From Sulfurimonas crateris (GTDB lineage Bacteria; Campylobacterota; Campylobacteria; Campylobacterales; Sulfurimonadaceae), in contig NZ_SZPX01000007.1 in NCBI RefSeq assembly GCF_005217605.1, positions 1-64,000 on the forward strand: DNA of 64,000 bases, given 5' to 3'. The notes under the pieces were generated by a model, which did no database searches, was not told the origin of the DNA, and saw only the letters and a program-made list of their open reading frames with translations. This document shows positions 1 to 64,000 of this stretch, one piece after another. Position numbers and translations under genes: made by a program. Every line of letters begins with the position of its first letter. The stretch's first letter is position 1.

Positions 1-112
1 TGGCTATAGAGAGAGGGAAACGCCTGGCCCCATTCCGAACCCAGAAGCTAAGCCTCTCATCGCTGATAATACTGCATCTTTCAGGTGTGGAAACGTAGGT
101 CGCTGCCTAGTT
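1..112 (+). rRNA. rrf: 5S ribosomal RNA, 5' end probably cut by the window
   Basis: The stretch around 20-60 carries the conserved 5S core (GAAACGCC, CCCATTCCGAACCC, AGAAGCTAAGCC) and 95-110 carries the closing GTAGGTCGCTGCCTAG. The 3' GCTGCCTAG should pair with a 5' strand not seen here, so a few bases of the 5' end lie left of the window. It is the last gene of an rRNA operon that would run into the window from the left. The 3' end is approximate. Confidence 0.9.
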
Positions 113-227
113 GGTCATTTCTTCTACTAACTTATTTAATCAATCTAAATTATTTAAATCAAATCTTTTAATCAGTTATTAACTGATATACTTCTAAAAT
201 CTTACTCACAACCACTTAGGATATAAA

Positions 228-743
228 ATGAAATATATACTATCTTTAGCAACACTGCTGCTATTTCTTACAGGGTGTTCTACTACAACATATACAAAAA
301 AGATAATTCACGGAGAGATTCAAGACAAAGAGGTTCTCATAGCTGCAAGAGACGGCAGTTTTAAACTTCAAGGAGAGTTTAGCGCTCCATTTCAAAGCTC
401 AATTCACTATCACTCTTTAAATATCGGCGGTGAGAAGTTTATAAAAGGGTATAGAAGAGCTTTAGAGTTTGGAGCAAAGCATGTTCTTGTAAAAGTTCCA
501 TCTCAAGAGAAAGAGCTATACGGTGTTTTAGCACTTGAAGATGCAGATGAGAGAGGTTTTGGTCCAGGTACGCTCTCATATAAGATAATTATCCCAGAGC
601 CATACATAAAGGCGGCAAATAACGGGAAGATCTCTGTCGTATATGAGTACTACCGCATAAAAGATGATGCACTTTTTGATAACAGCAATATAAAGAAGTA
701 TTCATGGATATTGTGGTTAAGCGATAAGGATATATTTAAGTGA
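228..743 (+). CDS. small lipoprotein of unknown function
   Basis: A 171-residue protein with a short signal peptide ending in a lipobox (LTGC, Cys17), so it should be exported and lipid-anchored, probably at the outer membrane. No family is recognised for the mature part, which has mixed charged and beta-type sequence and no further membrane segments. The ATG follows AGGATATAAA, a reasonable ribosome site. Its stop overlaps the GTG start of the next gene by 4 bases (GTGA), so both are probably translated together. It is the first gene after the rRNA operon. Confidence 0.7.
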   Translation: MKYILSLATLLLFLTGCSTTTYTKKIIHGEIQDKEVLIAARDGSFKLQGEFSAPFQSSIHYHSLNIGGEKFIKGYRRALEFGAKHVLVKVPSQEKELYGVLALEDADERGFGPGTLSYKIIIPEPYIKAANNGKISVVYEYYRIKDDALFDNSNIKKYSWILWLSDKDIFK

Positions 744-1324
744 AGATCTTTCTATCTACATTAGCATCTATAGCATCGCTTAGCGCTTACGAACTTATTC
801 ATATATCTAACTCCGTTGATATGCAAAGCTTAGAAGAGCTTAGCAAAAAGTATAAAAAAGATGTTGTCATAAGTGATAGTCGTGCCTACTTGGTTCCGAG
901 CGAGTGTCTGCTTGAGAGATATTTCGGCGGACTTAGTCAAAATAGTGTAGAGCTTCCAAACAGCGAGCTTTACTATAGTTCTCATGCAGTCAATGAGAAG
1001 ATCTTTGATGCAAAAGATGCGCAAGAGATCGAAGAGGAGATCGCTAAACAGAATATAAGCGACACTATAGAAGCGAAAGAGGCAAAAGAGTTCTTACAGG
1101 ATAGCAGTGGACGACTCTTTGGCGGGCTAAGTCAAGGTGTACTGGATCTTAAAGCACAAAAAAATATTGTAAAAGATGTACCAAAAGAGAGCACAGCACA
1201 GCGAAATCCCGAGTGCAGAGTTTTGGACGACAGTTCAGGCTATGAGATAAGAGGTGCAAAAAATCTACAAATCTACAGCGATCAAAAGATCATTAATATA
1301 AAAGAGAGCATACTTTTTAAGTAA
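740..1324 (+). CDS. exported protein of unknown function with an internal FGGLSQ repeat
   Basis: A 194-residue protein starting at GTG 740, translationally coupled to the lipoprotein upstream. The N-terminus (about 16 residues, hydrophobic, ending SLSAYE) looks like a signal peptide. The sequence FGGLSQ occurs twice, near residues 63 and 127, each preceded by an Arg-containing segment and followed by an acidic/hydrophobic stretch, suggesting two copies of one short unit. Three cysteines are not in a known metal motif. The family is not recognised; an envelope role beside its lipoprotein partner is inference. Confidence 0.6.
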   Translation: MKIFLSTLASIASLSAYELIHISNSVDMQSLEELSKKYKKDVVISDSRAYLVPSECLLERYFGGLSQNSVELPNSELYYSSHAVNEKIFDAKDAQEIEEEIAKQNISDTIEAKEAKEFLQDSSGRLFGGLSQGVLDLKAQKNIVKDVPKESTAQRNPECRVLDDSSGYEIRGAKNLQIYSDQKIINIKESILFK

Positions 1325-1692
1325 AATTACTCTCTTGCGCCTAGTTATGGTCTCTTGGGCGATTTTACTTCACGTGTAATATAATAAAATTGTTACATAT
1401 ATGTTACACAACTACACGTTATGATAATTTTATCACGCTTTTTTAATAATCCCAAAAAGATAATCTATATAATATCAACCGTACCAAAATATACAAAAAA
1501 CTTATATAAAAGCTAAATAGGGCATTTTTTATAGCATATATTGATTTTAGTTATATGCAAAGATTATATATCTGACAAATTAAAGATAATTATTAAGCTT
1601 GGCTTATGTTTGTTTACTATTCGTTTAAGAAACGGTTAAAAATTACTCTCCTATAATGCTTACATTCTAAAAAATTACTCGTAGGAGAGAAA
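1321..1692. other. intergenic region upstream of the porin gene
   Basis: About 370 bases without a supported gene. It holds a possible long stem (GTAAAAT at 1321-1327 with ATTTTAC at 1362-1368, enclosing CGCC/GGCG at 1338-1341 and 1358-1361), a direct repeat TGTTACA near 1391-1408, a short palindrome TGATAA-TT-TTATCA near 1421-1436, and the porin promoter at its right end. The middle part (1440-1600) is simply AT-rich. No tRNA or small ORF with a good ribosome site was found. Confidence 0.5.
1652..1657 (+). promoter_or_regulatory. -10 promoter element of the FadL-type porin gene
   Basis: TATAAT, 36 bases before the ATG, giving a short leader with a clear ribosome site GGAG at 1684-1687. No good -35 is visible, as usual for the housekeeping sigma factor of Campylobacterota. 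An 11-base direct repeat AAAAATTACTC lies on each side (1638-1648 and 1670-1680). Confidence 0.55.
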
Positions 1693-2985
1693 ATGAAAAG
1701 AACAATTAAACTTGCAGTGGTAGCTGCTTTAGCTTTAGGTGCAACATCTGCATTCGCAACGAATGGTTCAACGCTGATGGGTGTCGGTGCCAAGTCTCGT
1801 GGTATGGGTGGTGTTGGTATTGCAACAGGAATGGGGGCAGAGTCAACTTTGTCAAACCCTGCTTTAATAACTACTATTAAAGGTAATAATGAAGTCTCTT
1901 TCGGGGGAACTGTTTTTATGCCAGACATAGAAACTAATAACAATATGGTTCTTTCTGATGGACTTGGTGGATATGATATGTCTCAAGTTGGAACACAAAC
2001 TAGTGACTCTGATTTTTTTGTTATCCCTTCTGTTTCTTTGGCTTCTAAAGTTAATGATAACTTCTACTGGGGTATCGGTATGTGGGGAACAGGCGGCTTA
2101 GGTGTTGATTATCGTGGTGATGCATCACATATGGATATGGTTACTGCTCTTCAAACTATGCAGTTTGGTGTTCCATTAGCATATACAGCTAATGGTTTCA
2201 GTGTTGGTATTACTCCAATAGTTCAATACAGTTCTTTAGATATTAATTATGTTATGTCTTCAGGACTACAGAATAATATGGCTGCTGCTTTAGGTGATCC
2301 TAGTTTCGGTATAACTGATGACTTAAGTGTGGGAGCAGGTGCAGCGCAAGATTTATCTGTTGGTTTTAATCTTGGTATGGCTTATGAGACAAATGGTTTC
2401 ACTATTGGTGCTGTTTATAAATCAGAAATTAAATTTAATATTGATGATCAATTGTCAAATGCAATAAACCCAATGATTCCAATGAGTCCAAGTGGATATA
2501 CACAAGATGAAATGGCTACTCCAGCTGAATATGGTATTGGTGTTAGCTATACAATGCAAGGGCATACTATAGCAGTTGACTATAAAAATATTAACTGGGA
2601 AGATGCTGAAGTTTATAAAGATTTTGGCTGGGAAGACCAAGATGTTATCGCAGTAGGTTATGAGTATGCTACTGACGGCTGGGCACTACGTGCAGGTTAC
2701 CAGTATGCAGAGAGTGCTGTTCAAGACAATACAGGTAAAAATTTGACATTAGATAGTTACGGTTTCGATATCACTAACACATTCAACATGTTAGGTTTTC
2801 CTGGTACTCAGGAGTCTCACATATCTCTTGGTGGTACTTATGCATTTAATGAAACTATTTCTATGGATTTAGCTGTTGTTTATGGCTTAGAAAATGAAGA
2901 AAAAATGACCAATTTTCTAGGTCAAGACATTACAACTAAACACTCTGAGCAAAGCTATACAGTTCAACTTAACTACGCGTTCTAA
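1693..2985 (+). CDS. FadL/OmpP1/TodX family outer membrane transport protein
   Basis: A 430-residue outer membrane beta-barrel protein. Residues 1-22 form a signal peptide (cleavage near AFA-TNG), followed by the family-typical start GSTLMGVGAKSRGMGGVG and the AESTLSNPA segment, which in FadL forms the N-terminal hatch region. The rest alternates polar and hydrophobic residues as in barrel strands, and the chain ends in Phe (LNYAF), the usual outer membrane insertion signal. The family moves long-chain fatty acids and other hydrophobic compounds across the outer membrane; the substrate here is unknown. It is a single gene with its own promoter and terminator, and is probably well expressed. 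Confidence 0.88.
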   Translation: MKRTIKLAVVAALALGATSAFATNGSTLMGVGAKSRGMGGVGIATGMGAESTLSNPALITTIKGNNEVSFGGTVFMPDIETNNNMVLSDGLGGYDMSQVGTQTSDSDFFVIPSVSLASKVNDNFYWGIGMWGTGGLGVDYRGDASHMDMVTALQTMQFGVPLAYTANGFSVGITPIVQYSSLDINYVMSSGLQNNMAAALGDPSFGITDDLSVGAGAAQDLSVGFNLGMAYETNGFTIGAVYKSEIKFNIDDQLSNAINPMIPMSPSGYTQDEMATPAEYGIGVSYTMQGHTIAVDYKNINWEDAEVYKDFGWEDQDVIAVGYEYATDGWALRAGYQYAESAVQDNTGKNLTLDSYGFDITNTFNMLGFPGTQESHISLGGTYAFNETISMDLAVVYGLENEEKMTNFLGQDITTKHSEQSYTVQLNYAF

Positions 2986-3003
2986 GAACTCTCTCTACAT
3001 ATA

Positions 3004-3034
3004 GTGTACCGCCTATTTGGCGGTACACATTTTA
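3004..3034 (+). terminator. terminator hairpin after the porin gene
   Basis: GTGTACCGCC (3004-3013), loop TATTT, GGCGGTACAC (3019-3028), then ATTTTAT. A 10-bp perfect GC-containing stem placed 18 bases after the porin stop is good evidence for an intrinsic terminator, although the T tract is short. Confidence 0.75.
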
Positions 3035-3080
3035 TGAAAAACCAGCGAAAAAACTTCAGTAGATTTACAGAATTGTGTGT

Positions 3081-3086
3081 TATAAT
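3081..3086 (+). promoter_or_regulatory. -10 element of the DUF302 lipoprotein gene, with a nearby inverted repeat
   Basis: TATAAT 71 bases before the ATG at 3157. Just downstream, 3103-3118 holds GTGATA-GTTT-TATCAC, and a second ATCAC half follows. The inverted repeat would sit just after the transcription start, where a repressor could act. A similar TGATAA/TTATCA element lies near 1421-1436. Confidence 0.45.
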
Positions 3087-3156
3087 ATCTTAAATTTACT
3101 TTGTGATAGTTTTATCACTTTTATCACAAAATAAACTCTACAAACAAAGGAAATAT

Positions 3157-3744
3157 ATGTTAAGAAATATAATGATGGGACTTTCTACACTAATGGTTGC
3201 ATTTGTGTTTAGTGGTTGTTCATATTTAAATATGGGTAAAGTTTTTGTATTTGATTTTTCAGGAGAAACAAGAACCGCTTACGCTAAGATGATGGGCACT
3301 ATCGGTGAGACCGGAGATCCTGCACAGGCTATGATGCTTGAGTTTAAAGTTGTTGATGATGTAACTGAAGAAGAGGTCATAGAGTCTATTCAATCAGTAG
3401 CGCTTGAGTACAACATGATGGTTGTAGGCGAGAAAAATATGTTCAACCTAGAAGATGCAAAAGCTGAAGAGGTAAAACATGCAAGAATTATTGAGCTTTG
3501 TTCACTAAGCGTTGCTAAGAAGATGTTTAACCACTCACGTTACTATGGCGGGTTTATGCCTTGTAGAATTGTGTTTGTAGAGTATGGAAACGGCGATAGA
3601 TACCTTATCACTATGGATATGACTTTGGCACTTTACGGCGGAACTGATAAGAAGCCGATCAATGACGATCTTTTTGAAGATATGTTAAGAGTAAAAGAGG
3701 CTATGGAGAAGATTCCAGAGAAAGCTGCAAGAGGCGATTTCTAA
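3157..3744 (+). CDS. DUF302 domain lipoprotein
   Basis: A 195-residue exported lipoprotein: signal peptide with lipobox FSGC, then a DUF302-type domain in the C-terminal half (SLSVAKKMFNHSRYYGGFMP followed by CRIVFVEYGNGDRY, matching the family pattern of a Pro-Cys-Arg beta segment). DUF302 has no settled function. I choose ATG 3157, because AAAGG lies 7 bases before it and the lipoprotein signal begins there; an in-frame GTG at 3103 lacks a ribosome site and would spoil the signal peptide. The gene stands alone and faces purM. Confidence 0.75.
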   Translation: MLRNIMMGLSTLMVAFVFSGCSYLNMGKVFVFDFSGETRTAYAKMMGTIGETGDPAQAMMLEFKVVDDVTEEEVIESIQSVALEYNMMVVGEKNMFNLEDAKAEEVKHARIIELCSLSVAKKMFNHSRYYGGFMPCRIVFVEYGNGDRYLITMDMTLALYGGTDKKPINDDLFEDMLRVKEAMEKIPEKAARGDF

Positions 3745-3762
3745 GCCACTTGGCTTTGCCAG

Positions 3763-3800
3763 AAGCAGTGAAGATTTTCTTCACCGCTTTAAACTATAAA
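3763..3800. terminator. bidirectional terminator between the DUF302 gene and purM
   Basis: AAGC-A-GTGAAG (3763-3773), loop ATTTT, CTTCAC-C-GCTT (3779-3789) with A/T-rich flanks on both sides. It sits between two convergent genes and could stop transcription from either side. A smaller AAGCC/GGCTT stem lies at the DUF302 stop. Confidence 0.55.
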
Positions 3801-3803
3801 ATT

Positions 3804-4799
3804 TTAAACTAAAACCGCTTCTCTTTTTCCCTCTTTGATTTCACCGATAATATAACCGTCTGTTTTAGCAAGTACGTTCTCTACATCTTTATCTTTTACG
3901 ACCAAGATCATACCGACACCCATATTGAATGCTCTAAACATCTCATCCATCTCTACATGCTGTGAAATAAGCTCAAAAATAGGGAGTATTTTAATAGAGT
4001 CTCTTTTTATCTCAGCTCTTAGGTTTTGAGGTAGAACACGGGGAAGATTCTCGACTATTCCGCCGCCTGTGATGTGAGCTAGTGCGACTACACTCTCTTT
4101 GATCTCTTTGAATGTTTTGACGTAGATGCGTGTAGGCTCTAAAAGAGTCTCTATAAGAGGTTTGCCATCAAACTCATCTTCAAACTTCATACCCATCTTC
4201 TCGAACAGTACTTTACGTGCTAGAGAGAAGCCGTTTGAGTGAAGCCCTGAACTTGGAAGCGCTATGAGTTTGTCTCCCGCTCTTACAAGTGATACTCTGT
4301 CCATCTCACTCTTCTCTGCTACGCCCACAGCAAACCCTGCAAGGTCATAATCATCTTGTGAGTACATTCCCGGCATCTCTGCAGTCTCTCCGCCGATAAG
4401 GGCACATTCGCTTCTTCTACACCCCTCTGCAATACCTGCGACAACATTGGTAGCAGCAGCAACGTCAAGTTTTCCCGTAGCGTAGTAGTCTAGGAAAAAA
4501 GATGGCGTGCCGAAGTTGCAAATGAGGTCATTAACGCACATAGCAACAAGGTCGATGCCTACTGTGTTGTGTATGCCTGAGTCGATTGCGAGCTTTAGTT
4601 TGGTTCCGACACCGTCGGTTGCAGCAAGCATAACCGGTTCTTTGAAGCCCTTTGGCAGCTCAAACGCTCCCGCAAAAGAGCCTATACCGCCGATAACACC
4701 CGGGATCTGTGTAGATTTTACTAAAGGTTTGATGTTCTCAACAAAACTATTGCCGGCATCTATGTCGACACCTGCATCTTTGTAGCTTATTTGGCTCAT
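3804..4799 (-). CDS. purM: phosphoribosylformylglycinamidine cyclo-ligase (AIR synthetase)
   Basis: A 331-residue cytosolic enzyme catalysing the fifth step of purine synthesis: FGAM plus ATP gives AIR. The whole family length is present, with the N-terminal SYKDAGVDIDAGN, the glycine-rich GGIGSFAGAF, the ATP-site LAATDGVGTKLKLA and DLVAMCVNDL, the GGETAEMPG motif, and the C-terminal HITGGGIVENLPRVLP. All are hallmarks of PurM. The ATG at 4799 is the natural N-terminus of the family. It is not in an operon with other pur genes here. Confidence 0.97.
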   Translation of the reverse strand: MSQISYKDAGVDIDAGNSFVENIKPLVKSTQIPGVIGGIGSFAGAFELPKGFKEPVMLAATDGVGTKLKLAIDSGIHNTVGIDLVAMCVNDLICNFGTPSFFLDYYATGKLDVAAATNVVAGIAEGCRRSECALIGGETAEMPGMYSQDDYDLAGFAVGVAEKSEMDRVSLVRAGDKLIALPSSGLHSNGFSLARKVLFEKMGMKFEDEFDGKPLIETLLEPTRIYVKTFKEIKESVVALAHITGGGIVENLPRVLPQNLRAEIKRDSIKILPIFELISQHVEMDEMFRAFNMGVGMILVVKDKDVENVLAKTDGYIIGEIKEGKREAVLV

Positions 4800-4869
4800 T
4801 TATGGCTCCGATATTAAAAGTACGAAATTATACCCCATCGGAGTTAAAGCCAGAGTTAAAGAGGAGTTC

Positions 4870-5052
4870 CTATTTGATAGAGCACTTTTTGGAGATAATG
4901 CAGAGCGGACAGAAATTTGCAATACCTGCAATAAGAGGTAAAACACCTAGATAGAACCACGCATTGCCCGTAATAAAACCTGTTGCAATAAGCGCTACGC
5001 CCGCTACTATTCTGATAACTCTACAGTTTTTTCTAATTTTGTCGTAATTCAT
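4870..5052 (-). CDS. small membrane protein, DUF2892 (YgaP-type membrane domain)
   Basis: A 60-residue protein with two hydrophobic segments (about residues 12-30 and 31-46) and the DUF2892 pattern of a basic N-terminus, RIVAGVALIATG, then FCPLCIISKKC near the end. The CPLC pair resembles the cysteines found in this family, which is often coupled to rhodanese or other sulfur-handling proteins. The ATG follows GGAATCAG. It lies just downstream of the FccB-like flavoprotein on the same strand, and a shared role in sulfur metabolism is a guess from that. Confidence 0.7.
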   Translation of the reverse strand: MNYDKIRKNCRVIRIVAGVALIATGFITGNAWFYLGVLPLIAGIANFCPLCIISKKCSIK

Positions 5053-5162
5053 TCTGATTCCATAATGTAAGGTTTATAACTTAAATTGATTTAAATTATT
5101 ACGCGATTATATCTAAAAATGGAAAATATCAGATAGATAGAGCCAAAGATGTTCTCTTTGGC

Positions 5163-6500
5163 TTATGCATCAAACATATCTGAGTAGAGAGCATCTGCCC
5201 AGTCGTAGATGGACTCTGCATTTACAGCTCCATCTTTTTTCCAATCTTCGCTGCTTATGGTATTTGCAAAACTAAAGACTATGTTCTTATCGTAAGCATA
5301 CTCAGTATAGATGTAGATAGCTCTTTCAGGCTCTATGGAGACTGCCGAAAAACAGCTTGTAATAGGAGTACGCCACTTTACAGGTGCGCTTTTGTTGATC
5401 TTTTGCGCGATGTGAGAAGCTACATATTTACCTTCAATGTTTGAAGTGTTTCCGGATTTTGAGAAGCCCATTGGACGGGAGTCTCCGGTAATGTAAACAT
5501 TTTTTGCATCTATCGCCTCGTATGTCAGTTGATTGATATGCGCTTCAAGTTTGTTTTTTGCATCTTTAGCAAGTCCTACACGCTCTAATATCTTCGCACC
5601 TCTTACCTGAGGATAGAAAGCGGCATCTTCAAACTCAAACTCTTCAAATTCAGTATAGACTACTTTGTTGTCAAGATCAATCTCTGCGATCTTTGCTGCA
5701 GGTACATACTCCAAGTAGTCAGCGTAAAGCTCATCAAAAGCTGATTTAAATCCCTGCTCTTTAATGGTGATGGAGTTGTTTGCGTCAAGCAGGATAACTT
5801 TTGCATTTAGTTTTTTCTGTTTGAAGTAGTCGGCTATGACGCATGCTCTCTCATAGGGAGCGGGAAGACATCTGTAGTTTCCTGCAGGAACCGTGAGGAT
5901 AAAATTGCCGCCTTTGAAGTTTTTTATCTTGTTTTTTAGGGTTATATGCTCAGATCCAGGCATAAAACCAGCAGGATATTCGTGGCGAAGTCTGTTTTCA
6001 AATGCAATGTCATTTGTCCAGCGAGAGTAGTCGTAGTCAATGCCCGGAGCAAAGACTAGGTAGTCGTAGGCTATATCTCCATTGCTTGTCTTTAATATCT
6101 GATTCTCTTTATCAAGGTCAATAGCGGTTGCTTGAAAGTAGATGTAGTTGTTATTTCTTGCCGCTTGAAGATAGTCATGCGTTAAGTACTCTATGTCAAC
6201 CTTGTCTACAAGCCATAGATTGCTGACAGGGCAAGAGATAAACTGGTTCTTTTGTTCAACCAAGATCACATCTGCACTAGGCGCAAATATTTTTGTATAT
6301 TTTGCAACTGAGAGTCCCGACCATCCGCCGCCTACAACGACGACTCTAGGGTTTTTAGTTTCATGCAGCGGAGCTTTATAGTTTGTGCGTGAGTCGCTAT
6401 TTGACTCTTTTTTTGATTTAGATTCAGGATTAGCGCTAAGCGTAGAAGAAGCAAGTGCTAGGCCCGAGAGTGCTAAAGCTTCTCTTCTTGAAATTGCCAT
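5163..6500 (-). CDS. flavocytochrome c sulfide dehydrogenase-type flavoprotein (FccB/SoxF family)
   Basis: A 445-residue FAD protein probably oxidising sulfide in the periplasm. It has a Tat signal (SRREALALSG at the start), then the dinucleotide fold VVVVGGGWSGLSVAK, ISCPVSNLWL, a cysteine in YRCLPAPYER and another in TSCFSAVS; the last two match the redox cysteines of the FccB family. The C-terminal part resembles the FCSD flavin-binding domain. ATG 6500 is chosen because AAGGAT precedes it and the Tat motif follows directly; an upstream ATG at 6539 has no ribosome site. No cytochrome partner (FccA) is adjacent, so it may work with another electron acceptor. A quinone-reducing SQR role is less likely given the Tat signal and FCSD features. 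Confidence 0.85.
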   Translation of the reverse strand: MAISRREALALSGLALASSTLSANPESKSKKESNSDSRTNYKAPLHETKNPRVVVVGGGWSGLSVAKYTKIFAPSADVILVEQKNQFISCPVSNLWLVDKVDIEYLTHDYLQAARNNNYIYFQATAIDLDKENQILKTSNGDIAYDYLVFAPGIDYDYSRWTNDIAFENRLRHEYPAGFMPGSEHITLKNKIKNFKGGNFILTVPAGNYRCLPAPYERACVIADYFKQKKLNAKVILLDANNSITIKEQGFKSAFDELYADYLEYVPAAKIAEIDLDNKVVYTEFEEFEFEDAAFYPQVRGAKILERVGLAKDAKNKLEAHINQLTYEAIDAKNVYITGDSRPMGFSKSGNTSNIEGKYVASHIAQKINKSAPVKWRTPITSCFSAVSIEPERAIYIYTEYAYDKNIVFSFANTISSEDWKKDGAVNAESIYDWADALYSDMFDA

Positions 6501-6599
6501 TTTATAAATCCTTTTTAAAAAGTGTGAAGATATTATCATTTTTTGACTTACCGAGAGCTTATTTTTAGCATAGGAAAATAGTGAGCGGCAGAGAGTATT

Positions 6600-7211
6600 A
6601 TGTTATTTAAAACAAATATGCTAAAATCGCAGCAAAAGAAATACAAAAATTTAGGAATTTTAAATATGAGAGATTTTATTTACGCTGAAATGATGGTTCA
6701 CGTACCTATGTGTACATCCAAAGAGGCAAAAGATGTTTTAATAATAAGCGACAATGCGCAAAAACTGAGTCAAGAGGCGGCAAGACACGGTGAGGCAAAT
6801 GTAAAAGTTGTAGGATGCTCTCTCAATGAGGTCAGCTCTTTAGATGATGATAACTACGATGTAGTAATATCTGAGATGGGAAATGATGCTGCGCTCTTCT
6901 CTCACCTAAACCGCGTTTTGAAAAAAGATGGACTATTGGTGACAAAACACCCATCACTTGAGAGCGTAGAGGAGAACAAGAGTTTGATGAGCATGCTTGG
7001 GAAGTTTTTCAAGATCATTATGCCTTACAATATCGGGGATGGCACAACTGCTCTTCTTGCTTCAAAAGAGTATCATCCGACAGCCGATATAAATCTTCAG
7101 CGTGCAGATATGATCGATGGGCTTAGTTACTACAACAGCGATATTCACCCTGCGGCATTTGCGATGGGCAACTATATTCGTAAAGAGTATCTAGGGATCA
7201 TCAAAAACTAA
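6600..7211 (+). CDS. spermidine synthase-like protein without the usual catalytic motif
   Basis: A 203-residue protein with the fold of polyamine aminopropyltransferases: RDFIYAEMMVHVP corresponds to the conserved DEFxYHEMMxHVP segment, followed by a Rossmann-like methyltransferase core (DVLIISDN, NVKVVGCS, NYDVVISEMGND, LNRVLKKDGLLVTKH). In active spermidine synthases the strand after YDVI reads D-S/T-T/S-D-P; here it is ISEMGND, so the proton-abstracting Asp is not in its usual place. The N-terminal beta domain is also short. ATG 6600 keeps the alignable N-terminal segment; ATG 6666 after AGGAATTTTAAAT is an alternative. It heads a coupled run with coaE (1-base overlap). Function as a true spermidine synthase is doubtful. 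Confidence 0.65.
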   Translation: MLFKTNMLKSQQKKYKNLGILNMRDFIYAEMMVHVPMCTSKEAKDVLIISDNAQKLSQEAARHGEANVKVVGCSLNEVSSLDDDNYDVVISEMGNDAALFSHLNRVLKKDGLLVTKHPSLESVEENKSLMSMLGKFFKIIMPYNIGDGTTALLASKEYHPTADINLQRADMIDGLSYYNSDIHPAAFAMGNYIRKEYLGIIKN

Positions 7212-7813
7212 TGGCGTTCAAGTATGCTATAGCACTCACGGGAGGGATCGCTACGGGCAAGAGTACCGTAGCGTCTCTGCTGGCACTAAACGGCATGAGG
7301 GTTATAGATGCAGACACCATATCTCACGAGATTCTGGACGCTTCATCTGAGTGGGTAAGAGAAAATTTCGGAGATGAGTTTATAGAGGGTTCAAGAGTAG
7401 ACAGAGCAAAACTCGGAACTTTGGTTTTTTCCGATAAAGAGGCAAAGAAAAAACTAGAGGATTTTTTGCATCCAAAGATAAGAGCTGAGATAGAGCGAAG
7501 AAGCAAGAAGCAGGACAGCTTTAAATTTCCCTATCTCATCGATATTCCGCTCTTTTTTGAAAACGGCGCTTACGATATAAAAGAGAGCGTTGTCGTATAT
7601 GTTCCAAAAGATATTCAGCTAGAGAGATTTATGAAGCGAAACGGCTACTCAAAAGAGGAGTCACTCAGACGAATAGAGTCTCAGATGGATATAGAGGAGA
7701 AGAGAAAAAGAGCGACTTGGATTATAGACAACTCAAAAGACTTAAAGCATCTTCAGCGGGAGTGTGAAGAGTTTGTAGAGAAGATAAAAGCCAAATATCT
7801 GGAGAAAAAATGA
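7211..7813 (+). CDS. coaE: dephospho-CoA kinase
   Basis: A 200-residue cytosolic kinase for the last step of coenzyme A synthesis. The P-loop ALTGGIATGKSTVA at the N-terminus, the DADTISHEIL segment, FLHPKIRAE and the LIDIPLFFENG and RRIESQM motifs are all typical. Length is normal. It starts with an ATG overlapping the previous stop by one base (TAATG) and ends overlapping dapF by four bases (ATGA), so the three genes are probably one translationally coupled operon. Confidence 0.95.
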   Translation: MAFKYAIALTGGIATGKSTVASLLALNGMRVIDADTISHEILDASSEWVRENFGDEFIEGSRVDRAKLGTLVFSDKEAKKKLEDFLHPKIRAEIERRSKKQDSFKFPYLIDIPLFFENGAYDIKESVVVYVPKDIQLERFMKRNGYSKEESLRRIESQMDIEEKRKRATWIIDNSKDLKHLQRECEEFVEKIKAKYLEKK

Positions 7814-8577
7814 TAGTTTCAAAATATAGCGCAAACGGAAATGATTTCGTAATTTTTCATACCTTTGTTAAAAAAGATAGACATTTTCTTGCAAAAAAGC
7901 TTTGCCACAGACAAGAGGGCGTAGGAGCTGATGGCTTGATAGTTCTTGTTCCAAAAGATTCTAAAGAGTGTGAGTATGACTTCGAGTGGCAGTTTTACAA
8001 CTCTGATGGAAGCGAAGCGGAGATGTGCGGAAACGGCTCAAGAGCATGCGCTCACTATGCATTTGCAAATGAGCTTGCACCTAGTAAGATGAGCTTTTTG
8101 ACAGTTGCGGGAGTCATAAATGCAGAGGTTGAGGCATCATCAGATGCAAAAGGCGGTATGGTCTTAAGTGAGCTTACTCCTCCTCAGATTTTAGAGACAA
8201 ACATAGAGCACAACGGCAAAAGATGGTTCAAGTTAAATACCGGAGTACCGCATCTTGTGCATATCTGCGATAATATAGAGTTCTTTGACATAGCAGAGGC
8301 AAGAGAGTTAAGACAGAAACATAATGCAAATGTAAATATAGCTTTTGTAGATGGTAAAAATCTGCGTGTCAGAACCTATGAGCGCGGCGTGGAGGATGAG
8401 ACTCTAGCATGCGGAACCGGAATGGCGGCATCTTTTTATATTGCTTATAAAGAGGGCTTGGTCTCAAATAACATCGAGGTCTATCCAAAAAGCGGCGATA
8501 CTCTCTATCTTGGAGTAAATGAGAGAAGCATTACATTTAAGGGTGAAGTGAAAAGGGTGTTTACGGCAGAGGTTTAA
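7810..8577 (+). CDS. dapF: diaminopimelate epimerase
   Basis: A 255-residue enzyme converting LL- to meso-diaminopimelate for lysine and peptidoglycan. It opens with [12 protein letters not shown]; the two catalytic cysteines are visible in [11 protein letters not shown] (with Asn-Gly) and in [13 protein letters not shown]. Both halves of the two-domain fold are present. The start overlaps coaE by 4 bases. The stop overlaps the stop of the convergent prfA gene by 4 bases. Confidence 0.96.
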
Positions 8578-9641
8578 AGACCTGCCGCCTCAACTATTTT
8601 TGCTTGATGGTCTGCAATAAGCGGTTCTATGATCTCGTCTAGAAGACCGCCCTGCATGATCTCTGCAAGTCTGTAGAGTGTCAAACCTATTCTGTGGTCG
8701 GACATACGATTTTGCGGATAGTTGTATGTTCTAATTCTTCCGCTTCTATCTCCCGTTCCAACCTGAGCAGAACGGTTTGCGCTATCTTTTGCAAGCGCTT
8801 CTTGCATCTCAAGGTCATAAAGTCTTGCTTTTAGTACCTTCATAGCTTTTTCTCTGTTTTTGTGCTGCGATTTTTGGTCTTGGTTTGTTACAACAAGCCC
8901 TGTGGGCAAGTGGGTGATCCTAACAGCAGAATCTGTCGTGTTAACACTTTGACCACCACATCCGCTTGAACGCATAACGTCGATTTTGAGATCATTTTCA
9001 TTTATCTGAACTTCGACATCTTCAACTTCCGGCATAACCGCAACCGTGATCGCGGATGTGTGTACACGTCCCTGTGACTCAGTTGCGGGAACACGCTGAA
9101 CGCGGTGTGTGCCGCCTTCGTATTTCAACCTGCTATAGACCTGATCGCCTTTAATAAGAGCAATTATCTCTTTATACCCGCCTGAGTCCGAAGGAGATGA
9201 ACTCATTATCTCAATTTTCCACCCTTTAAGATCCGCATAACGAGTATACGCTTCAAAAAGATTGCCTACAAAGATGGCAGCTTCATCACCGCCTGCTCCT
9301 GCACGAAGCTCCACGATGATATTTCTGTCATCATTTGGGTCTTTTGGAAGAAGCAGAAGCTTTATGTCGTTTTCAAGCTGTGGAATTTTAGGCTCAAGGG
9401 ATCTAAGCTCCTCTTTTGCCATCTCAAACATATCCGAATCACTAAGCATAGCTTTCGCATCTGCAATTTCAGCAAGCAGGGCTTTGTACTCTTTTGCCTT
9501 TTCTACCATTGGTAAAAGTGAAGATTGTTCTTTTGAGAGAGCGGTCATCCTCTTGATATCAGAGGTTATGTCAGGCGAACTCAGCAATTCGCCGAGTTCG
9601 TTATAACGGTTGATAAACGAGGTAAGTCTATCGGCTAACAT
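8574..9641 (-). CDS. prfA: peptide chain release factor 1
   Basis: A 355-residue class I release factor recognising UAA and UAG stops. The GGQ hydrolysis motif is in [20 protein letters not shown]; the anticodon-like region carries [19 protein letters not shown], with the family's PAT (RF1-type) tripeptide rather than SPF, so it is RF1 and not RF2. N-terminal helices and the C-terminal [15 protein letters not shown] are intact. It lies 14 bases after rpsT on the same strand, likely in one transcript. Confidence 0.97.
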
Positions 9642-9655
9642 TTATAGGGTTAACC

Positions 9656-9916
9656 TTATATAGCGTTTACAGCTCTGTGTAGACGACTAATCTTTCTAGC
9701 AGCAGTCTCTTTTTTTAAGATACCTTTGCTTACAAATTTTTGAATTTGTTTGTTTGCTACGTTCATTGCCGACGCGGCTTCTTCTTTGTTACCTGCAGTT
9801 ATTGCAGAACGAACATCTTTTACAATGTTTTTAAGACGAGTTCTGTAAAAACGATTACGCTCAGTACGAACGATTGTTTGGCGAATTCTCTTAATTGATG
9901 ACTTGTGATTTGCCAT
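9656..9916 (-). CDS. rpsT: 30S ribosomal protein S20
   Basis: An 86-residue, strongly basic helical protein beginning [16 protein letters not shown] and ending [10 protein letters not shown], typical of bacterial S20, which binds the 5' domain and 3' minor domain of 16S rRNA. ATG 9916 follows AGGACT at a normal distance. It is co-directional with and directly upstream of prfA, an arrangement common in Campylobacterota. Confidence 0.97.
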
Positions 9917-10061
9917 GCATGAGTCCTTCTCATAAAAATTTAGTGCAGAATATTAGCTTAAATATAATTAAAATTAAGTTAAAGCCAAGGTAAATGAGAA
10001 TAATTTAAACATTATTGCCTAAATATGTTAAAATACAGCACTTAAATATTATGGATTTGCA

Positions 10062-11402
10062 ATGAAACTGTTTGGAACTGATGGAGTAAGAGGAGAGGCC
10101 GGTACTTTTTTAACGGCGGAACTTGCTATGAAAGTAGCTATGGCTGCGGGGATTTATTTTAAGGCACACTCAAAGACCAATAAGATACTAATTGGAAAAG
10201 ATACGCGTAGAAGCGGCTATATGATTGAAAATGCGATCGTGAGCGGACTTACTGCTATAGGGTATGACGTTGTTCAGATCGGTCCGATGCCAACACCCGC
10301 TATTGCCTACATAACTGAAAATATGCGTTGTGATGCAGGAATAATGATAAGTGCTTCGCATAATTCTTACGAAGATAACGGGATCAAATTTTTTGACGGC
10401 TGCGGAGATAAACTCTCTCACAGTGTCGAAGAGGAGATCGAGAAGATCTACCACAATAGTGAACTTCTTCAAGATGCTCATGTAAGAGGCAAAGAGATAG
10501 GAAAGGCAAAGAGAATCGATGACGTGATAGGGCGTTACATAGTTCAGCTCAAAAACTCTTTTCCAAGAGAGCTCTCCCTAAAAGATATGAGAATAGTTCT
10601 TGACACTGCAAACGGAGCAGGTTATATCGTAGGGCCGACCGTTCTTGAGGAGCTAGGTGCCGAAGTCATTGTTCTTCACAATAAGCCTGACGGTTTTAAC
10701 ATAAACGAGGGGTGCGGCGCACTTCATACAAAAGATCTGTGTGAGAGCGTTATAAAGTATAGAGCTGATCTTGGTATCGCGCTTGACGGGGATGCAGACA
10801 GAGTCGTCATAGTCGATGAAAACGGTGAGGTCGTAGACGGAGATCAGCTCTTGGGCGCTCTTGGAGCCTATATGAGCGAGAGAGGAGCTCTAAAAGGGGG
10901 CGGAGTCGTCTCAACGGTAATGAGCAATAAAGCCTTGGAAGATTTTATGGGCGAAAATGGGTTGAAACTTCTGCGTTCCGACGTAGGCGATAAAAATGTT
11001 TTAGAGCTTATGAAACAGGAGAAGATCAACTTTGGCGGCGAGCAGAGCGGACATGTAATAATCAGCGATTTTGCAAAAACAGGAGACGGTCTTGTCTGCG
11101 CGCTTCAAGTACTTGCACTTCTTTTAGAGACTAAACAGAAGGCTTCAAAAGCGCTTCGACCTTTTAAGCTGTATCCGCAAAAACTGGTAAATATAAACGT
11201 AAAAGTTAAAAAACCTATCGGCGAGATAGAAGGGCTTGAGAGCAAACTGGAGGAGTTAGAGAAAGATGGCGTGCATCATCTTATACGCTACTCGGGAACC
11301 GAGAACAAACTGAGAGTTCTTCTGGAGTGCAAAGATGCTAAAAATATGAACCACCGTATGGACGAGATGGTAGAGTTTTTTCAAAAAGCTTTAAATGCAT
11401 AA
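10062..11402 (+). CDS. glmM: phosphoglucosamine mutase
   Basis: A 446-residue enzyme interconverting glucosamine-6-phosphate and glucosamine-1-phosphate for UDP-GlcNAc. It starts [13 protein letters not shown], has the phosphoserine loop [17 protein letters not shown], the metal loop [14 protein letters not shown], the sugar loop GGEQSGH and the C-terminal phosphate-binding [14 protein letters not shown]. Length is normal. It leads a run of closely spaced + strand genes to comM and overlaps lspA by 8 bases. Confidence 0.97.
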
Positions 11403-11865
11403 TAGAATGATTCGCCTGCTTGGCATACTTTTTTTTACGATGGCTGGCATCTTTGTAATTGACCAAAATATAAAGTCGCTTTTTGTTGACGGCTGGAGAT
11501 ACTACGGTGAGTGTATCGACCTTATTTTAGTCTATAACAAGGGTGTCGCATTTTCAATGTTCGCATTTTTGGACGGAGCACTCAAGTATATTCAGCTCGT
11601 TCTTATTTTAGGAGTTTTTGGGTATATCATCTATCTAAAACAGCTATGTTACGCTTTTCCTGCAGGATTGCTTTTAGGCGGCGCAGTTTCAAATATATAT
11701 GACAGATTTATTCACGGCGGAGTAGTAGATATGGTCTACTGGCACTGCGGATTTGACTTTGCCGTTTTCAATTTCGCAGATGTTGTGATCGACATAGCCG
11801 TCGTCTGGATACTGGTACTGAACTTTAAACCAAAACTTTGCAAAATGGACTCTAAAGATATATAA
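11395..11865 (+). CDS. lspA: lipoprotein signal peptidase (signal peptidase II)
   Basis: A 156-residue inner membrane aspartyl protease that cleaves prolipoprotein signal peptides. Four hydrophobic segments are visible, with the family motifs [19 protein letters not shown], and the two catalytic Asp regions [19 protein letters not shown] and FNFADVVID. The start at 11395 overlaps glmM by 8 bases; ATG 11407 is a possible alternative and neither has a clear ribosome site. Several lipoproteins in this window are likely substrates. Confidence 0.95.
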
Positions 11866-11894
11866 AAGCAGATTTTAGGTAATATTACCGAAAT

Positions 11895-11900
11895 TATAAA
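11895..11900 (+). promoter_or_regulatory. possible -10 element for tig
   Basis: TATAAA, about 8 bases before the structured repeat that precedes tig. If used, the transcript would begin at about the start of the repeat, placing the whole element in the tig leader. Weak evidence on its own; supported by TATAAT or TATAAA elements in the same position before two other copies. Confidence 0.35.
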
Positions 11901-11907
11901 ACAATAA

Positions 11908-12049
11908 CTGATGTTACGCACTTTTATGAAGGGTGCGTAAAACACTTTGAAATTCTCGAAAAACAGAGTTTTTCGTAGCTTTAGGGGGTTGTAGGGACAG
12001 ATGTCCCTGCCACTAAAACGGACGAGTTCGTTTTAGTGCGTAACATCAG
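11908..12049 (+). repeat. structured intergenic repeat, copy A1 (before tig)
   Basis: A 142-base element bounded by a perfect 14-bp inverted repeat, CTGATGTTACGCAC (11908-11921) and GTGCGTAACATCAG (12036-12049). Inside are hairpins TTACGCAC/GTGCGTAA (11914-11921/11933-11940), GAAAAAC-AGA-GTTTTTC, AGGGAC-AGAT-GTCCCT, and CACTAAAACG-GACGAGTT-CGTTTTAGTG (12011-12038), with the linker GTAGCTTTAG. Copy A2 near 43626 matches almost base for base from GAAAT to TAACAT. Copies B, C and D share the linker and the terminal hairpin design. No protein is encoded. It sits between lspA and tig. Confidence 0.85.
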
Positions 12050-12067
12050 ATAATAAAAAGGAAATTG

Positions 12068-13369
12068 ATGAAAATCAAAACTAATAAGATCAATAGCGCA
12101 AACGCTCAAATAGAAGCCCAAATTCCAAAAGAGACGATAGACGCAAATGTAGAAAAGATAGCTAAAAACTTAACAAAAACTGCTTCTGTTCAGGGCTTTA
12201 GAAAGGGCAAAGTTCCTGTGGCCGTAGTTAAAAAGCAGTATGGAGAGCGTCTGGTTCAAGATGCTGAAGCTGAAGCGTTGCGTGAGGTTTTAAACAGAGG
12301 ACTTGATGAACTTAAGGTGACTATGGATGCGCTGATAGGCGAGCCAAATATTTCAAACTTTGTAAAAAATGCTGACAGTATCGAAGTAACGGTTAAAGTT
12401 GCTATGAGACCTGAGATCAATCTTGATAACTACAAAGATATGGTTGAGAGTTTTGAGAAGCCTGCCATAACTGATGAGCAGGTAACTGAGAGATTGGAAA
12501 AAATAGCCGACGCTCAAGGAAAATTTGTTGACCTAAAGAGAAAAAGAGCGGCAAAAAAAGGTGACAGCGCGATTATTGATTTTGAAGGCTCGATTGACGG
12601 AGAACTTTTTGAGGGCGGAGCTGCAAAAGAGTTTGCCCTTGTTCTTGGCTCGGGTCAATTCATACCCGGTTTTGAGGATCAGGTTATCGGAATGAAGATC
12701 GCTGAAGAGAAGGTTGTAAAAGTTACTTTCCCTGAGAGCTACGGCTCTGACAAGCTTGCAGGCAAGGATGCTGAGTTTAAAGTAACACTGCATAATATTC
12801 AAGAGAAAGCAAAAGTAGAGATCGATGATGCATTTGCTGAGAAAATCCTTGCAGGACAAGATGACAAAAGCTTAGATAACTTGAAAAACCAGATAAAAGC
12901 TCAGTTGGAAAACGAAGCACTGGCAAAGCTATATAACGAGGATTTAAAGCCTGCGTTGTTGGAGACTTTTGTGACTAAGTTTGATTTTGATCTTCCTGAG
13001 TTTGTGGTTGAACAGGAGATCGATGTATCTCTTAACAAAAAAGCAAGCACGATGAGCGAAGATGAGATAAAAGAGCTTCGTGAAGATGCTGCTAAGCTTG
13101 AATCACTTCGTGAGACTTTCCGTGAAGATGCACAAAGAAGCGTAAAAGCTACATTTATTATTGACGCACTTGCAACTGCTGAGAGCGTAAAAGTAGATGA
13201 GAATGAAGTGATGCAGACAATATACTACGAAGCGATGCAGATGGGACAAGATCCTAGAATGGCATATGACAAGTATAAAGAGGCTGGATATTTACCTGCT
13301 ATTCAGATGTCAATGGTTGAGGATAAGGTGCTTACACAGATCCTTAACTCAAAGATAAAAGAAGCATAA
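12068..13369 (+). CDS. tig: trigger factor, ribosome-associated chaperone
   Basis: A 433-residue chaperone with peptidyl-prolyl isomerase activity that meets nascent chains at the ribosome exit. N-terminal ribosome-binding signature [18 protein letters not shown] (GFRxGKxP), a central FKBP-type domain ([32 protein letters not shown]) and a long helical C-terminal domain are all present. ATG 12068 follows AAAGGAAATTG; a TTG three bases earlier is less likely. It begins 18 bases after repeat A1 and precedes clpP by 5 bases, as in many bacteria. Confidence 0.96.
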
Positions 13370-13374
13370 ACCAG

Positions 13375-13965
13375 ATGAGTTATGTTCCTTACGTAGTTGA
13401 AAAAACGGCACGCGGCGAGCGCTCTTACGATATATACTCCCGTCTTTTAAAAGATAGAATCATTATGCTAAGCGGCGAGGTAAATGATGCAGTCGCTTCA
13501 TCGATAGTTGCTCAGATGTTATTTTTGGAAGCTGAAGATCCTGAGAAAGATATCTACTTCTATATCAACTCTCCTGGTGGCGTAGTTACAGCAGGTATGG
13601 CGATATATGACACTATGAACTATATTCGCCCGGATGTAACGACGATATGTGTAGGACAAGCCGCATCAATGGGAGCATTCTTGCTCTCAAGCGGAGCAAA
13701 AGGGAAGAGATATGCGCTTCCTCATGCAAGAATTATGATCCATCAACCTCTTGGAGGAGCACAAGGACAGGCTACCGATATAGCTATTCAGGCAAAAGAG
13801 ATCCTTAGAATGAAAGAGGAACTCAATGATATTTTGGCGAAAAACACAGGTCAAGATATTAAAAAAGTTGAAAAAGATACCGATAGAGATAACTTTATGA
13901 GCGCTAAAGAGTCAAAGTCATATGGTATCATCGACGAAGTGTTGTTGAAAAAAAGTAAAGATTAG
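13375..13965 (+). CDS. clpP: ATP-dependent Clp protease proteolytic subunit
   Basis: A 196-residue serine protease subunit, [20 protein letters not shown] at the N-terminus, with the catalytic Ser in [15 protein letters not shown], His in [10 protein letters not shown] and Asp in [11 protein letters not shown]. Length and motifs fit the usual ClpP. It would form a barrel with a ClpX or ClpA partner encoded elsewhere. Tight linkage to tig upstream and def downstream matches Helicobacter and Campylobacter order. Confidence 0.97.
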
Positions 13966-13983
13966 GTAGCTAAAGGAGCTGGT

Positions 13984-15030
13984 ATGTCAGGAGCTTTAAG
14001 AAGTAGACGCCGTAGCACTACGGATGCTAAACCATCCGCAGCGGTAACGGACAAAGAGATAATGCATGAACCTGAAGGAGAATTGGAAGCGTATTCAAAA
14101 GAGGTTTTAAATGCGTTGATGAAGGATGGCTTGCCGCCGACCCCAAACAACTTCTCTCTCTATTTTGACAGACTGCTTGAAGATAAAAGTCAAAATACTC
14201 GTAACCATATAGTCTCAGTTCTTGAGCTCGAAGAGAGCAACGAGGATGAGAACTCTATTATGCTGGAGCAGAGCCTTAAACAGGGCTTTTCATCAATAAA
14301 GAATATTTTAGGTGTTACGGCGAATCTATATAAAAATATGTCACTGATGACTAAGATACTGGATAAAAGAAGACAAGAGCTTGAAGCGAGTTCTGAGAGT
14401 CAAGCCGTTAGAGGCGTAGCTGCATCTCTAGAGTCTGACATATCAAAGCTTAATGCTATTTTGAAAAAGCAGAGCGGTACAATAAAGAGTACCTACGATG
14501 ATACTGCCAAGATAATAAAAAATGTCGAGAATGAGACTATTTTTGATAATCAGTATGGCGTTTATAACAAACGTTACCTTATGACAAAAATTGAGCAGGA
14601 GATCGAACTTATCAAAAAGTTCAAGCATAAAAGTTCTCTTATTATGATAGAACTCGCACGTGATCTAAAGGCAAGTGTCAATAATGAAAAAGCTATTATG
14701 CTTATGACAAAAACGGTCGCAAGACTTCTTCTAAAGACTTCAAGAAGAAGCGATACTGTAGCTCACTACGGCAACGGCGTATTTACTATGCTTTTAAAAC
14801 ATACTGATATAGAGAGTGCAAAAAAAGCGAGTGAGAGATTGTGCGAGCTTGTCTCAAACTCAAACTTCTTTTTGGCAGACCGTGAGATACAGCTGAAAAT
14901 ATCAATCGGTATTACAGATGTTACTGAAAATCACTCTGTTGAGGAGATCATCGTAAGCTCAATGGACGGCGTTGAGAAGGCGTATGAAAACCCTAATATG
15001 GACTATGCGGTTCTGCTTAGAAACAGCTAA
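13984..15030 (+). CDS. GGDEF-domain-related protein with degenerate active site
   Basis: A 348-residue soluble protein. Residues 1-40 are basic and low in order, about 40-180 form a helical region, and about 185-345 resemble a diguanylate cyclase domain (DNQYGVYNKRYLMTKIEQEI, then SLIMIELARD, ARLLLKTSRRSDTVAHYGNG, and LKISIGITDV). At the place of the GGDEF signature the sequence reads YGNGVF, lacking the acidic residues needed for catalysis, so it is unlikely to make c-di-GMP; it may bind a nucleotide or act as a scaffold. The ATG follows AAAGGAG. Its position between clpP and def suggests co-transcription. Confidence 0.7.
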   Translation: MSGALRSRRRSTTDAKPSAAVTDKEIMHEPEGELEAYSKEVLNALMKDGLPPTPNNFSLYFDRLLEDKSQNTRNHIVSVLELEESNEDENSIMLEQSLKQGFSSIKNILGVTANLYKNMSLMTKILDKRRQELEASSESQAVRGVAASLESDISKLNAILKKQSGTIKSTYDDTAKIIKNVENETIFDNQYGVYNKRYLMTKIEQEIELIKKFKHKSSLIMIELARDLKASVNNEKAIMLMTKTVARLLLKTSRRSDTVAHYGNGVFTMLLKHTDIESAKKASERLCELVSNSNFFLADREIQLKISIGITDVTENHSVEEIIVSSMDGVEKAYENPNMDYAVLLRNS

Positions 15031-15047
15031 GAAAACTATAGAGAAAA

Positions 15048-15575
15048 ATGAAGTTAACAATAGTAGAATACCCGGATAAGAGACTAAAAGAGAAGTCTAA
15101 AAGTATAGAAAAGTTTGATAAAGAGCTTCACAAACTCTTAGATGCAATGTACGAAACCATGGTAGGCTCCAACGGAATTGGCCTTGCAGCGATTCAAGTC
15201 GGACATGCCAAAAGAGCTCTGATCTTAAATATTCCCGATGAAGATGATGAGCAATCAATCGATACACTTATAGAGATGATAAACCCGATTATTACTCAAA
15301 CAAGCGGGGTGACGACATACCAAGAGGGGTGCCTTAGCGTTCCTAGTTTTTATGAAGATGTCGAGAGACATGAGAATATAACTGTCAACTATCAAGACAG
15401 AGACGGAAATACAAAGATCATAGAAGCAGACGGACTCTTAAGCATTGCAATTCAACACGAGATGGACCACTTAGAGGGCATTTTGTTTATAGACAAGCTC
15501 TCATACTCAAGAAGAAAGAAGTTCGAAAAAGAGTATAAGAGAATGCAAAAAGAGAAAAAACTCTCCAAATCCTAA
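15048..15575 (+). CDS. def: peptide deformylase
   Basis: A 175-residue metalloenzyme removing the formyl group from new proteins. Motif 1 GIGLAAIQVG, motif 2 EGCLSVP (metal Cys) and motif 3 QHEMDHLEGILF (two metal His and catalytic Glu) are intact. Note Ile in the first motif (usually GxGLAAxQ), which still fits. It follows the GGDEF-like gene by 17 bases and precedes comM, as in related genomes. Confidence 0.97.
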   Translation: MKLTIVEYPDKRLKEKSKSIEKFDKELHKLLDAMYETMVGSNGIGLAAIQVGHAKRALILNIPDEDDEQSIDTLIEMINPIITQTSGVTTYQEGCLSVPSFYEDVERHENITVNYQDRDGNTKIIEADGLLSIAIQHEMDHLEGILFIDKLSYSRRKKFEKEYKRMQKEKKLSKS

Positions 15576-15658
15576 CTTTTTTGTGGCAATTTGCCATATT
15601 TTATAACATCCAAAAATATTAATAGTAAAATAGTATCAATTTAATAGAGGTTAATACT

Positions 15659-17170
15659 ATGAAAATGGTCTCCTGCGCCACATATGAGGGCATAGAAGCA
15701 AAAGTCGTGCATGTTGAATCCACTCTGACAAAAGGTCTTCCGTCATTTAGTGTAGTAGGAATGGCAAGCGCATCCATAAACGAGGCAAAAGAGCGTGTTA
15801 AATCTGCACTCCTTAGCAATGAGTTCACATTTCCACCAAAAAGAATTACGATAAATCTTGCTCCGAGTGATGTTAAAAAAGAGGGGAGCCAGTTTGATCT
15901 GAGCATTGCTCTTTTAATCGCGCTTGATTATCTTGAGGATGATTTTAGCGAGTGGTTCGTATTTGGCGAGCTAGGTCTTGATGGAGCCATCAAGGAGAAT
16001 ATACAGCTATACCCGCTTATTCTCTCTCTTGCAAACCAAAAAATCATAAAAAAAGCAGTTGTTCCGTTTGAGAGCCTAGAGAAACTCTCAAAGATATCGG
16101 GAGTCGAGTTTTACGGTGTTAAAAGGTTGGATGAGGCAATAGAACTACTTAAAAACCATCTAAACGCTCTTCCAAACTGCAGTTATAAAAAGATAGATTA
16201 TCCAAGTTATAAACTCGATGAAGAAGAGTACTATTACGATGAGAGGTACAAAGAGGATTTTTCAGATGTCAAGGGGCAAGAGGTTGCAAAGAGGGCTGCT
16301 CTTATAAGCGCGGCAGGATTTCACAACCTGCTTCTTGAGGGAAGTCCCGGTTGCGGAAAGAGCATGATCGCGCAGAGATTAAGATATATTCTTCCCCCTC
16401 TTAGCGGCGATGATATTTTAGATATTGCGAAACTTGATGCTCTTGAAGCCAAAGAGCCTGAGTTTAGACCTCTTAGAAGCTTTCGTGCCCCTCATCACTC
16501 ATCTACGACAGCCAGCATCTTTGGAGGCGGCAGTCATAAGGCGATGATAGGGGAGGTGGGTCTTGCCCATAAAGGTGTGCTATTTTTTGACGAACTTCCG
16601 CACTTTTCACGTCTGGTTTTAGAGGCTCTTCGTGAACCTCTGCAGGATAATAAGATAAGAATATCAAGAGTAAATTCAAAAGTAGAGTATCCTAGCGATT
16701 TTTTGTTTGTAGGTGCTATGAACCCCTGCCCGTGCGGCAATCTTCTAAATGAGCAAAAAGAGTGCAGATGCAGCGACCTAGAGATTCAGAGATACAAGAA
16801 CAGACTCTCTGATCCGTTTTTGGACAGGATAGATATCTGCGTAGTTATGCAGCACTCAGGCGTAAATGACAGGGTGAGTATAAGTTCAAAAGAGATGCAC
16901 GCAGAGGTTATAAAGATTCATAAAATAGCAAAAGCAAGAGGGCAGAGCAGTTTTAATGCGAAGCTAAACGATGATGAGATCGAGAAATATTGCATACTAA
17001 GCGATGATGCCAGAGCTGTTTTAAGCAGGGCAGTAGAGCAGTTTGCACTCTCTTTTAGAGGTATAAAAAAGATTCAAAAAGTTTCCCGAACAATTGCTGA
17101 TCTTGATGAGAGTGAGATTATTGAAAAAAGACATATTTTGGAAGCTTTGAGTTATAGGAGGAGGGGCTAG
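15659..17170 (+). CDS. comM: ComM/YifB-type Mg-chelatase-like AAA+ ATPase
   Basis: A 503-residue protein. The N-terminal domain (about 1-165, starting KMVSCATYEGIEAKVVHVES) is the Lon-protease-like ChlI domain; then an AAA+ module with Walker A LLEGSPGCGKSMIA, Walker B GVLFFDELPHF, and a Cys-rich insertion (NPCPCGN and CRCSDLE) typical of YifB; the C-terminal helical domain ends YRRRG. In Vibrio and Haemophilus ComM is a hexameric helicase promoting branch migration during natural transformation; competence here is inferred. AGAGG precedes the ATG. Confidence 0.92.
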   Translation: MKMVSCATYEGIEAKVVHVESTLTKGLPSFSVVGMASASINEAKERVKSALLSNEFTFPPKRITINLAPSDVKKEGSQFDLSIALLIALDYLEDDFSEWFVFGELGLDGAIKENIQLYPLILSLANQKIIKKAVVPFESLEKLSKISGVEFYGVKRLDEAIELLKNHLNALPNCSYKKIDYPSYKLDEEEYYYDERYKEDFSDVKGQEVAKRAALISAAGFHNLLLEGSPGCGKSMIAQRLRYILPPLSGDDILDIAKLDALEAKEPEFRPLRSFRAPHHSSTTASIFGGGSHKAMIGEVGLAHKGVLFFDELPHFSRLVLEALREPLQDNKIRISRVNSKVEYPSDFLFVGAMNPCPCGNLLNEQKECRCSDLEIQRYKNRLSDPFLDRIDICVVMQHSGVNDRVSISSKEMHAEVIKIHKIAKARGQSSFNAKLNDDEIEKYCILSDDARAVLSRAVEQFALSFRGIKKIQKVSRTIADLDESEIIEKRHILEALSYRRRG

Positions 17171-17194
17171 GGTAAAACCCTAGCTTTTATTTTA
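17166..17194 (+). terminator. intrinsic terminator after comM
   Basis: GCTAGGGT (17166-17173), loop AAA, ACCCTAGC (17177-17184), followed by TTTTATTTTA. The stem starts inside the comM stop codon region. A textbook intrinsic terminator that ends the long glmM-comM run. Confidence 0.85.
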
Positions 17195-17198
17195 GATG

Positions 17199-17783
17199 TT
17201 AGAAATCATCTTCAGCTTTTAAGATACCTTGTATCTCAATGTTTAGTTTAACTATTTCACTCACAACAACACCGCCGGCTTCCAGTGCTTGATTCCATGT
17301 AATGTTGTAATCTCTTCTATCTATCTTTCCGCTAAGGCTCAGTCCCGCTCTCTGTCTTCCCCATGGATCTGTAATAGTGCCGCCAAACTCATAATCAAGC
17401 ACAACATCTTTAGTTGTACCTTTTATAGTAAGTTTCCCGTATGCTTTATCGCCCTCGATTTTGTCTAGTACAAATGTGACTTTAGGGTACATCTCGGCAT
17501 TGAATATCTCATCTGATTTTAGGTGTGAATCTCTTTTGGCGATATTTGTATTGATCGACTCAACGTCCATCTCTCCGTTAAGAGCAACGAGTTCGTTTGT
17601 CTCATCATCGAGCTCAAAACTGCCGTCAAACTTCTCAAATTCCCCGTTTACCGTACTGATCATCATATGTTTTACCGAGAAGGCAACGTTTGTGTGAGAA
17701 GCGTCAATATTATAAACACCTCCAAAAAGAGAGCTCACTCCCGCTGCTATTGCTAAAAGCATAAATTTTATTTTCTTCATCAT
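17199..17783 (-). CDS. YceI family periplasmic protein
   Basis: A 194-residue protein with a signal peptide (MMKKIKFMLLAIAAGVSSLF) and the YceI lipocalin-like pattern: YNIDASHTNVAFSVKHMM, a GEF..FDGSFELDD segment, DVESINTNIAKRDSHLKSDE, and the DITDPWGRQRAG-type region. The family binds isoprenoid or amphiphilic molecules in a beta-barrel pocket. Either of the tandem ATGs (17783, 17780) may be used after AAGGATTGA. A second, more divergent YceI-like protein lies at 53644. Confidence 0.88.
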   Translation of the reverse strand: MMKKIKFMLLAIAAGVSSLFGGVYNIDASHTNVAFSVKHMMISTVNGEFEKFDGSFELDDETNELVALNGEMDVESINTNIAKRDSHLKSDEIFNAEMYPKVTFVLDKIEGDKAYGKLTIKGTTKDVVLDYEFGGTITDPWGRQRAGLSLSGKIDRRDYNITWNQALEAGGVVVSEIVKLNIEIQGILKAEDDF

Positions 17784-17808
17784 TCAATCCTTATGTTTTG
17801 TTTGAAAC

Positions 17809-17814
17809 ATTATA
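17809..17814 (-). promoter_or_regulatory. -10 element of the yceI gene
   Basis: TATAAT on the minus strand, 26 bases before the start codons, with AAGGAT as ribosome site between. No convincing -35. Confidence 0.5.
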
Positions 17815-17879
17815 GTACTAAGTAGCTCTAAATGGGAGTTAATTTTGTCAATTAATGACAAAGTTTAAGAAGGAATACA

Positions 17880-17917
17880 AAATGCAACATATCTATACAT
17901 TATAGTATGTTGCATTT
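17880..17917 (-). terminator. hairpin overlapping the metH stop codon
   Basis: A perfect 12-bp stem AAATGCAACATA (17880-17891) with TATGTTGCATTT (17906-17917), loop of 14 bases that contains the metH stop. On the minus strand it is followed by TTTTGTATTCC. It is probably the metH terminator, though the T tract is poor. Confidence 0.5.
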
Positions 17918-20900
17918 GGATGATAAACGACAAGCGCAGATGTAGACTGCTCGGGGTGCATCTGGAATGTTTCACTAAGCTCGATCCCGAACTCTTCAGG
18001 TCTAAGAAGGTTAAACAGTGGACGGTTAAGTTCAAGATCGGGACATGCGGCATACCCAAATGAGTATCTGGAGCCCTGATATCTGTTCATCTGTACATCG
18101 CTTAAGCTGTTTCCCTCACCCTCGGATATATTAAGATCAAGCCTTATCTGCTTGTGCACTATCTCTGCAAGAGCCTCTGCAAGCTCGACACCTAGGCCGT
18201 GAAACTGGTAATACTCTGTATACTCGCCCCTTGCATAGATCTCTCTCTCAACTTCGCTGAGCTTTGAACCCGCACTGACACATGTAAATGCCACCACGTC
18301 GTGTCTATCTCTATGGAAAAAATCGCTGAGTGCACGGTGCGGCTGTTTTGACTGGCGAGGGAAAGTGAATTTCTCTTTTGCTCTGCCCATAACTTCATAT
18401 AGAGGTTCACGGTTGATCTCGCTCTCACTGTTATATCCTTCACTCTCATCAAATATAAGAAGCGTGTCATCATCACTTCTGCATGGCCAGTAGCCGTAGA
18501 TAATGGTCGGTTCAAAGAGCTTTTCGTCAAGAAATTGTGCTTTTAGCCTCTCATATGCAGGCCATACAATCTCTTCAAGCTGTTTTTGGTATGCCTCTTT
18601 TGTCATGCCTTTTGAGCTGTACCCCCAGCGAGATTTAAAAAGAAGCTTATGGTTGATCCACTCAAACGCCATCTCTATCTGCTGCGGTGTGAGTTTAAGC
18701 TCACGTCTTCCCCAAAACGGCGGAGTAGGTACTTCAACATCGCGAGAAGGCATCTTTAGCTCTTCAAACGGAGGGATAACTATCTCCTCTTTGACCTTTA
18801 CAATCTTCTCTTCTTCATCTTTTCCATGCAGGTTGGTATCAAAATTGCCCGCCTCGATGCGGCTCATGGATGTCACGCCGTCAAACGCATCTTTGCAGTA
18901 AAATATCGGACCGTCATAGAAAGGACGGCAAAAGTCGTCTATAAAAGAGCGTGTAAGTGCGGCACCGCCGAGCAGGATCGGAATCTTTATCCCTTCTCTT
19001 TGAAGGGCTTCTAGATTCTCTTTCATAACCTGTGTTGATTTTACCAAAAGTCCGCTCATCCCTATGGCATTGGCATTTGAATCTTTAAGTGTTTTTACAA
19101 AGTCGTCAAGCTCTACCTTAATGCCAAGGTTTATAACCTTATAGCCGTTGTTAGATAGTATGATGTCCACAAGGTTTTTACCTACGTCGTGAACATCGCC
19201 TTTAACCGTTCCAAGAATAAGCGTCGTATCTACTTTTTTGTCAATTTTTGGCAGGTAGGGGTTTAGATAATCAACCGTTTTTTTCATGGTTTCGGCACTT
19301 TGAAGAACAAACGGAAGCTGCATCTGACCGGACCCAAAGAGCTCTCCTACCACTTTCATGGCATTAATGAGTATCTCGTTTACAATTTTTTCGGGTGCGA
19401 TCTTATGGCGTGCCTCTTCAACAAGCGGGATCATTCTCTCTTTATCGCCGTCCATTAAAAGCTTTGCGATCTTCTCCTCATCACTCATAGCAAGATATGC
19501 CTCATCAACCGCTTGATTGTCAACCGCCTCTTTAGTGCTGAAGTGCTCTATAAACTCAAAAAGAGATGCAGAGTTTGGCTTGCGGTTAAAGATAAGGTTG
19601 TCACAAATCTCCTGATCCTCTTTTGAGATCTTATTGATGGGAATAATGTGCTGTACATTTATAATAACGCTTGTAAGACCTGCTTCGATGCAGTGGTGCA
19701 AAAACATAGAGTTGAGGTATGGGCGCGCATCTTTGTCAAGTCCGAAAGAGATGTTTGAGAGTCCTAAAATAGCGCCAACTTCAGGGTGCCTTTTACGCAG
19801 CTCGCGTATCGCTTCAATAGTGTTAATGCCGGCATCAGTATACTCTTCATCACCGCTTCCAAGCGTAAATGTAAGAAGGTCAAAGACCAGATTTTCGGCT
19901 CTTATGCCGTGCTTTTTGGTGGCAAGCTCATAGATGCGCTCTGCAACTTCAAGTTTGCGCTCAACCGTTTTTGCCATCCCCTGCTCATCAATGGTGAGAC
20001 AAACAAGTGCTGCACCGAACTTTTTAGCTAAAGAGCAGACCGCATCAAACTTCTCTATGCCGTCTTCCAGGTTTACAGAGTTGATGATCGGTTTGCCGCC
20101 TATGAGCTTAAGCGCTTCTTCAAGTGCTGCTGTTTGCGTGGAGTCTGGCATAAGAGGAAGAGCAATCTTTTGAGCATAAAGGCTCATAACACGGTTCATA
20201 TCTTTTGTCTCATCGCGTCCCGCAAATCCAACACTTACATCTAAAACATGCGCACCGACTCTTACCTGTTGTTGCGCAACGCTAAGTGTGCCTTCATAAT
20301 CCTCTGCCAAAAGAAGCTCTCTAAACGCTTTAGAGCCCGTTGCATTGCTTCTCTCGCCGACAAGCAAAACAGATGACTCTTGCGTAAGTGATACGGTATT
20401 AAAGAGCGAAGCAAGCCCGTTCCCTTGAGCTCCCGAGGGCTCTTTTGGCGCCATATTTGAGACTCTGTTCACAAGAGCGCGGATGTGCTGAGGTGTTGTT
20501 CCGCAGCAGCCGCCTAAAAAGCTCACACCGTCGTAACTTAAAAACTTCTCCTGCTTGTCTGCAAACTCATCGGGACCCATCGGATAGTATGTGTACCCTC
20601 CGCGATTTTGCGGGAGTCCTGCATTTGCGTGAACGCTTATCGGTTTGTGCCACAGCTCACTTAGGGTCTTTATATGTTTCTCGACCTGCTCCGGTCCCGT
20701 ACCGCAGTTAAATCCAAGTGAGATAATGTCAAAAGGCTCTAGTATGGTTGCGATCGTCGAAGCATCCGTGCCTATGAGCATCGTCCCGCTTAGCTCAATT
20801 GTAACAGAGACCATAATTGGGATCTCCACCTCTCTTTGTCTGCACGCCTCTTGGCACGCATGCAGAGCCGCTTTTATCTGAAGCGGGTCTTGGCAGGTCT

Positions 20901-21384
20901 CCAGCAGGAAGATATCTACGCCGCCATCAATCAGGGCTAGACAAAACTCTGTATACCCCTCGTACATCTCATCATAAGCTATATGTCCGAGTGATGGGAG
21001 TTTTGTACCCGGTCCGATAGAGCCTAGAACAAATCTCGGGTGCTCTGGCGTGCTGAATTTTTCACACTCTTTTTTAACAAGCTCTGCACCCGCACGTGTT
21101 AGCTCATAGGCTCTATCTCCAATATTGTACTCATCCAAAACCCAAGAAAATGAGCCGAATGTGTTTGTAGTGATAAGGTCAGCACCCGCCGTTAGGTAGG
21201 CGTGAAAAATTTCGCTTAAAACTTCAGGACAGGTGACATTTAGTAGTTCATTACACCCTTCATTGCCCTGCCAAGCCTCTTTTGGGATCTTCTCATCACG
21301 TTGCTGAAGCTGTGTACCCATCGCACCGTCGATGATAAGGGGCCTATTTTTTATAGTTTTTAAGATATACTCTTTTGTTGTCAT
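17893..21384 (-). CDS. metH: cobalamin-dependent methionine synthase
   Basis: A 1163-residue four-module enzyme transferring a methyl group from methyltetrahydrofolate to homocysteine. In order: homocysteine domain (GAMGTQLQQRD; zinc Cys in GFNCGTGPEQ and GGCCGTTPQ), folate domain (LLVGERSNATGSKAFRELL, NSVNLEDG), B12 domain (cap, then GTVKGDVHDVGKN with the cobalt-ligand His, and GMSGLLVKST), and the C-terminal SAM-dependent reactivation domain (the YRGxRYSFGYxACPD-like segment). ATG 21384 begins MTTKEYILKT; an upstream in-frame start would read into repeat C. The leader contains repeat copy C. Confidence 0.97.
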   Translation of the reverse strand: MTTKEYILKTIKNRPLIIDGAMGTQLQQRDEKIPKEAWQGNEGCNELLNVTCPEVLSEIFHAYLTAGADLITTNTFGSFSWVLDEYNIGDRAYELTRAGAELVKKECEKFSTPEHPRFVLGSIGPGTKLPSLGHIAYDEMYEGYTEFCLALIDGGVDIFLLETCQDPLQIKAALHACQEACRQREVEIPIMVSVTIELSGTMLIGTDASTIATILEPFDIISLGFNCGTGPEQVEKHIKTLSELWHKPISVHANAGLPQNRGGYTYYPMGPDEFADKQEKFLSYDGVSFLGGCCGTTPQHIRALVNRVSNMAPKEPSGAQGNGLASLFNTVSLTQESSVLLVGERSNATGSKAFRELLLAEDYEGTLSVAQQQVRVGAHVLDVSVGFAGRDETKDMNRVMSLYAQKIALPLMPDSTQTAALEEALKLIGGKPIINSVNLEDGIEKFDAVCSLAKKFGAALVCLTIDEQGMAKTVERKLEVAERIYELATKKHGIRAENLVFDLLTFTLGSGDEEYTDAGINTIEAIRELRKRHPEVGAILGLSNISFGLDKDARPYLNSMFLHHCIEAGLTSVIINVQHIIPINKISKEDQEICDNLIFNRKPNSASLFEFIEHFSTKEAVDNQAVDEAYLAMSDEEKIAKLLMDGDKERMIPLVEEARHKIAPEKIVNEILINAMKVVGELFGSGQMQLPFVLQSAETMKKTVDYLNPYLPKIDKKVDTTLILGTVKGDVHDVGKNLVDIILSNNGYKVINLGIKVELDDFVKTLKDSNANAIGMSGLLVKSTQVMKENLEALQREGIKIPILLGGAALTRSFIDDFCRPFYDGPIFYCKDAFDGVTSMSRIEAGNFDTNLHGKDEEEKIVKVKEEIVIPPFEELKMPSRDVEVPTPPFWGRRELKLTPQQIEMAFEWINHKLLFKSRWGYSSKGMTKEAYQKQLEEIVWPAYERLKAQFLDEKLFEPTIIYGYWPCRSDDDTLLIFDESEGYNSESEINREPLYEVMGRAKEKFTFPRQSKQPHRALSDFFHRDRHDVVAFTCVSAGSKLSEVEREIYARGEYTEYYQFHGLGVELAEALAEIVHKQIRLDLNISEGEGNSLSDVQMNRYQGSRYSFGYAACPDLELNRPLFNLLRPEEFGIELSETFQMHPEQSTSALVVYHPNATYYNV

Positions 21385-21412
21385 AAAAAAATCTTTAGAT
21401 TGAATTGATAAC

Positions 21413-21480
21413 GCTAAATGAGCAGAGCCCATTTAGCTACGCTAGCCGCTGTGGCACTAAAGCTAGCCGCAAAAAGCGGC
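21413..21480 (-). repeat. structured intergenic repeat, copy C (leader of metH)
   Basis: Read on the minus strand: GCCGC-TTTTT-GCGGC (21480-21466), linker TAGCTTTAGTGCCACAGCGG then CTAGCGTA, and the terminal hairpin GCTAAATG-loop-CATTTAGC (21437-21413). Copy D at 27166 is nearly identical in the linker but has different bases in both stems with pairing preserved. The terminal hairpin ends 28 bases before the metH ATG, so the element sits in the metH leader. Confidence 0.82.
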
Positions 21481-21489
21481 AGAGAACTT

Positions 21490-21509
21490 TTCTTGCAATA
21501 TTGCAAGAA
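21490..21509. repeat. 20-bp perfect palindrome between metH and ccoG
   Basis: TTCTTGCAATATTGCAAGAA, a perfect palindrome directly beside repeat C in the divergent metH-ccoG spacer. It could be an operator or a hairpin extending the repeat. The rest of the spacer (21510-21630) is AT-rich and shows nothing else clear. Confidence 0.6.
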
Positions 21510-21630
21510 TGAATTTGATAAAATAAATATTGGTTTTATTTTAGCGAAATAGAGCATAAAAGAGACTTTCAATAATCTATTAAAAGATTATAATTATTAT
21601 TATATTATGTAATTAAAAACATTATTTTGA

Positions 21631-21636
21631 TATAAT
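21631..21636 (+). promoter_or_regulatory. -10 element of ccoG
   Basis: TTTTGATATAATG, i.e. TATAAT with an upstream TGA, 29 bases before the ATG at 21665. The same TTGATATAAT string precedes the YeiH-type gene (26054) and the AMIN gene (43615), so it looks like the local consensus promoter. Confidence 0.6.
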
Positions 21637-21664
21637 GTTGTCAAAATATAGGCAGGAGTTAACT

Positions 21665-23098
21665 ATGAAAGATAAGAGCGTCGGCTTAAAATTACCGACT
21701 CCTTGGAGAATAAAGAGATACTATTTATTCATTTTTTTAACGGTTGTGGCTTTAGTTTTACCTTGGATACAGGTAGACGGGAACCACTTTTTTTTACTAA
21801 GTTTTGATAAGCTGAAGCTTCACCTTGCATTTGTTCAGTTTGACATGCAAGAGCTGTATCTAATGCCTTTTCTTCTTATGATGCTATTTTTGGGAATCTT
21901 CGGCATGACCGTTATGGGCGGGCGTGTTTTTTGCGGATGGATATGTCCACAGACGATTTTTAGAGTAATTTACCGTGATTTGATCGAGACAAAACTGCTT
22001 GGACTTAGAAAGCGCATAAAGAACAAGCAGCAAGAGCCGGATATGAGCATTGCTAAAAACAAGATCAAAAAGGCCGTGGCAATTTTGATCTGGACGGCTC
22101 TCTCTTTTGTAGCGAGTGCGAACCTTCTTTGGTTTTTTGTTCCGCCCGAGGATTTCTTTGCATACTTGGCTAATCCGTTTGACCATATGATCTTAGTAGG
22201 AACACTTTTGGTTTCGGCACTTTTTCTTATATATGACATAGTCTTCCTGCAGGAGGATTACTGTATATATGTATGTCCTTACTCTAGAGTGCAGTCAGTT
22301 TTGTATGATGAGCATACTGTAATGGCTCTGTACAACACTAATCGAGGCGGACACATCTACAATGAAGACAAAGAGAAGGCCTTTACAAAACAAAAAGATC
22401 TTCAGGAGGTCGAGCTACATGCTGAGTGTACGACATGTGAGAGTTGTGTAACGGTCTGTCCTACACACATTGACATTCGTAAGGGTCTTCAGCTTGAGTG
22501 TATCAACTGCTTGGAGTGTGTGGATGCATGTACGGTAGTTATGGGCAAACTCGGCAAGCCTTCACTGGTAACTTGGTCAAGCGAGTATGAGATAATAGAC
22601 AAAAAAGGCAAGACAAAGTACTTCCGTCCTAAGATTATTGCTTATGCAGTTCTTCTTGTAGGTCTTGCGGTTGCAATGGTTATTATGGGAGGCAATAAAG
22701 AGCATATGCTTCTAAACATAAACAAGGAAAACAGGCTCTATTCGGTCTCAAAAGAGTCTGACGGAAGAGTGGCAGTAGATAACGCTTACGTATTTTTGAT
22801 ACAAAATACGCAAAACAAAGAGATGGATTTCTTTTTTGAGATCATAGCTCCAAAGGATCTAAAAGGTAAGCTAGAGATAGTGAAACCTACAGAGCCTTTT
22901 AGCGTCACACCAGGTGTTAAAAAGAAAAAGATCGTAGTTCTTAGAACCTATGACCAACTCTCAGACGACGCAAGACACGATAAGATCATTCCGATAACGG
23001 TGCGTGCCTATGCAGTAGGACACGAGGATAATATAGTGGTCTTTAGAGATGCTACTTTCGCATATCCTAGAGCGGATATTATTGAGGAAGCAAAATAA
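21665..23098 (+). CDS. ccoG: cytochrome c oxidase accessory protein CcoG (RdxA/FixG family)
   Basis: A 477-residue membrane ferredoxin-like protein needed for copper delivery to or assembly of cbb3-type oxidase. N-terminal membrane segments near residues 25-45 and 70-95, further ones near 155 and 185, then two 4Fe-4S motifs (CTTCESCVTVCP and CINCLECVDAC), a last membrane segment (about 335-350) and a C-terminal Ig-like FixG_C domain. The membrane region also has GWICPQTIF and YCIYVCPYSRVQ. ATG 21665 is chosen for the AGGAG 6 bases before it. The cco structural genes are not in this window. Confidence 0.93.
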   Translation: MKDKSVGLKLPTPWRIKRYYLFIFLTVVALVLPWIQVDGNHFFLLSFDKLKLHLAFVQFDMQELYLMPFLLMMLFLGIFGMTVMGGRVFCGWICPQTIFRVIYRDLIETKLLGLRKRIKNKQQEPDMSIAKNKIKKAVAILIWTALSFVASANLLWFFVPPEDFFAYLANPFDHMILVGTLLVSALFLIYDIVFLQEDYCIYVCPYSRVQSVLYDEHTVMALYNTNRGGHIYNEDKEKAFTKQKDLQEVELHAECTTCESCVTVCPTHIDIRKGLQLECINCLECVDACTVVMGKLGKPSLVTWSSEYEIIDKKGKTKYFRPKIIAYAVLLVGLAVAMVIMGGNKEHMLLNINKENRLYSVSKESDGRVAVDNAYVFLIQNTQNKEMDFFFEIIAPKDLKGKLEIVKPTEPFSVTPGVKKKKIVVLRTYDQLSDDARHDKIIPITVRAYAVGHEDNIVVFRDATFAYPRADIIEEAK

Positions 23099-23120
23099 TA
23101 TTGATTTAAAATACAATAGG

Positions 23121-23153
23121 GTAGACTTTAAAAATTGCGTTTTTAAGGTCTAC
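23121..23153 (+). promoter_or_regulatory. hairpin covering the ribosome binding site of the DUF748 gene
   Basis: GTAGACTTTAAAAA (23121-23134), loop TTGCG, TTTTTAAGGTCTAC (23140-23153): a 14-bp stem with one G-T wobble. The AAGG ribosome site (23145-23148) is in the 3' arm and the ATG follows 2 bases later. The hairpin could limit translation, or end ccoG transcription without a T tract. Confidence 0.55.
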
Positions 23154-23155
23154 CT

Positions 23156-26035
23156 ATGTATAAGAAAATTTTAGGCGTTGCTTTTATTTTATATACGCTT
23201 TTTGGATTTATCCTTCTTCCCCTCATCATAAAGTCTCAGATCGAAGATATTGCGGCACAAGAGACAAACTCAAAACTATACATAGATGACGTCTACTTTA
23301 ACCCCTTTAATTTTAAGATACAACTCAGCGGCATAGTGCTTGAGACGCTTGAAAAAGAGCAAATAGCGTCGCTTGATATGCTTCTTATAGACCTAGAACC
23401 TCACTCTCTTTTTATGGCAGCTCTGCATATAAAGAGCGTTATATTTCAAAGACCTCAAATCTCTATTAGCCACTACAAGAACGGTCTCTTTAATTTCAGC
23501 AAAATTATAAAAGAGAGAGCAGATGAGCCTGCAGATGAGGTTAACAAAGAGCCGCTGAGACTTCCCAGAGTCATTTTTGACACACTTATGGTTGACAATG
23601 GAAGTGTGAGCTACGAAGATTTCAACCCGAGCAGCAAATTTGAACTCACGCTTACTCCCATTAGTTTTAAACTCACGGACATAGATACAAAAGATATCGC
23701 CTCTAGCGATGCGTCGCTTAGGTTTAACACGGCTCTGAGTGATGGCGGAGAGGTCGCTTTTAGAGGAGATGTGCTAAGTTTAAGCCCGCTTAAGCTGGAG
23801 GGAAATCTTAAACTCGACGCGGTGAAACTCTATACAAACTGGAAATATATTCAAGATAAAACGGGGATCGAGATAGCCGATGGTGCCATCTATATGAGTG
23901 CCGATTACTATCTGAATCTAGATGATCTAAATGCAACAAAGATAGATAATGCTAATCTTAGACTTGCCAACCTAAGAGTAAAGCCACAAGCCAAAAATGA
24001 GGATATTTTAAAACTTCTGGCATTAAATGTTGATGGGGTGATCGTAAAGCCTATGATGCAGGATGTTTATGTCAAAAGTATAGAGCTTGAGCAGCTTAGT
24101 GCAGAGATAAAAAGAGATAAGGAGGGGAAGATAGACTGGATAGGTTATCTTCAACCCCAGACTCCTGCTTTAGAAGAGAAAGTGTCTCAAAAAGAGACAA
24201 ACACTGCAGAGAAGAGCGCTAAGTGGAATACCAAAATAGATGATGTTTCACTAAAAAATATAGCCGTAATTTTACATGATAAGAGCATAGAGCCAAGTGT
24301 GAAGATAACCTTAGATAAGATAGAGCTGTATGCCAAAAATATAAGCTCCAAAGAGGGGAGCAGATTTACGTATGATATGGCTCTTAGAGTCAACGGCAAA
24401 GGTGGCATAAGATCTAAAGGGGATATAAAACATACGCCGCTTGAACAGAAGGGGAGCCTTGAGCTTAAAAAAATAGCTCTCAAAGATTTTACGCCATACT
24501 TACAAGAGGCGGCGTACATTAAGATCGACGACGGCGCACTTAATATTGTTGCCAAGACCGCTTATAAGCAAAAAGATGCAAAAGATGATATCAGGGTTGA
24601 TGGGAACTTGAAAATCGATGATTTTCTATTAAACGAGAGCAGAGATGGTGCTAAACTGGCATCGTTTAAAACTGCTGATATAAAATCATTTTCATTTAAA
24701 AGCGATCCAAATTCACTACAGATCGATGAGCTTCTTTTGGACTCTCTTTATGTTGACGCAGTTATAAACAGAGATAAGAGCATGAACTTTTCAAAGCTTG
24801 CAAAAGAGAGCCAAAGCAAAGAAGCTGCTAAAAAAGAAGAGCAGACTCAAAGCAAGGATGGCAAGGACTCTTTTGCCTTTAACCTTTTAAAGCTTAGGAT
24901 CACGAACTCAAGCGCACATTTTGCAGACTACTCTTTGCCTATAGATTTTAAAACCTTTATTCATGACCTAAATGGAGAGATCCACGCTATCTCCAACGTA
25001 AAGGGGGAAGTAAGTGATATCGATATAGATGGGGTAGTAGATGAGTACGGCTCTACAAAGCTTAAAGGTAGTCTTAACAGCTCGGATGTGAAGTCTTATC
25101 TTGATATAGATTTCAATTTTAAAAATCTTGATCTTAGTTCAGTTAGCGGCTACAGTGCAGAGTTTGCAGGCTATAAGATTGACAAAGGAAAGCTCTTTTT
25201 AGATCTGAAGTATAATATAGAGAACTCTGAGCTGAAGAGTAAAAACAGCATTATTATCAGAAATATAGAACTGGGTGATACAATTGAGGATGAGAACATC
25301 ACAAAGCTTCCACTTGGTTTTGCCATAGCTCTTCTTGAAGACAAGGATGGAGTTATTGATATTGATCTCCCCATTGAGGGAAATATAGACAAGCCCGACT
25401 TTAAGTATGGAGCACTCATCGTAAAGACGTTGGCAAACCTTATAGTCAAGGCGGTTGCGTCTCCGTTTAAATTTTTAGGCGCAATGATGGGCATAGATGC
25501 AGAGAAGCTGAAAACTTTGGAGTTTGAAGCAGGCGAAGCAATACTTCTCCCGCCGCAAAGAGAGAAGCTTGACAATCTTGCAGATATCTTGGTGAAAAAA
25601 CCAAAACTATCTTTGGCACTGACTTCTACGTTCGATAAAGAGCTGGATCTAAGAGCGCTAAAGGCTAAAAAGCTAGATCAAAAGGTGTTTGAGATAAGCA
25701 AAGAGGAGCACCCTACGACCAAAGTCTTACAAAAGATATATGCTAAAGCAGGAGGAGATGTAGACGGTCTAAAAGAGAGCATCGAAAAAAGCGCAAAAGA
25801 GGGCATGTTCGATATAGAGTATAAAAAGGCTCTCTATGAGAGATGTGTAGATATTCAAAACGTCGATAGGAGCGAATTGGAAGATTTGGCAAATACAAGG
25901 GCAGATGCAGTGCAGACATACCTGAGTGCGACAAAAGGCGTTGACGCTAAAGCACTCCATCGTAAAGATATAAAAGAGATAAGTGGCTCAAAAAGTGATG
26001 TGATAAGCTCGGAACTTGAGATTGAACTAAAATAG
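23156..26035 (+). CDS. DUF748 (AsmA-like) envelope protein
   Basis: A 959-residue protein with one N-terminal membrane segment (about 5-27) and a long periplasmic region rich in short beta strands: LYIDDVYFNPFNFKIQLSG and later repeated patterns of the DUF748 type. Members of the AsmA-like group span the periplasm and are proposed to move lipids between membranes. The last 200 residues (FEAGEAILLPPQREKLDNLA onward) look like a degenerate OmpA-type domain, which is usual in DUF748 proteins. It follows ccoG by 57 bases. Lipid transport is family inference. Confidence 0.82.
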   Translation: MYKKILGVAFILYTLFGFILLPLIIKSQIEDIAAQETNSKLYIDDVYFNPFNFKIQLSGIVLETLEKEQIASLDMLLIDLEPHSLFMAALHIKSVIFQRPQISISHYKNGLFNFSKIIKERADEPADEVNKEPLRLPRVIFDTLMVDNGSVSYEDFNPSSKFELTLTPISFKLTDIDTKDIASSDASLRFNTALSDGGEVAFRGDVLSLSPLKLEGNLKLDAVKLYTNWKYIQDKTGIEIADGAIYMSADYYLNLDDLNATKIDNANLRLANLRVKPQAKNEDILKLLALNVDGVIVKPMMQDVYVKSIELEQLSAEIKRDKEGKIDWIGYLQPQTPALEEKVSQKETNTAEKSAKWNTKIDDVSLKNIAVILHDKSIEPSVKITLDKIELYAKNISSKEGSRFTYDMALRVNGKGGIRSKGDIKHTPLEQKGSLELKKIALKDFTPYLQEAAYIKIDDGALNIVAKTAYKQKDAKDDIRVDGNLKIDDFLLNESRDGAKLASFKTADIKSFSFKSDPNSLQIDELLLDSLYVDAVINRDKSMNFSKLAKESQSKEAAKKEEQTQSKDGKDSFAFNLLKLRITNSSAHFADYSLPIDFKTFIHDLNGEIHAISNVKGEVSDIDIDGVVDEYGSTKLKGSLNSSDVKSYLDIDFNFKNLDLSSVSGYSAEFAGYKIDKGKLFLDLKYNIENSELKSKNSIIIRNIELGDTIEDENITKLPLGFAIALLEDKDGVIDIDLPIEGNIDKPDFKYGALIVKTLANLIVKAVASPFKFLGAMMGIDAEKLKTLEFEAGEAILLPPQREKLDNLADILVKKPKLSLALTSTFDKELDLRALKAKKLDQKVFEISKEEHPTTKVLQKIYAKAGGDVDGLKESIEKSAKEGMFDIEYKKALYERCVDIQNVDRSELEDLANTRADAVQTYLSATKGVDAKALHRKDIKEISGSKSDVISSELEIELK

Positions 26036-26053
26036 AATGTGATACTTTTTTGA

Positions 26054-26059
26054 TATAAT
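26054..26059 (+). promoter_or_regulatory. -10 element of the YeiH-type gene
   Basis: TTTTTTGATATAATTC, matching the TTGATATAAT string seen before ccoG and the AMIN gene, 41 bases before the ATG; AGGAG lies 5 bases before the start. Confidence 0.6.
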
Positions 26060-26099
26060 TCGCTTTAAATAATAAGTTTTAGATCAAAAAAGGAGTTAT

Positions 26100-27152
26100 A
26101 TGGCATTTTCAGCAGAGAATAGAAAAGGCACAATAAACGGCATACTTTTTGTTGCGATTTTTGCCGCAGCGGCGACAATGATTTCGGAGATAAATTTTGT
26201 TAAATCTCTTGGCATCTCACCTCTTGTAATTGGTATAGTGGTAGGCATCTTTTACGCAAACACACTTCATAATAACACTCCAAAAGAGTGGAGCGGCGGT
26301 ATTACATTTTCCGCAAAAAAGATACTTAGATTTGCTATTGTTTTTTACGGTTTTAGAATAACTTTTCAACAGATTGCAGAGGTAGGTTTAGAGGGATTTA
26401 TGGTCTCTCTAATTATGCTATCTACAACTTTTATACTTGGAACTTGGGCAGGGCAGAAGTTTTTCAAGATGGACAGAGACACTTCAATGCTAAGCGCATC
26501 GGGTGCTTCTGTTTGTGGAGCTGCAGCAGTTTTGGCTACGGAGCCCGTTTTAAAGGCGGAGGAGCATAAAGCTGCTATAGCGGTCTCAATGGTCGTGCTC
26601 TTTGGAACAATATCGATGTTTTTATACCCGCTTCTTTACAACATGGGTGTTTTTGATATGAGCGCAAAAGAGTTTGGTATCTATGTCGGCGGAACAATTC
26701 ATGAGGTTGCTCAGGTAGTAGCGGTTCCGGCTTCGATCCCAGGGGCAAGCGAAGAGATGGCAAATTCGGCGGTGATCGTAAAGATGACAAGAGTTATCAT
26801 GATAGCTCCTATGCTTATCATTCTTGGAATATATCTCTCTATGAGCGCTAAAAAAAGCGGTACGGCAGATGGTCTCGGGGGCGTTAAGCTTGTCATCCCT
26901 TGGTTTGCGGTCTATTTTATAGGTATGGCAGGATTTAACTCTCTTGGAATCGTTCCTCAAAATATAGTGGATATCATAAATGAGATAGATACTTTTTTAT
27001 TGACAATGGCGATGACGGCACTTGGCATCGGAACCGTATTTGCAAAGTTTAAAGGTCTTGGGCTTGCGCCTGTTTATACATCAGGTTTGATGTTCGCATG
27101 GCTGCTTGTAGGCGGTTACTTTATAACAAAATGGGTAGTGGCGGTATTTTGA
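26100..27152 (+). CDS. YeiH/UPF0324 family putative sulfate exporter
   Basis: A 350-residue inner membrane protein with about 10 hydrophobic segments and the family motifs ISPLVIGIVVGI, the KKILRFAIVFYGFRIT segment, SGASVCGAAAVLATEPV and GGTIHEVAQVVA. The family is annotated as putative sulfate exporters (PSE). In a sulfur oxidiser, exporting sulfate or related anions would make sense, but the substrate is not shown by sequence. It has its own promoter. Repeat copy D begins 14 bases after its stop. Confidence 0.85.
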   Translation: MAFSAENRKGTINGILFVAIFAAAATMISEINFVKSLGISPLVIGIVVGIFYANTLHNNTPKEWSGGITFSAKKILRFAIVFYGFRITFQQIAEVGLEGFMVSLIMLSTTFILGTWAGQKFFKMDRDTSMLSASGASVCGAAAVLATEPVLKAEEHKAAIAVSMVVLFGTISMFLYPLLYNMGVFDMSAKEFGIYVGGTIHEVAQVVAVPASIPGASEEMANSAVIVKMTRVIMIAPMLIILGIYLSMSAKKSGTADGLGGVKLVIPWFAVYFIGMAGFNSLGIVPQNIVDIINEIDTFLLTMAMTALGIGTVFAKFKGLGLAPVYTSGLMFAWLLVGGYFITKWVVAVF

Positions 27153-27165
27153 TCTTATTGATAAC

Positions 27166-27232
27166 GTGAAATGAGCAAAGCCCATTTCACTGCGCTAGCC
27201 GCTGTGGCACTAAAGCTAACCGCCGAGGCGGT
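27166..27232 (-). repeat. structured intergenic repeat, copy D
   Basis: In the same sense as copy C it reads on the minus strand: ACCGCC-TC-GGCGGT (27232-27219), TAGCTTTAGTGCCACAGCGG and CTAGCGCA, then GTGAAATG-loop-CATTTCAC (27190-27166), followed by GTTATC as in C. Both stems differ from C yet still pair. It lies between the YeiH-type gene and the gene at 27303, in inverse orientation to both, so it is not a leader here. Confidence 0.8.
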
Positions 27233-27264
27233 AGAGGGGCTTGTAACTTTTAACTAAAAAAGTA

Positions 27265-27270
27265 TATAAT
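27265..27270 (+). promoter_or_regulatory. -10 element for the 27303-aroC gene run
   Basis: TATAAT within AGTATATAATAAAG, 33 bases before the GTG start at 27303 and just after repeat D. Confidence 0.5.
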
Positions 27271-27302
27271 AAAGAGAAATCAAATCCGAGGGGGCTAAGA
27301 GA

Positions 27303-27770
27303 GTGTCAAATTTACCAAATACGCTAAACTCTTACTGGCTCTGGAGAGAGATCTCCTCAAAACTCGGTGTCTCAAACCCTGCATACAAGTACTGGAGCGA
27401 GACCAGAAACCTAAAACTTAACAACAAATATCTCTTTATAGAGAAAAATACTCTCCCGCAAAAACATCAGCATGTGGAGCAGATACTTACCGACCTCTCT
27501 GGTCATCTGCCTATAAAATACGCTTCAGACAGGCTTCATGTGAACGAGCATATATTTTCATACGACAAGATGAGGCTTCATAAGGAGTTTGAGTATAAGT
27601 TTGTCGAAGATGTAAAATTTGTAAATATAAAAAAATTTTTTACTGAGTTTGGGATCAAGGTAGGCAGGAACTCTATTGTTCAGCTTGGAAAAATGAAAGA
27701 TCTCGATATTGGACCTGATTGCACATTTTATAATCTGAAAAATGATTACGGTGTAGTGGTGTACGAATAA
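27303..27770 (+). CDS. hypothetical protein upstream of the LapB-like gene
   Basis: A 155-residue protein without signal peptide or membrane segments, starting at GTG. It is rich in aromatic and basic residues (NSYWLWREISSKLGVSNPAY, YKYWSETRNLKL) with no motif I recognise. Its stop overlaps the ATG of the next gene by one base (TAATG), so the two are coupled. A role with the TPR protein is inference only. The start codon is uncertain because the ribosome site (GAGGGGG, 14 bases upstream) is distant. Confidence 0.6.
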   Translation: MSNLPNTLNSYWLWREISSKLGVSNPAYKYWSETRNLKLNNKYLFIEKNTLPQKHQHVEQILTDLSGHLPIKYASDRLHVNEHIFSYDKMRLHKEFEYKFVEDVKFVNIKKFFTEFGIKVGRNSIVQLGKMKDLDIGPDCTFYNLKNDYGVVVYE

Positions 27771-28816
27771 TGGATACCTTCTTTTTGGAGTTTCGTGACC
27801 CGCTTTTTGGGGTTATAATATTTTTTGTACTTATTTTTGTCATCACCTTTTTTTCGTATTGGTTTGCAAGACTTAAAAAAAGAGAGGATTACCGTCATTT
27901 AGACAAATTTTTAAAACAGTTTCACTCTCTGCCTTCGCAAAATGAGCTCAAAGTGCTTATAACAAAGGGGGAGTTATCAGAGAAGTCTTGGCTACTGCTG
28001 GCAAACTCATATACCAAGGGTGGCAACTATGAAAAAAGCATAGAGATATACAGCGAATTGCTCAAAGTGGGAGACAAGTCCAACTACAGAGACACCCTTT
28101 TTTTGCTAGGCAAAACATACTTTAAAGCAGGTTTTTTAGAGCGTGCAAAGCAGATCTTTTTAGAGATACTTAAAAACAATCCTCGCACTCCTCAGGCACT
28201 TAACTATCTTCTGCTTGTTTATGAGCAGATGAAAGATTATGGTGCTGCTCTTGAGCTTTTAGAGCCTTTGAGCGAGTTGAGCAAAGATGTGACAACGATC
28301 AGTGCTTATCTTAACTCTTTGAGCATTTTAAACAGTATGTCGCTAACTCCTGACGAAAAGGCTTACAAGCTCTTGGAGATATATAAAAGCAGCAACCATC
28401 TGGATTATCTCATATTTGAGTATATCTTTCGCGTAAATCCAAAAGCTGCATGGGAGAACTTTGATGCCTCGAAGGCTGAGCTTCTTGTCGATCTGCTCTG
28501 GAGTTGCGATAAAAAAGACCTGGATTTTGATATAATAATGCAAAACGGCTATTTAAGGGAGCTATACACCGCAAAAGGCTACATTCAAGCAGCAACAAAG
28601 AGTTCTGTTTTTGAGCTTGATGTGCTTATAAACCTCGAATCAAAAGCCAATGCGACACTTGGATTTGAGTATATCTGTGATAACTGTAAGGTTATTTACC
28701 CCTTTGCATTCAGCCGTTGCAGCAGCTGCCATACAATAGAGAGCTCAAGAGTTGAACTCTCTTTGGTAAGGGATTATCATAAGGATTTTAGTGAAGAAAA
28801 TAACTCTTTTCAGTGA
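27770..28816 (+). CDS. LapB/YciM-like TPR protein with C-terminal zinc ribbon
   Basis: A 348-residue protein: one N-terminal membrane segment (about 12-31), a basic linker, at least three TPR-like helical pairs (SWLLLANSYTKGGNYEKSIE, LFLLGKTYFKAGFLERAKQI, ALNYLLLVYEQMKDYGAALE), and a C-terminal rubredoxin-like metal site CDNC...CSSC near residues 304-324. This order is that of LapB (YciM), which in gamma-proteobacteria controls LpxC turnover and LPS synthesis. Sequence identity cannot be judged here, so the assignment rests on architecture. It overlaps rnhA by 26 bases. Confidence 0.75.
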   Translation: MDTFFLEFRDPLFGVIIFFVLIFVITFFSYWFARLKKREDYRHLDKFLKQFHSLPSQNELKVLITKGELSEKSWLLLANSYTKGGNYEKSIEIYSELLKVGDKSNYRDTLFLLGKTYFKAGFLERAKQIFLEILKNNPRTPQALNYLLLVYEQMKDYGAALELLEPLSELSKDVTTISAYLNSLSILNSMSLTPDEKAYKLLEIYKSSNHLDYLIFEYIFRVNPKAAWENFDASKAELLVDLLWSCDKKDLDFDIIMQNGYLRELYTAKGYIQAATKSSVFELDVLINLESKANATLGFEYICDNCKVIYPFAFSRCSSCHTIESSRVELSLVRDYHKDFSEENNSFQ

Positions 28817-29222
28817 CGGCAGCGCTCTTGGAAACCCGGGACCCGGCGGATACGGAGCTATTCTCAGATTTGGCAACAAGGAGAGAGAGATATCCGGCGG
28901 TGAAGCTCATACGACAAACAACAGGATGGAGCTTTTAGCGGTTATCGAAGGGCTAAGGGCTCTTAAGGAGCCCTGCAATGTCGAGATAATCTCCGACTCC
29001 TCTTATGTCGTAAAAGGTATAAACGAGTGGCTTGATGGTTGGATAAAGAGAGATTTTAAAAAGGTAAAAAATCCTGATCTATGGATGGCGTACATAGAGG
29101 TCTCAAAGCCTCATAAGATAAATGCAACATGGGTCAGGGGACACAGTGGGCATATTGAGAATGAGAGGTGTGATATTTTGGCAAAACAAGAGGCACAGAA
29201 AATGAAGGAGGAGAGAGAATGA
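28791..29222 (+). CDS. rnhA: ribonuclease HI
   Basis: A 143-residue nuclease degrading RNA in RNA-DNA hybrids. It starts at GTG and has the full catalytic set: Asp in [17 protein letters not shown], Glu in [10 protein letters not shown], Asp in [12 protein letters not shown], and His/Asp in [14 protein letters not shown]. Length is slightly shorter than the E. coli enzyme. It is nested over the end of the TPR gene and overlaps rnc by 4 bases. Confidence 0.96.
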
Positions 29223-29896
29223 AAAATATAGAAGCACTACAGAAGACTCTAGGTTATAAGTTTAAGAGTGAGAAGCTCATTATCGAAGCGCTGACGCACA
29301 AAAGCCATAAGCAGCCCTACGATAATGAGCGTCTTGAGTTTTTGGGTGATGCCGTTTTGGATCTGATCGTCGGGGAGTATCTATTTTTTAAGTTCCCAAA
29401 ATCAGACGAGGGCAACCTTTCAAAAATAAGAGCGGCTCTAGTAAATGAGGATGGTTTTGAAAAACTGGCAAGATCGATAAATCTTGGAGAGTATATCTAC
29501 CTCTCAAACGCGGAGGAGAACAACGGCGGACGTGAGAAGGCATCTCTTCTATCAAACGCTTTTGAAGCGGTTATGGGAGCGATCTATCTTGAATCCGGTT
29601 TGGATGTTGTTAGAAAAATAGCAATAGAGCTGATAGAGAGAAATCACAAAGAGATATCCCTAGATTCACTCTTTAGAGACTTTAAGACAACGCTTCAGGA
29701 GCTGACACAGGCAAGATTTGGAGAGACACCTGAGTACAGAGTGATCGCCAGCCGAGGACCGGACCATAAAAAAGAGTTTGAAGTTGCGGTTATTATAGAG
29801 AATAAAGAGTATGCGAGAGCGATAGGAAAAAGTAAGAAAATCGCCCAGCAAGAGGCAGCAGAGACGGCTGTAAAGCTTTTAAATAAGGAAATATAG
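29219..29896 (+). CDS. rnc: ribonuclease III
   Basis: A 225-residue double-stranded RNA nuclease for rRNA and mRNA processing. The signature [13 protein letters not shown], the second acidic site [15 protein letters not shown] and the C-terminal dsRNA-binding domain ([20 protein letters not shown] to [13 protein letters not shown]) are all present. ATG 29219 overlaps rnhA by 4 bases, and its stop overlaps aroC by one base. Confidence 0.97.
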
Positions 29897-30969
29897 TGAA
29901 TAGTTTTGGAGAGAAGTTAAGATTTAGCACCTTTGGAGAGTCTCACGGAGTTGCGATCGGATGTCTGCTTGACGGTGTTCCTGCAGGACTAAAAATTGAT
30001 GAAGAGTTTATACAAGCAGAACTGGACCGTAGAAAACCCGGTAAAAGCGAGTTTGAGACGGCTAGAAAAGAGGATGACAAAGTAGAGATACTAAGCGGTG
30101 TTTTTGAGGGTAAAAGTACCGGAACGCCTATCGCCATGGTCATTTATAATACAAATCAAAAATCACGTGATTACTCAAACATAAAAGATATTTTTCGCCC
30201 GGGTCATGCCGATTTTACCTATTTTTATAAGTACGGCATAAGAGATTACAGAGGCGGAGGCAGAAGCTCTGCACGTGAGACGGCGGCAAGAGTTGCCGCG
30301 GGTGCAGTTGCAAAAATTATGCTTAGAGAGCTTGGTGTTGAGGTGCTAAGCGGCATCTGTGAAGTAGATGGCATAAAAGCAGAGAAATTTGACTATGAAG
30401 CGGCTAAAGAGAGCATTATCTTTGCTCTTGATGCAGGTAAAGAGGAGGAGCAAAAAGATGCTATCCTTAAAGCTAAAAACGAGCATGACTCTGTAGGCGG
30501 AGTATCCAGAGTTCTTATAAAAGGCGCTCCAAAAGGTCTTGGAGAACCGCTTTACTATAAACTTGACGCTGTACTTGCAGATGCTATGATGGGCATAAAT
30601 GCGGTTAAAGCCGTAGAGATAGGTGATGGAGTACTCAGTGCATCGCTAAAGGGTTCCAAAAACAATGATGAGATAAGATCAAGCGGTTTTGTCACAAACC
30701 ACTCGGGCGGAATTTTAGGCGGAATAAGCAATGGAGACGAGATAGTAATGAATGTCTATTTTAAACCTACGCCATCTATTTTTAAAGAGCAAAAAACTGT
30801 CACTACTGCAAATGAAGAGGTGGATTTCGCTCTTAAAGGACGTCATGATCCGTGTGTGGCAATTAGAGGAACCGTGGTTTGCGAGGCGATGGCAGCGCTT
30901 GTGATCGCTGATATGCTGCTTTTAAATATGGGTTCTCAGATGGATAGGGTAGCAAAGTACTATAAATAG
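29896..30969 (+). CDS. aroC: chorismate synthase
   Basis: A 357-residue FMN-dependent enzyme making chorismate from EPSP. It starts at GTG (TAGTG overlap with rnc) with FGEKLRFSTFGESHG, followed by the family motifs DRRKPGKSEFETARKEDD, FRPGHADFTYFYKYGIRDYR, GGGRSSARETAARVAAG, and GRHDPCVAIRGTVVCEAMAA. Normal length. Last gene of the 27303 run, facing a convergent gene across a stem-loop. Confidence 0.97.
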   Translation: MNSFGEKLRFSTFGESHGVAIGCLLDGVPAGLKIDEEFIQAELDRRKPGKSEFETARKEDDKVEILSGVFEGKSTGTPIAMVIYNTNQKSRDYSNIKDIFRPGHADFTYFYKYGIRDYRGGGRSSARETAARVAAGAVAKIMLRELGVEVLSGICEVDGIKAEKFDYEAAKESIIFALDAGKEEEQKDAILKAKNEHDSVGGVSRVLIKGAPKGLGEPLYYKLDAVLADAMMGINAVKAVEIGDGVLSASLKGSKNNDEIRSSGFVTNHSGGILGGISNGDEIVMNVYFKPTPSIFKEQKTVTTANEEVDFALKGRHDPCVAIRGTVVCEAMAALVIADMLLLNMGSQMDRVAKYYK

Positions 30970-30995
30970 CAGCTTTGGCTACTATTTATCTTTTG
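30962..30995. terminator. bidirectional terminator between aroC and the gene at 30982
   Basis: ATAAATAG (30962-30969) pairs with CTATTTAT (30982-30989) with an inner AGC/GCT; the hairpin spans both stop codons and is followed by CTTTTGG on the plus strand. Convergent placement supports a terminator acting both ways. Confidence 0.55.
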
Positions 30996-31956
30996 GCTCG
31001 ATTACGCCCTTTGCCGATTTAATAGCGCTCTCAAGTGCGGTTTTTGCAACTCCCCACGCTTGGATACCCATTCTTTTTGCCTCTTTTGCAGTCTCTGATT
31101 TAAGGGCCGTATCAGCTTTTTTAACCGCTGTTTTTGCAAGAGTTGAGAATCTCTCTTTCATAACCTGTGCAGTCTCTTTGGAGATATGGATCAGCTCTTC
31201 AAGATCGTAGTGCATTTTCTTGTTAAGATCAAGCAGTATCTTTCTGATAGTCGGATCGCTCTCGTTTGCCTGTGTCTGAACAACCTGCAAAAACAGAGTG
31301 TCGGTCTGGTTTAAGTCTTCCATGATCGTGTCGTAATCTTCAATAAGAATATGTTTAGCCTCAAGCGGCATATATGCAAGTCTCTTTTTAAATCTGTCTA
31401 TCGACTCAAGCAGTCCGGCTCTCATACCTTTTAGAGTAGCTTCCAAAATATCTTCTGATGTATTTGGCGTAGCTTCTGCTATCTCTATACTTGAGTGCAG
31501 GATCGTAGAGAGAATTTTTCTGACTCTTATGGTATTGAGCGTTCCCTCTTTTATGGTCTGGTATGTAAGCTCTTTTATAACCTCTTGGATAGACTCTTTT
31601 GCTTCGGAGTCTTTTGACTTCTCTATCGCAGTTATTATCGCTCCCTCAACCGTTTCGCTGAGTATGTCAAAGAGGTCGATTGATTGTAGTTTTATCTGAT
31701 GAAGCTTTGATAGTGTCTGGACATCATCTTTGTTTATTGCTGACTCTATGTCATTAAAGATCGTATATTTTGCCTCTTGAAGCTCTGCTGACTTTTTCTC
31801 TAGACTCTTCTCTAGGAGCTCTTTTTGCACAAGAAGTTCTTGAAGCTCACCCTTTAGCTTTTTTGTTTTGTTGTCTATGATCTCTGTCGTTAAATCCCTC
31901 ATCTCATTAAGGTTTAACTCTTGCAGTTTAATGTTTTTTAGCTCTTGTAAACTCAT
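30982..31956 (-). CDS. helical hypothetical protein, coiled-coil N-terminus
   Basis: A 324-residue, strongly helical and charged protein without signal peptide. Residues about 30-65 (KTKKLKGELQELLVQKELLE onward) form a clear heptad coiled coil, and the rest is long amphipathic helices ending in a Lys/Ala-rich tail. Looks like a cytoplasmic or peripheral scaffold protein; I cannot name its family with confidence. The ATG follows AAAAGGAGTC. It lies 12 bases after the DUF493 gene, probably in the moaC operon. Confidence 0.65.
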   Translation of the reverse strand: MSLQELKNIKLQELNLNEMRDLTTEIIDNKTKKLKGELQELLVQKELLEKSLEKKSAELQEAKYTIFNDIESAINKDDVQTLSKLHQIKLQSIDLFDILSETVEGAIITAIEKSKDSEAKESIQEVIKELTYQTIKEGTLNTIRVRKILSTILHSSIEIAEATPNTSEDILEATLKGMRAGLLESIDRFKKRLAYMPLEAKHILIEDYDTIMEDLNQTDTLFLQVVQTQANESDPTIRKILLDLNKKMHYDLEELIHISKETAQVMKERFSTLAKTAVKKADTALKSETAKEAKRMGIQAWGVAKTALESAIKSAKGVIEPKDK

Positions 31957-31968
31957 TTTAGACTCCTT

Positions 31969-32238
31969 TTAAAGTACCATTTTTATATGTTGATGAGCTT
32001 TTAGTGCCTCATAGATAAAGTTTCTGTCATCTTCATTGTGAACTAGTATATCAAGGTTCATGCTTATATACTTGCCGCCTCTGCTTGTGTTAGAGTGAGT
32101 TAGTTTATGCTCTCTCTCATCTATAACATCTCTTATTGCTCTCTCCAATGCCTCTTTTTCTCCGGCAATGAGTTTGTAGCACCAGCTACAAGGGTATGTA
32201 AGTTCAAGCTTCTCTTCTCTATCGTTGATAATCTCCAC
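31969..32238 (-). CDS. DUF493 family protein (YbeD-like)
   Basis: An 89-residue protein of the small alpha/beta YbeD-like family, related to the Helicobacter pylori protein HP0495: [20 protein letters not shown], then [20 protein letters not shown] and a final helix. I choose GTG 32238, because GGGAGG stands 5 bases before it and the family starts near here; the longer reading from ATG 32271 lacks a ribosome site. The gene overlaps the end of moaC by 20 bases. The family may bind small ligands; function is unknown. Confidence 0.8.
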
Positions 32239-32689
32239 TTTTGCCTCCCGATTTTTTCTCCAACTGAACATTACGGATAATCATCCCTTTGTCTATTGCT
32301 TTTACCATGTCGTAGATGGTTAAAAGTCCTATGCTGGTACCAGTAAGCGCTTCCATCTCAACACCTGTCTGACCGGTGAGTTTTGCCGTAACTGTGAGTT
32401 TAAAGCCCGGAAGCTCTGAGAGCTCTTCTACGTCGCAGTTTATCCCGCTTAAGTTTAGAGGATGACACATAGGGATAAGTTCACTTGTCTTTTTTGTGCC
32501 CATAATTGCGGCAATTACTGCAGTTTGAAGAACGGGTCCCTTTTTTGTCTTTTGGGTTACTATTGCATCGTAAGCCTCTTGACTCATCTCTATGATCCCG
32601 CTGGCAACCGCTACTCTTGTTGTTTGATTTTTTTCACTTACATCGACCATCTTTGGTCTATCTTTTTCGTCCAAATGTGTTAAATTCAT
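32219..32689 (-). CDS. moaC: cyclic pyranopterin monophosphate synthase
   Basis: A 156-residue enzyme of molybdenum cofactor synthesis acting after the radical SAM protein MoaA. Family signatures: [38 protein letters not shown] (metal/phosphate site His), and the C-terminal [20 protein letters not shown] with the KAIDKGM motif. Full length. Placed with DUF493 downstream and mobA upstream on the same strand. Confidence 0.96.
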
Positions 32690-32748
32690 ACCGTTTCTTT
32701 ATATTTTATTTCTTAATATTATAGCAGAAGAAAAGTAATTTACTTGAC

Positions 32749-33324
32749 CTAAACTATAAGGCTTAGAGCCTCTTGATATTCGTGTGGATGGTTGAGGTTT
32801 AAAAAGGGTTTTTTGCTCCTAAACTCTACATAGATCGTGTTTGAGGTTTTTAGTAAAAAGCCGAGTTTGTGATTATTCTCGTGAAGCATAGCAGTAAATT
32901 TTTTCTCCATGGAGCGATGATAGATACCGCACATCGGCTCTATACCGCGTGGTGTCTCTGCCACCGTAGCATCCGCATCCGCTCTGTCTGCTTCAACTAT
33001 TTTTTTTATCTCATCTTCGCCTATAAAAGGGGAGTCTACGCTTAGTGCAAAAAACTTCTCACACTTTAAGAAGCTAAAGACGGAGACAAATCCTGCGGTA
33101 GGGGCATAGATATAGTCTGTTTTTATATCTTCTATAAACTCTGCCTCAAAGCTGAATTTTGTGCTCTCTTTGCATGAGATATATACGTTTTTAAAGATTT
33201 TACTAAGTCTATTGAGTTGGAACTCTGTCAGCGTGTTGAAGGTGCCGAATGGAAGAAGAGATTTATCTTCTCCCATTCGGCTTGATCTGCCACCCGCAAA
33301 GATGACACATGGAGTATCTAGCAT
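32749..33324 (-). CDS. mobA: molybdenum cofactor guanylyltransferase
   Basis: A 191-residue nucleotidyltransferase attaching GMP to molybdopterin to give the bis-MGD form used by DMSO-reductase family enzymes such as periplasmic nitrate reductase. It has the N-terminal [19 protein letters not shown] and the Asp loop [13 protein letters not shown]. The ATG directly follows the stop of the OmpA gene (TAGATG), so it depends on that transcript or on re-initiation. A bis-MGD enzyme elsewhere is implied, matching the denitrifying lifestyle. Confidence 0.92.
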
Positions 33325-34428
33325 CTATTTTTTAATTAGCTCCGCTTCTATTCTTCTGTTTTCTGCTCTGCCTTCAGCCGTATCGTTTGTAGCCGTTGGA
33401 GTCGATTCACCCATGCCCTCTGTAGTGATTCTGCTTGCGTCTACACCGTAGCTAACAATCATCTCTTTTACAGCATTTGCTCTATTTTCTGAGAGTTCTT
33501 GATTGTTTGCAACTGAACCAATACTGTCTGTGTGACCGATTATCTTTGCATCAAAGTTAATTCTTGCTTTTAAGAAATTTGCAAATGCTTCAACATTAGG
33601 TTTTGATGCTTTATCAACAGTATAAGAAGCTGTCTCAAAGTTAATATGAAGATTTACTATTTTTGTACATCCCTCTTCATCTACGACATTACCTGCTGGA
33701 GTTGTCGGGCATTTATCTTTAGAGTTTAAAACACCGTCATTGTCATCATCGCCGTCAACTTTACATCCGTTAGAGTCTACCTCTGTTCCGGCTGGAGTGT
33801 TAGGGCATTTATCTTTAGAGTTTAAAACACCGTCATTGTCGTCATCACCGTCAACAGGTGCGATAACAGGAACAGCCTCATATGAGACAGGTGCCGGCGC
33901 TTCTTGAATTTTAGGTCCAAACGAATAGTTTATACCTGCTAAAAGAGCCAGATTGTTATCCCATCTATTGTCATTATTTTTCAACATATAGACAGCTTCA
34001 AGTTTTAGAGAAATACTCTCTACTATAGGGATCTTTGCCCCAACTCCTGCATTTAGAAACACGCTATCTTTATTTTCTGCAAAGTGCTCATTAAGTGTCT
34101 CATAGCCGACACCGATTTTTGCCAAAGGTTTAATAAAACTCTCTGTCTTATACTCATAAACACCGTTAAGAGCAATGCGGTAAATGTCTGTTGACAATGA
34201 ACTGTTTTCGTAGTCAATATCATGTGAGTAAAGCAGGCTCAATTCCGGTTTTAGTAAGTAGTCAAAATCATTGTATTGTAATTCAGCACCCATCAAAAAC
34301 TGATTGTCTAAATCCAGGTTGCCCTCTGCAATATTGTAGCCGATAACAGGAGTCACCTCGTAGCTGTATTCCTGCGCTGTAAGGGCACTGCTAAAGAGAA
34401 GAGCCGGGATCAAGAGTAGTTTTTTCAT
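33325..34428 (-). CDS. OmpA family protein with thrombospondin type 3 repeats
   Basis: A 367-residue outer membrane protein: signal peptide (MKKLLLIPALLFSSALTA), a beta-barrel of about 160 residues ending near NYSFGP, two calcium-binding type 3 repeats (DGDDDNDGVLNSKDKCPNTP and a near-copy 32 residues later), and an OmpA/MotB peptidoglycan-binding domain (HINFETASYTVD, IIGHTDSIGS, LSENRANAVKEMIVS, NRRIEAEL). The architecture is that of OprF-like porins that tether the outer membrane to the cell wall. It has its own promoter and is followed by mobA with no gap. Confidence 0.93.
   Translation of the reverse strand: MKKLLLIPALLFSSALTAQEYSYEVTPVIGYNIAEGNLDLDNQFLMGAELQYNDFDYLLKPELSLLYSHDIDYENSSLSTDIYRIALNGVYEYKTESFIKPLAKIGVGYETLNEHFAENKDSVFLNAGVGAKIPIVESISLKLEAVYMLKNNDNRWDNNLALLAGINYSFGPKIQEAPAPVSYEAVPVIAPVDGDDDNDGVLNSKDKCPNTPAGTEVDSNGCKVDGDDDNDGVLNSKDKCPTTPAGNVVDEEGCTKIVNLHINFETASYTVDKASKPNVEAFANFLKARINFDAKIIGHTDSIGSVANNQELSENRANAVKEMIVSYGVDASRITTEGMGESTPTATNDTAEGRAENRRIEAELIKK
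33707..33855 (-). repeat. tandem 96-bp repeat in the OmpA gene
   Basis: Two 53-base stretches, 33707-33759 and 33803-33855, differ at only two positions and start 96 bases (32 codons) apart. They encode the two type 3 repeats. The DNA identity is higher than protein constraint needs, which suggests recent duplication or gene conversion. Confidence 0.8.
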
Positions 34429-34459
34429 TTATATTCCTTTTTTGTGTTTTGTTTTGTTT

Positions 34460-34465
34460 ATTATA
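34460..34465 (-). promoter_or_regulatory. -10 element of the OmpA family gene
   Basis: GATATAAT on the minus strand, 32 bases before the ATG, followed by AAAAGGAATATAA as ribosome site. Resembles the TGATATAAT promoters at 21631 and 26054. Confidence 0.55.
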
Positions 34466-34509
34466 TCACTTTAAGCCTTAAAAAGATTTCCCTTTTGAAT
34501 ATTAATATT

Positions 34510-35769
34510 CTATCTTGGGTCTGTTATATAGCCCTCTATTGCAGATATTGCCGCAACAGCAGAGTTGGCTAAGTAGACTTTAGATGAGCGCGAACCCATG
34601 CGGCCTACAAAGTTACGGTTTGTCGTAGAGATCGCAACTTCATTGTCGCCTAGAATTCCCATATATCCGCCAAGACAAGCTCCGCATGTCGGGTTACTTA
34701 CAACACCTCCCGCATCTACGATAATATCGATGTAGCCTAACTTGTTTGCCTCACGAAGAATCATCTGCGTTCCGGGAGTAACGATAAGACGCACGTCAGG
34801 ATGTACTCGCTTGCCTTTTAAGATCTCTGCTGCAACTTTTAAATCACTTAGTCTTCCGTTTGTACAACTTCCGATGAACGCCTGATCTATTTTGATGTGA
34901 TCTTTTTGAGCCTGAGAGACACTGTGTCCGTTTGAAGGCAGGAACGGGTATGCGATAACCGGATCAAGGTTCGCTACGTCTATCTCGAGAACCTGTACAT
35001 AAGAAGCGTCATCATCCGAGTAGTGGATACGAGGCTCACGAGCAAGGTTTTTATCGCTCAAGAACTCTTTTGTAACATCGTCATAAGCTACGATCCCGCT
35101 TTTTGCTCCCGCTTCGATCGCCATATTGCACATAGAAAATCTATCATCCATTGTAAGGTGCTCGATCGTGCTTCCTGTAAACTCTAAAGTTCTATAGAGT
35201 GCTCCGTCAACGCCTATCATGCGGATGATCTCTAGGATAATATCTTTTCCGGTAGTATATTTTCCAGGTTTTCCGCTAAGAACGACTTTGATGGATTCTG
35301 GAACTTTAAACCAGTTTCCGCCAGTGATCATGGCAAACGCCAAATCCGTTGAGCCCATCCCCGTTGAGAATGCTCCAAGTGCTCCGTGTGTACATGTATG
35401 GCTGTCTGCACCGATGATAACGTCACCCGGTACAACAAGACCTTTTTCAGGAAGAAGAGCATGTTCGATCCCCATATCTTTTTCATCAAAAAAGTTTTTC
35501 AGGTTGTGCTTCTTTGCAAAGTCACGGCTAATACGTGCCTGATTTGCGCTTGCAATATCTTTTGCAGGGATAAAGTGGTCAAGAACGATAGAGAAACCGT
35601 CAGGATTTGCAAGTTTTGTAGCACCACTTAGGTTAAAAGCACTGATAGATATAGGAGTGGTTATATCGTTTCCGATAACCATGTCTATGTTAGAGCGGAT
35701 GATCTCGCCGGCATAAACAGAGTGCCCTACATGCTCTGAAAATATTTTTTCGGTTATTGTTTGTCCCAT
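34510..35769 (-). CDS. leuC: 3-isopropylmalate dehydratase large subunit
   Basis: A 419-residue aconitase-superfamily protein for leucine synthesis. It has GADSHTCTHGALGAFSTGMG, the 4Fe-4S cysteines in IGSCTNGRLSDL and NPTCGACLGG, and TTNRNFVGRMGS near the C-terminus. The length of about 420 points to the HacA-like/archaeal-type group rather than the 465-residue E. coli type; homoaconitase is a less likely reading. The small subunit leuD is not adjacent in the visible sequence. Confidence 0.93.
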   Translation of the reverse strand: MGQTITEKIFSEHVGHSVYAGEIIRSNIDMVIGNDITTPISISAFNLSGATKLANPDGFSIVLDHFIPAKDIASANQARISRDFAKKHNLKNFFDEKDMGIEHALLPEKGLVVPGDVIIGADSHTCTHGALGAFSTGMGSTDLAFAMITGGNWFKVPESIKVVLSGKPGKYTTGKDIILEIIRMIGVDGALYRTLEFTGSTIEHLTMDDRFSMCNMAIEAGAKSGIVAYDDVTKEFLSDKNLAREPRIHYSDDDASYVQVLEIDVANLDPVIAYPFLPSNGHSVSQAQKDHIKIDQAFIGSCTNGRLSDLKVAAEILKGKRVHPDVRLIVTPGTQMILREANKLGYIDIIVDAGGVVSNPTCGACLGGYMGILGDNEVAISTTNRNFVGRMGSRSSKVYLANSAVAAISAIEGYITDPR

Positions 35770-35828
35770 AATGAACCTTTATAAAAGAGGAATAATTTCG
35801 GGATTATAACATTTAAGATTTAAACTTT

Positions 35829-36332
35829 CTATATCTCATACTTAAGAGCTTTTTTTATGTACTCTGTTGAACAGAAGAACATCGCGGCAAACAGGGGGTT
35901 TACTTTTACATATTCATCCTCTACGCTCTCAAATATTTTAAAGTTAAATCCTGCGTGATCTTGAGAGTTTTTAACTGTTACCGTAAATTCGATCGGTGAG
36001 AGGGTCTTTACCATATTTAAAATCTTTTTTCTCTTCTTTTGGCTCTCGGAGTTAAGTATATTGAAATCTGTTCCTTCTGAACTTTTGTGAGATCTGATAA
36101 CCTCTTCTAAAACGTCAAATTTATCTTTGAAGACTATTTTATTCCATCTGATATTAAGCTCTTTTGAGTCGACTTTGCAAGCGCTATCGATCAAAGCATT
36201 GGGTTTTTTCTCTTTCATAGCTTCGATGAGCCCCAAAAGAAAATTGACTCCACCGACGCTCTGCGCGCACTTTTGCATCAAAAGATGCATCACTGCTTTG
36301 GTATCTTCATTATGTTTGTTAAAATTACACAT
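35829..36332 (-). CDS. hypothetical protein
   Basis: A 167-residue soluble protein without signal or membrane segments. Basic stretch SESQKKRKKILNMVKTLSP in the middle, and a C-terminal half with a beta pattern (SPIEFTVTVKNSQDHAGFNF). No known family recognised. The ATG follows GAGGAAAACC. It is separated from leuC by 59 bases and has its own candidate promoter, so it may be an independent unit. Confidence 0.6.
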   Translation of the reverse strand: MCNFNKHNEDTKAVMHLLMQKCAQSVGGVNFLLGLIEAMKEKKPNALIDSACKVDSKELNIRWNKIVFKDKFDVLEEVIRSHKSSEGTDFNILNSESQKKRKKILNMVKTLSPIEFTVTVKNSQDHAGFNFKIFESVEDEYVKVNPLFAAMFFCSTEYIKKALKYEI

Positions 36333-36358
36333 TGGTTTTCCTCTTTAGTTAATGTATA

Positions 36359-36364
36359 ATTATA
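36359..36364 (-). promoter_or_regulatory. -10 element for the hypothetical gene ending at 35829
   Basis: CTATAATTATAC on the minus strand, 27 bases before its ATG. The divergent nifS leader (36365-36488) is AT-rich and holds a small AAGACA/TGTCTT hairpin near 36441-36457. Confidence 0.4.
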
Positions 36365-36437
36365 GCTTAAATATTGTATAAGCACAGTTTCATTTAAGCT
36401 TATTCAAATAACAAAACTATTATCATAACAAAAGTAA

Positions 36438-37703
<1,266 letters not shown>

Positions 37704-37731
37704 TTGCCGATTAAATAAAAGTATAAATTTC

Positions 37732-37824
37732 TGACACGCCAGTGTCAAGCTTTAGTGCCCGTGCGGCTAGCGAAGCAAAAGGGACGAGTTCCTTTTGCGG
37801 ACAAATCAGGGAAAAAGGTTCCCT
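37732..37824 (+). repeat. structured intergenic repeat, copy B (between nifS and nifU)
   Basis: TGACAC-GCCA-GTGTCA (37732-37747), linker AGCTTTAGTGCCCGTGCGGC then TAGCGAA, terminal hairpin GCAAAAGG-GACGAGTT-CCTTTTGC (37775-37798), and a further hairpin AGGGAA/TTCCCT (37808-37824). The linker is shared with copies C and D; the loop GACGAGTT is identical to copies A1 and A2 although the stem differs. A TATAAA at 37722-37727 just before it could make nifU's own leader. Confidence 0.82.
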
Positions 37825-37857
37825 TGAATTTATAAAATAAATTAAAGGACAAAAATT

Positions 37858-38832
37858 ATGGCAAAAAACGACTTATTGGGGGCTTCTTTATGGGACGCTT
37901 ACTCAAATAAAGTAACTACCTTGATGAACAATCCAAAACATCAAGGTGAAATTACTGAGGAGGAGGCTGCATCACACGGTAACAGATTGATCGTTGCCGA
38001 TTTTGGGGCTGAGAGCTGTGGGGATGCAGTGCGTCTTTACTGGGAAGTTGACCCAAAGACAGATGTTATCGTAAACTCTAAATTTAAAAGTTTTGGATGC
38101 GGAACGGCTATTGCGAGCTCGGATGTTATGACAGAGCTTTGTATTGGCAAAACTGTTCAAGAAGCTGTAAAGATAACAAATATCGATGTTGAGTTTGCTC
38201 TAAGAGACAACCCTGAGACTCCTGCAGTTCCGCCTCAAAAGATGCACTGTTCCGTTATGGCTTACGATGTTATTAAAAAAGCTGCAGGACTTTATCTGGG
38301 TGTTGACTCTGAGAGTTTTGAAGAGGAGATAATTGTTTGTGAGTGTGCTCGCGTCAGCTTGAAGACACTTCAAGATGTTATTAGACTAAACGACCTCACA
38401 ACGATCGAGCAGATCACAGACTATACCAAAGCGGGCGGCTTTTGTAAAAGCTGTATAAAACCGGGCGGACACGAAGAGAGAGAGTACTACTTGGTAGACA
38501 TCTTAAGAGATACGCGTCGTGAGATGGATGAAGAGAAGATGAAAGCTGCTGCAGATGCTGGCACAAAAGGTAATTTTGAATCAATGACATTGGTTCAACA
38601 GATCAAAGCGATAGATGCGGAGATAGATGAGAGCATCCGTCAGTTCTTGATCATGGACGGTGGCGATATGGAAGTAATCGACGTTAAGCCGAGTGATGAG
38701 TATATCGACGTATATATCAGATACCTTGGCGCATGTAACGGATGTGCAAGTTCTGCAACAGGAACTCTTTATGCGATCGAATCGACTCTAAAAGAGAAAC
38801 TCTCTAAAAAGATAAGAGTATTACCTATCTAA
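37858..38832 (+). CDS. nifU: NifU-type Fe-S cluster scaffold
   Basis: A 324-residue three-domain scaffold. The IscU-like N-terminal domain has its three cluster Cys in AESCGDAVRLYW, FGCGTAIASSDVM and KMHCSVM; the central permanent 2Fe-2S domain has CECARV and GGFCKSCIKPGG; the C-terminal NifU domain has GACNGCASSATGT. It accepts sulfur from NifS and hands clusters to target proteins, among them several Fe-S enzymes in this window. AAAGGAC precedes the ATG. Its stop overlaps the murB stop. Confidence 0.95.
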   Translation: MAKNDLLGASLWDAYSNKVTTLMNNPKHQGEITEEEAASHGNRLIVADFGAESCGDAVRLYWEVDPKTDVIVNSKFKSFGCGTAIASSDVMTELCIGKTVQEAVKITNIDVEFALRDNPETPAVPPQKMHCSVMAYDVIKKAAGLYLGVDSESFEEEIIVCECARVSLKTLQDVIRLNDLTTIEQITDYTKAGGFCKSCIKPGGHEEREYYLVDILRDTRREMDEEKMKAAADAGTKGNFESMTLVQQIKAIDAEIDESIRQFLIMDGGDMEVIDVKPSDEYIDVYIRYLGACNGCASSATGTLYAIESTLKEKLSKKIRVLPI

Positions 38833-38850
38833 ATCCTATTAGGATTTAGA
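38828..38850. terminator. palindrome across the nifU and murB stop codons
   Basis: TCTAAATCCT (38828-38837), ATT, AGGATTTAGA (38841-38850). A perfect 10-bp stem that includes the overlapping stop codons of the two convergent genes. Likely limits read-through both ways, but no T tract follows. Confidence 0.45.
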
Positions 38851-39656
38851 AGAGGTGAGTTCTCCCCCATATACCTTACATCTAAAACCGCGATCTCGCA
38901 CTCAAGCCAAATATTAAACTCTTTGTAGACTCTTTTTTGAGCCTCTTGTATCAAGTATATAGCTTCATCAAAAGTCCCGTTTTGCATATTTACCAAGAAG
39001 TTTGCATGCTCTAAGCTAAACTCCATGCCGCCGACTCTGTAGCCTTTGAGCCCTACGGCTTCTATAAGCCTGCCTGCATAATCACCAACGGGGTTTTTAA
39101 AACAGCTTCCCGCACTTGGGATTGAGGGCTGGTTGTCGCGCATACTCTTAAACATCAAGAGCCTCTCTCTGTCGTACCCGTGCTCCAGTAAAAATGTCGC
39201 TTCTAAGATCGGGGACCCTATGTTCGTGAACCTGTATCCATGCTTTATCTCATCTTTTTTAAACTCTTTATCGCATGTTTTTACAGAGATGAGATTATTG
39301 AATATCTCATACTCTTTGAGCCCTGCATTCATATATACCAAACCGCCTAGAGTTCCGGGAAGATGAGAGAGAAACTCAAAGTTAGCAATATCATGCTTTT
39401 TGCAAAAAGAGGCAATTTTTCCGGAGGGTGTAGCAGCTCCGATCTTAAGAGTGTCGTTCTCTATCTTGATATAGTCATATTTTTTGCTTAATTTTAAAAG
39501 AGGGGGCGGCTCTTTTCCCATCAAAATATTGTTACACGATCCGATGATATAAGAGTCTTTGTAGTTTTTGCTGCAATCTTCGAGCAGCATAACATCTAGA
39601 GTTGCGCCTATCTTAATGGAGGAGAATTTAGCGAAGTCTATTGTTTGGCTCTTCAT
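38829..39656 (-). CDS. murB: UDP-N-acetylenolpyruvoylglucosamine reductase (short form)
   Basis: A 275-residue flavoenzyme making UDP-MurNAc for peptidoglycan. FAD-domain motifs SSIKIGATLDVML, IIGSCNNILMG, LSHLPGTLGGLVYMNAGL and SIPSAGSCFKNPVGDYAGRLIEAVGLKG are visible. It is shorter than E. coli MurB, as in Helicobacter and Campylobacter, and starts on the base where fliQ ends. Confidence 0.93.
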   Translation of the reverse strand: MKSQTIDFAKFSSIKIGATLDVMLLEDCSKNYKDSYIIGSCNNILMGKEPPPLLKLSKKYDYIKIENDTLKIGAATPSGKIASFCKKHDIANFEFLSHLPGTLGGLVYMNAGLKEYEIFNNLISVKTCDKEFKKDEIKHGYRFTNIGSPILEATFLLEHGYDRERLLMFKSMRDNQPSIPSAGSCFKNPVGDYAGRLIEAVGLKGYRVGGMEFSLEHANFLVNMQNGTFDEAIYLIQEAQKRVYKEFNIWLECEIAVLDVRYMGENSPLLNPNRI

Positions 39657-39922
39657 TACTCTATAAAATCTGGGATCATATTAAAGATGTTCAAAGAGAA
39701 GTCGGTCATCGCATTTAGCATCCAAGGCATAGTTAAAATGACGACAATAACAACGCCTATGATCTTTGGAATAAAGCTCAGTGTCATCTCATTGATCTGT
39801 GTAGTAGCCTGAAATATACTTACGGCAAGACCTATAAACATACCCACTAAAAGACCCGGAAGTGCAAGAAGGAGTGCTATTTTAAAGGTCTCGATTCCAA
39901 GCGATACTAGTTTTGCTTCCAT
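39656..39922 (-). CDS. fliQ: flagellar export apparatus protein FliQ
   Basis: An 88-residue inner membrane protein with two hydrophobic segments (about 12-38 and 50-75) and the FliQ pattern LLALPGLLVGMFIGLAVSIF, QATTQINEMTLSFIPKI. It is part of the core type III export gate of the flagellum (FliPQR). Coupled to mqnD upstream and murB downstream by single-base junctions; the murB-fliQ linkage is also seen in Helicobacter pylori. Implies motility; other flagellar genes lie elsewhere. Confidence 0.95.
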   Translation of the reverse strand: MEAKLVSLGIETFKIALLLALPGLLVGMFIGLAVSIFQATTQINEMTLSFIPKIIGVVIVVILTMPWMLNAMTDFSLNIFNMIPDFIE

Positions 39923-40785
39923 TATGAGTTTCTTAAGTCTTTGTACTCTGTCGGTATCATAAAATCTTGGGCTTTTACCTCTGTGTCGTAGAAACCGTGC
40001 TTGTAGCCGATCTCAAAAAGTTTGTTGATCGCTCTGTATTGCAGTTCGCTAAGTGCAATAGAGTTGTCGTTTGCATAAAGTTCAAGATATTTATCTAAAG
40101 TCGGAGCATCTATGCGTACAAGATCTCTCTCTAGAAGCATCTCAGAGAGCTTATATTTGTTATCGCGCGCTACATGTACCGCTTTTGTTAAAGTTGCTTC
40201 ATACTCTATGGCTCTGTTAAGCGGGATTGAGCGACTGATTGCCATTCCGCCAAGAGGCAGGGGAAGCTCATCTCCTGCGAGCTCTTGCCAGATATCCCAC
40301 ATCTCTCTCTCAACTTCAAGCTCGTCGTTGTAGGTCAAAATACTCTCATGGATCAGCACACCCGCATCCACTTTCTCATCAAGAACAGCCTGCTCGATCT
40401 CCAAAAAGTTCATATAAGTCACTCTTGCATCGGGATAGGCTATGCGAAAAAGCATAGCGTTTGTCGTGTGTTCTCCGCTAAGTGCCACTTTAAAGTTACG
40501 TTTGAGCTTAACGCCTCTTTTTTTTATGACCTTCGGTCCGTACCCCTCTCCAAAGCTCACGGCAGTTCTTAGAAGAGCGTAGTCTTCTCTAATATGGGGG
40601 TATAGCCCAAAGCTTATAGCGACTATCTCGTAAACACCGTTTAGAGCTTTTTCGTTTAGGGTCTGAATATCTTCGGCAATATTCTCAAACTTTACACCAT
40701 CCATATCTACCCAGCCGAATTTAATAGCATAGTACATAAATACGTCGTCAGCGTCAGGGGAGTGTGCAATAAGAGTTTTTTTCAA
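39922..40785 (-). CDS. mqnD: MqnD family 1,4-dihydroxy-6-naphthoate synthase
   Basis: A 287-residue protein of the futalosine menaquinone pathway, which releases dihydroxynaphthoate from cyclic dehypoxanthine futalosine. Recognised from LIAHSPDADDVFMYYAIKFG, DIQTLNEKALNGVYEIVAIS, the GEGYGPKVI segment and the DAGVLIHE and LPLPLGGMAISR motifs. The pathway is the normal one in Campylobacterota. ATG 40785 begins the family-typical N-terminus. Confidence 0.9.
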   Translation of the reverse strand: MKKTLIAHSPDADDVFMYYAIKFGWVDMDGVKFENIAEDIQTLNEKALNGVYEIVAISFGLYPHIREDYALLRTAVSFGEGYGPKVIKKRGVKLKRNFKVALSGEHTTNAMLFRIAYPDARVTYMNFLEIEQAVLDEKVDAGVLIHESILTYNDELEVEREMWDIWQELAGDELPLPLGGMAISRSIPLNRAIEYEATLTKAVHVARDNKYKLSEMLLERDLVRIDAPTLDKYLELYANDNSIALSELQYRAINKLFEIGYKHGFYDTEVKAQDFMIPTEYKDLRNS

Positions 40786-40957
40786 ATTAGTCGCCTATCT
40801 ACTTAAAAATATAAACTATATTTTAACCAAATAAGGATAAAATCCCACTAATTTTATATGGAATCTTCATATAAAAATATGACAATTTGCAATATTTTAA
40901 AATAAAAATTAAAAGTTGTCATACAATAAGTCTAAATTTAATATAAGAGAGCCAAAG

Positions 40958-41995
40958 ATGGACGCAAATAAACAAAAATCATTAGACTTAGCTATGAAAC
41001 AGATTGATAAGGCATTCGGCAAGGGTGCGCTTATGAGACTAGGCGATAAAGAGATAATGCCGATTGAGTCGATTAGTACAGGCTCTCTGGGACTTGACCT
41101 TGCACTCGGTATTGGCGGTGTTCCACAGGGAAGAGTTGTCGAGATATATGGACCTGAGAGTTCAGGTAAAACGACGCTGGCACTTCAAATAACGGCAGAG
41201 TGCCAGAAAAAAGGCGGAGTATGTGCATTTATTGACGCAGAACACGCACTTGATGTCGGGTATGCTAAAAATCTTGGTGTCGATGTGGACAATCTTCTTG
41301 TCTCTCAACCCGATTACGGTGAGCAAGCCTTGGATATTGTTGAAACCATTGCTAGAAGCGGTGCGATAGATCTGATAGTTATCGACTCGGTCGCGGCTCT
41401 TACTCCAAAGTCTGAGATCGAGGGTGAGATGTCAGATCAAAATGTCGGTGTTCAGGCACGTCTTATGTCAAAAGCACTTAGAAAGCTGACGGGTATTTTA
41501 CATAAGATGAACTGTACAGTTATATTTATTAATCAGATCCGTATGAAAATAGGTATGATGGGATATGGCTCTCCAGAGACGACAACAGGCGGAAATGCGC
41601 TTAAGTTCTACGCGTCTGTAAGAATAGACGTAAGACGTATAGCATCTCTAAAGCAGGGTGAGAGCCAGATAGGAAATCGTGTTAAAGCCAAGGTTATAAA
41701 AAACAAAGTAGCACCTCCGTTTCGTCAGGCAGAGTTTGATATAATGTTCGGCGAAGGAATCTCTAAAGAGGGCGAGCTTGTCGATTACGGCGTAAAGCTC
41801 GATATAATCGATAAAAGCGGCGCTTGGTTCTCTTACGGAGAGACAAAACTGGGTCAGGGACGTGAAAATGTCAAAGCCAAGTTTATAGAAGACCCTGAAT
41901 TGGCTCGTGAAGTCGAAGAGAAGATAAAAACAGCCATGGGGATAAACTCTCTGATGGCGATGGATGCTCTAGAGATAGAAGACACTGACCTCTAG
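40958..41995 (+). CDS. recA: recombinase RecA
   Basis: A 345-residue DNA strand-exchange ATPase. Walker [14 protein letters not shown], the [15 protein letters not shown] segment, Walker [16 protein letters not shown] and the DNA-binding loop [13 protein letters not shown] are intact. I choose ATG 40958 ([12 protein letters not shown]), preceded by GAGAG; an upstream TTG at 40916 adds unrelated residues. It starts the recA-eno-FtsB-like-AMIN run known from Helicobacter pylori. Confidence 0.98.
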
Positions 41996-42046
41996 AGATC
42001 AGCGCAAATTAAAATTAAATTAAATGTACAAAGAGGTAGATAGATA

Positions 42047-43312
42047 ATGTTTATAGATAATATTAGTGCAATAGAGGTGATGGACTCACGCGGAAATCCT
42101 ACGGTAAAAGCAACAGTAGAGCTTAGTGACGGCACAAAAGCGAGTGCGATCGTGCCTTCAGGTGCAAGTACGGGTAAGCGTGAGGCATTAGAGCTTCGTG
42201 ATGGCGGCAGCAGATATATGGGCAAAGGCGTTTTAAAGGCTGTTGAGAATGTCAACAGCCAGATAGCGGATGTTCTTATTGGACTTTCTCCGTTTAATCA
42301 GGCAATAATCGATGCTACAATGAAAGAGCTTGATGGAACCCAGAACTATGGCAATCTAGGTGCTAATGCGGTTCTTGGTGTCTCTATGGCTGTGGCACGC
42401 GCTGCTGCAAAAAGCTTAGGCGTTCCACTTTATCGTTATCTTGGCGGAGCTAACGCTATGGTTATGCCTACTCCGATGCTAAATATTATCAATGGCGGCT
42501 CACACGCAGACAACTCTGTAGATTTTCAAGAGTATATGATCATGCCTGTCGGTTTTGAAGATTTTGCAACTTCACTTCAAGCCAGCGCAGAGGTCTATCA
42601 CAATCTAAAAGCTATTTTAAAATCTAAAAAACACAATACGGCTCTTGGAGACGAGGGTGGTTTTGCTCCTGATCTAAGCTCAAATGAAGAGCCTATTCAG
42701 ATCATTATGGAAGCGATAGAAAAAGCAGGATACAAAGCGGGAGAGCAGATGGCGATCGCTCTTGATGTTGCAGCGAGCGAACTTGTTGCAGAGGGCGGTT
42801 ATAGACTAGATAGTGAAAACAGAACAGTCACCTCTGAAGAGCTTGTTGATTACTATGTTGACCTGTGTTCAAAATATCCGATCGTATCAATTGAAGACGG
42901 TCTAAGCGAAGATGATTGGGACGGCTGGAAAATATTGACTGAGAAATTGGGCGATAAAGTACAACTTGTCGGCGATGATCTGTTTGTGACAAACGCTAAC
43001 ATTCTAAATGAGGGAATCCAAAAGGGTATCGCAAACTCTATTCTTATTAAACCAAATCAGATCGGCTCGGTCAGTGAGACTATGCTTACGGTTCGTCTTG
43101 CTCAAAGAAACGGTTACAAGTGTGTTATGAGTCACCGTTCTGGTGAGAGCGAAGATGCTTTCATTGCAGATTTTGCCGTTGCACTAAACTGCGGTGAGAT
43201 AAAAACAGGATCTACTGCGCGTGGTGAGAGAACTGCTAAATATAACCGTCTTTTAGAGATAGAGAATGAAGTGGCTTACGGCGAGTATTTAGGTTCACAA
43301 CTTTTTAAATAA
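42047..43312 (+). CDS. eno: enolase
   Basis: A 421-residue glycolytic and gluconeogenic enzyme converting 2-phosphoglycerate to phosphoenolpyruvate, also part of RNA degradosomes in some bacteria. Motifs: [68 protein letters not shown] and SHRSGESED. Length normal. AAGAGG precedes the ATG. 51 bases after recA. Confidence 0.98.
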
Positions 43313-43321
43313 GAACTTTTA

Positions 43322-43600
43322 ATGAGAGATGAAGAGCTTTATGAGGGGATAGACGATACGCAAAGTCTTACACAAAAATATCTAGGTCTATCCTTAACAA
43401 AGTTCTTAATGCTTCTAATAGTTGTTTTGGCAAGCGGAGTATATATCGGCATACTTCTGTATGGAACCAATTCATTAGAAGTCCTGCTTGGCCTTCAAGA
43501 TTATGAGGAGTATCTGCAAAGTGAGATCAACAGACTAAGAACACAAAATGCAGAGCTTCAAAAAGAGTATTTTGAATTAAAAGAGATTTCTGCGAAATAG
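43322..43600 (+). CDS. FtsB/DivIC-like septum protein
   Basis: A 92-residue bitopic membrane protein: short cytoplasmic N-terminus, one membrane segment (about 26-48), then a coiled coil (YLQSEINRLRTQNAELQKEY). The topology and position after eno match the DivIC/FtsB-type protein of Helicobacter (HP0155 locus), which helps link early and late division proteins. Sequence similarity is low in this family, so the call relies on architecture and synteny. It starts 9 bases after eno. Confidence 0.75.
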   Translation: MRDEELYEGIDDTQSLTQKYLGLSLTKFLMLLIVVLASGVYIGILLYGTNSLEVLLGLQDYEEYLQSEINRLRTQNAELQKEYFELKEISAK

Positions 43601-43614
43601 CTCTTAATCTTGAT

Positions 43615-43620
43615 ATAATA
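43615..43620 (+). promoter_or_regulatory. -10 element upstream of repeat A2 and the AMIN gene
   Basis: TTGATATAAT (43611-43620), identical to the elements before ccoG and the YeiH-type gene. Transcription would begin about 43627, so repeat A2 would make up nearly the entire ~115-base leader of the AMIN gene. Confidence 0.6.
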
Positions 43621-43625
43621 CACCA

Positions 43626-43725
43626 TAGAAATCTCAAAAAACTTGTTTTTTTGTAGCTTTAGAGGGTTGTAGGGACCTTAAGTCCCTGCCACTAAAACGG
43701 ACGAGTTCGTTTTAGTGTTTAACAT
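43626..43725 (+). repeat. structured intergenic repeat, copy A2 (leader of the AMIN gene)
   Basis: Matches A1 from GAAATCTC to TTAACAT: an A-run/T-run hairpin, GTAGCTTTAG, AGGGAC-CTTA-AGTCCCT-type hairpin, and CACTAAAACG-GACGAGTT-CGTTTTAGTG (43690-43717), identical to A1 over the last hairpin. The outer 14-bp inverted repeat of A1 is not present. It lies between a TATAAT promoter and the start codon. Confidence 0.85.
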
Positions 43726-43741
43726 AATGGAAGGGGTTACT

Positions 43742-44398
43742 TTGATTAGAGTTCTGCTTATATCTTCTTTGATCTTTTTGTCTCTTGGGGCTAGAGAAAA
43801 TCCTTTCTTTCCCTCTGATGGTGAGAGAGATATACTAATAACTTCAAATGAAGAGAGTGATACACAGCCTCTTAAAAGAGCCGCTATAACTCTTCCATCT
43901 CAAGCAAGAGTACTTCAAAAAGTAACCATAGAGTTCAAAAATCTTGACGGCTCAGTAGAGAGTAAAAGTATAGAACTGAGTAATAAGGTTGACTGGCATA
44001 TTCCTATTTTTATTACTCAGAGCTATGCCCAGCAAGAAAATTCAACTCAGCTACAGGCAGTGCAGCAGGTTCAAAAAAGTGTTCCAAAAAAAGAGAGTTA
44101 TAAAAATATAGCCTCTATAGAATATCTCTCACTTCTCTCATATCAAAAGAGTTTAAAACTAGTAACTAAAGATAGAGCACTCAGAAACTTTATGCTTGTA
44201 AATCCGCATAGATTGGTTATTGATTTTAAAAGAGATAGCAATATGAAAAGTTATGTTAAAAAAATCCCCAACTCTATATTTAAAGAGGTTAGGATAGGAA
44301 ATCATGACGGTTACTACAGAGCAGTTATAGAGTTGGACGGACTTTATAGATACGGCTTTAAAAAGATTGCTGAGGGGTATCTTATAGAGTTAAAATAA
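43742..44398 (+). CDS. AMIN domain exported protein
   Basis: A 218-residue exported protein. N-terminal signal peptide (IRVLLISSLIFLSLGA), a linker with a Gln-rich stretch, and a C-terminal AMIN domain (SLKLVTKDRALRNFMLVNPH, RLVIDFKRDS, FKEVRIGNHDGYYRAVIELD), which binds peptidoglycan or septal machinery. TTG 43742 is chosen: AAGGGG stands 5 bases before it and the signal peptide starts there. The GTG at 43715 lies within repeat A2. Same place as the AMIN gene (HP0156) in Helicobacter pylori. Confidence 0.8.
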   Translation: MIRVLLISSLIFLSLGARENPFFPSDGERDILITSNEESDTQPLKRAAITLPSQARVLQKVTIEFKNLDGSVESKSIELSNKVDWHIPIFITQSYAQQENSTQLQAVQQVQKSVPKKESYKNIASIEYLSLLSYQKSLKLVTKDRALRNFMLVNPHRLVIDFKRDSNMKSYVKKIPNSIFKEVRIGNHDGYYRAVIELDGLYRYGFKKIAEGYLIELK

Positions 44399-44401
44399 GT
44401 T

Positions 44402-46228
44402 TTAAAAGTAGAAATTTAGATAGACTCTTAAATTATCCTCTTTGTTATTCATCTCTCTCTTGCCTCTCTCTTTATAGTCATATTTAAACTTTAGTTGAGT
44501 GTTTTGCGAAACTCTAAAGCTTTGTGAGATAGATAGAATGTTCTGCTCCTCCCCGTTGTCATACCATCTTCTAATAGCCTCAATATTACTGCTCATAGAG
44601 CTGTATTTGTCAAGCACCATACCTATAGAGCCGCCTATCGCAGATTTAGAGTCTCCATCCAGATAAAAGAGCGGATCAGCCATTATATAAGTATATCCAA
44701 GCTTATTACCCCAGCTTAGCCCCACACCTACGGTTCCCATGAAATTAGCGCTTGAGTCAAGTGAGTTTCTGTCCCATCCAAACTTTGTTCTCCAAGAGAG
44801 ATTGTCAAAAAAGTGAGATCTTTGTGCAAGAGAGACGATGGATAGAATAGTTGCATCTTCAACCTCTAAGTCACTGTCCCTATAAGAGAGTTCAAGATTT
44901 AAAAACTCTATCTGTGTCCCTCTTAAAAAGCCGTAGTTGCTGTCCTCTAAGTCATGATATGCAGGGCGAATACCCAAAAAACCTATAGAGTCGCCATCTC
45001 TTGAACCACCGCCAATGGATGCTCTTATTGCGCGGTGGCTATCTATTGGGTTTGGTGGAGTTTTTATATCAAGCTTATCTCCCTGCCCAAGAGAAGCTCT
45101 AGCTTTTGAGAATTCATGAAAGAGCTCTAGGTACCTCTCCTTTTCTATTTTACTTTTGCTGAATTTATACTCAAGCAGCTCTATAGAAGCCTCTAAAATA
45201 TACATTTTTTGCTGTTTTTGGATATCACCGCTTCTCAAAACTTCATCGATCGAGATAGTAGAATCGACAAGCTCAAGAGGAAGATGAATATTTTCTTTCT
45301 CTATAAGTTCCTCATATTTTAAAAGAGTGGTTCTTTTTGAAGGTCTGAAAAATTTATCTTCTATAATCTTTTCGAGTTTTGAGGCATGTGCAGTCTCAAG
45401 AGGGATAACCTGATAGTTAAAGTACTCTCTAAGATGCAGGGTTGGTCTAGCGACCTCCATGAACCAGAGCATATTGTATGAGCAGTTTTCCGTAAAGAAG
45501 TAGTAGTAAGAGTGTGTTTCGTTAAGCTCCCAGATATGCTCTATCATTCTTCGCGTCTCATCTTCGCTAAAATCAAGATCATACTCCCAGATATCCCTCT
45601 GCTCACTGTCTCTATACTCTTTTAGTTTGTCATAGTATGGAAGCAGCGAGTATCTTCCAAAGTATCCTCCAAATAGCCCTTTGATCGCAAAAAGCACCGC
45701 ATTTTCTTCATCAGGATTTGCATCTGCGGCATAATTTACGGCATAAGATAGAAGTTTGGAGTTGTATGCAGAGTTGATGCGTAAAAAAGTGTGCCCAAAC
45801 ATGGAGGCAGGAGAGTTTATGTGGGCTGATGGAAAAACCAGAGTTACAGATTTTGGCTTAAGTCTTTTAACAATAGAGTCATATTTTTCGCATTTTACTT
45901 CAGGAAACTCTTCAATTGAGAGCTGCTCCTTGAGCCAAGCTTTTCTTGCCGGAAAGCGGCATGCGGTTGCGTTGTCATCAAAAGTTGTTTCGTTTAATAA
46001 TGCATCAATAGTAGCATCAAGCTCATCTTGCGCACTTGTTTTACCATCTGATGATAAAAAGAATCGCTCATCGTCTATCTCACTTACACCATCGTTCATA
46101 TGCAGCAGGAGGTTCCAGTATCTTGAGTCCGATAGATTTAGTTCTTGCGCTTTTTGTTTGTATTGGTACGAAGAGGCGTTTAAAATAGAGACAAAAAGGG
46201 TAAGGGTTAAAAATAGTCTGTTTAAAAT
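44402..46228 (-). CDS. DUF4105 outer membrane-associated protein, probable ATT start
   Basis: A 608-residue exported protein. After a signal peptide, the DUF4105 (Lnb-type periplasmic) domain spans about 40-340: YWNLLLHMNDGVSE, RFFLSSDGK, TLVFPSAHINSPASMFGHTF (family His/Ser), YSLLPYYDKLKEYRDSEQRD, YYYFFTENCSYNMLWF. The C-terminal 200 residues look like an outer membrane barrel ending in YLNFYF. The frame is open well before the first ATG (46099), and those upstream codons encode family-type sequence and the signal peptide, with no ATG, GTG or TTG. ATT 46228, 7 bases after AGGA, is the best start. Function unknown. Confidence 0.75.
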   Translation of the reverse strand: MLNRLFLTLTLFVSILNASSYQYKQKAQELNLSDSRYWNLLLHMNDGVSEIDDERFFLSSDGKTSAQDELDATIDALLNETTFDDNATACRFPARKAWLKEQLSIEEFPEVKCEKYDSIVKRLKPKSVTLVFPSAHINSPASMFGHTFLRINSAYNSKLLSYAVNYAADANPDEENAVLFAIKGLFGGYFGRYSLLPYYDKLKEYRDSEQRDIWEYDLDFSEDETRRMIEHIWELNETHSYYYFFTENCSYNMLWFMEVARPTLHLREYFNYQVIPLETAHASKLEKIIEDKFFRPSKRTTLLKYEELIEKENIHLPLELVDSTISIDEVLRSGDIQKQQKMYILEASIELLEYKFSKSKIEKERYLELFHEFSKARASLGQGDKLDIKTPPNPIDSHRAIRASIGGGSRDGDSIGFLGIRPAYHDLEDSNYGFLRGTQIEFLNLELSYRDSDLEVEDATILSIVSLAQRSHFFDNLSWRTKFGWDRNSLDSSANFMGTVGVGLSWGNKLGYTYIMADPLFYLDGDSKSAIGGSIGMVLDKYSSMSSNIEAIRRWYDNGEEQNILSISQSFRVSQNTQLKFKYDYKERGKREMNNKEDNLRVYLNFYF

Positions 46229-46262
46229 AGGAGAGTCCTGAATTTGAGGTTTTGTAGAGTAG

Positions 46263-46287
46263 GATCAAACGAAAAATTCGTTTGATC
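46263..46287. terminator. hairpin between the DUF3015 and DUF4105 genes
   Basis: GATCAAACGAA (46263-46273), loop AAA, TTCGTTTGATC (46277-46287): 11-bp perfect stem. On the minus strand it lies 11 bases after the DUF3015 stop and would end that transcript; the T-rich side (TTAACTTTTTTT) is on the plus strand, so it would terminate best in the opposite direction. Confidence 0.6.
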
Positions 46288-46297
46288 TTAACTTTTT

Positions 46298-46744
46298 TTA
46301 TAGAGTTGTTGTAGAGATATTGTCAAGTACATCAGCCATTTTTACATCTTGGCTAGTGTATATCTTGTTGTAGTTCTCTTGAAGAGATGCAGAGAAAGTA
46401 GCTTTGTCAGATACTTCTAAAAGCTCTGCCAAAGTGTCAATGCTCTCGCCGTGACCGATCGCGATCTCTTTAGCAAGTTGATCCATATTTGAAGCAACAA
46501 ACTCTTCAGCTTGCTCATTCATAACGAATTGAGTTTTTTGACAACCTAAAGTTCCTGAAGTGATACCGAACGTTTGGTTACCCGAAGTACCGTTTGTTGT
46601 AGCTTGAAGAGCTAACAGTACAGCAGTAGAATCATCTTTGATAATCATAGAACCAAGACCACAACCAGTTTGAGAATTTACGCCTGCCATTGCAGATGAA
46701 CTTAGTGCTACAATTGCAGCAAGGCTAACTAGAATTTTTTTCAT
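46298..46744 (-). CDS. DUF3015 family periplasmic protein
   Basis: A 148-residue protein with a clear signal peptide (KKILVSLAAIVALSSSAMAG) and the DUF3015 pattern NSQTGCGLGSMIIKDDS, TTNGTSGNQTFGITSGTLGC, then a helical C-terminal half. The two conserved cysteines (GCG, GCQ) may form a disulfide. Function unknown. AAAGGAAG precedes the ATG. Set in a group of three minus-strand envelope genes. Confidence 0.85.
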   Translation of the reverse strand: MKKILVSLAAIVALSSSAMAGVNSQTGCGLGSMIIKDDSTAVLLALQATTNGTSGNQTFGITSGTLGCQKTQFVMNEQAEEFVASNMDQLAKEIAIGHGESIDTLAELLEVSDKATFSASLQENYNKIYTSQDVKMADVLDNISTTTL

Positions 46745-46803
46745 TGAACTTCCTTTTATTTTAAGATCGAAACAATTGTAAGATTAGTTAGCTTAACTAA
46801 AAA

Positions 46804-47394
46804 TTAGTTTTTGTTAAGCTCTGTATCTTTCCAATACTTTGTGCCCTGAACAGTAGCTTGAAGTGCTAAGCCGTTTTGTGTCAGTTTATAGAGCCTCACA
46901 CCGGGAGCAACTGTGATCGCCGCATTTAATGAGCCACCGCTCTCTTCATACTTTGCGGCAGCATCTGCTTGGGCATTCGCTTCCCAGCCGGATCTTACAA
47001 AAGTGTCATAAGCTCTTTTGTTCTCAAAGAGAAAAACCGCTCTAAAATCTTTTACCCCAATACCAAGCCCTAAACCGCCTGAAGCCATATTCATATATGT
47101 GTTTATTCCGGTTCTGTTGTTGTGTGCCATCCCTTTGCCGCCCTCTGCGGAGAGGAGGATAAGGTTCACCCCTACATTGCTGAATGTCGCATATCCGTAA
47201 GAGCGAAGCACCATCTGTCTGGCTTCTGGTGCGTATTTGTAGAGCAGCTGCATCGTTTGGTTGCTGGCTACAATACGATTTACCCTCTCAAGCCTGTTCT
47301 CTTCCCTTATCTCTCTTTTGCTCTTTCCTGTCCAAAATCCCGAAAAGATGAGAGTTACCAGAAGTAAGCCGACGATTAGTTTTAGATGTTTCAT
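46804..47394 (-). CDS. SYLF (Ysc84) domain lipid-binding protein
   Basis: A 196-residue exported protein. Signal peptide/anchor (LIVGLLLVTLIFSGFW), then the SYLF fold: MVLRSYGYATFSNVGVNLIL, AEGGKGMAHNN, the GGLGLGIGVKDFRAVFLFEN stretch and ALQATVQGTKYW. SYLF domains bind phosphoinositides or other anionic lipids in eukaryotes; bacterial members are envelope proteins with unknown ligand. Independent unit with a divergent neighbour at 47548. Confidence 0.82.
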   Translation of the reverse strand: MKHLKLIVGLLLVTLIFSGFWTGKSKREIREENRLERVNRIVASNQTMQLLYKYAPEARQMVLRSYGYATFSNVGVNLILLSAEGGKGMAHNNRTGINTYMNMASGGLGLGIGVKDFRAVFLFENKRAYDTFVRSGWEANAQADAAAKYEESGGSLNAAITVAPGVRLYKLTQNGLALQATVQGTKYWKDTELNKN

Positions 47395-47547
47395 TCTGCA
47401 AACCTTTAACGCTACTCTAAATTTATGGCAATAATAATATCATAATTTATCAAAATAGATAAAATTTATAATATAGTTAACGTTTAACCAAAAATGATAC
47501 TATTACAAAAAATAATAGAGACATGATGTCGTAAATGAAGGATTAAT

Positions 47548-48204
47548 TTGAAACTATCAACAATATTTGCCCTAGCGTTAAGCGCTTTTGCCATTTTAAC
47601 AAGCGGTTGCGCATCTAAAAATGTGGCTGCTAAAAACAGCGGCTTTTTCAGTGACTACTCACAGCTGCAGAGCAGTGACGCTCTTAGTGCAGCAAAGAGT
47701 TATAAAGAGTATGATGTCTCTAAGTACAAAACTGTTTTGATATCTCCTGTTCAAGCTATAGAGGCACTCCCAAAATTAGAGCAGAGTGATTCCCAAAGAG
47801 AACTGTATAAGAAGATATCTGAATATGTAAGTGAGGGATATAAGAGAGAGATACAAAAAGACAGCAGCTTGAAGCTTGTTGATACAAAAGAGTCAGGTAG
47901 TTTGATTTTGGAGTCGGCAATATCTGCAGTTGAAGTTCACTTTGATGATAAGAATTGGAATCAGTTCTCACCTATTGCAATGGATATAACTGTGACATCA
48001 TTCAACTCTTATTTAGATGGAAATGTGAGAATTTTGGGCGAGAAGCGCATAGTTGATGCAACAACAGGCGAGACACTGCTAGAGAGCATGGAGATAATCA
48101 AAGATGAAAAAATCATCTTAAAGGGCGAGACTCTGAAGTTTGAAAACATTAAACCTGCTCTTGATAAGTGGATAGAGCTTGCAGTAAAAAATCTTCATAA
48201 CTAG
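47548..48204 (+). CDS. DUF3313 family lipoprotein
   Basis: A 218-residue lipoprotein. Signal with lipobox TSGC, then the DUF3313 pattern GFFSDYSQLQ, YKTVLISPVQ, a LVDTKESGSLILESAISAVE segment and VRILGEKRIVDATTGE. Starts at TTG, preceded by GAAGGATTAA. Function unknown; the family occurs beside many different envelope genes. The next gene starts 11 bases after its stop. Confidence 0.8.
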   Translation: MKLSTIFALALSAFAILTSGCASKNVAAKNSGFFSDYSQLQSSDALSAAKSYKEYDVSKYKTVLISPVQAIEALPKLEQSDSQRELYKKISEYVSEGYKREIQKDSSLKLVDTKESGSLILESAISAVEVHFDDKNWNQFSPIAMDITVTSFNSYLDGNVRILGEKRIVDATTGETLLESMEIIKDEKIILKGETLKFENIKPALDKWIELAVKNLHN

Positions 48205-48215
48205 GTTAGGCGTAA

Positions 48216-48962
48216 GTGTCTCTTCAGGTAGGATGGAAATATTTTCCATTTGATGAGATCGCAATAAAGAGCACTACATTCTGCAACTCTCTAGACGGTC
48301 TTCGCATTATACAGCTCTCAGATCTGCATCTTAGCAAAGGCGTAGAGGTCGCCTACCTTAAAAATCTTGTTAAAAAAATAAACGCTTTGGGTCCCGACAT
48401 CGTCCTCTTTAGCGGAGATATACTTCAGACATCCGCATTAAATGTAAAAGAGCAGTTAGAGACTTTTAAAGATATTAAAGCATCCGCATATTATGTGACG
48501 GGTAATCATGATATTGTTTACGGTCCAAAAAAACTGGAGTCGATTATGCAGAGTGCAGGAGTGCTTTGTCTGGATAACAAGATAGCAGAGATAGCTATAA
48601 AAGGCTCTGTTTTGCAGTTAGTGGGGCTTAGTGACAGATACGGTTTTGTAAGAGGAATAAAGAGACCTATAAAAGAGCTCTTTAGCGGGCTAGATCCAAA
48701 CCTCTCTACCATACTGCTTACTCATCAGCCAAAAGATGTGGCGCATATAGAAGATTTTCGCATAGATCTGCAGCTTAGCGGGCATACTCACGGCGGACAG
48801 ATATATCCTTTTAATTTTGTAGTTAAATATTTTCAGCCATATATCTCAGGGCTTTACAGACACAAAAACACCCTTTTATATGTATGCAGAGGACTTGGGT
48901 ACTGGGGTGTCAGGGTAAGATATAGAGTTCCACCCGAAATACCTGTTTTTACCATCAATTAA
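48216..48962 (+). CDS. YkuE-like calcineurin-type metallophosphoesterase
   Basis: A 248-residue enzyme with the dinuclear metal set: LRIIQLSDLHLS, DIVLFSGDIL, YYVTGNHDIVYG, LTHQP and QLSGHTHGGQIYPFN. Such enzymes hydrolyse phosphodiesters or, in some groups, UDP-diacylglucosamine; substrate is not predictable here. It lacks a clear N-terminal anchor. Start GTG 48216 after AGGCGTAA; the short spacer to the DUF3313 gene suggests one transcript. Confidence 0.85.
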   Translation: MSLQVGWKYFPFDEIAIKSTTFCNSLDGLRIIQLSDLHLSKGVEVAYLKNLVKKINALGPDIVLFSGDILQTSALNVKEQLETFKDIKASAYYVTGNHDIVYGPKKLESIMQSAGVLCLDNKIAEIAIKGSVLQLVGLSDRYGFVRGIKRPIKELFSGLDPNLSTILLTHQPKDVAHIEDFRIDLQLSGHTHGGQIYPFNFVVKYFQPYISGLYRHKNTLLYVCRGLGYWGVRVRYRVPPEIPVFTIN

Positions 48963-49006
48963 CATATAGGCAGTATAATTTTATTTTAATTAACTCAAGG
49001 AAAAAA

Positions 49007-49477
49007 ATGAACAGATTTTTAACCGCTTTAACCCTCAGTGTCGCGATCTTAGGCGCAGCTCCGCTTAGTGTAAACTCCCCTCTTAATACGCTGGACAGCT
49101 TTAAATATGAAACGCCGATGGGCCGAGAGATGAAGATACCAAAAAAGACAAAGTTGGTAATAGTAGCCTTTGAAAAAGATACGGGAGCTTTGGTTAACGA
49201 ATATCTTGATACTCAAAGCCCGTTTTATCTCCCAAAGAACAACTCAATTTTTATAGCCGACATAAACAAGATGCCTACAGTTATAACAAATATGTTCGCT
49301 CTGCCAAAACTTCAGAAGTATAAACATCTTATATACCTGCACTACGGTGAGAAGTTTCAAAATATAGTTCCAAGCAAAGAGCAGAAGATCACACTTTTGC
49401 ATATAGAAGGCTCAAAAATCAAAGATATATCTTTTATCTCGACGCAAGAAGAGTTAAAAACGGCGATTGAGAAGTGA
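49007..49477 (+). CDS. periplasmic protein of unknown function, first gene of the ABC/oxidase-like cluster
   Basis: A 156-residue protein with a signal peptide (NRFLTALTLSVAILGAAPLS) and a compact alpha/beta domain (KLVIVAFEKDTGALVNEYLD, SIFIADINKMPTVITNMFAL, KYKHLIYLHYGEKF, ITLLHIEGSKI) resembling a thioredoxin-like fold, but without a Cys pair. Family not recognised. AAGGA precedes the ATG. The stop overlaps the permease start by 4 bases, so it belongs to the same unit and may be the periplasmic partner of the transporter. Confidence 0.65.
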   Translation: MNRFLTALTLSVAILGAAPLSVNSPLNTLDSFKYETPMGREMKIPKKTKLVIVAFEKDTGALVNEYLDTQSPFYLPKNNSIFIADINKMPTVITNMFALPKLQKYKHLIYLHYGEKFQNIVPSKEQKITLLHIEGSKIKDISFISTQEELKTAIEK

Positions 49478-50547
49478 TCTCACTAAAAGCACTCAGCAAA
49501 AATCCATTTAAAAGCCTTCTTATATTCTCATCCATTACCATCGCGGTAATGGCTATTTTTCTAATCAGCTCAGTCTCTCAGGGCGTGATCGGAATGTACT
49601 CGAAGATGATAAAAACGGACGGCGATATCATCATCACACAAAAAGGGATCTCGGACACTTTTTTCTCCAACGTAGATATTGGGATCATGAAAAAGATAGA
49701 TGAGTTGGAGTATGTCACATCAAGTTATGCAATGATCGTCGGAGCTTCTCCTATAGGTCATATTCCCATTGCCGGTATTTACGGCACTACGGACAACCAT
49801 TTTTCACACTATAAGCTAAAGAGCGGAACTTATCCAAAAGAGGGTGAAGTTATACTTGGCGAAAATCTTGCAAAGCAGTTTGTGACAAAAGAGATAAACA
49901 TAGGAAACAAAAGCTTTGAAATATCTGGTGTTTACAGCAGTGAGATAGGTTTTGAAGAGGGCGGCGTAGTTATGAATATAAGCGATGCGGGCAAGCTTTT
50001 TAACCGCTCGGCATCTTTCATTTTGGTCTCATCTTCATCACCTAATGAGATAGATAACATTGTTGAAAAAATATCTGAGTTAAGCAGTGAGGTTGAGGTA
50101 AAGACTACGCAAAATTTCGTAAAAGAGTATAACCAGTTTAAAATTATCGAGAACTCATCTCTTGTTATCTCAACGCTCGCTTTTGCTATGGGTCTTATGG
50201 GGATCGCCTCTGTTATGAGCATGATCGTAAACTCTCGCAAAGAGGAGTTCGGGATTATGCGCGCTCTGGGCAAGAGCCGTCTTTTTATTATTAAAAATCT
50301 ATTTTTTGAAACACTTATGATGAGCGTCTCGGCTTATCTTTTTGCACTCATCTTGAGTCTTGGTATCTTAGAGATGCTGCCGCACATTGAGATGCTTCAG
50401 GGTTATGTAAACGGTACTCTTTCGCTCTCAACAGCTCTGTATGTTTTTGCTTCAACAATTTTTATGGCTCTTTTTGGCTCGCTGATACCGGCGTGGATCG
50501 CCTCTAAAACAGACCCGATACTTCTGATAAATCAAGGATGTGCATGA
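49474..50547 (+). CDS. FtsX-type ABC transporter permease (MacB/LolC-like)
   Basis: A 357-residue permease with membrane segments near 14-37, 228-252, 275-300 and 325-345, and a large periplasmic domain (about 40-225) between the first and second, the MacB/LolC topology. The C-terminal core VMSMIVNSRKEEFGIMRALG and ALFGSLIPAWIASKTDPILL are typical FtsX-domain motifs. Such transporters move lipids, peptides or drive periplasmic machines without moving a solute through the membrane. GTG start coupled to the gene before; overlaps the ATPase gene by 4 bases. Confidence 0.85.
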   Translation: MISLKALSKNPFKSLLIFSSITIAVMAIFLISSVSQGVIGMYSKMIKTDGDIIITQKGISDTFFSNVDIGIMKKIDELEYVTSSYAMIVGASPIGHIPIAGIYGTTDNHFSHYKLKSGTYPKEGEVILGENLAKQFVTKEINIGNKSFEISGVYSSEIGFEEGGVVMNISDAGKLFNRSASFILVSSSSPNEIDNIVEKISELSSEVEVKTTQNFVKEYNQFKIIENSSLVISTLAFAMGLMGIASVMSMIVNSRKEEFGIMRALGKSRLFIIKNLFFETLMMSVSAYLFALILSLGILEMLPHIEMLQGYVNGTLSLSTALYVFASTIFMALFGSLIPAWIASKTDPILLINQGCA

Positions 50548-51167
50548 TAAAAGCATCTAATATCTCTCACTTTTACGGCGCGGAGCAGGTTCTATTCGAT
50601 CTCTCTTTTGAGATCAAAAGCGGCGAATTTCTATTTTTAAGCGGAGAGAGCGGGAGCGGAAAGTCGACTCTCCTCTCTATTCTCTCAACTCTGCTGAAAC
50701 CATCAAACGGCAAGCTTCTTATAGACGGCGAGGGAGTTGGGACAATAAAAAATATAGACTATTTTCGCCAAAGCAAGATAGGTTTTGTTTTTCAGTTTCA
50801 CTATCTCATAAACTATCTAAGCGTCTATGAGAATATAGCCCTTGCCGCACTTGAAGATAAAAAACAAAATATCAACAAAATACTTGGCGAGCTCGGTATC
50901 TTAGAACTCTCAGAGCGCTATCCAAACGAGATATCGGGCGGACAGAGACAACGCGTGGCACTTGCCCGCGCACTTGTAAACGAGCCGAAAATTATATTTG
51001 CCGATGAGCCCACCGGAAGTCTGGACTCAAAAAATTCTCAAATTGTTTACGGTCTTTTGGCTGAGGCAGTAAAGAGCGGCACTACCGTAGTGGTCGCATC
51101 CCACGATATGCAGATAGAGAACTACGCAACTCACACGATCAGGTTAAAAGATGGACAGATTTTATAA
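50544..51167 (+). CDS. ABC transporter ATPase (LolD/MacB type)
   Basis: A 207-residue ATPase with Walker [15 protein letters not shown]-loop [17 protein letters not shown], signature [14 protein letters not shown], Walker [14 protein letters not shown] and switch His VVASHDM. This is the LolD/MacB/FtsE branch, which pairs with FtsX-type permeases such as the one just upstream. ATG 50544 is preferred because AAGG stands 6 bases before it and it forms ATGA with the permease stop; ATG 50538 is too close to the ribosome site. Confidence 0.9.
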
Positions 51168-52692
51168 ACTAGTAGAAGAGGTTATGCCAATCTGGGCCTT
51201 TATATTTTTAGGCTCTATTGTGGTCGGCACGATATATGCGGCACAGATGCTCGGATTCTCCTCTTTGGACAGTACGCTTTTAAGTGCTTCGACCACGCGC
51301 TCGCTTCATATTACGCTAATGCTCTACGGACCGATTATGCTAGCTCTCTCCTTGCTTCCATTCGCTCTTTTTGCAAAAGAGAAGCTTGATCTAAGCAGCG
51401 CTGTAGAGCCATTAAGAGTCTACTTTTTACTCTGGCACCTCTTCTTGTTTATGGCAGTCGTCTCTATTTTGCTCGGAGTTCAACGCTCTCTGCCGTTTTA
51501 TGATTTTGCCTATGAGCTCAACTTCATACTTGCGGCTTCGGGCATCTTTTATATAGTTGCAATTTTTAAAACCATAAAACAGTATGAGATTACGCCACTT
51601 TGGGTAAAAGTCTCAAAAGCGCTTCTTTTTGCGGCACCTTTGGCGCTCATTATACTGATGAATCCGACTTACGGGCAGGTTGAAAAAACGCTTGTAGGAC
51701 CTCACGGCGACAATACTCTGGGAATGAGCTTTACGCTTATTCCTCTTTTTTACCTTATGATAAAACTTCATGCAAAAGAGGAGTTTGTTCCAAGATGGCA
51801 CATCTTTTGGATTCTTCCGCTTGCGGGATACGCTATCTCGGTTGCTACGCGTATTTTTAGAGGAGAGCTCTCATACAACGAGGAGTGGGTCTATCAGTGG
51901 CTAACTTTTGCTTATGCTCCGCTGCTTATAAAGTGGTGCATGGATGCCAAAATTACTCTCAAATCTACGCCTTATTTAGTCATCTCTATCTGGGTATTTT
52001 TGTTTGTGATGATTCAGGGCAATATACTCTTTATACCCGAAATCAGATGGCCCTTTCATAAAAATGATCTAGTGATTGCACACGCACATCTCGCCATTGG
52101 ACTAGGGATATTTTTTATGTCTCTAAGCGTTTTAAAATACTTCTACAAGCTGCCTGATAAGCTTATGCACTTTTGGCTCTATGTTATCGGAATTATTTTT
52201 GCCTCCCTAACTTTGGCGGGTTTTGATGAAGCGGGACTATTTGTTATCGATGTCATATCTATGTGGTGGATTCGTCTCTTTGGTGGTCTTTTGGCGGTTG
52301 CGGGAGTTATCTATTTTATTGCAAAAAAGATAAAGATCTCAAAACCCTCCATGCTTCAACTATACCATCTAAACGGCTTTGCTTCCGATGGTCTTGGCGC
52401 TCTTATACTCTTTTTATCAGCGCCTTTGCTATTTGAGTTTTTAGGGCTTAATTTTAGCATCTACTACTACATTGTATTTGGATTTATGGGTTTTGTTGGT
52501 ATCTTACATCTTGTCGGAATAAACAAAGAGGCTCATCTTTTTGCATATTTTACCTCGATAGCCCGTCTTATTACGGGAACTATCTTTTTATCTCTATTTT
52601 ATCTCGGAACGATAGACGCATTAGGGCTTCTTGTAGGTTTTTACGACATCTTATACGCTCTGATATATCTTATTTTTAGAAGCCGCCTATGA
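51151..52692 (+). CDS. heme-copper oxidase subunit I-like membrane protein without the copper-site His pair
   Basis: A 513-residue protein with about 12-14 membrane segments. Parts look like subunit I of the heme-copper oxidase/NO reductase superfamily: helix II-like TTRSLHITLMLYGP (His53) and a later helix NDLVIAHAHLAIGLG with the HxH pair (His311, His313) that in the superfamily binds the low-spin and high-spin hemes. The His-His pair of the copper or FeB site (cbb3 PHHLHY, NorB GTGHH) is replaced by LPLAGYAISVATR, and the helix VI His is uncertain (PHGDNTLG, His185). It may be an unusual NO reductase, a heme-binding sensor or an assembly factor. It overlaps the ATPase gene by 17 bases. Confidence 0.6.
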   Translation: MDRFYKLVEEVMPIWAFIFLGSIVVGTIYAAQMLGFSSLDSTLLSASTTRSLHITLMLYGPIMLALSLLPFALFAKEKLDLSSAVEPLRVYFLLWHLFLFMAVVSILLGVQRSLPFYDFAYELNFILAASGIFYIVAIFKTIKQYEITPLWVKVSKALLFAAPLALIILMNPTYGQVEKTLVGPHGDNTLGMSFTLIPLFYLMIKLHAKEEFVPRWHIFWILPLAGYAISVATRIFRGELSYNEEWVYQWLTFAYAPLLIKWCMDAKITLKSTPYLVISIWVFLFVMIQGNILFIPEIRWPFHKNDLVIAHAHLAIGLGIFFMSLSVLKYFYKLPDKLMHFWLYVIGIIFASLTLAGFDEAGLFVIDVISMWWIRLFGGLLAVAGVIYFIAKKIKISKPSMLQLYHLNGFASDGLGALILFLSAPLLFEFLGLNFSIYYYIVFGFMGFVGILHLVGINKEAHLFAYFTSIARLITGTIFLSLFYLGTIDALGLLVGFYDILYALIYLIFRSRL

Positions 52693-53597
52693 TCTACTCT
52701 TTAGCACTTGTTTTACTGCTTGGATTTGAGCTTAGTTTCTATCTTCTGATAGTCCAGACAGGTGTTGCAGAGCACTACAACTCAGATATGATAACACTCT
52801 TTCCGATGTTTGCAGGCGGAGTGGCAGGCACTATTTTGGGTGGCTTTTCATGGGGCAGGATCAGCAATCCGGTGCATAAGATAATTATCGCTCTTCTCTT
52901 GCAACTGCTTCTTTCATTTTTTTATCCTGACTATAACGCCTTTACGCTTGTTTTGCTTGGGCTCTCGGTAGGTGTTATGGCTCCGCTTGGTATCTATCTC
53001 TTTAAAGCAAAGCAGCAAAAAGAGCTTCTTGCAGCACTTGCCATAGCATACACTATCGGCACATACTTTTTTACCTATGATCCAGATCACAGGATATATA
53101 TGGCTGTGGGCTTTACCTCAATTGCGCTTTTAAGCGCTTTTATGCTGAGAGATTATGTTGTAGAGACGGATGCAAAGGAGGTCTCGCACCCTTATCTGCA
53201 GTATCTGCCTTTGATGTTATGGATATTTTTGGATTCAAACCTTTTTGAGACTCTATCAAGACATGCAGATATGGATATATGGTCACACTACACTTTTACA
53301 ATCATAGCCTTTCACCTATTGGGGTTAATCGGTGCATACTGTATTAAGATGTCAACAATAAAAAAGCATATCTTTATAGCGTCTATTTTTGCGCTTAGCT
53401 ATACTCTCTCATATTTGGAAGAGCCGCTCCTTCTTGCGATAATATATCCTTTTGCCATCTCTTACTACAACGTTGTGGTTTTTACGACTCTTAGCAAGGA
53501 GGCAAGGATATCCAAGCTTGCTTTTATGATGATTTTTGTCGGCTGGATGGCATCCGGTCTTGGTTTGGCAGTTGCTCTATCAGGAGCCCTGCATTAA
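52689..53597 (+). CDS. MFS-like multi-spanning membrane protein
   Basis: A 302-residue protein with about 9-10 hydrophobic segments and few charged loops. Gly-rich FAGGVAGTILGGFSWGRISN recalls the first half of MFS carriers, but the chain is too short for a full 12-helix transporter. Its ATG overlaps the oxidase-like gene by 4 bases (ATGA), making it the fifth gene of the coupled cluster. Family not identified; perhaps a partner or transporter for the preceding protein. Confidence 0.6.
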   Translation: MIYSLALVLLLGFELSFYLLIVQTGVAEHYNSDMITLFPMFAGGVAGTILGGFSWGRISNPVHKIIIALLLQLLLSFFYPDYNAFTLVLLGLSVGVMAPLGIYLFKAKQQKELLAALAIAYTIGTYFFTYDPDHRIYMAVGFTSIALLSAFMLRDYVVETDAKEVSHPYLQYLPLMLWIFLDSNLFETLSRHADMDIWSHYTFTIIAFHLLGLIGAYCIKMSTIKKHIFIASIFALSYTLSYLEEPLLLAIIYPFAISYYNVVVFTTLSKEARISKLAFMMIFVGWMASGLGLAVALSGALH

Positions 53598-53643
53598 ACG
53601 ATATGTGTGCTAAAATAGCACTTAATTTAAATAAGAAGGATTT

Positions 53644-54171
53644 ATGATGAAAAAAATATTTATGATGTTGCTTTTAGCACTCCCGCTCTTTGCGATGAAC
53701 TTAGAGCTAAAAAGCGGTTATGTGGCTGCACACACAGAGATGATGATGGATAGTACGATCGATCCGATCAATAATTACCTCAAGGCAGATATAACTATAG
53801 AGAATAACGACATTACTACGATCAAGGGCAAATTTTGGCTTGAGATGACTCTTTTTACAAGTGATAAGAGCGATAGAGATAAAAGTATGTATGAAGAGAT
53901 AGAAGCAGAAAAATTCGCTTTTGCTACCTATATAATATCTAGTATAGTAAAGAGCGAAAAAGAGGATGGTTATGTTATTAACGGTACGCTTGATTTTCAC
54001 GGAGAGAAGAGAGAGTTAAGCGCAGACGCTAAAATAACAACGGTGAATGGAAGTTTGATTATAGAGGCAACCTCTATGATATTGATGAGCGATTACGGTA
54101 TTGAGATGCCTTGTTTGATGTTTATGTGCGTGCGTGATCAGGTTGATCTTTTAATAAAAGCTACATTTTAA
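53644..54171 (+). CDS. divergent YceI-like periplasmic protein
   Basis: A 175-residue protein with a signal peptide (MKKIFMMLLLALPLFA) and a beta-rich domain weakly like YceI (LELKSGYVAAHTEMMMDSTI at the start, GYVINGTLDFHGEKRELS in the middle, matching the GTLxxHGxxxxV segment of that family). Methionine-rich. AAGGATTT precedes tandem ATGs. A GTGCTA-AAA-TAGCAC hairpin (53607-53621) lies in the 46-base gap after the MFS-like gene. YceI identity is moderately supported. Confidence 0.65.
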   Translation: MMKKIFMMLLLALPLFAMNLELKSGYVAAHTEMMMDSTIDPINNYLKADITIENNDITTIKGKFWLEMTLFTSDKSDRDKSMYEEIEAEKFAFATYIISSIVKSEKEDGYVINGTLDFHGEKRELSADAKITTVNGSLIIEATSMILMSDYGIEMPCLMFMCVRDQVDLLIKATF

Positions 54172-54183
54172 GACAGCTGTTGA

Positions 54184-55512
54184 ATGAATAAACTAGAAGA
54201 GTATTTAAATGCCCATGAGTTAAGCGAGATCCACCCATCGGATATTGCAAAGATACTTAAACAGCTGGATGATGCAGAGTTTGCATCAGCACTGAAACTT
54301 ATACCAAAAGATCTCATCGGTGATGTTGCCTTAGCACTTCCCGATAGATATTTTGACGATGTTGTTGAGAACTTCAGTGTTGAGGAGCTTAGAGATGCGG
54401 TCCTAGCGCTAGAGTCTGATGACCAAGTGGACTTTATGCATGAACTTCAAGAGGTTGATGAGAGCGTAGCTTTAAAGGTTTTTGACACACTTGATGAAGA
54501 TGACAAACAAGAGATCATAAAACTTCAAACTTACGATGAAGATGAAGCCGGCGCTCATATGCAGCTTGAGATCTTTACTGCATATAAAGATGAAATAGTT
54601 CATGATGTTATAAAAAGGTTCGCGGATCTAAGGCGTGAAAAAAAGATAGAAAATATTCAAAATCTCTTTATCATAGGAGATGACAACAGACTCCTCTATA
54701 CCGTAGGTTTAGATGACTTGCTGGTCTTTGATTTCAGCAAGACACTTATAGAGAATATTGAGCAGAGCGAAGATAGTTTTGAACCTAAGAAGGCAGAAGA
54801 CAGAGAGAACATCAGAGATGTTGTTCACTATTTTGAGGAGTATGATCTCTCGGTAATGCCTATTGTAAATGCGTACGGTATTTTGCTAGGACGTATCACA
54901 TCAGATGACATCTACGACATCATAAATGAACATGCAACCGAGCAGATGTACCATCTTGCCGGAGTCGATGATGATGCAGAAGAGTATGATGAGATACTAA
55001 GAGCAGGTAAGAAGAGAGCCTCTTGGTTGGGGATAAATCTATTTACAGCAATACTTGCCTCCATCGTTATAGGTTTTTTTGAAGATACTCTGCAAAGCAT
55101 GGTCGCGCTCGCAGTCTTGATGCCGATCGTCGCTTCAATGGGTGGAAATGCCGGAACTCAGAGTCTGACGGTTGTCGTAAGACAACTAGCCTTAGGTGGG
55201 ATATCTAAGGGTGATGCAATGAGGATCATAAAAAAAGAGGTTCTTATCTCTTTAATGAACGGATTTATATTCGCCATCGTCATGGGAGTGGTAGCTGCGG
55301 TATGGTTCGAGATAAATATGCTCGGCGTTGTAATTGCTCTTAGTATGGTCATAAATCTTTTAATGGCAGGTCTATTTGGAGCGGCGATACCGCTTTTTCT
55401 TAAAAGAGTTGACGTTGATCCGGCGATCGGAAGCACCGTAATACTAACTACGGTAACTGATGTTGTAGGATTTTTTAGCTTTTTAGCACTTGCAACCTAT
55501 ATCTTATTGTAG
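54184..55512 (+). CDS. mgtE: MgtE-type magnesium transporter
   Basis: A 442-residue protein with the full MgtE order: N-terminal helical superhelix domain (HPSDIAKILKQLDDAEFASA, VDFMHELQEVDESVALKVFD), two CBS domains (about 130-250; VMPIVNAYGILLGRITSDD), a connecting helix and five membrane segments with MPIVASMGGNAGTQSLTVVV. The CBS region senses cytoplasmic Mg2+ and gates the channel. 12 bases after the previous gene. No magnesium riboswitch is visible. Confidence 0.94.
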   Translation: MNKLEEYLNAHELSEIHPSDIAKILKQLDDAEFASALKLIPKDLIGDVALALPDRYFDDVVENFSVEELRDAVLALESDDQVDFMHELQEVDESVALKVFDTLDEDDKQEIIKLQTYDEDEAGAHMQLEIFTAYKDEIVHDVIKRFADLRREKKIENIQNLFIIGDDNRLLYTVGLDDLLVFDFSKTLIENIEQSEDSFEPKKAEDRENIRDVVHYFEEYDLSVMPIVNAYGILLGRITSDDIYDIINEHATEQMYHLAGVDDDAEEYDEILRAGKKRASWLGINLFTAILASIVIGFFEDTLQSMVALAVLMPIVASMGGNAGTQSLTVVVRQLALGGISKGDAMRIIKKEVLISLMNGFIFAIVMGVVAAVWFEINMLGVVIALSMVINLLMAGLFGAAIPLFLKRVDVDPAIGSTVILTTVTDVVGFFSFLALATYILL

Positions 55513-55525
55513 GCTTTGTTAATAG

Positions 55526-56749
55526 ATGATACAAAAGATCAAAAAGTACTCCACCGTTAACAGATTGGTTCTCTTGGGCATAGTGCTCGGAGTTCTTTTT
55601 GGTGTTTTTTTTCCGCAAGCAGCATTAAAGCAGAAGATAATAGGGGAGATGTTTATAAGCTTTTTAAAGATGCTCGTAGTTCCGCTTGTCTTTTCGAGCA
55701 TCTATGTCTCGATCGTAGGGCTTGGAAGTCTGCACACTCTAAAAAGTATCGGGCTTAGAACTATTGCGCTCTATATTTTAACAACGGCACTTGCGGTTTT
55801 TACGGCTATTTTGGCGATGAATATGATCCCAATCGGAGACGCTGTCTCTGCTCAGGGATTAGAGTATGCAAAAGCTTCTGAGGTGGCATCTTTCTCTTTT
55901 GGCTCAATGATTCTAAGTTTTATCCCTACAAATATATTTCATGCCCTAAGCAACGGTTCTATGATGCAGATAATCGTCTTTTCCGCTCTATTTGGTATAG
56001 CTTCCCTGCATCTAAAAGAGGAGAGAAAGCAGTTGATGCTGGACTTTTTTACCGCAGCTACAAACGCAATACTTACAATGGCGGAGTGGATCATCAAGCT
56101 TACACCAATAGGTGTTTTTAGCCTTATCTCTTACGTTGTAGCTGAGCAGGGAGTAGAGGTGATACTAGGTCTTTGGAAATATGTACTTATGGTAATCTCC
56201 GTTTTGCTTATTCATGCTCTTATAACCCTGCCTGCGGTTTTAGCTTTTTTTGGACGAGTCAACCCTTTTAGATATCTAAGCGATATACGCGAAGCACCTA
56301 TTATGGCGTTCTCAACTGCATCTAGTACGGCAACACTGCCTGTATCGATGCGTGTTGTAGAGGAGGTCGGGGGTGTTGATAAGAAAAATGCCTCTTTTGT
56401 TCTGCCTTTGGGCGCTACCGTTTCAATGGACGGAACTGCTGCATACTTGAGTATAGCTGTGCTCTATATATCCCATCTTGCAGGGGTAGATTTAAGTTTT
56501 ACAGATCAGCTCTGGCTTGGAGTGACCGTTGTTGCATTAAGCGTGGGAGTTGCGGCACTTCCAAGCGCATCGCTAGTGATGATGGTAGTAATCTTAAACC
56601 AGCTTGGTCTGGCTGTTGAGTATATAGCGTTGATAGTTGCAGTTGACAGGATACTGGATATGGCTAGAACATCCGTAAACGTTACATCCGATATAGTTGT
56701 CGTAAAAATTGTAGATCAGTTGCAAAAGATTAAAAAGCCGAGTGTATAA
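55526..56749 (+). CDS. dicarboxylate/amino acid:cation symporter (DAACS family)
   Basis: A 407-residue membrane protein of the GltP/DctA/SdcS type. Hydrophobic helices plus the re-entrant motifs: FSTASSTATLPVSMRV (the serine-rich loop SSSTATLP), LPLGATVSMDGTAAYLSI (with NMDGT-like MDGT), and DRILDMARTSVNVTSDI near the end. It takes up a C4-dicarboxylate or acidic amino acid with Na+ or H+; substrate unresolved. 13 bases after mgtE. Confidence 0.9.
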   Translation: MIQKIKKYSTVNRLVLLGIVLGVLFGVFFPQAALKQKIIGEMFISFLKMLVVPLVFSSIYVSIVGLGSLHTLKSIGLRTIALYILTTALAVFTAILAMNMIPIGDAVSAQGLEYAKASEVASFSFGSMILSFIPTNIFHALSNGSMMQIIVFSALFGIASLHLKEERKQLMLDFFTAATNAILTMAEWIIKLTPIGVFSLISYVVAEQGVEVILGLWKYVLMVISVLLIHALITLPAVLAFFGRVNPFRYLSDIREAPIMAFSTASSTATLPVSMRVVEEVGGVDKKNASFVLPLGATVSMDGTAAYLSIAVLYISHLAGVDLSFTDQLWLGVTVVALSVGVAALPSASLVMMVVILNQLGLAVEYIALIVAVDRILDMARTSVNVTSDIVVVKIVDQLQKIKKPSV

Positions 56750-56775
56750 TAAAGAATCAATTTAAAGGATGGGGA

Positions 56776-57477
56776 ATGTTTAAATTTATAGTTGTTGGTT
56801 TTTTGTTGCTTTTAAATTTGCATGCTGATAATAAATCGGCTTTAGAAGCTTTTAAAAAGGGAGATTACAATAGAGCGTTTGAGCTTTATGAGAAAAATGC
56901 AAAGAGCGGGGACGCGGTGGCACAGAGCGCGCTTAGCTATCTTTATGCAAACGGACTTGGCACAGACAAAGATACGCAAAAATCAATAGAGTGGCTTGAG
57001 AGATCTGCGCAGAGCGGCAACGTTAATGCCCAGTATGATTTGGGGATGTTTTATCTGCGAGGCAATAATGTAAAGCAGGACAGCCTAAAGGCGTTTGAAC
57101 TTCTTAGCAAGGCTTCTGAACAGAACAATGCAAATGCTCAGTATGATCTTGCTCTGATGTACTACAGAGGTGACGGTGTTGATCTAAATGTTACAAAATC
57201 AGCCCAGCTCCTAGAGAGTGCGGCAACATCTGGGCATAAGATCGCCGAGCAGAACATAGGACGTGTCTATATGCAGCTTTTAAATTTTGACGAAGCATCC
57301 AAATGGCTTGAGAAAAATGCGGCAGATGGCGATGAGGCGGCTTACTATCTTTTAGCAGAGATATACTGTAACCAAGAGAAGTTCGCCAAAGCAAGAGAGT
57401 GGGCACAAAAAGCTATAGATAGCGGTAATGAAGAGGCAAAAGAGTTATATAAGAAGTACGAGCTGCATAAATACTGA
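56776..57477 (+). CDS. Sel1-like repeat protein, exported
   Basis: A 233-residue protein with a signal peptide (FIVVGFLLLLNLHA) and about five Sel1/TPR-like repeats of 36 residues (AVAQSALSYLYANGLGTDKD, NAQYDLGMFYLRGNNVKQDS, NAQYDLALMYYRGDGVDLNV, then two more degenerate). Only one Cys, so unlike the disulfide-rich Hcp proteins of Helicobacter. Likely a periplasmic protein-protein interaction scaffold. AAGGATGGGGA precedes the ATG. Convergent with the response regulator gene. Confidence 0.85.
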   Translation: MFKFIVVGFLLLLNLHADNKSALEAFKKGDYNRAFELYEKNAKSGDAVAQSALSYLYANGLGTDKDTQKSIEWLERSAQSGNVNAQYDLGMFYLRGNNVKQDSLKAFELLSKASEQNNANAQYDLALMYYRGDGVDLNVTKSAQLLESAATSGHKIAEQNIGRVYMQLLNFDEASKWLEKNAADGDEAAYYLLAEIYCNQEKFAKAREWAQKAIDSGNEEAKELYKKYELHKY

Positions 57478-57491
57478 GAGTTTTAAAACTC

Positions 57492-58187
57492 TTATATGGA
57501 TATTGGAATAACTTTGTACCCCAGTCCGTAAATATTATGTACGGTGTTTTCTGGTAGTTTTGTTCTAAGTCGCTTCATAAGGGATGTAACAGCATGTGAT
57601 GAGAACTCTTTTTCCTCTTTTCCTTCGTGAAGATATCTAAATATCTCCTCCGCAGAAAAAGAGCGGTTTGGTTCTGAGAAAAGGAGTCGAAGAAGAAGGT
57701 TCTCCATCTTTCTTAGTTTTATCTCTTTAGATTTTTCCCATAGAGTATCTGTATCGTAATCCCAATATGTTGTCTCAGTCACATAAGCCCTGTTTGTTGT
57801 TTTTCTTATAAGCTCTACCGTCTCCAAGAGAACGCTCTTAAGAGCATCTGTCTTTATAGGTTTAATAAGATATGTCTCAAGATGCAGCTTTATAGCATTA
57901 AGCAGTTTCTCCTGATCGGAGTGAGCGCTCATAACTATGATCTTTGTCTCACTGTCATACTTTCTTATCTTTGCGATCATATCTAAGCCGTCAAGATTCG
58001 GCATGCTGATATCGGTCAATATGATATTTGGACTCTTCTGCTTATATATATCATAAGCTTCATTACCACAAGATGCAGTGTACACTCTGTTGAAGAATAT
58101 CTGTAGATACTCAGAGAGAGTTTCACGCAATTCCGCCTCATCTTCTGCCAGCAATATGGAGATGTCTTTGATCTTTTCAATTTTCAT
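57492..58187 (-). CDS. OmpR-type response regulator of the nitrite reductase locus
   Basis: A 231-residue regulator: receiver domain (about 8-125) with acidic pocket Glu15/Asp16, phosphoacceptor Asp59 in NIILTDISMPNLDG and Lys in YLIKPIKTDA; C-terminal winged-helix DNA-binding domain (about 145-228) ending HNIYGLGYKVIPI. It overlaps the kinase gene upstream by 11 bases, so the two form a system. Location behind nirS-nirE suggests control of denitrification genes. Confidence 0.9.
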   Translation of the reverse strand: MKIEKIKDISILLAEDEAELRETLSEYLQIFFNRVYTASCGNEAYDIYKQKSPNIILTDISMPNLDGLDMIAKIRKYDSETKIIVMSAHSDQEKLLNAIKLHLETYLIKPIKTDALKSVLLETVELIRKTTNRAYVTETTYWDYDTDTLWEKSKEIKLRKMENLLLRLLFSEPNRSFSAEEIFRYLHEGKEEKEFSSHAVTSLMKRLRTKLPENTVHNIYGLGYKVIPISI

Positions 58188-59703
58188 TTTTAATCTTTAT
58201 GGTGAATTCTGCGCCAAGTTTTTCTTGGTCTTTGGAGTGGACATTTTTTGCGCCTAGCACACCGCCCATATTCTCTTCTATGATCATCTTCGCAATATGC
58301 AGACCGAGCCCCGTGCCTATTGATTTATGTTTTGTGGTGAAATATGGATCAAATATCTTGGTTAGGTTCTTTTCATCAATTCCACCGCAGTTATCTTTTA
58401 TTGATAGAGTTATAGATTCATTGTCTCCGTACAGAGAGATCGTTATGTCGGGATTGATTATCTTTTTGATGGCGATTAGGTCATTGATGTTTGATAAAAT
58501 AGAGACGATAACCTGTACAAACTCATTCATAAGCCCGAAAATCTTGTAGTTGCTATTTAGAGGCAGGTTTAGATTGATCCCTCTCTCATTTGATTTAAGA
58601 TTTACTAAATCAAGCGCCTTTTCTACAGCCTCATTAATACTAAACCAAGACTTCTCTTTCTCAGGAGTATAGTAGCTCATAAAGTCCTCTATTGTCTCGG
58701 ACATATAGATAACTCTCTTCTCCATCTTCTCAAGCCTGTCTGCTATCTCATCCTTGCTTAGCATATCTGCTTGGTTCTTCTCTTTTAAGATCGCAAGAGA
58801 TGTATTTATGATTGCCAAAGGCTGTCGCCATTGATGAGCAATATTTCCTATCATCTCTCCAATTTCGGCTCTTTTTGACTGCTCAGAAAGCATGAGATCT
58901 CGCTCTCTAAGTGATTGTTCTTTTCTCTTTAGCTCATCTATGGTATTTATAAGCTCTTGATTGTATTTGTTATCTATATAGAGCCCACAGTCTAGGTTTT
59001 TCATATCGTGTATCAGTTTAGGGACATACTTTTTCTCTATAATGGAGCCGTGCTGAGGAGCGATCATCTCAATGTCAAGTTTCTCTATTTTGCTAAGTGC
59101 ATAGTTGAAAATATCTTTGCTTGGCATATACTCTTGATGAAACTGCTTGGCTTTGAAAAAATAGCTCTCATCCGCATAGAAATCCCATGACTCATCGATT
59201 CCTCCAAAGATGTCGCCTGAGAAAAGAATCTTTGAATCAGGATCATAGCTGACAAACGCCCCTGGAGAGTGGCAGTATGGGGTAGTTAAAAACTCAAGTT
59301 TCATGCCGCTTGAAGTCAGCAGCTGATACCCTCTTTTATCAATCTCATAGTAGCTTGAAGTAACAAGATAGTGTTTTATCAAAAGAGACATTCTTGAGTG
59401 GGTTACAATTTGCAGATCATCTCTGTTTATAAGCTTCTCTATCTCAGGTACTGCAGCGGCAAGATCTGGGTCTTGGTGGTGGAGGATAATATATTTTATA
59501 GAGCTTATATCGATAAGCATTTTTACTTTTCTAACGGTCTCATCAAACTCTATCATGGAACCTGGATCGATTAGAATTGACTCATTGCCGTTTTTGATGA
59601 GGTATGGATGACATTGAAAAGGGTCGCCTTTTAGGTGCATGCCGACCCAGTAGATATTTGGTGCGATTAAAACCGCTTCGGAGGTATCTAGTATCTTAGA
59701 CAT
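58177..59703 (-). CDS. histidine kinase with N-terminal flavo-diiron-like (ODP) sensor domain
   Basis: A 508-residue soluble kinase. Residues 1-250 form a metallo-beta-lactamase fold with the diiron ligand set His76-x-Asp78-x-Asp80 (HHQDPD), His145 (YCHSPG), Asp164 (FSGDIFGG) and His218 (APQHGS), matching the spacing in flavodiiron proteins and the oxygen-binding ODP group. A coiled coil (about 255-280) leads to the HisKA-type region with phosphoacceptor His290 in NIAHQWRQPL, then the ATPase domain (NCGGIDEKNLTKIFDPYFTT, GTGLGLHIAKMIIEENMGG). No membrane segments. ATG 59703, after GAGGAA, overlaps the end of the cobA gene. Likely senses O2 or NO. Confidence 0.88.
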   Translation of the reverse strand: MSKILDTSEAVLIAPNIYWVGMHLKGDPFQCHPYLIKNGNESILIDPGSMIEFDETVRKVKMLIDISSIKYIILHHQDPDLAAAVPEIEKLINRDDLQIVTHSRMSLLIKHYLVTSSYYEIDKRGYQLLTSSGMKLEFLTTPYCHSPGAFVSYDPDSKILFSGDIFGGIDESWDFYADESYFFKAKQFHQEYMPSKDIFNYALSKIEKLDIEMIAPQHGSIIEKKYVPKLIHDMKNLDCGLYIDNKYNQELINTIDELKRKEQSLRERDLMLSEQSKRAEIGEMIGNIAHQWRQPLAIINTSLAILKEKNQADMLSKDEIADRLEKMEKRVIYMSETIEDFMSYYTPEKEKSWFSINEAVEKALDLVNLKSNERGINLNLPLNSNYKIFGLMNEFVQVIVSILSNINDLIAIKKIINPDITISLYGDNESITLSIKDNCGGIDEKNLTKIFDPYFTTKHKSIGTGLGLHIAKMIIEENMGGVLGAKNVHSKDQEKLGAEFTIKIKNEN

Positions 59704-60436
59704 TTTCCTCAAACCACTGTAACTGTTCTCTAAGCTCAACGACTTTCCCTACAACTATAAGTGCAGGAGTCGGGACATCTTTGGCTTTTTCTACAATATT
59801 TTCCAGTGTCCCTACAACAACGCTCTGATCCTTAGTGGTTCCCTTTGAGATGACTGCACAAGGGTAATCTTTTGCTTTGCCTATTTCGATGAGTTTTTTT
59901 GAGATCTTAGGAAGATTGTGAAGACCCATTAAGAAGATGATAGTGTCATCGGTTTTAAAGTTGCCCCAAGGTATCTGAGACTCTTTTTTATGAGGAGATT
60001 CATGTCCTGTTACAACTCTAAAACTTACAGCTATGCCACGATGTGTAACCGGTATACCTGCATATGCCGGAGCACTGATAGAGGAGGTTATTCCAGGTAT
60101 GATTTCAAACTTAATATCTCTTTCACGCAGATATAGAGCCTCTTCACCGCCGCGTCCAAAAACGAACGGATCTCCACCTTTAAGGCGCACCACATTTTCA
60201 TATTTCAGTGCATTTTGGTAGATAACCTCGTTAATGTCATCTTGAGGCATGATATGTCTGCCATCCTCTTTGCCTACATATACAAATTCGCAGCCGTTTT
60301 TTGCCTCTTTTAATATATCAGGGTTGGCTAAGCGATCATAAATGACAACATCCGCCTCTTTGATAACTCTAAGTGCTTTTAGAGTCAGTAGCTCAATATC
60401 ACCAGGTCCTGCTCCTGTTAAATAGACTTTACCCAT
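59696..60436 (-). CDS. cobA: uroporphyrinogen-III C-methyltransferase (NirE/CobA type)
   Basis: A 246-residue SAM-dependent enzyme making precorrin-2, the branch point to siroheme, cobalamin and heme d1. Motifs VYLTGAGPGDIELLTLKALR, VVRLKGGDPFVFGRGGEEAL, PGITSSISAPAYAGIPVTHR and DDTIIFLMGLHNL are complete. Being stand-alone (no CysG domains) and placed between nirF and the sensor kinase, it most likely serves as NirE for heme d1. It starts on the base where nirF ends. Confidence 0.94.
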   Translation of the reverse strand: MGKVYLTGAGPGDIELLTLKALRVIKEADVVIYDRLANPDILKEAKNGCEFVYVGKEDGRHIMPQDDINEVIYQNALKYENVVRLKGGDPFVFGRGGEEALYLRERDIKFEIIPGITSSISAPAYAGIPVTHRGIAVSFRVVTGHESPHKKESQIPWGNFKTDDTIIFLMGLHNLPKISKKLIEIGKAKDYPCAVISKGTTKDQSVVVGTLENIVEKAKDVPTPALIVVGKVVELREQLQWFEENV

Positions 60437-61575
60437 TACTTGTTTTCCTCTTCGTAAATAAATAGACCCGATGGTTTTTTGACATTGTATATCTCACGAG
60501 AGAGATACCAATCTTTTGTGTTTATAACTGCTATCTTGTTTGTGTCGTTTACTGAGATATAGAGATTTGGTCTAAGGTTGGACCATCTTAGATGAAGGAC
60601 TTTCCCATCAAACTCAAATCTTTTTACGATCTCAAGAGTTTTTGTATCTATGATCTGAACAACAGGAAATTTATCGCCGCTGAAAGTGACCGCCATATGT
60701 TTTTGATCCGGGCTAAGAGCCGTAAAGACTGGAAGTCCCTCTGTCTCAATGTTTTTTACAAATTTAAAGTCCGGAGTGTAGACAAGAACTTTATTGTTTC
60801 CGACAGCAGGTATAAATACGTGACCATCGCTTATGCTCCAAAAACCGAAGTGCGGTACTTTTAGAACAGGTTTTCTGTCTTCAAGCAAAATATCGATCTT
60901 TGAGTATGTCATCGTATCAAGATCTACAACACCAAAAAAGTCACTTTTAAAAAAACCGGTAATAAAGTGGTTGTTTTTTATCATAGCGTCAAAAGGCATA
61001 ACGCCTACATCTTCAAACTCTTTATGTATCTCAAAATCAGGCAGACCTTTGCCCTCATTTTTATCTTTTAACACGGTTATCTTGTCGTTGTCCATCTGAG
61101 AGAAGATAAGATAGTTCTTATACTGTTTGATACCGACATTTTTTGAGCCTGTTTCAAATGATTTTATAGGGTTTAGATCTCTATCTAGAATATCAACGCT
61201 CTTTTTAGCGTAGTTTGCGACAGCTATATAGTTTTTTGTAACGGTAAATCCGATAGCGCTGTCACTCGTTTTAAACTCTTTGATTATCTTCTCTTTAACG
61301 GGATCAAATTTTATGATATATCCGTCACGGGAGATGACATATCCGTCGTCGTCGTAAAACTTGACAACACCGTGATTCATATCATGCATGCCCTCCATGT
61401 GGTTTCTTGTAAGTCCCTGATCTATGATCGCAAGTGAGCTGCTCTCTCTCTCGACTATAAATATTTTGTCGTTTCCTCTTAGCTCAGCAAGAATAGGATT
61501 TAATCCTTTCGCCTCGGCATTTACAAAGATTGCCGCTAAAAGTGACACACTCAATACTATTTTATCTATCTTCAT
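60436..61575 (-). CDS. nirF: heme d1 biosynthesis protein NirF
   Basis: A 379-residue protein of the cytochrome cd1 C-terminal-domain-like beta-propeller family. It begins with a signal peptide (IVLSVSLLAAIFVNAEA), then FIVERESSSLAIID, MNHGVVKFYDDDGYVISRDG (conserved HGVxKF with the His implicated in d1 chemistry), and repeated propeller blades to the end. It acts in the last steps of heme d1 synthesis in the periplasm. ATG 61575 follows AAGGA and overlaps the nirJ stop (TAATG). Confidence 0.92.
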   Translation of the reverse strand: MKIDKIVLSVSLLAAIFVNAEAKGLNPILAELRGNDKIFIVERESSSLAIIDQGLTRNHMEGMHDMNHGVVKFYDDDGYVISRDGYIIKFDPVKEKIIKEFKTSDSAIGFTVTKNYIAVANYAKKSVDILDRDLNPIKSFETGSKNVGIKQYKNYLIFSQMDNDKITVLKDKNEGKGLPDFEIHKEFEDVGVMPFDAMIKNNHFITGFFKSDFFGVVDLDTMTYSKIDILLEDRKPVLKVPHFGFWSISDGHVFIPAVGNNKVLVYTPDFKFVKNIETEGLPVFTALSPDQKHMAVTFSGDKFPVVQIIDTKTLEIVKRFEFDGKVLHLRWSNLRPNLYISVNDTNKIAVINTKDWYLSREIYNVKKPSGLFIYEEENK

Positions 61576-62696
61576 TAATTTTTCCTTCTCTCTTGCTCGC
61601 TTAGGTAGCATGACGGATCTTCGCTCCAGAGATCGCCTGTGATCGCGTAAGCTCTTGATCTAGAGCCTCCGTTACAGATATCAATCTGCTCACACTCTGA
61701 ACAGATGCCGCTTATCTGGCGTCTTGGGTAAATTCTTAGCTGGTCTAGCAGTTCGCCGCTCTGCCAGATCTCACCGAAGTCCTGTTTCGTTATATTTCCG
61801 ACTGTTAGCGGGAAGAATGGGTCAGGTCTTACATCGCCTTCGCTGTTTATATTAAGGAGCTTGCGACCAGCACTGTTTCCACCCCAAGAGACAAGACGCT
61901 CTCCCATAGTCTCTTTTAGATGTGGGTATTTTTGGGCAAATCTATTTAAAAATAGAATTGCATCCTGCTCCATATTTCCAGTGACTATCTCGATGTCTCT
62001 GCCGGTCTCATAGTATTCAAATGCCTTGTCAAGGATGAACTCGACCGCCTCTCTTCTTTGCTCTTTTGATAGATCCATTTTTAGGTTATCGAGTCCGCGT
62101 CCTGAGTAGACTAGATGAGAGATATATATCTTTGGAATATTCTCTCTCTCCGCAAGGTCAAAAATATACTCCAAAGAGTTGATCGTATCTTTTGTAACGG
62201 TAAATCTTATACCTACTTTGGCTCCGGTTGCATTTGCAAGCTGAACCGCTTTAAGCGTCTCTTTGAACGCCCCTTTTAGGCCTCTGAAATAGTCGTGCGT
62301 AGGCTCATCACCGTCAATACTGACACCGACGTAGTTGAAGGTGCTTACAATGCGCTCAATATTTCCTTTTGTGAAATAGAGACCGTTGCTTGAGAGGTAG
62401 GTTATTATCCCGTTGGCTTTACAAAAATCTGCGATCTCAAAGAGATCTTTTCTTGTAAGCGGCTCACCACCTGAGAAGATAATGAACTTAACGCCATTTT
62501 CCTTCATCTCCAAGATAGTCTTTTTGATCTGCTCCGTCGTTAGCGTATCAACTTCATCAAGTGTTGATTTTGAGTAACAGTGAAGACATGAGAGGTTACA
62601 ACGGTTCGTAAAGTTCCATATCGCAATAGAACCGTCAAGAACTCTCTCAGGTTTGCCTTCAACGACAGATGATATAAGGTTTGATAATCTGAACAT
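61575..62696 (-). CDS. nirJ: heme d1 biosynthesis radical SAM protein NirJ
   Basis: A 373-residue radical SAM enzyme replacing propionate side chains by keto groups on the heme d1 precursor. SAM-cluster cysteines Cys33, Cys37 and Cys40 (NRCNLSCLHCYS), the GGEP motif in FSGGEPLTRKD, and a C-terminal SPASM-type cluster region (GICSECEQIDICNGGSRSRA, then a Cys in DPSCYLS). Typical of NirJ. Follows the cytochrome c gene with no gap and overlaps nirF by one base. Confidence 0.93.
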   Translation of the reverse strand: MFRLSNLISSVVEGKPERVLDGSIAIWNFTNRCNLSCLHCYSKSTLDEVDTLTTEQIKKTILEMKENGVKFIIFSGGEPLTRKDLFEIADFCKANGIITYLSSNGLYFTKGNIERIVSTFNYVGVSIDGDEPTHDYFRGLKGAFKETLKAVQLANATGAKVGIRFTVTKDTINSLEYIFDLAERENIPKIYISHLVYSGRGLDNLKMDLSKEQRREAVEFILDKAFEYYETGRDIEIVTGNMEQDAILFLNRFAQKYPHLKETMGERLVSWGGNSAGRKLLNINSEGDVRPDPFFPLTVGNITKQDFGEIWQSGELLDQLRIYPRRQISGICSECEQIDICNGGSRSRAYAITGDLWSEDPSCYLSEQERRKN

Positions 62697-63002
62697 CTAT
62701 TTGCCTTTGTATGAGAGAACATATTTTGCAACTGCCTCTCTCTCTTTGTCTGTTAATTTTAATTTTGTCATTACCGTACGCTTATATCCAAAAGCCTTAT
62801 ACATAGACTCAGGGTCTAAAATATATGCCTGAATCTCATCATAAGAGCGCTTGGAAGCTATCTCTGTAAAAGATGGACCGAATGCTTCGGAGATCTGATG
62901 ATGACATCCCCAGCAATAAGTCTCAAAAACTACCTTTCCATCTACTTCATTTGCAGATAAAAGGGAAGTTAAAGCGAGCGATATTAGTATACTTTTTTTC
63001 AT
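62697..63002 (-). CDS. small periplasmic cytochrome c (NirC-like)
   Basis: A 101-residue monoheme class I cytochrome c: signal peptide (KKSILISLALTSLLSA), heme site CWGCH, and a Met ligand candidate in YKRTVMTKLKLTD. In cd1 nitrite reductase loci such proteins (NirC, NirM) donate electrons to NirS or assist d1 insertion. ATG 63002, after AAAGAG, fits the signal peptide; an upstream start adds unrelated residues. Located between nirS and nirJ. Confidence 0.85.
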   Translation of the reverse strand: MKKSILISLALTSLLSANEVDGKVVFETYCWGCHHQISEAFGPSFTEIASKRSYDEIQAYILDPESMYKAFGYKRTVMTKLKLTDKEREAVAKYVLSYKGK

Positions 63003-63162
63003 AATTATCTCTTTACCTTTGTATATAATTCTAGCCAAATCAAGCTTGAATCTTGGCTTAATGTTGTCAAAAATTATTAATCTCTGTAGTGCTGTACAGC
63101 TGAGAAGCTTTAGATGCTGTTAAAGTTTATGAGTATTTTTTAGTTGAGAAACTTAATTGTTA

Positions 63163-63198
63163 AAAATAAAAAAAGTTTTCTCTCCACAAGGGAGAGAA
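63163..63198 (-). terminator. intrinsic terminator after nirS
   Basis: On the minus strand TTCTCTCC, loop CTTGT, GGAGAGAA (63198-63178), then AACTTTTTTTATTTTT. An 8-bp stem with a long T tract 8 bases after the nirS stop: a convincing terminator or attenuator that would make nirS mRNA more abundant than that of the downstream nir genes. Confidence 0.85.
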
Positions 63199-63206
63199 GG
63201 AGCAAA

Positions 63207-64000
63207 TTATGCACCTGGAATAGTTTGTCTGTGCTCGATAGAGTAAGTAAACGTAGGAGTTGTTAAACCAGTGATGTATTTAACGAACTTACCTGTTTTA
63301 GCTTCATAAATACCGATACGACCAGCATTCCACTCAGAGATCATAGTCCAGTAACCGTGGTTAGCAGGCTCAGCGTGAAGAATTCTAGGAACAACTACGT
63401 TGCCTTTGTCATCTTTAACTGTCGGAACATCCCATGAGTAGAGAGTCTTGTGAGTTACAGGATCTATAACAGTACCTTTTGTTGTACCTACAGTGATGAT
63501 TCTGTCAACTTCAAGAGTCTGCTTGTTGATCAAGTGAACTTGATTCCAAACATCGCTTGAGCCAAGAACGTTATCAGCCCAAAGGAACGGAGTGTGCTCA
63601 GATGTACCGATGAACAGTCCACCGCCGCCGATTGGAATCTGACGAATAACGTCAAAGTTGCTGTCCCAGATAGTTACCTGTCCTAGGTTCATGTTAACAG
63701 TAGCACCAAGTTGTTGTCCTAGACCCTCATTAAACCAAGAAGAACCTTGACCCGGGTGTGGCTTAGATGCAGGGCCTGTATAGATTTTTGTAACTAAAGA
63801 TTTAGTTTTAAAGTCTACAACACCTACAACGTCACTTCCTTGAGAAGCGATAAATAGGTAACGACCTATCTCTTTACCCTCATTTAAGAAACCATCGTGA
63901 AGGATATCACCGATATTTGGAATATCTCCAACGATTGGAAAGTTAGGTTTAGAGTAATCTACGATGTATACGTGACCACCGTCTTTAAGTGCAAATGCGA
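63207..64000 (-). CDS. nirS: cytochrome cd1 nitrite reductase, C-terminal part (cut by the window edge)
   Basis: The last 264 codons of NirS; the frame stays open to the end of the window, so the N-terminal cytochrome c domain lies to the right. The visible part is the eight-bladed d1 propeller: VDYSKPNFPIVGDIPNIGDI, GRYLFIASQGSD, KPHPGQGSSW, FIGTSEHTPFLWAD, DPVTHKTLYSW, RILHAEPANHGYWTMISEWN and the end FTYSIEHRQTIPGA. His in HAEPANHGYW and HTPFLWAD are family-conserved near the active site. The enzyme reduces nitrite to nitric oxide in the periplasm. A terminator follows. Confidence 0.95.
   Translation of the reverse strand, partial: AFALKDGGHVYIVDYSKPNFPIVGDIPNIGDILHDGFLNEGKEIGRYLFIASQGSDVVGVVDFKTKSLVTKIYTGPASKPHPGQGSSWFNEGLGQQLGATVNMNLGQVTIWDSNFDVIRQIPIGGGGLFIGTSEHTPFLWADNVLGSSDVWNQVHLINKQTLEVDRIITVGTTKGTVIDPVTHKTLYSWDVPTVKDDKGNVVVPRILHAEPANHGYWTMISEWNAGRIGIYEAKTGKFVKYITGLTTPTFTYSIEHRQTIPGA

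Follow-up and report, generated by a model that had tools for sequence, protein, structure and literature searches.

The minus strand of the window analysed here, a stretch of 64,000 nucleotides from Sulfurimonas crateris, contains a reading frame of 620 codons without a stop (46264-44402), bounded upstream by an in-frame TGA (46265..46267), in which the first ATG, GTG or TTG is the ATG at 46099, at codon index 55. A sequence-only reading of this DNA had observed that the frame is open back to the TGA and offers none of the three usual start codons upstream of 46099, both of which are correct, and had proposed that the gene probably starts at an ATT. This candidate start codon (46226..46228) lies 43 codons 5′ of ATG 46099 and is preceded, 7 bases upstream, by the AGGA that the same reading had described (46236..46239), a putative Shine-Dalgarno sequence that is conserved near the corresponding sites of the genus. 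Read from the ATT, the gene comprises 608 codons and a stop (44402..46228) and is identified by Pfam as an Lnb_N (former DUF4105) gene, the product of which would begin with a signal peptide of 19 residues (46172..46228; translation, with the cleavage place judged by eye). Upstream, on the same strand, lies its partner, a DUF3015 gene (46298..46744; Pfam PF11220) that starts at an ATG, and the space between the two genes contains a hairpin with an 11-bp stem and the loop TTT (46263..46287; energy z -5.7).

Pfam divides the protein started at the ATT into DUF7843 (residues 31-102), Lnb_N (120-279; 45392..45871 on the minus strand) and DUF7840 (392-597; 44438..45055, same strand), and the match to the Lnb_N/DUF4105 profile (PF13387) reaches 183.6 bits against a cut-off of 22.2. 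DUF4105 has been described as a permuted NlpC/P60 core with a conserved His and a conserved Cys (PMC12994826), and both are found here, since His146 and Cys249 are invariant in the 20 sequences of our alignment; that description and their place suggest that they could form the catalytic pair. The AlphaFold2 model shows an N-terminal helix, an alpha/beta part and twelve C-terminal strands, and is of moderate quality (mean pLDDT 75.1, with residues 155-211 of the alpha/beta part below 50). Outer-membrane barrels make up almost all of the best matches that Foldseek listed, with TM-scores that are low (about 0.2-0.6) and suffice for the fold class only, and together with Pfam and the model they support the prediction of DUF7840 as a 12-stranded beta-barrel. 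The search by sequence for solved structural relatives returned none at E 0.01. The protein is thus probably an outer-membrane enzyme, a predicted beta-barrel with an NlpC/P60-like domain.

The start site across the genus

A search of 135 genomes of the genus gave a match in 82, and the start region was read in 87 loci. Eleven of these (L099-L109), with less than 47% identity, are distant copies and were left out of the site count; in 10 of them a canonical codon is reached by codon 14 of the frame. The remaining one, L105, has no such codon there, and it lacks a canonical start where its relatives L107 and L108 have an ATG. The start site was examined in the other 76 loci, from about 74 genomes, and could be placed in 75, in 73 by a Shine-Dalgarno rule (in two of these with the codon set by hand) and in L088 and L090 by eye. 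L068 shows a shift of frame between the signal-peptide region and the remaining gene, which points either to a damaged gene or to a fault of the draft assembly.

The codon at the site was ATT in 44 of the 75 loci, ATC in 26, ATA in 4 and GTG in one (L056), where the GTG is found one codon further downstream, a pattern expected of a true start. The comparison of N-termini in relatives that had been proposed as a check therefore returned ATT, ATC or ATA in 74 of 75 sited loci and not ATG. The proposal of an ATT start is supported by these relatives, among which appeared neither an ATG at the same place nor an indel that would restore a frame from 46268. In 65 of the 73 loci sited by the rule, the in-frame codons that separate the site from the upstream stop include none of the canonical ones. 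The eight exceptions are L022, L063, L056, L074, L086, L077, L084 and L087; in L084 and L087 an ATG stands immediately 5′ of the ATT and may be the real start. The in-frame upstream stop is no more than five codons from the site in 44 of the 73, often as the TAG within TAGGAA, and leaves little room for an alternative start.

The Shine-Dalgarno rule is partly circular, as 183 of 1150 internal ATT, ATC or ATA codons pass it too. An independent test was provided by the protein alignment alone, in which 46 loci of the genus aligned from residue 1 of the query. The codon at residue 1 was ATT in 31, ATC in 10, ATA in 3, TTA in one and GTT in one, that is, near-cognate in 44 of 46. The TTA belongs to L063, where the rule puts an ATC one codon away, and the GTT to the distant copy L105. 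Positions 2-20 of the signal peptide each use 6-19 codon types across the aligned loci, and position 4 is Lys or Arg in 39 of the 46, followed by a hydrophobic stretch and then by A-S. The motif AGGA lies close to the site in 55 of 75 loci, compared with 24 of the 1150 internal codons. Both marks of a near-cognate start were thus found: the gene and its close relatives lack a usable ATG, GTG or TTG (the 65 of 73 above), and a codon at a fixed place (44 of 46) goes with a ribosome-binding site (AGGA in 55 of 75).

Upstream gene, hairpin and genomic context

The gene for DUF3015 is found upstream of the Lnb_N gene in 74 of 75 loci of the genus, and its aligned first residue is an ATG in 69 of the 74. 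The spacer between the two genes measures 45-79 nt in 67 of 74 loci and 133-232 nt in the other seven. Spacers of 25-110 nt, taken from the DUF3015 stop to the Shine-Dalgarno sequence, were folded in 67 of the 74 loci and compared with 100 mononucleotide shuffles each; z was below -3 in 60 of the 67, with a median of -4.9. A helix of at least 7 bp was present in 62 of them, with 60 distinct left arms among the 62, and the median distance from stem to start codon was 31 nt. The shape of the hairpin is therefore conserved and its letters are not. The clear exception is L059, with a z of 0.7. An intrinsic terminator on the coding strand was considered and found no support, since the 8 bases after the stem contain on average 3.1 T (62 helices); at the hairpin of the window, the only terminator reported by a pattern scan is on the opposite strand. 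Between 46150 and 46900 no known RNA family scored over its cut-off, the one match being a chance match (E 0.93).

How unusual such a start is was examined on contig C7, which holds the window (218 kb of a 2.2-Mb genome), against 180 kb of a single relative, G134. The comparison was limited to non-overlapping genes, as many of the reading frames flagged in a broader scan were antisense shadows. Among 144 genes of the contig with a relative in G134, 43 had at least four aligned codons before the first canonical codon. The Lnb_N gene had 27 such codons and the other 42 genes 15 or fewer, and all of these 42 were judged by eye to reach an ordinary start. No other gene of the 144, compared with this one relative, showed the same pattern.

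The sequence-only reading had compared the ATT with that of infC in E. coli, and this gene was followed in the genus as well. Of 60 genomes, 55 had a match, and 30 loci were read (L110-L139). All 30 have a TTG at codon 4-7 of the frame behind a GAGGT-like sequence, none has an ATG in the first eight codons, and an ATG is found some nine codons beyond the TTG. From these sequences Sulfurimonas infC seems to start at TTG, with no sign in the 30 loci of an E. coli-type ATT start. The parallel with infC is thus apt in kind, although the infC of Sulfurimonas itself does not appear to share the ATT.

In other genera and families, 60 loci of the Lnb_N gene were read, of which 47 were sited by the Shine-Dalgarno rule and 13 gave no site. 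The codons of the 47 were TTG in 22, ATC in 8, ATT in 7, ATA in 7, ATG in 2 and GTG in one; the rule loses reliability outside the family, and several of its assignments there are doubtful. In seven loci, six of family f9 (L187, L188, L190, L192, L194 and L195) and L193 of f7, DUF3015 ends only 7-13 nt ahead of the codon aligned with residue 1; the Lnb_N frame continues upstream into this end, where it contains in-frame TTGs. To judge from its sequence, the gene pair is differently laid out in these seven loci, which, as a guess on our part, may belong to relatives of Arcobacter.

Proposed mechanism and alternative explanations

These observations lead us to propose, with considerable confidence, that the Lnb_N gene has a near-cognate ATT start which is disfavoured by IF3 and which gives a low, possibly IF3-tuned, output beside a partner with a normal start. 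Here we infer the use of the ATT codon, the co-transcription of the two genes, the low output, the role of IF3 and the enzyme activity. The Shine-Dalgarno sequence would position the 30S subunit at ATT 46228, where the initiator tRNA would pair fully with only two of the three bases of the start codon, and the protein would presumably start with formyl-Met and bear the full signal peptide. IF3 has been reported to repress near-cognate starts (PMC5472188), and correct initiation on the AUU/CAU pair was lost in a reconstituted system with rising IF3 (PMC10158994). In Listeria the output of start codons followed the order ATG > ATA > ATT (PMC13068326). Since IF3 disfavours such starts, each mRNA should give little protein. 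The DUF3015 gene just upstream, probably on the same mRNA, would use its ATG. The hairpin would probably separate the two messages, through stability or processing, and leave some 30 nt before the start. The start would thus keep the Lnb_N protein scarce beside DUF3015, and the conserved weak start would act as a brake on the synthesis of a predicted barrel protein of the outer membrane with an NlpC/P60-like domain. A more far-reaching and rather doubtful idea is that hairpin, spacer, Shine-Dalgarno sequence and ATT, ATC or ATA form one conserved post-transcriptional control unit, which would split the output of DUF3015 and Lnb_N and make the abundance of an acyl-transfer enzyme of the outer membrane depend on the fidelity of initiation, that is, on the level of IF3. 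If so, synthesis of the enzyme would follow the state of the translation machinery.

The alternative that survives best accepts the start as real and regards it as neutral: where a low amount of protein suffices, a weak codon can persist without any regulation. On the protein tree the codon at the site changes state 18 times, or 17 without the four most distant copies, and never to ATG. Active avoidance of ATG at the site is suggested; however, G is the third base of fourfold sites at a frequency of 0.11, so that about 17 changes without a single ATG have a chance of about 0.14 (0.89^17), which is not significant and is compatible with neutrality. Against it, AUG starts have been reported to be under purifying selection in prokaryotes (PMC5622118), so that selection should restore more efficient codons wherever a larger amount of protein was of use, and the conservation throughout the genus argues for a benefit. 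We consider a neutral start possible, if somewhat unlikely.

Another explanation is that the frame is reached through frameshifting, or through termination and reinitiation, by ribosomes coming from DUF3015 or another upstream reading frame. The two genes are neighbours in 74 of 75 loci, 17 canonical-start frames cross the site in another frame over 73 loci, and in the six f9 loci and L193 the Lnb_N frame does reach into the end of DUF3015 and contains in-frame TTGs. However, the crossing frames are not general, and an in-frame stop lies within five codons before the site in 44 of 73 loci. Moreover, coupling is reported to require an overlap or a very short spacing (PMC10666635), whereas the spacer of the genus (45-79 nt, or 133-232 nt in the seven longer cases) nearly always contains a stable hairpin. 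Entry from upstream is in our judgement quite improbable for the genus.

A start further downstream, at ATG 46099 or at a TTG or ATG within the signal peptide, is similarly hard to sustain. A TTG or ATG does occur inside the signal peptide of some relatives (for example L003, L007 and L017), a TTG comes right after the ATT in L031 and L073, and an ATG at the position equivalent to 46099 is frequent among relatives. However, ATG 46099 is residue 44 of the protein, so that a protein started there would lack the signal peptide and the front of DUF7843. The 43 codons ahead of it had been taken as coding from the sequence, and they do hold the signal peptide, enter the DUF7843 match that spans residues 31-102 and are conserved as protein. 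In addition, nine of the 75 loci (L004, L010, L018, L057, L060, L074, L083, L084 and L091) have no canonical codon within 50 codons of the site. Such a start is therefore very improbable. Finally, the sequence-only reading had allowed that a single-base error or indel hides a normal start and had placed an ATG of another frame at 46268; a frame does begin there (46080..46268), with TTG and not ATG, but this explanation can practically be dismissed because the same frame with ATT, ATC or ATA recurs in 74 of 75 sited relatives, among them eight genomes assembled in one or two contigs that have ATT or ATC at the site, which excludes a base error, and because L003, the closest relative at 87% identity, shares the open frame and the ATT, with an unchanged spacing from the upstream TGA. 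Taken together, the comparison of sequences strongly supports ATT 46228 as the start site.

Comparison with known systems

A search of open-licence papers returned, among the matches listed, no report of the start of this gene. Gene callers assume ATG, GTG or TTG, and they are thus expected to truncate the Lnb_N protein, which would lose its signal peptide. For the protein itself, the obvious comparison is with Bacteroides, where DUF4105 has been described as Lnb, a lipoprotein N-acyltransferase (PMC12994826). The two have in common the Pfam domain and the conserved His and Cys reported there. In the Sulfurimonas protein this domain is joined to DUF7843 and to a predicted C-terminal barrel, and Sulfurimonas genomes also carry Lnt, over the cut-off in 20 of the 21 genomes searched, its own included. 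The Lnb_N protein is thus no stand-in for a missing Lnt. An Lnb_N domain with a predicted 12-stranded barrel, present alongside Lnt, may have a role different from that of Bacteroides Lnb.

With regard to the start, the closest classical case is infC, for which an ATT start in E. coli and an ATC start in Streptomyces, disfavoured by IF3, have been described (PMC5472188). Both are near-cognate starts on cellular genes that IF3 disfavours or, in Sulfurimonas, would be expected to disfavour; infC forms an autoregulatory loop, whereas the Sulfurimonas gene codes for a probable envelope protein. In Listeria, six conserved genes with fixed non-canonical starts have been reported, of which infC (ATT) and rnhC (ATC) are experimentally proven (PMC13068326). 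As with rnhC of L. monocytogenes, a near-cognate start appears to be fixed on a gene other than infC, as judged in Sulfurimonas from sequence comparison. The conservation of rnhC was counted within one species, whereas that of the Lnb_N start extends through the genus and into other genera, with codon switching. The sigR gene of Streptomyces, with a GTC start in 32 of 34 cases and GTT in two (PMC5472188), resembles it in a genus-wide non-canonical start, a variable third base and a low output beside a partner of the same operon, the output in Sulfurimonas being presumed. The differences are that sigR encodes a sigma factor, uses GTC or GTT, has been shown experimentally and is the upstream gene of its pair, whereas the weak gene of Sulfurimonas is the downstream one and uses ATT, ATC or ATA.

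The Lnb_N gene would join a small known set, that of infC, rnhC and sigR, in which it stands out by the unusual breadth of its conservation and by its probable envelope function. If confirmed, it would add an envelope gene of Sulfurimonas and its relatives to the few conserved near-cognate starts. The conservation of a weak start across close relatives suggests that output is kept low on purpose, and the switching among ATT, ATC and ATA, together with the TTG of other genera, provides a comparative set in which the purpose of such starts, from infC to sigR, can be addressed.
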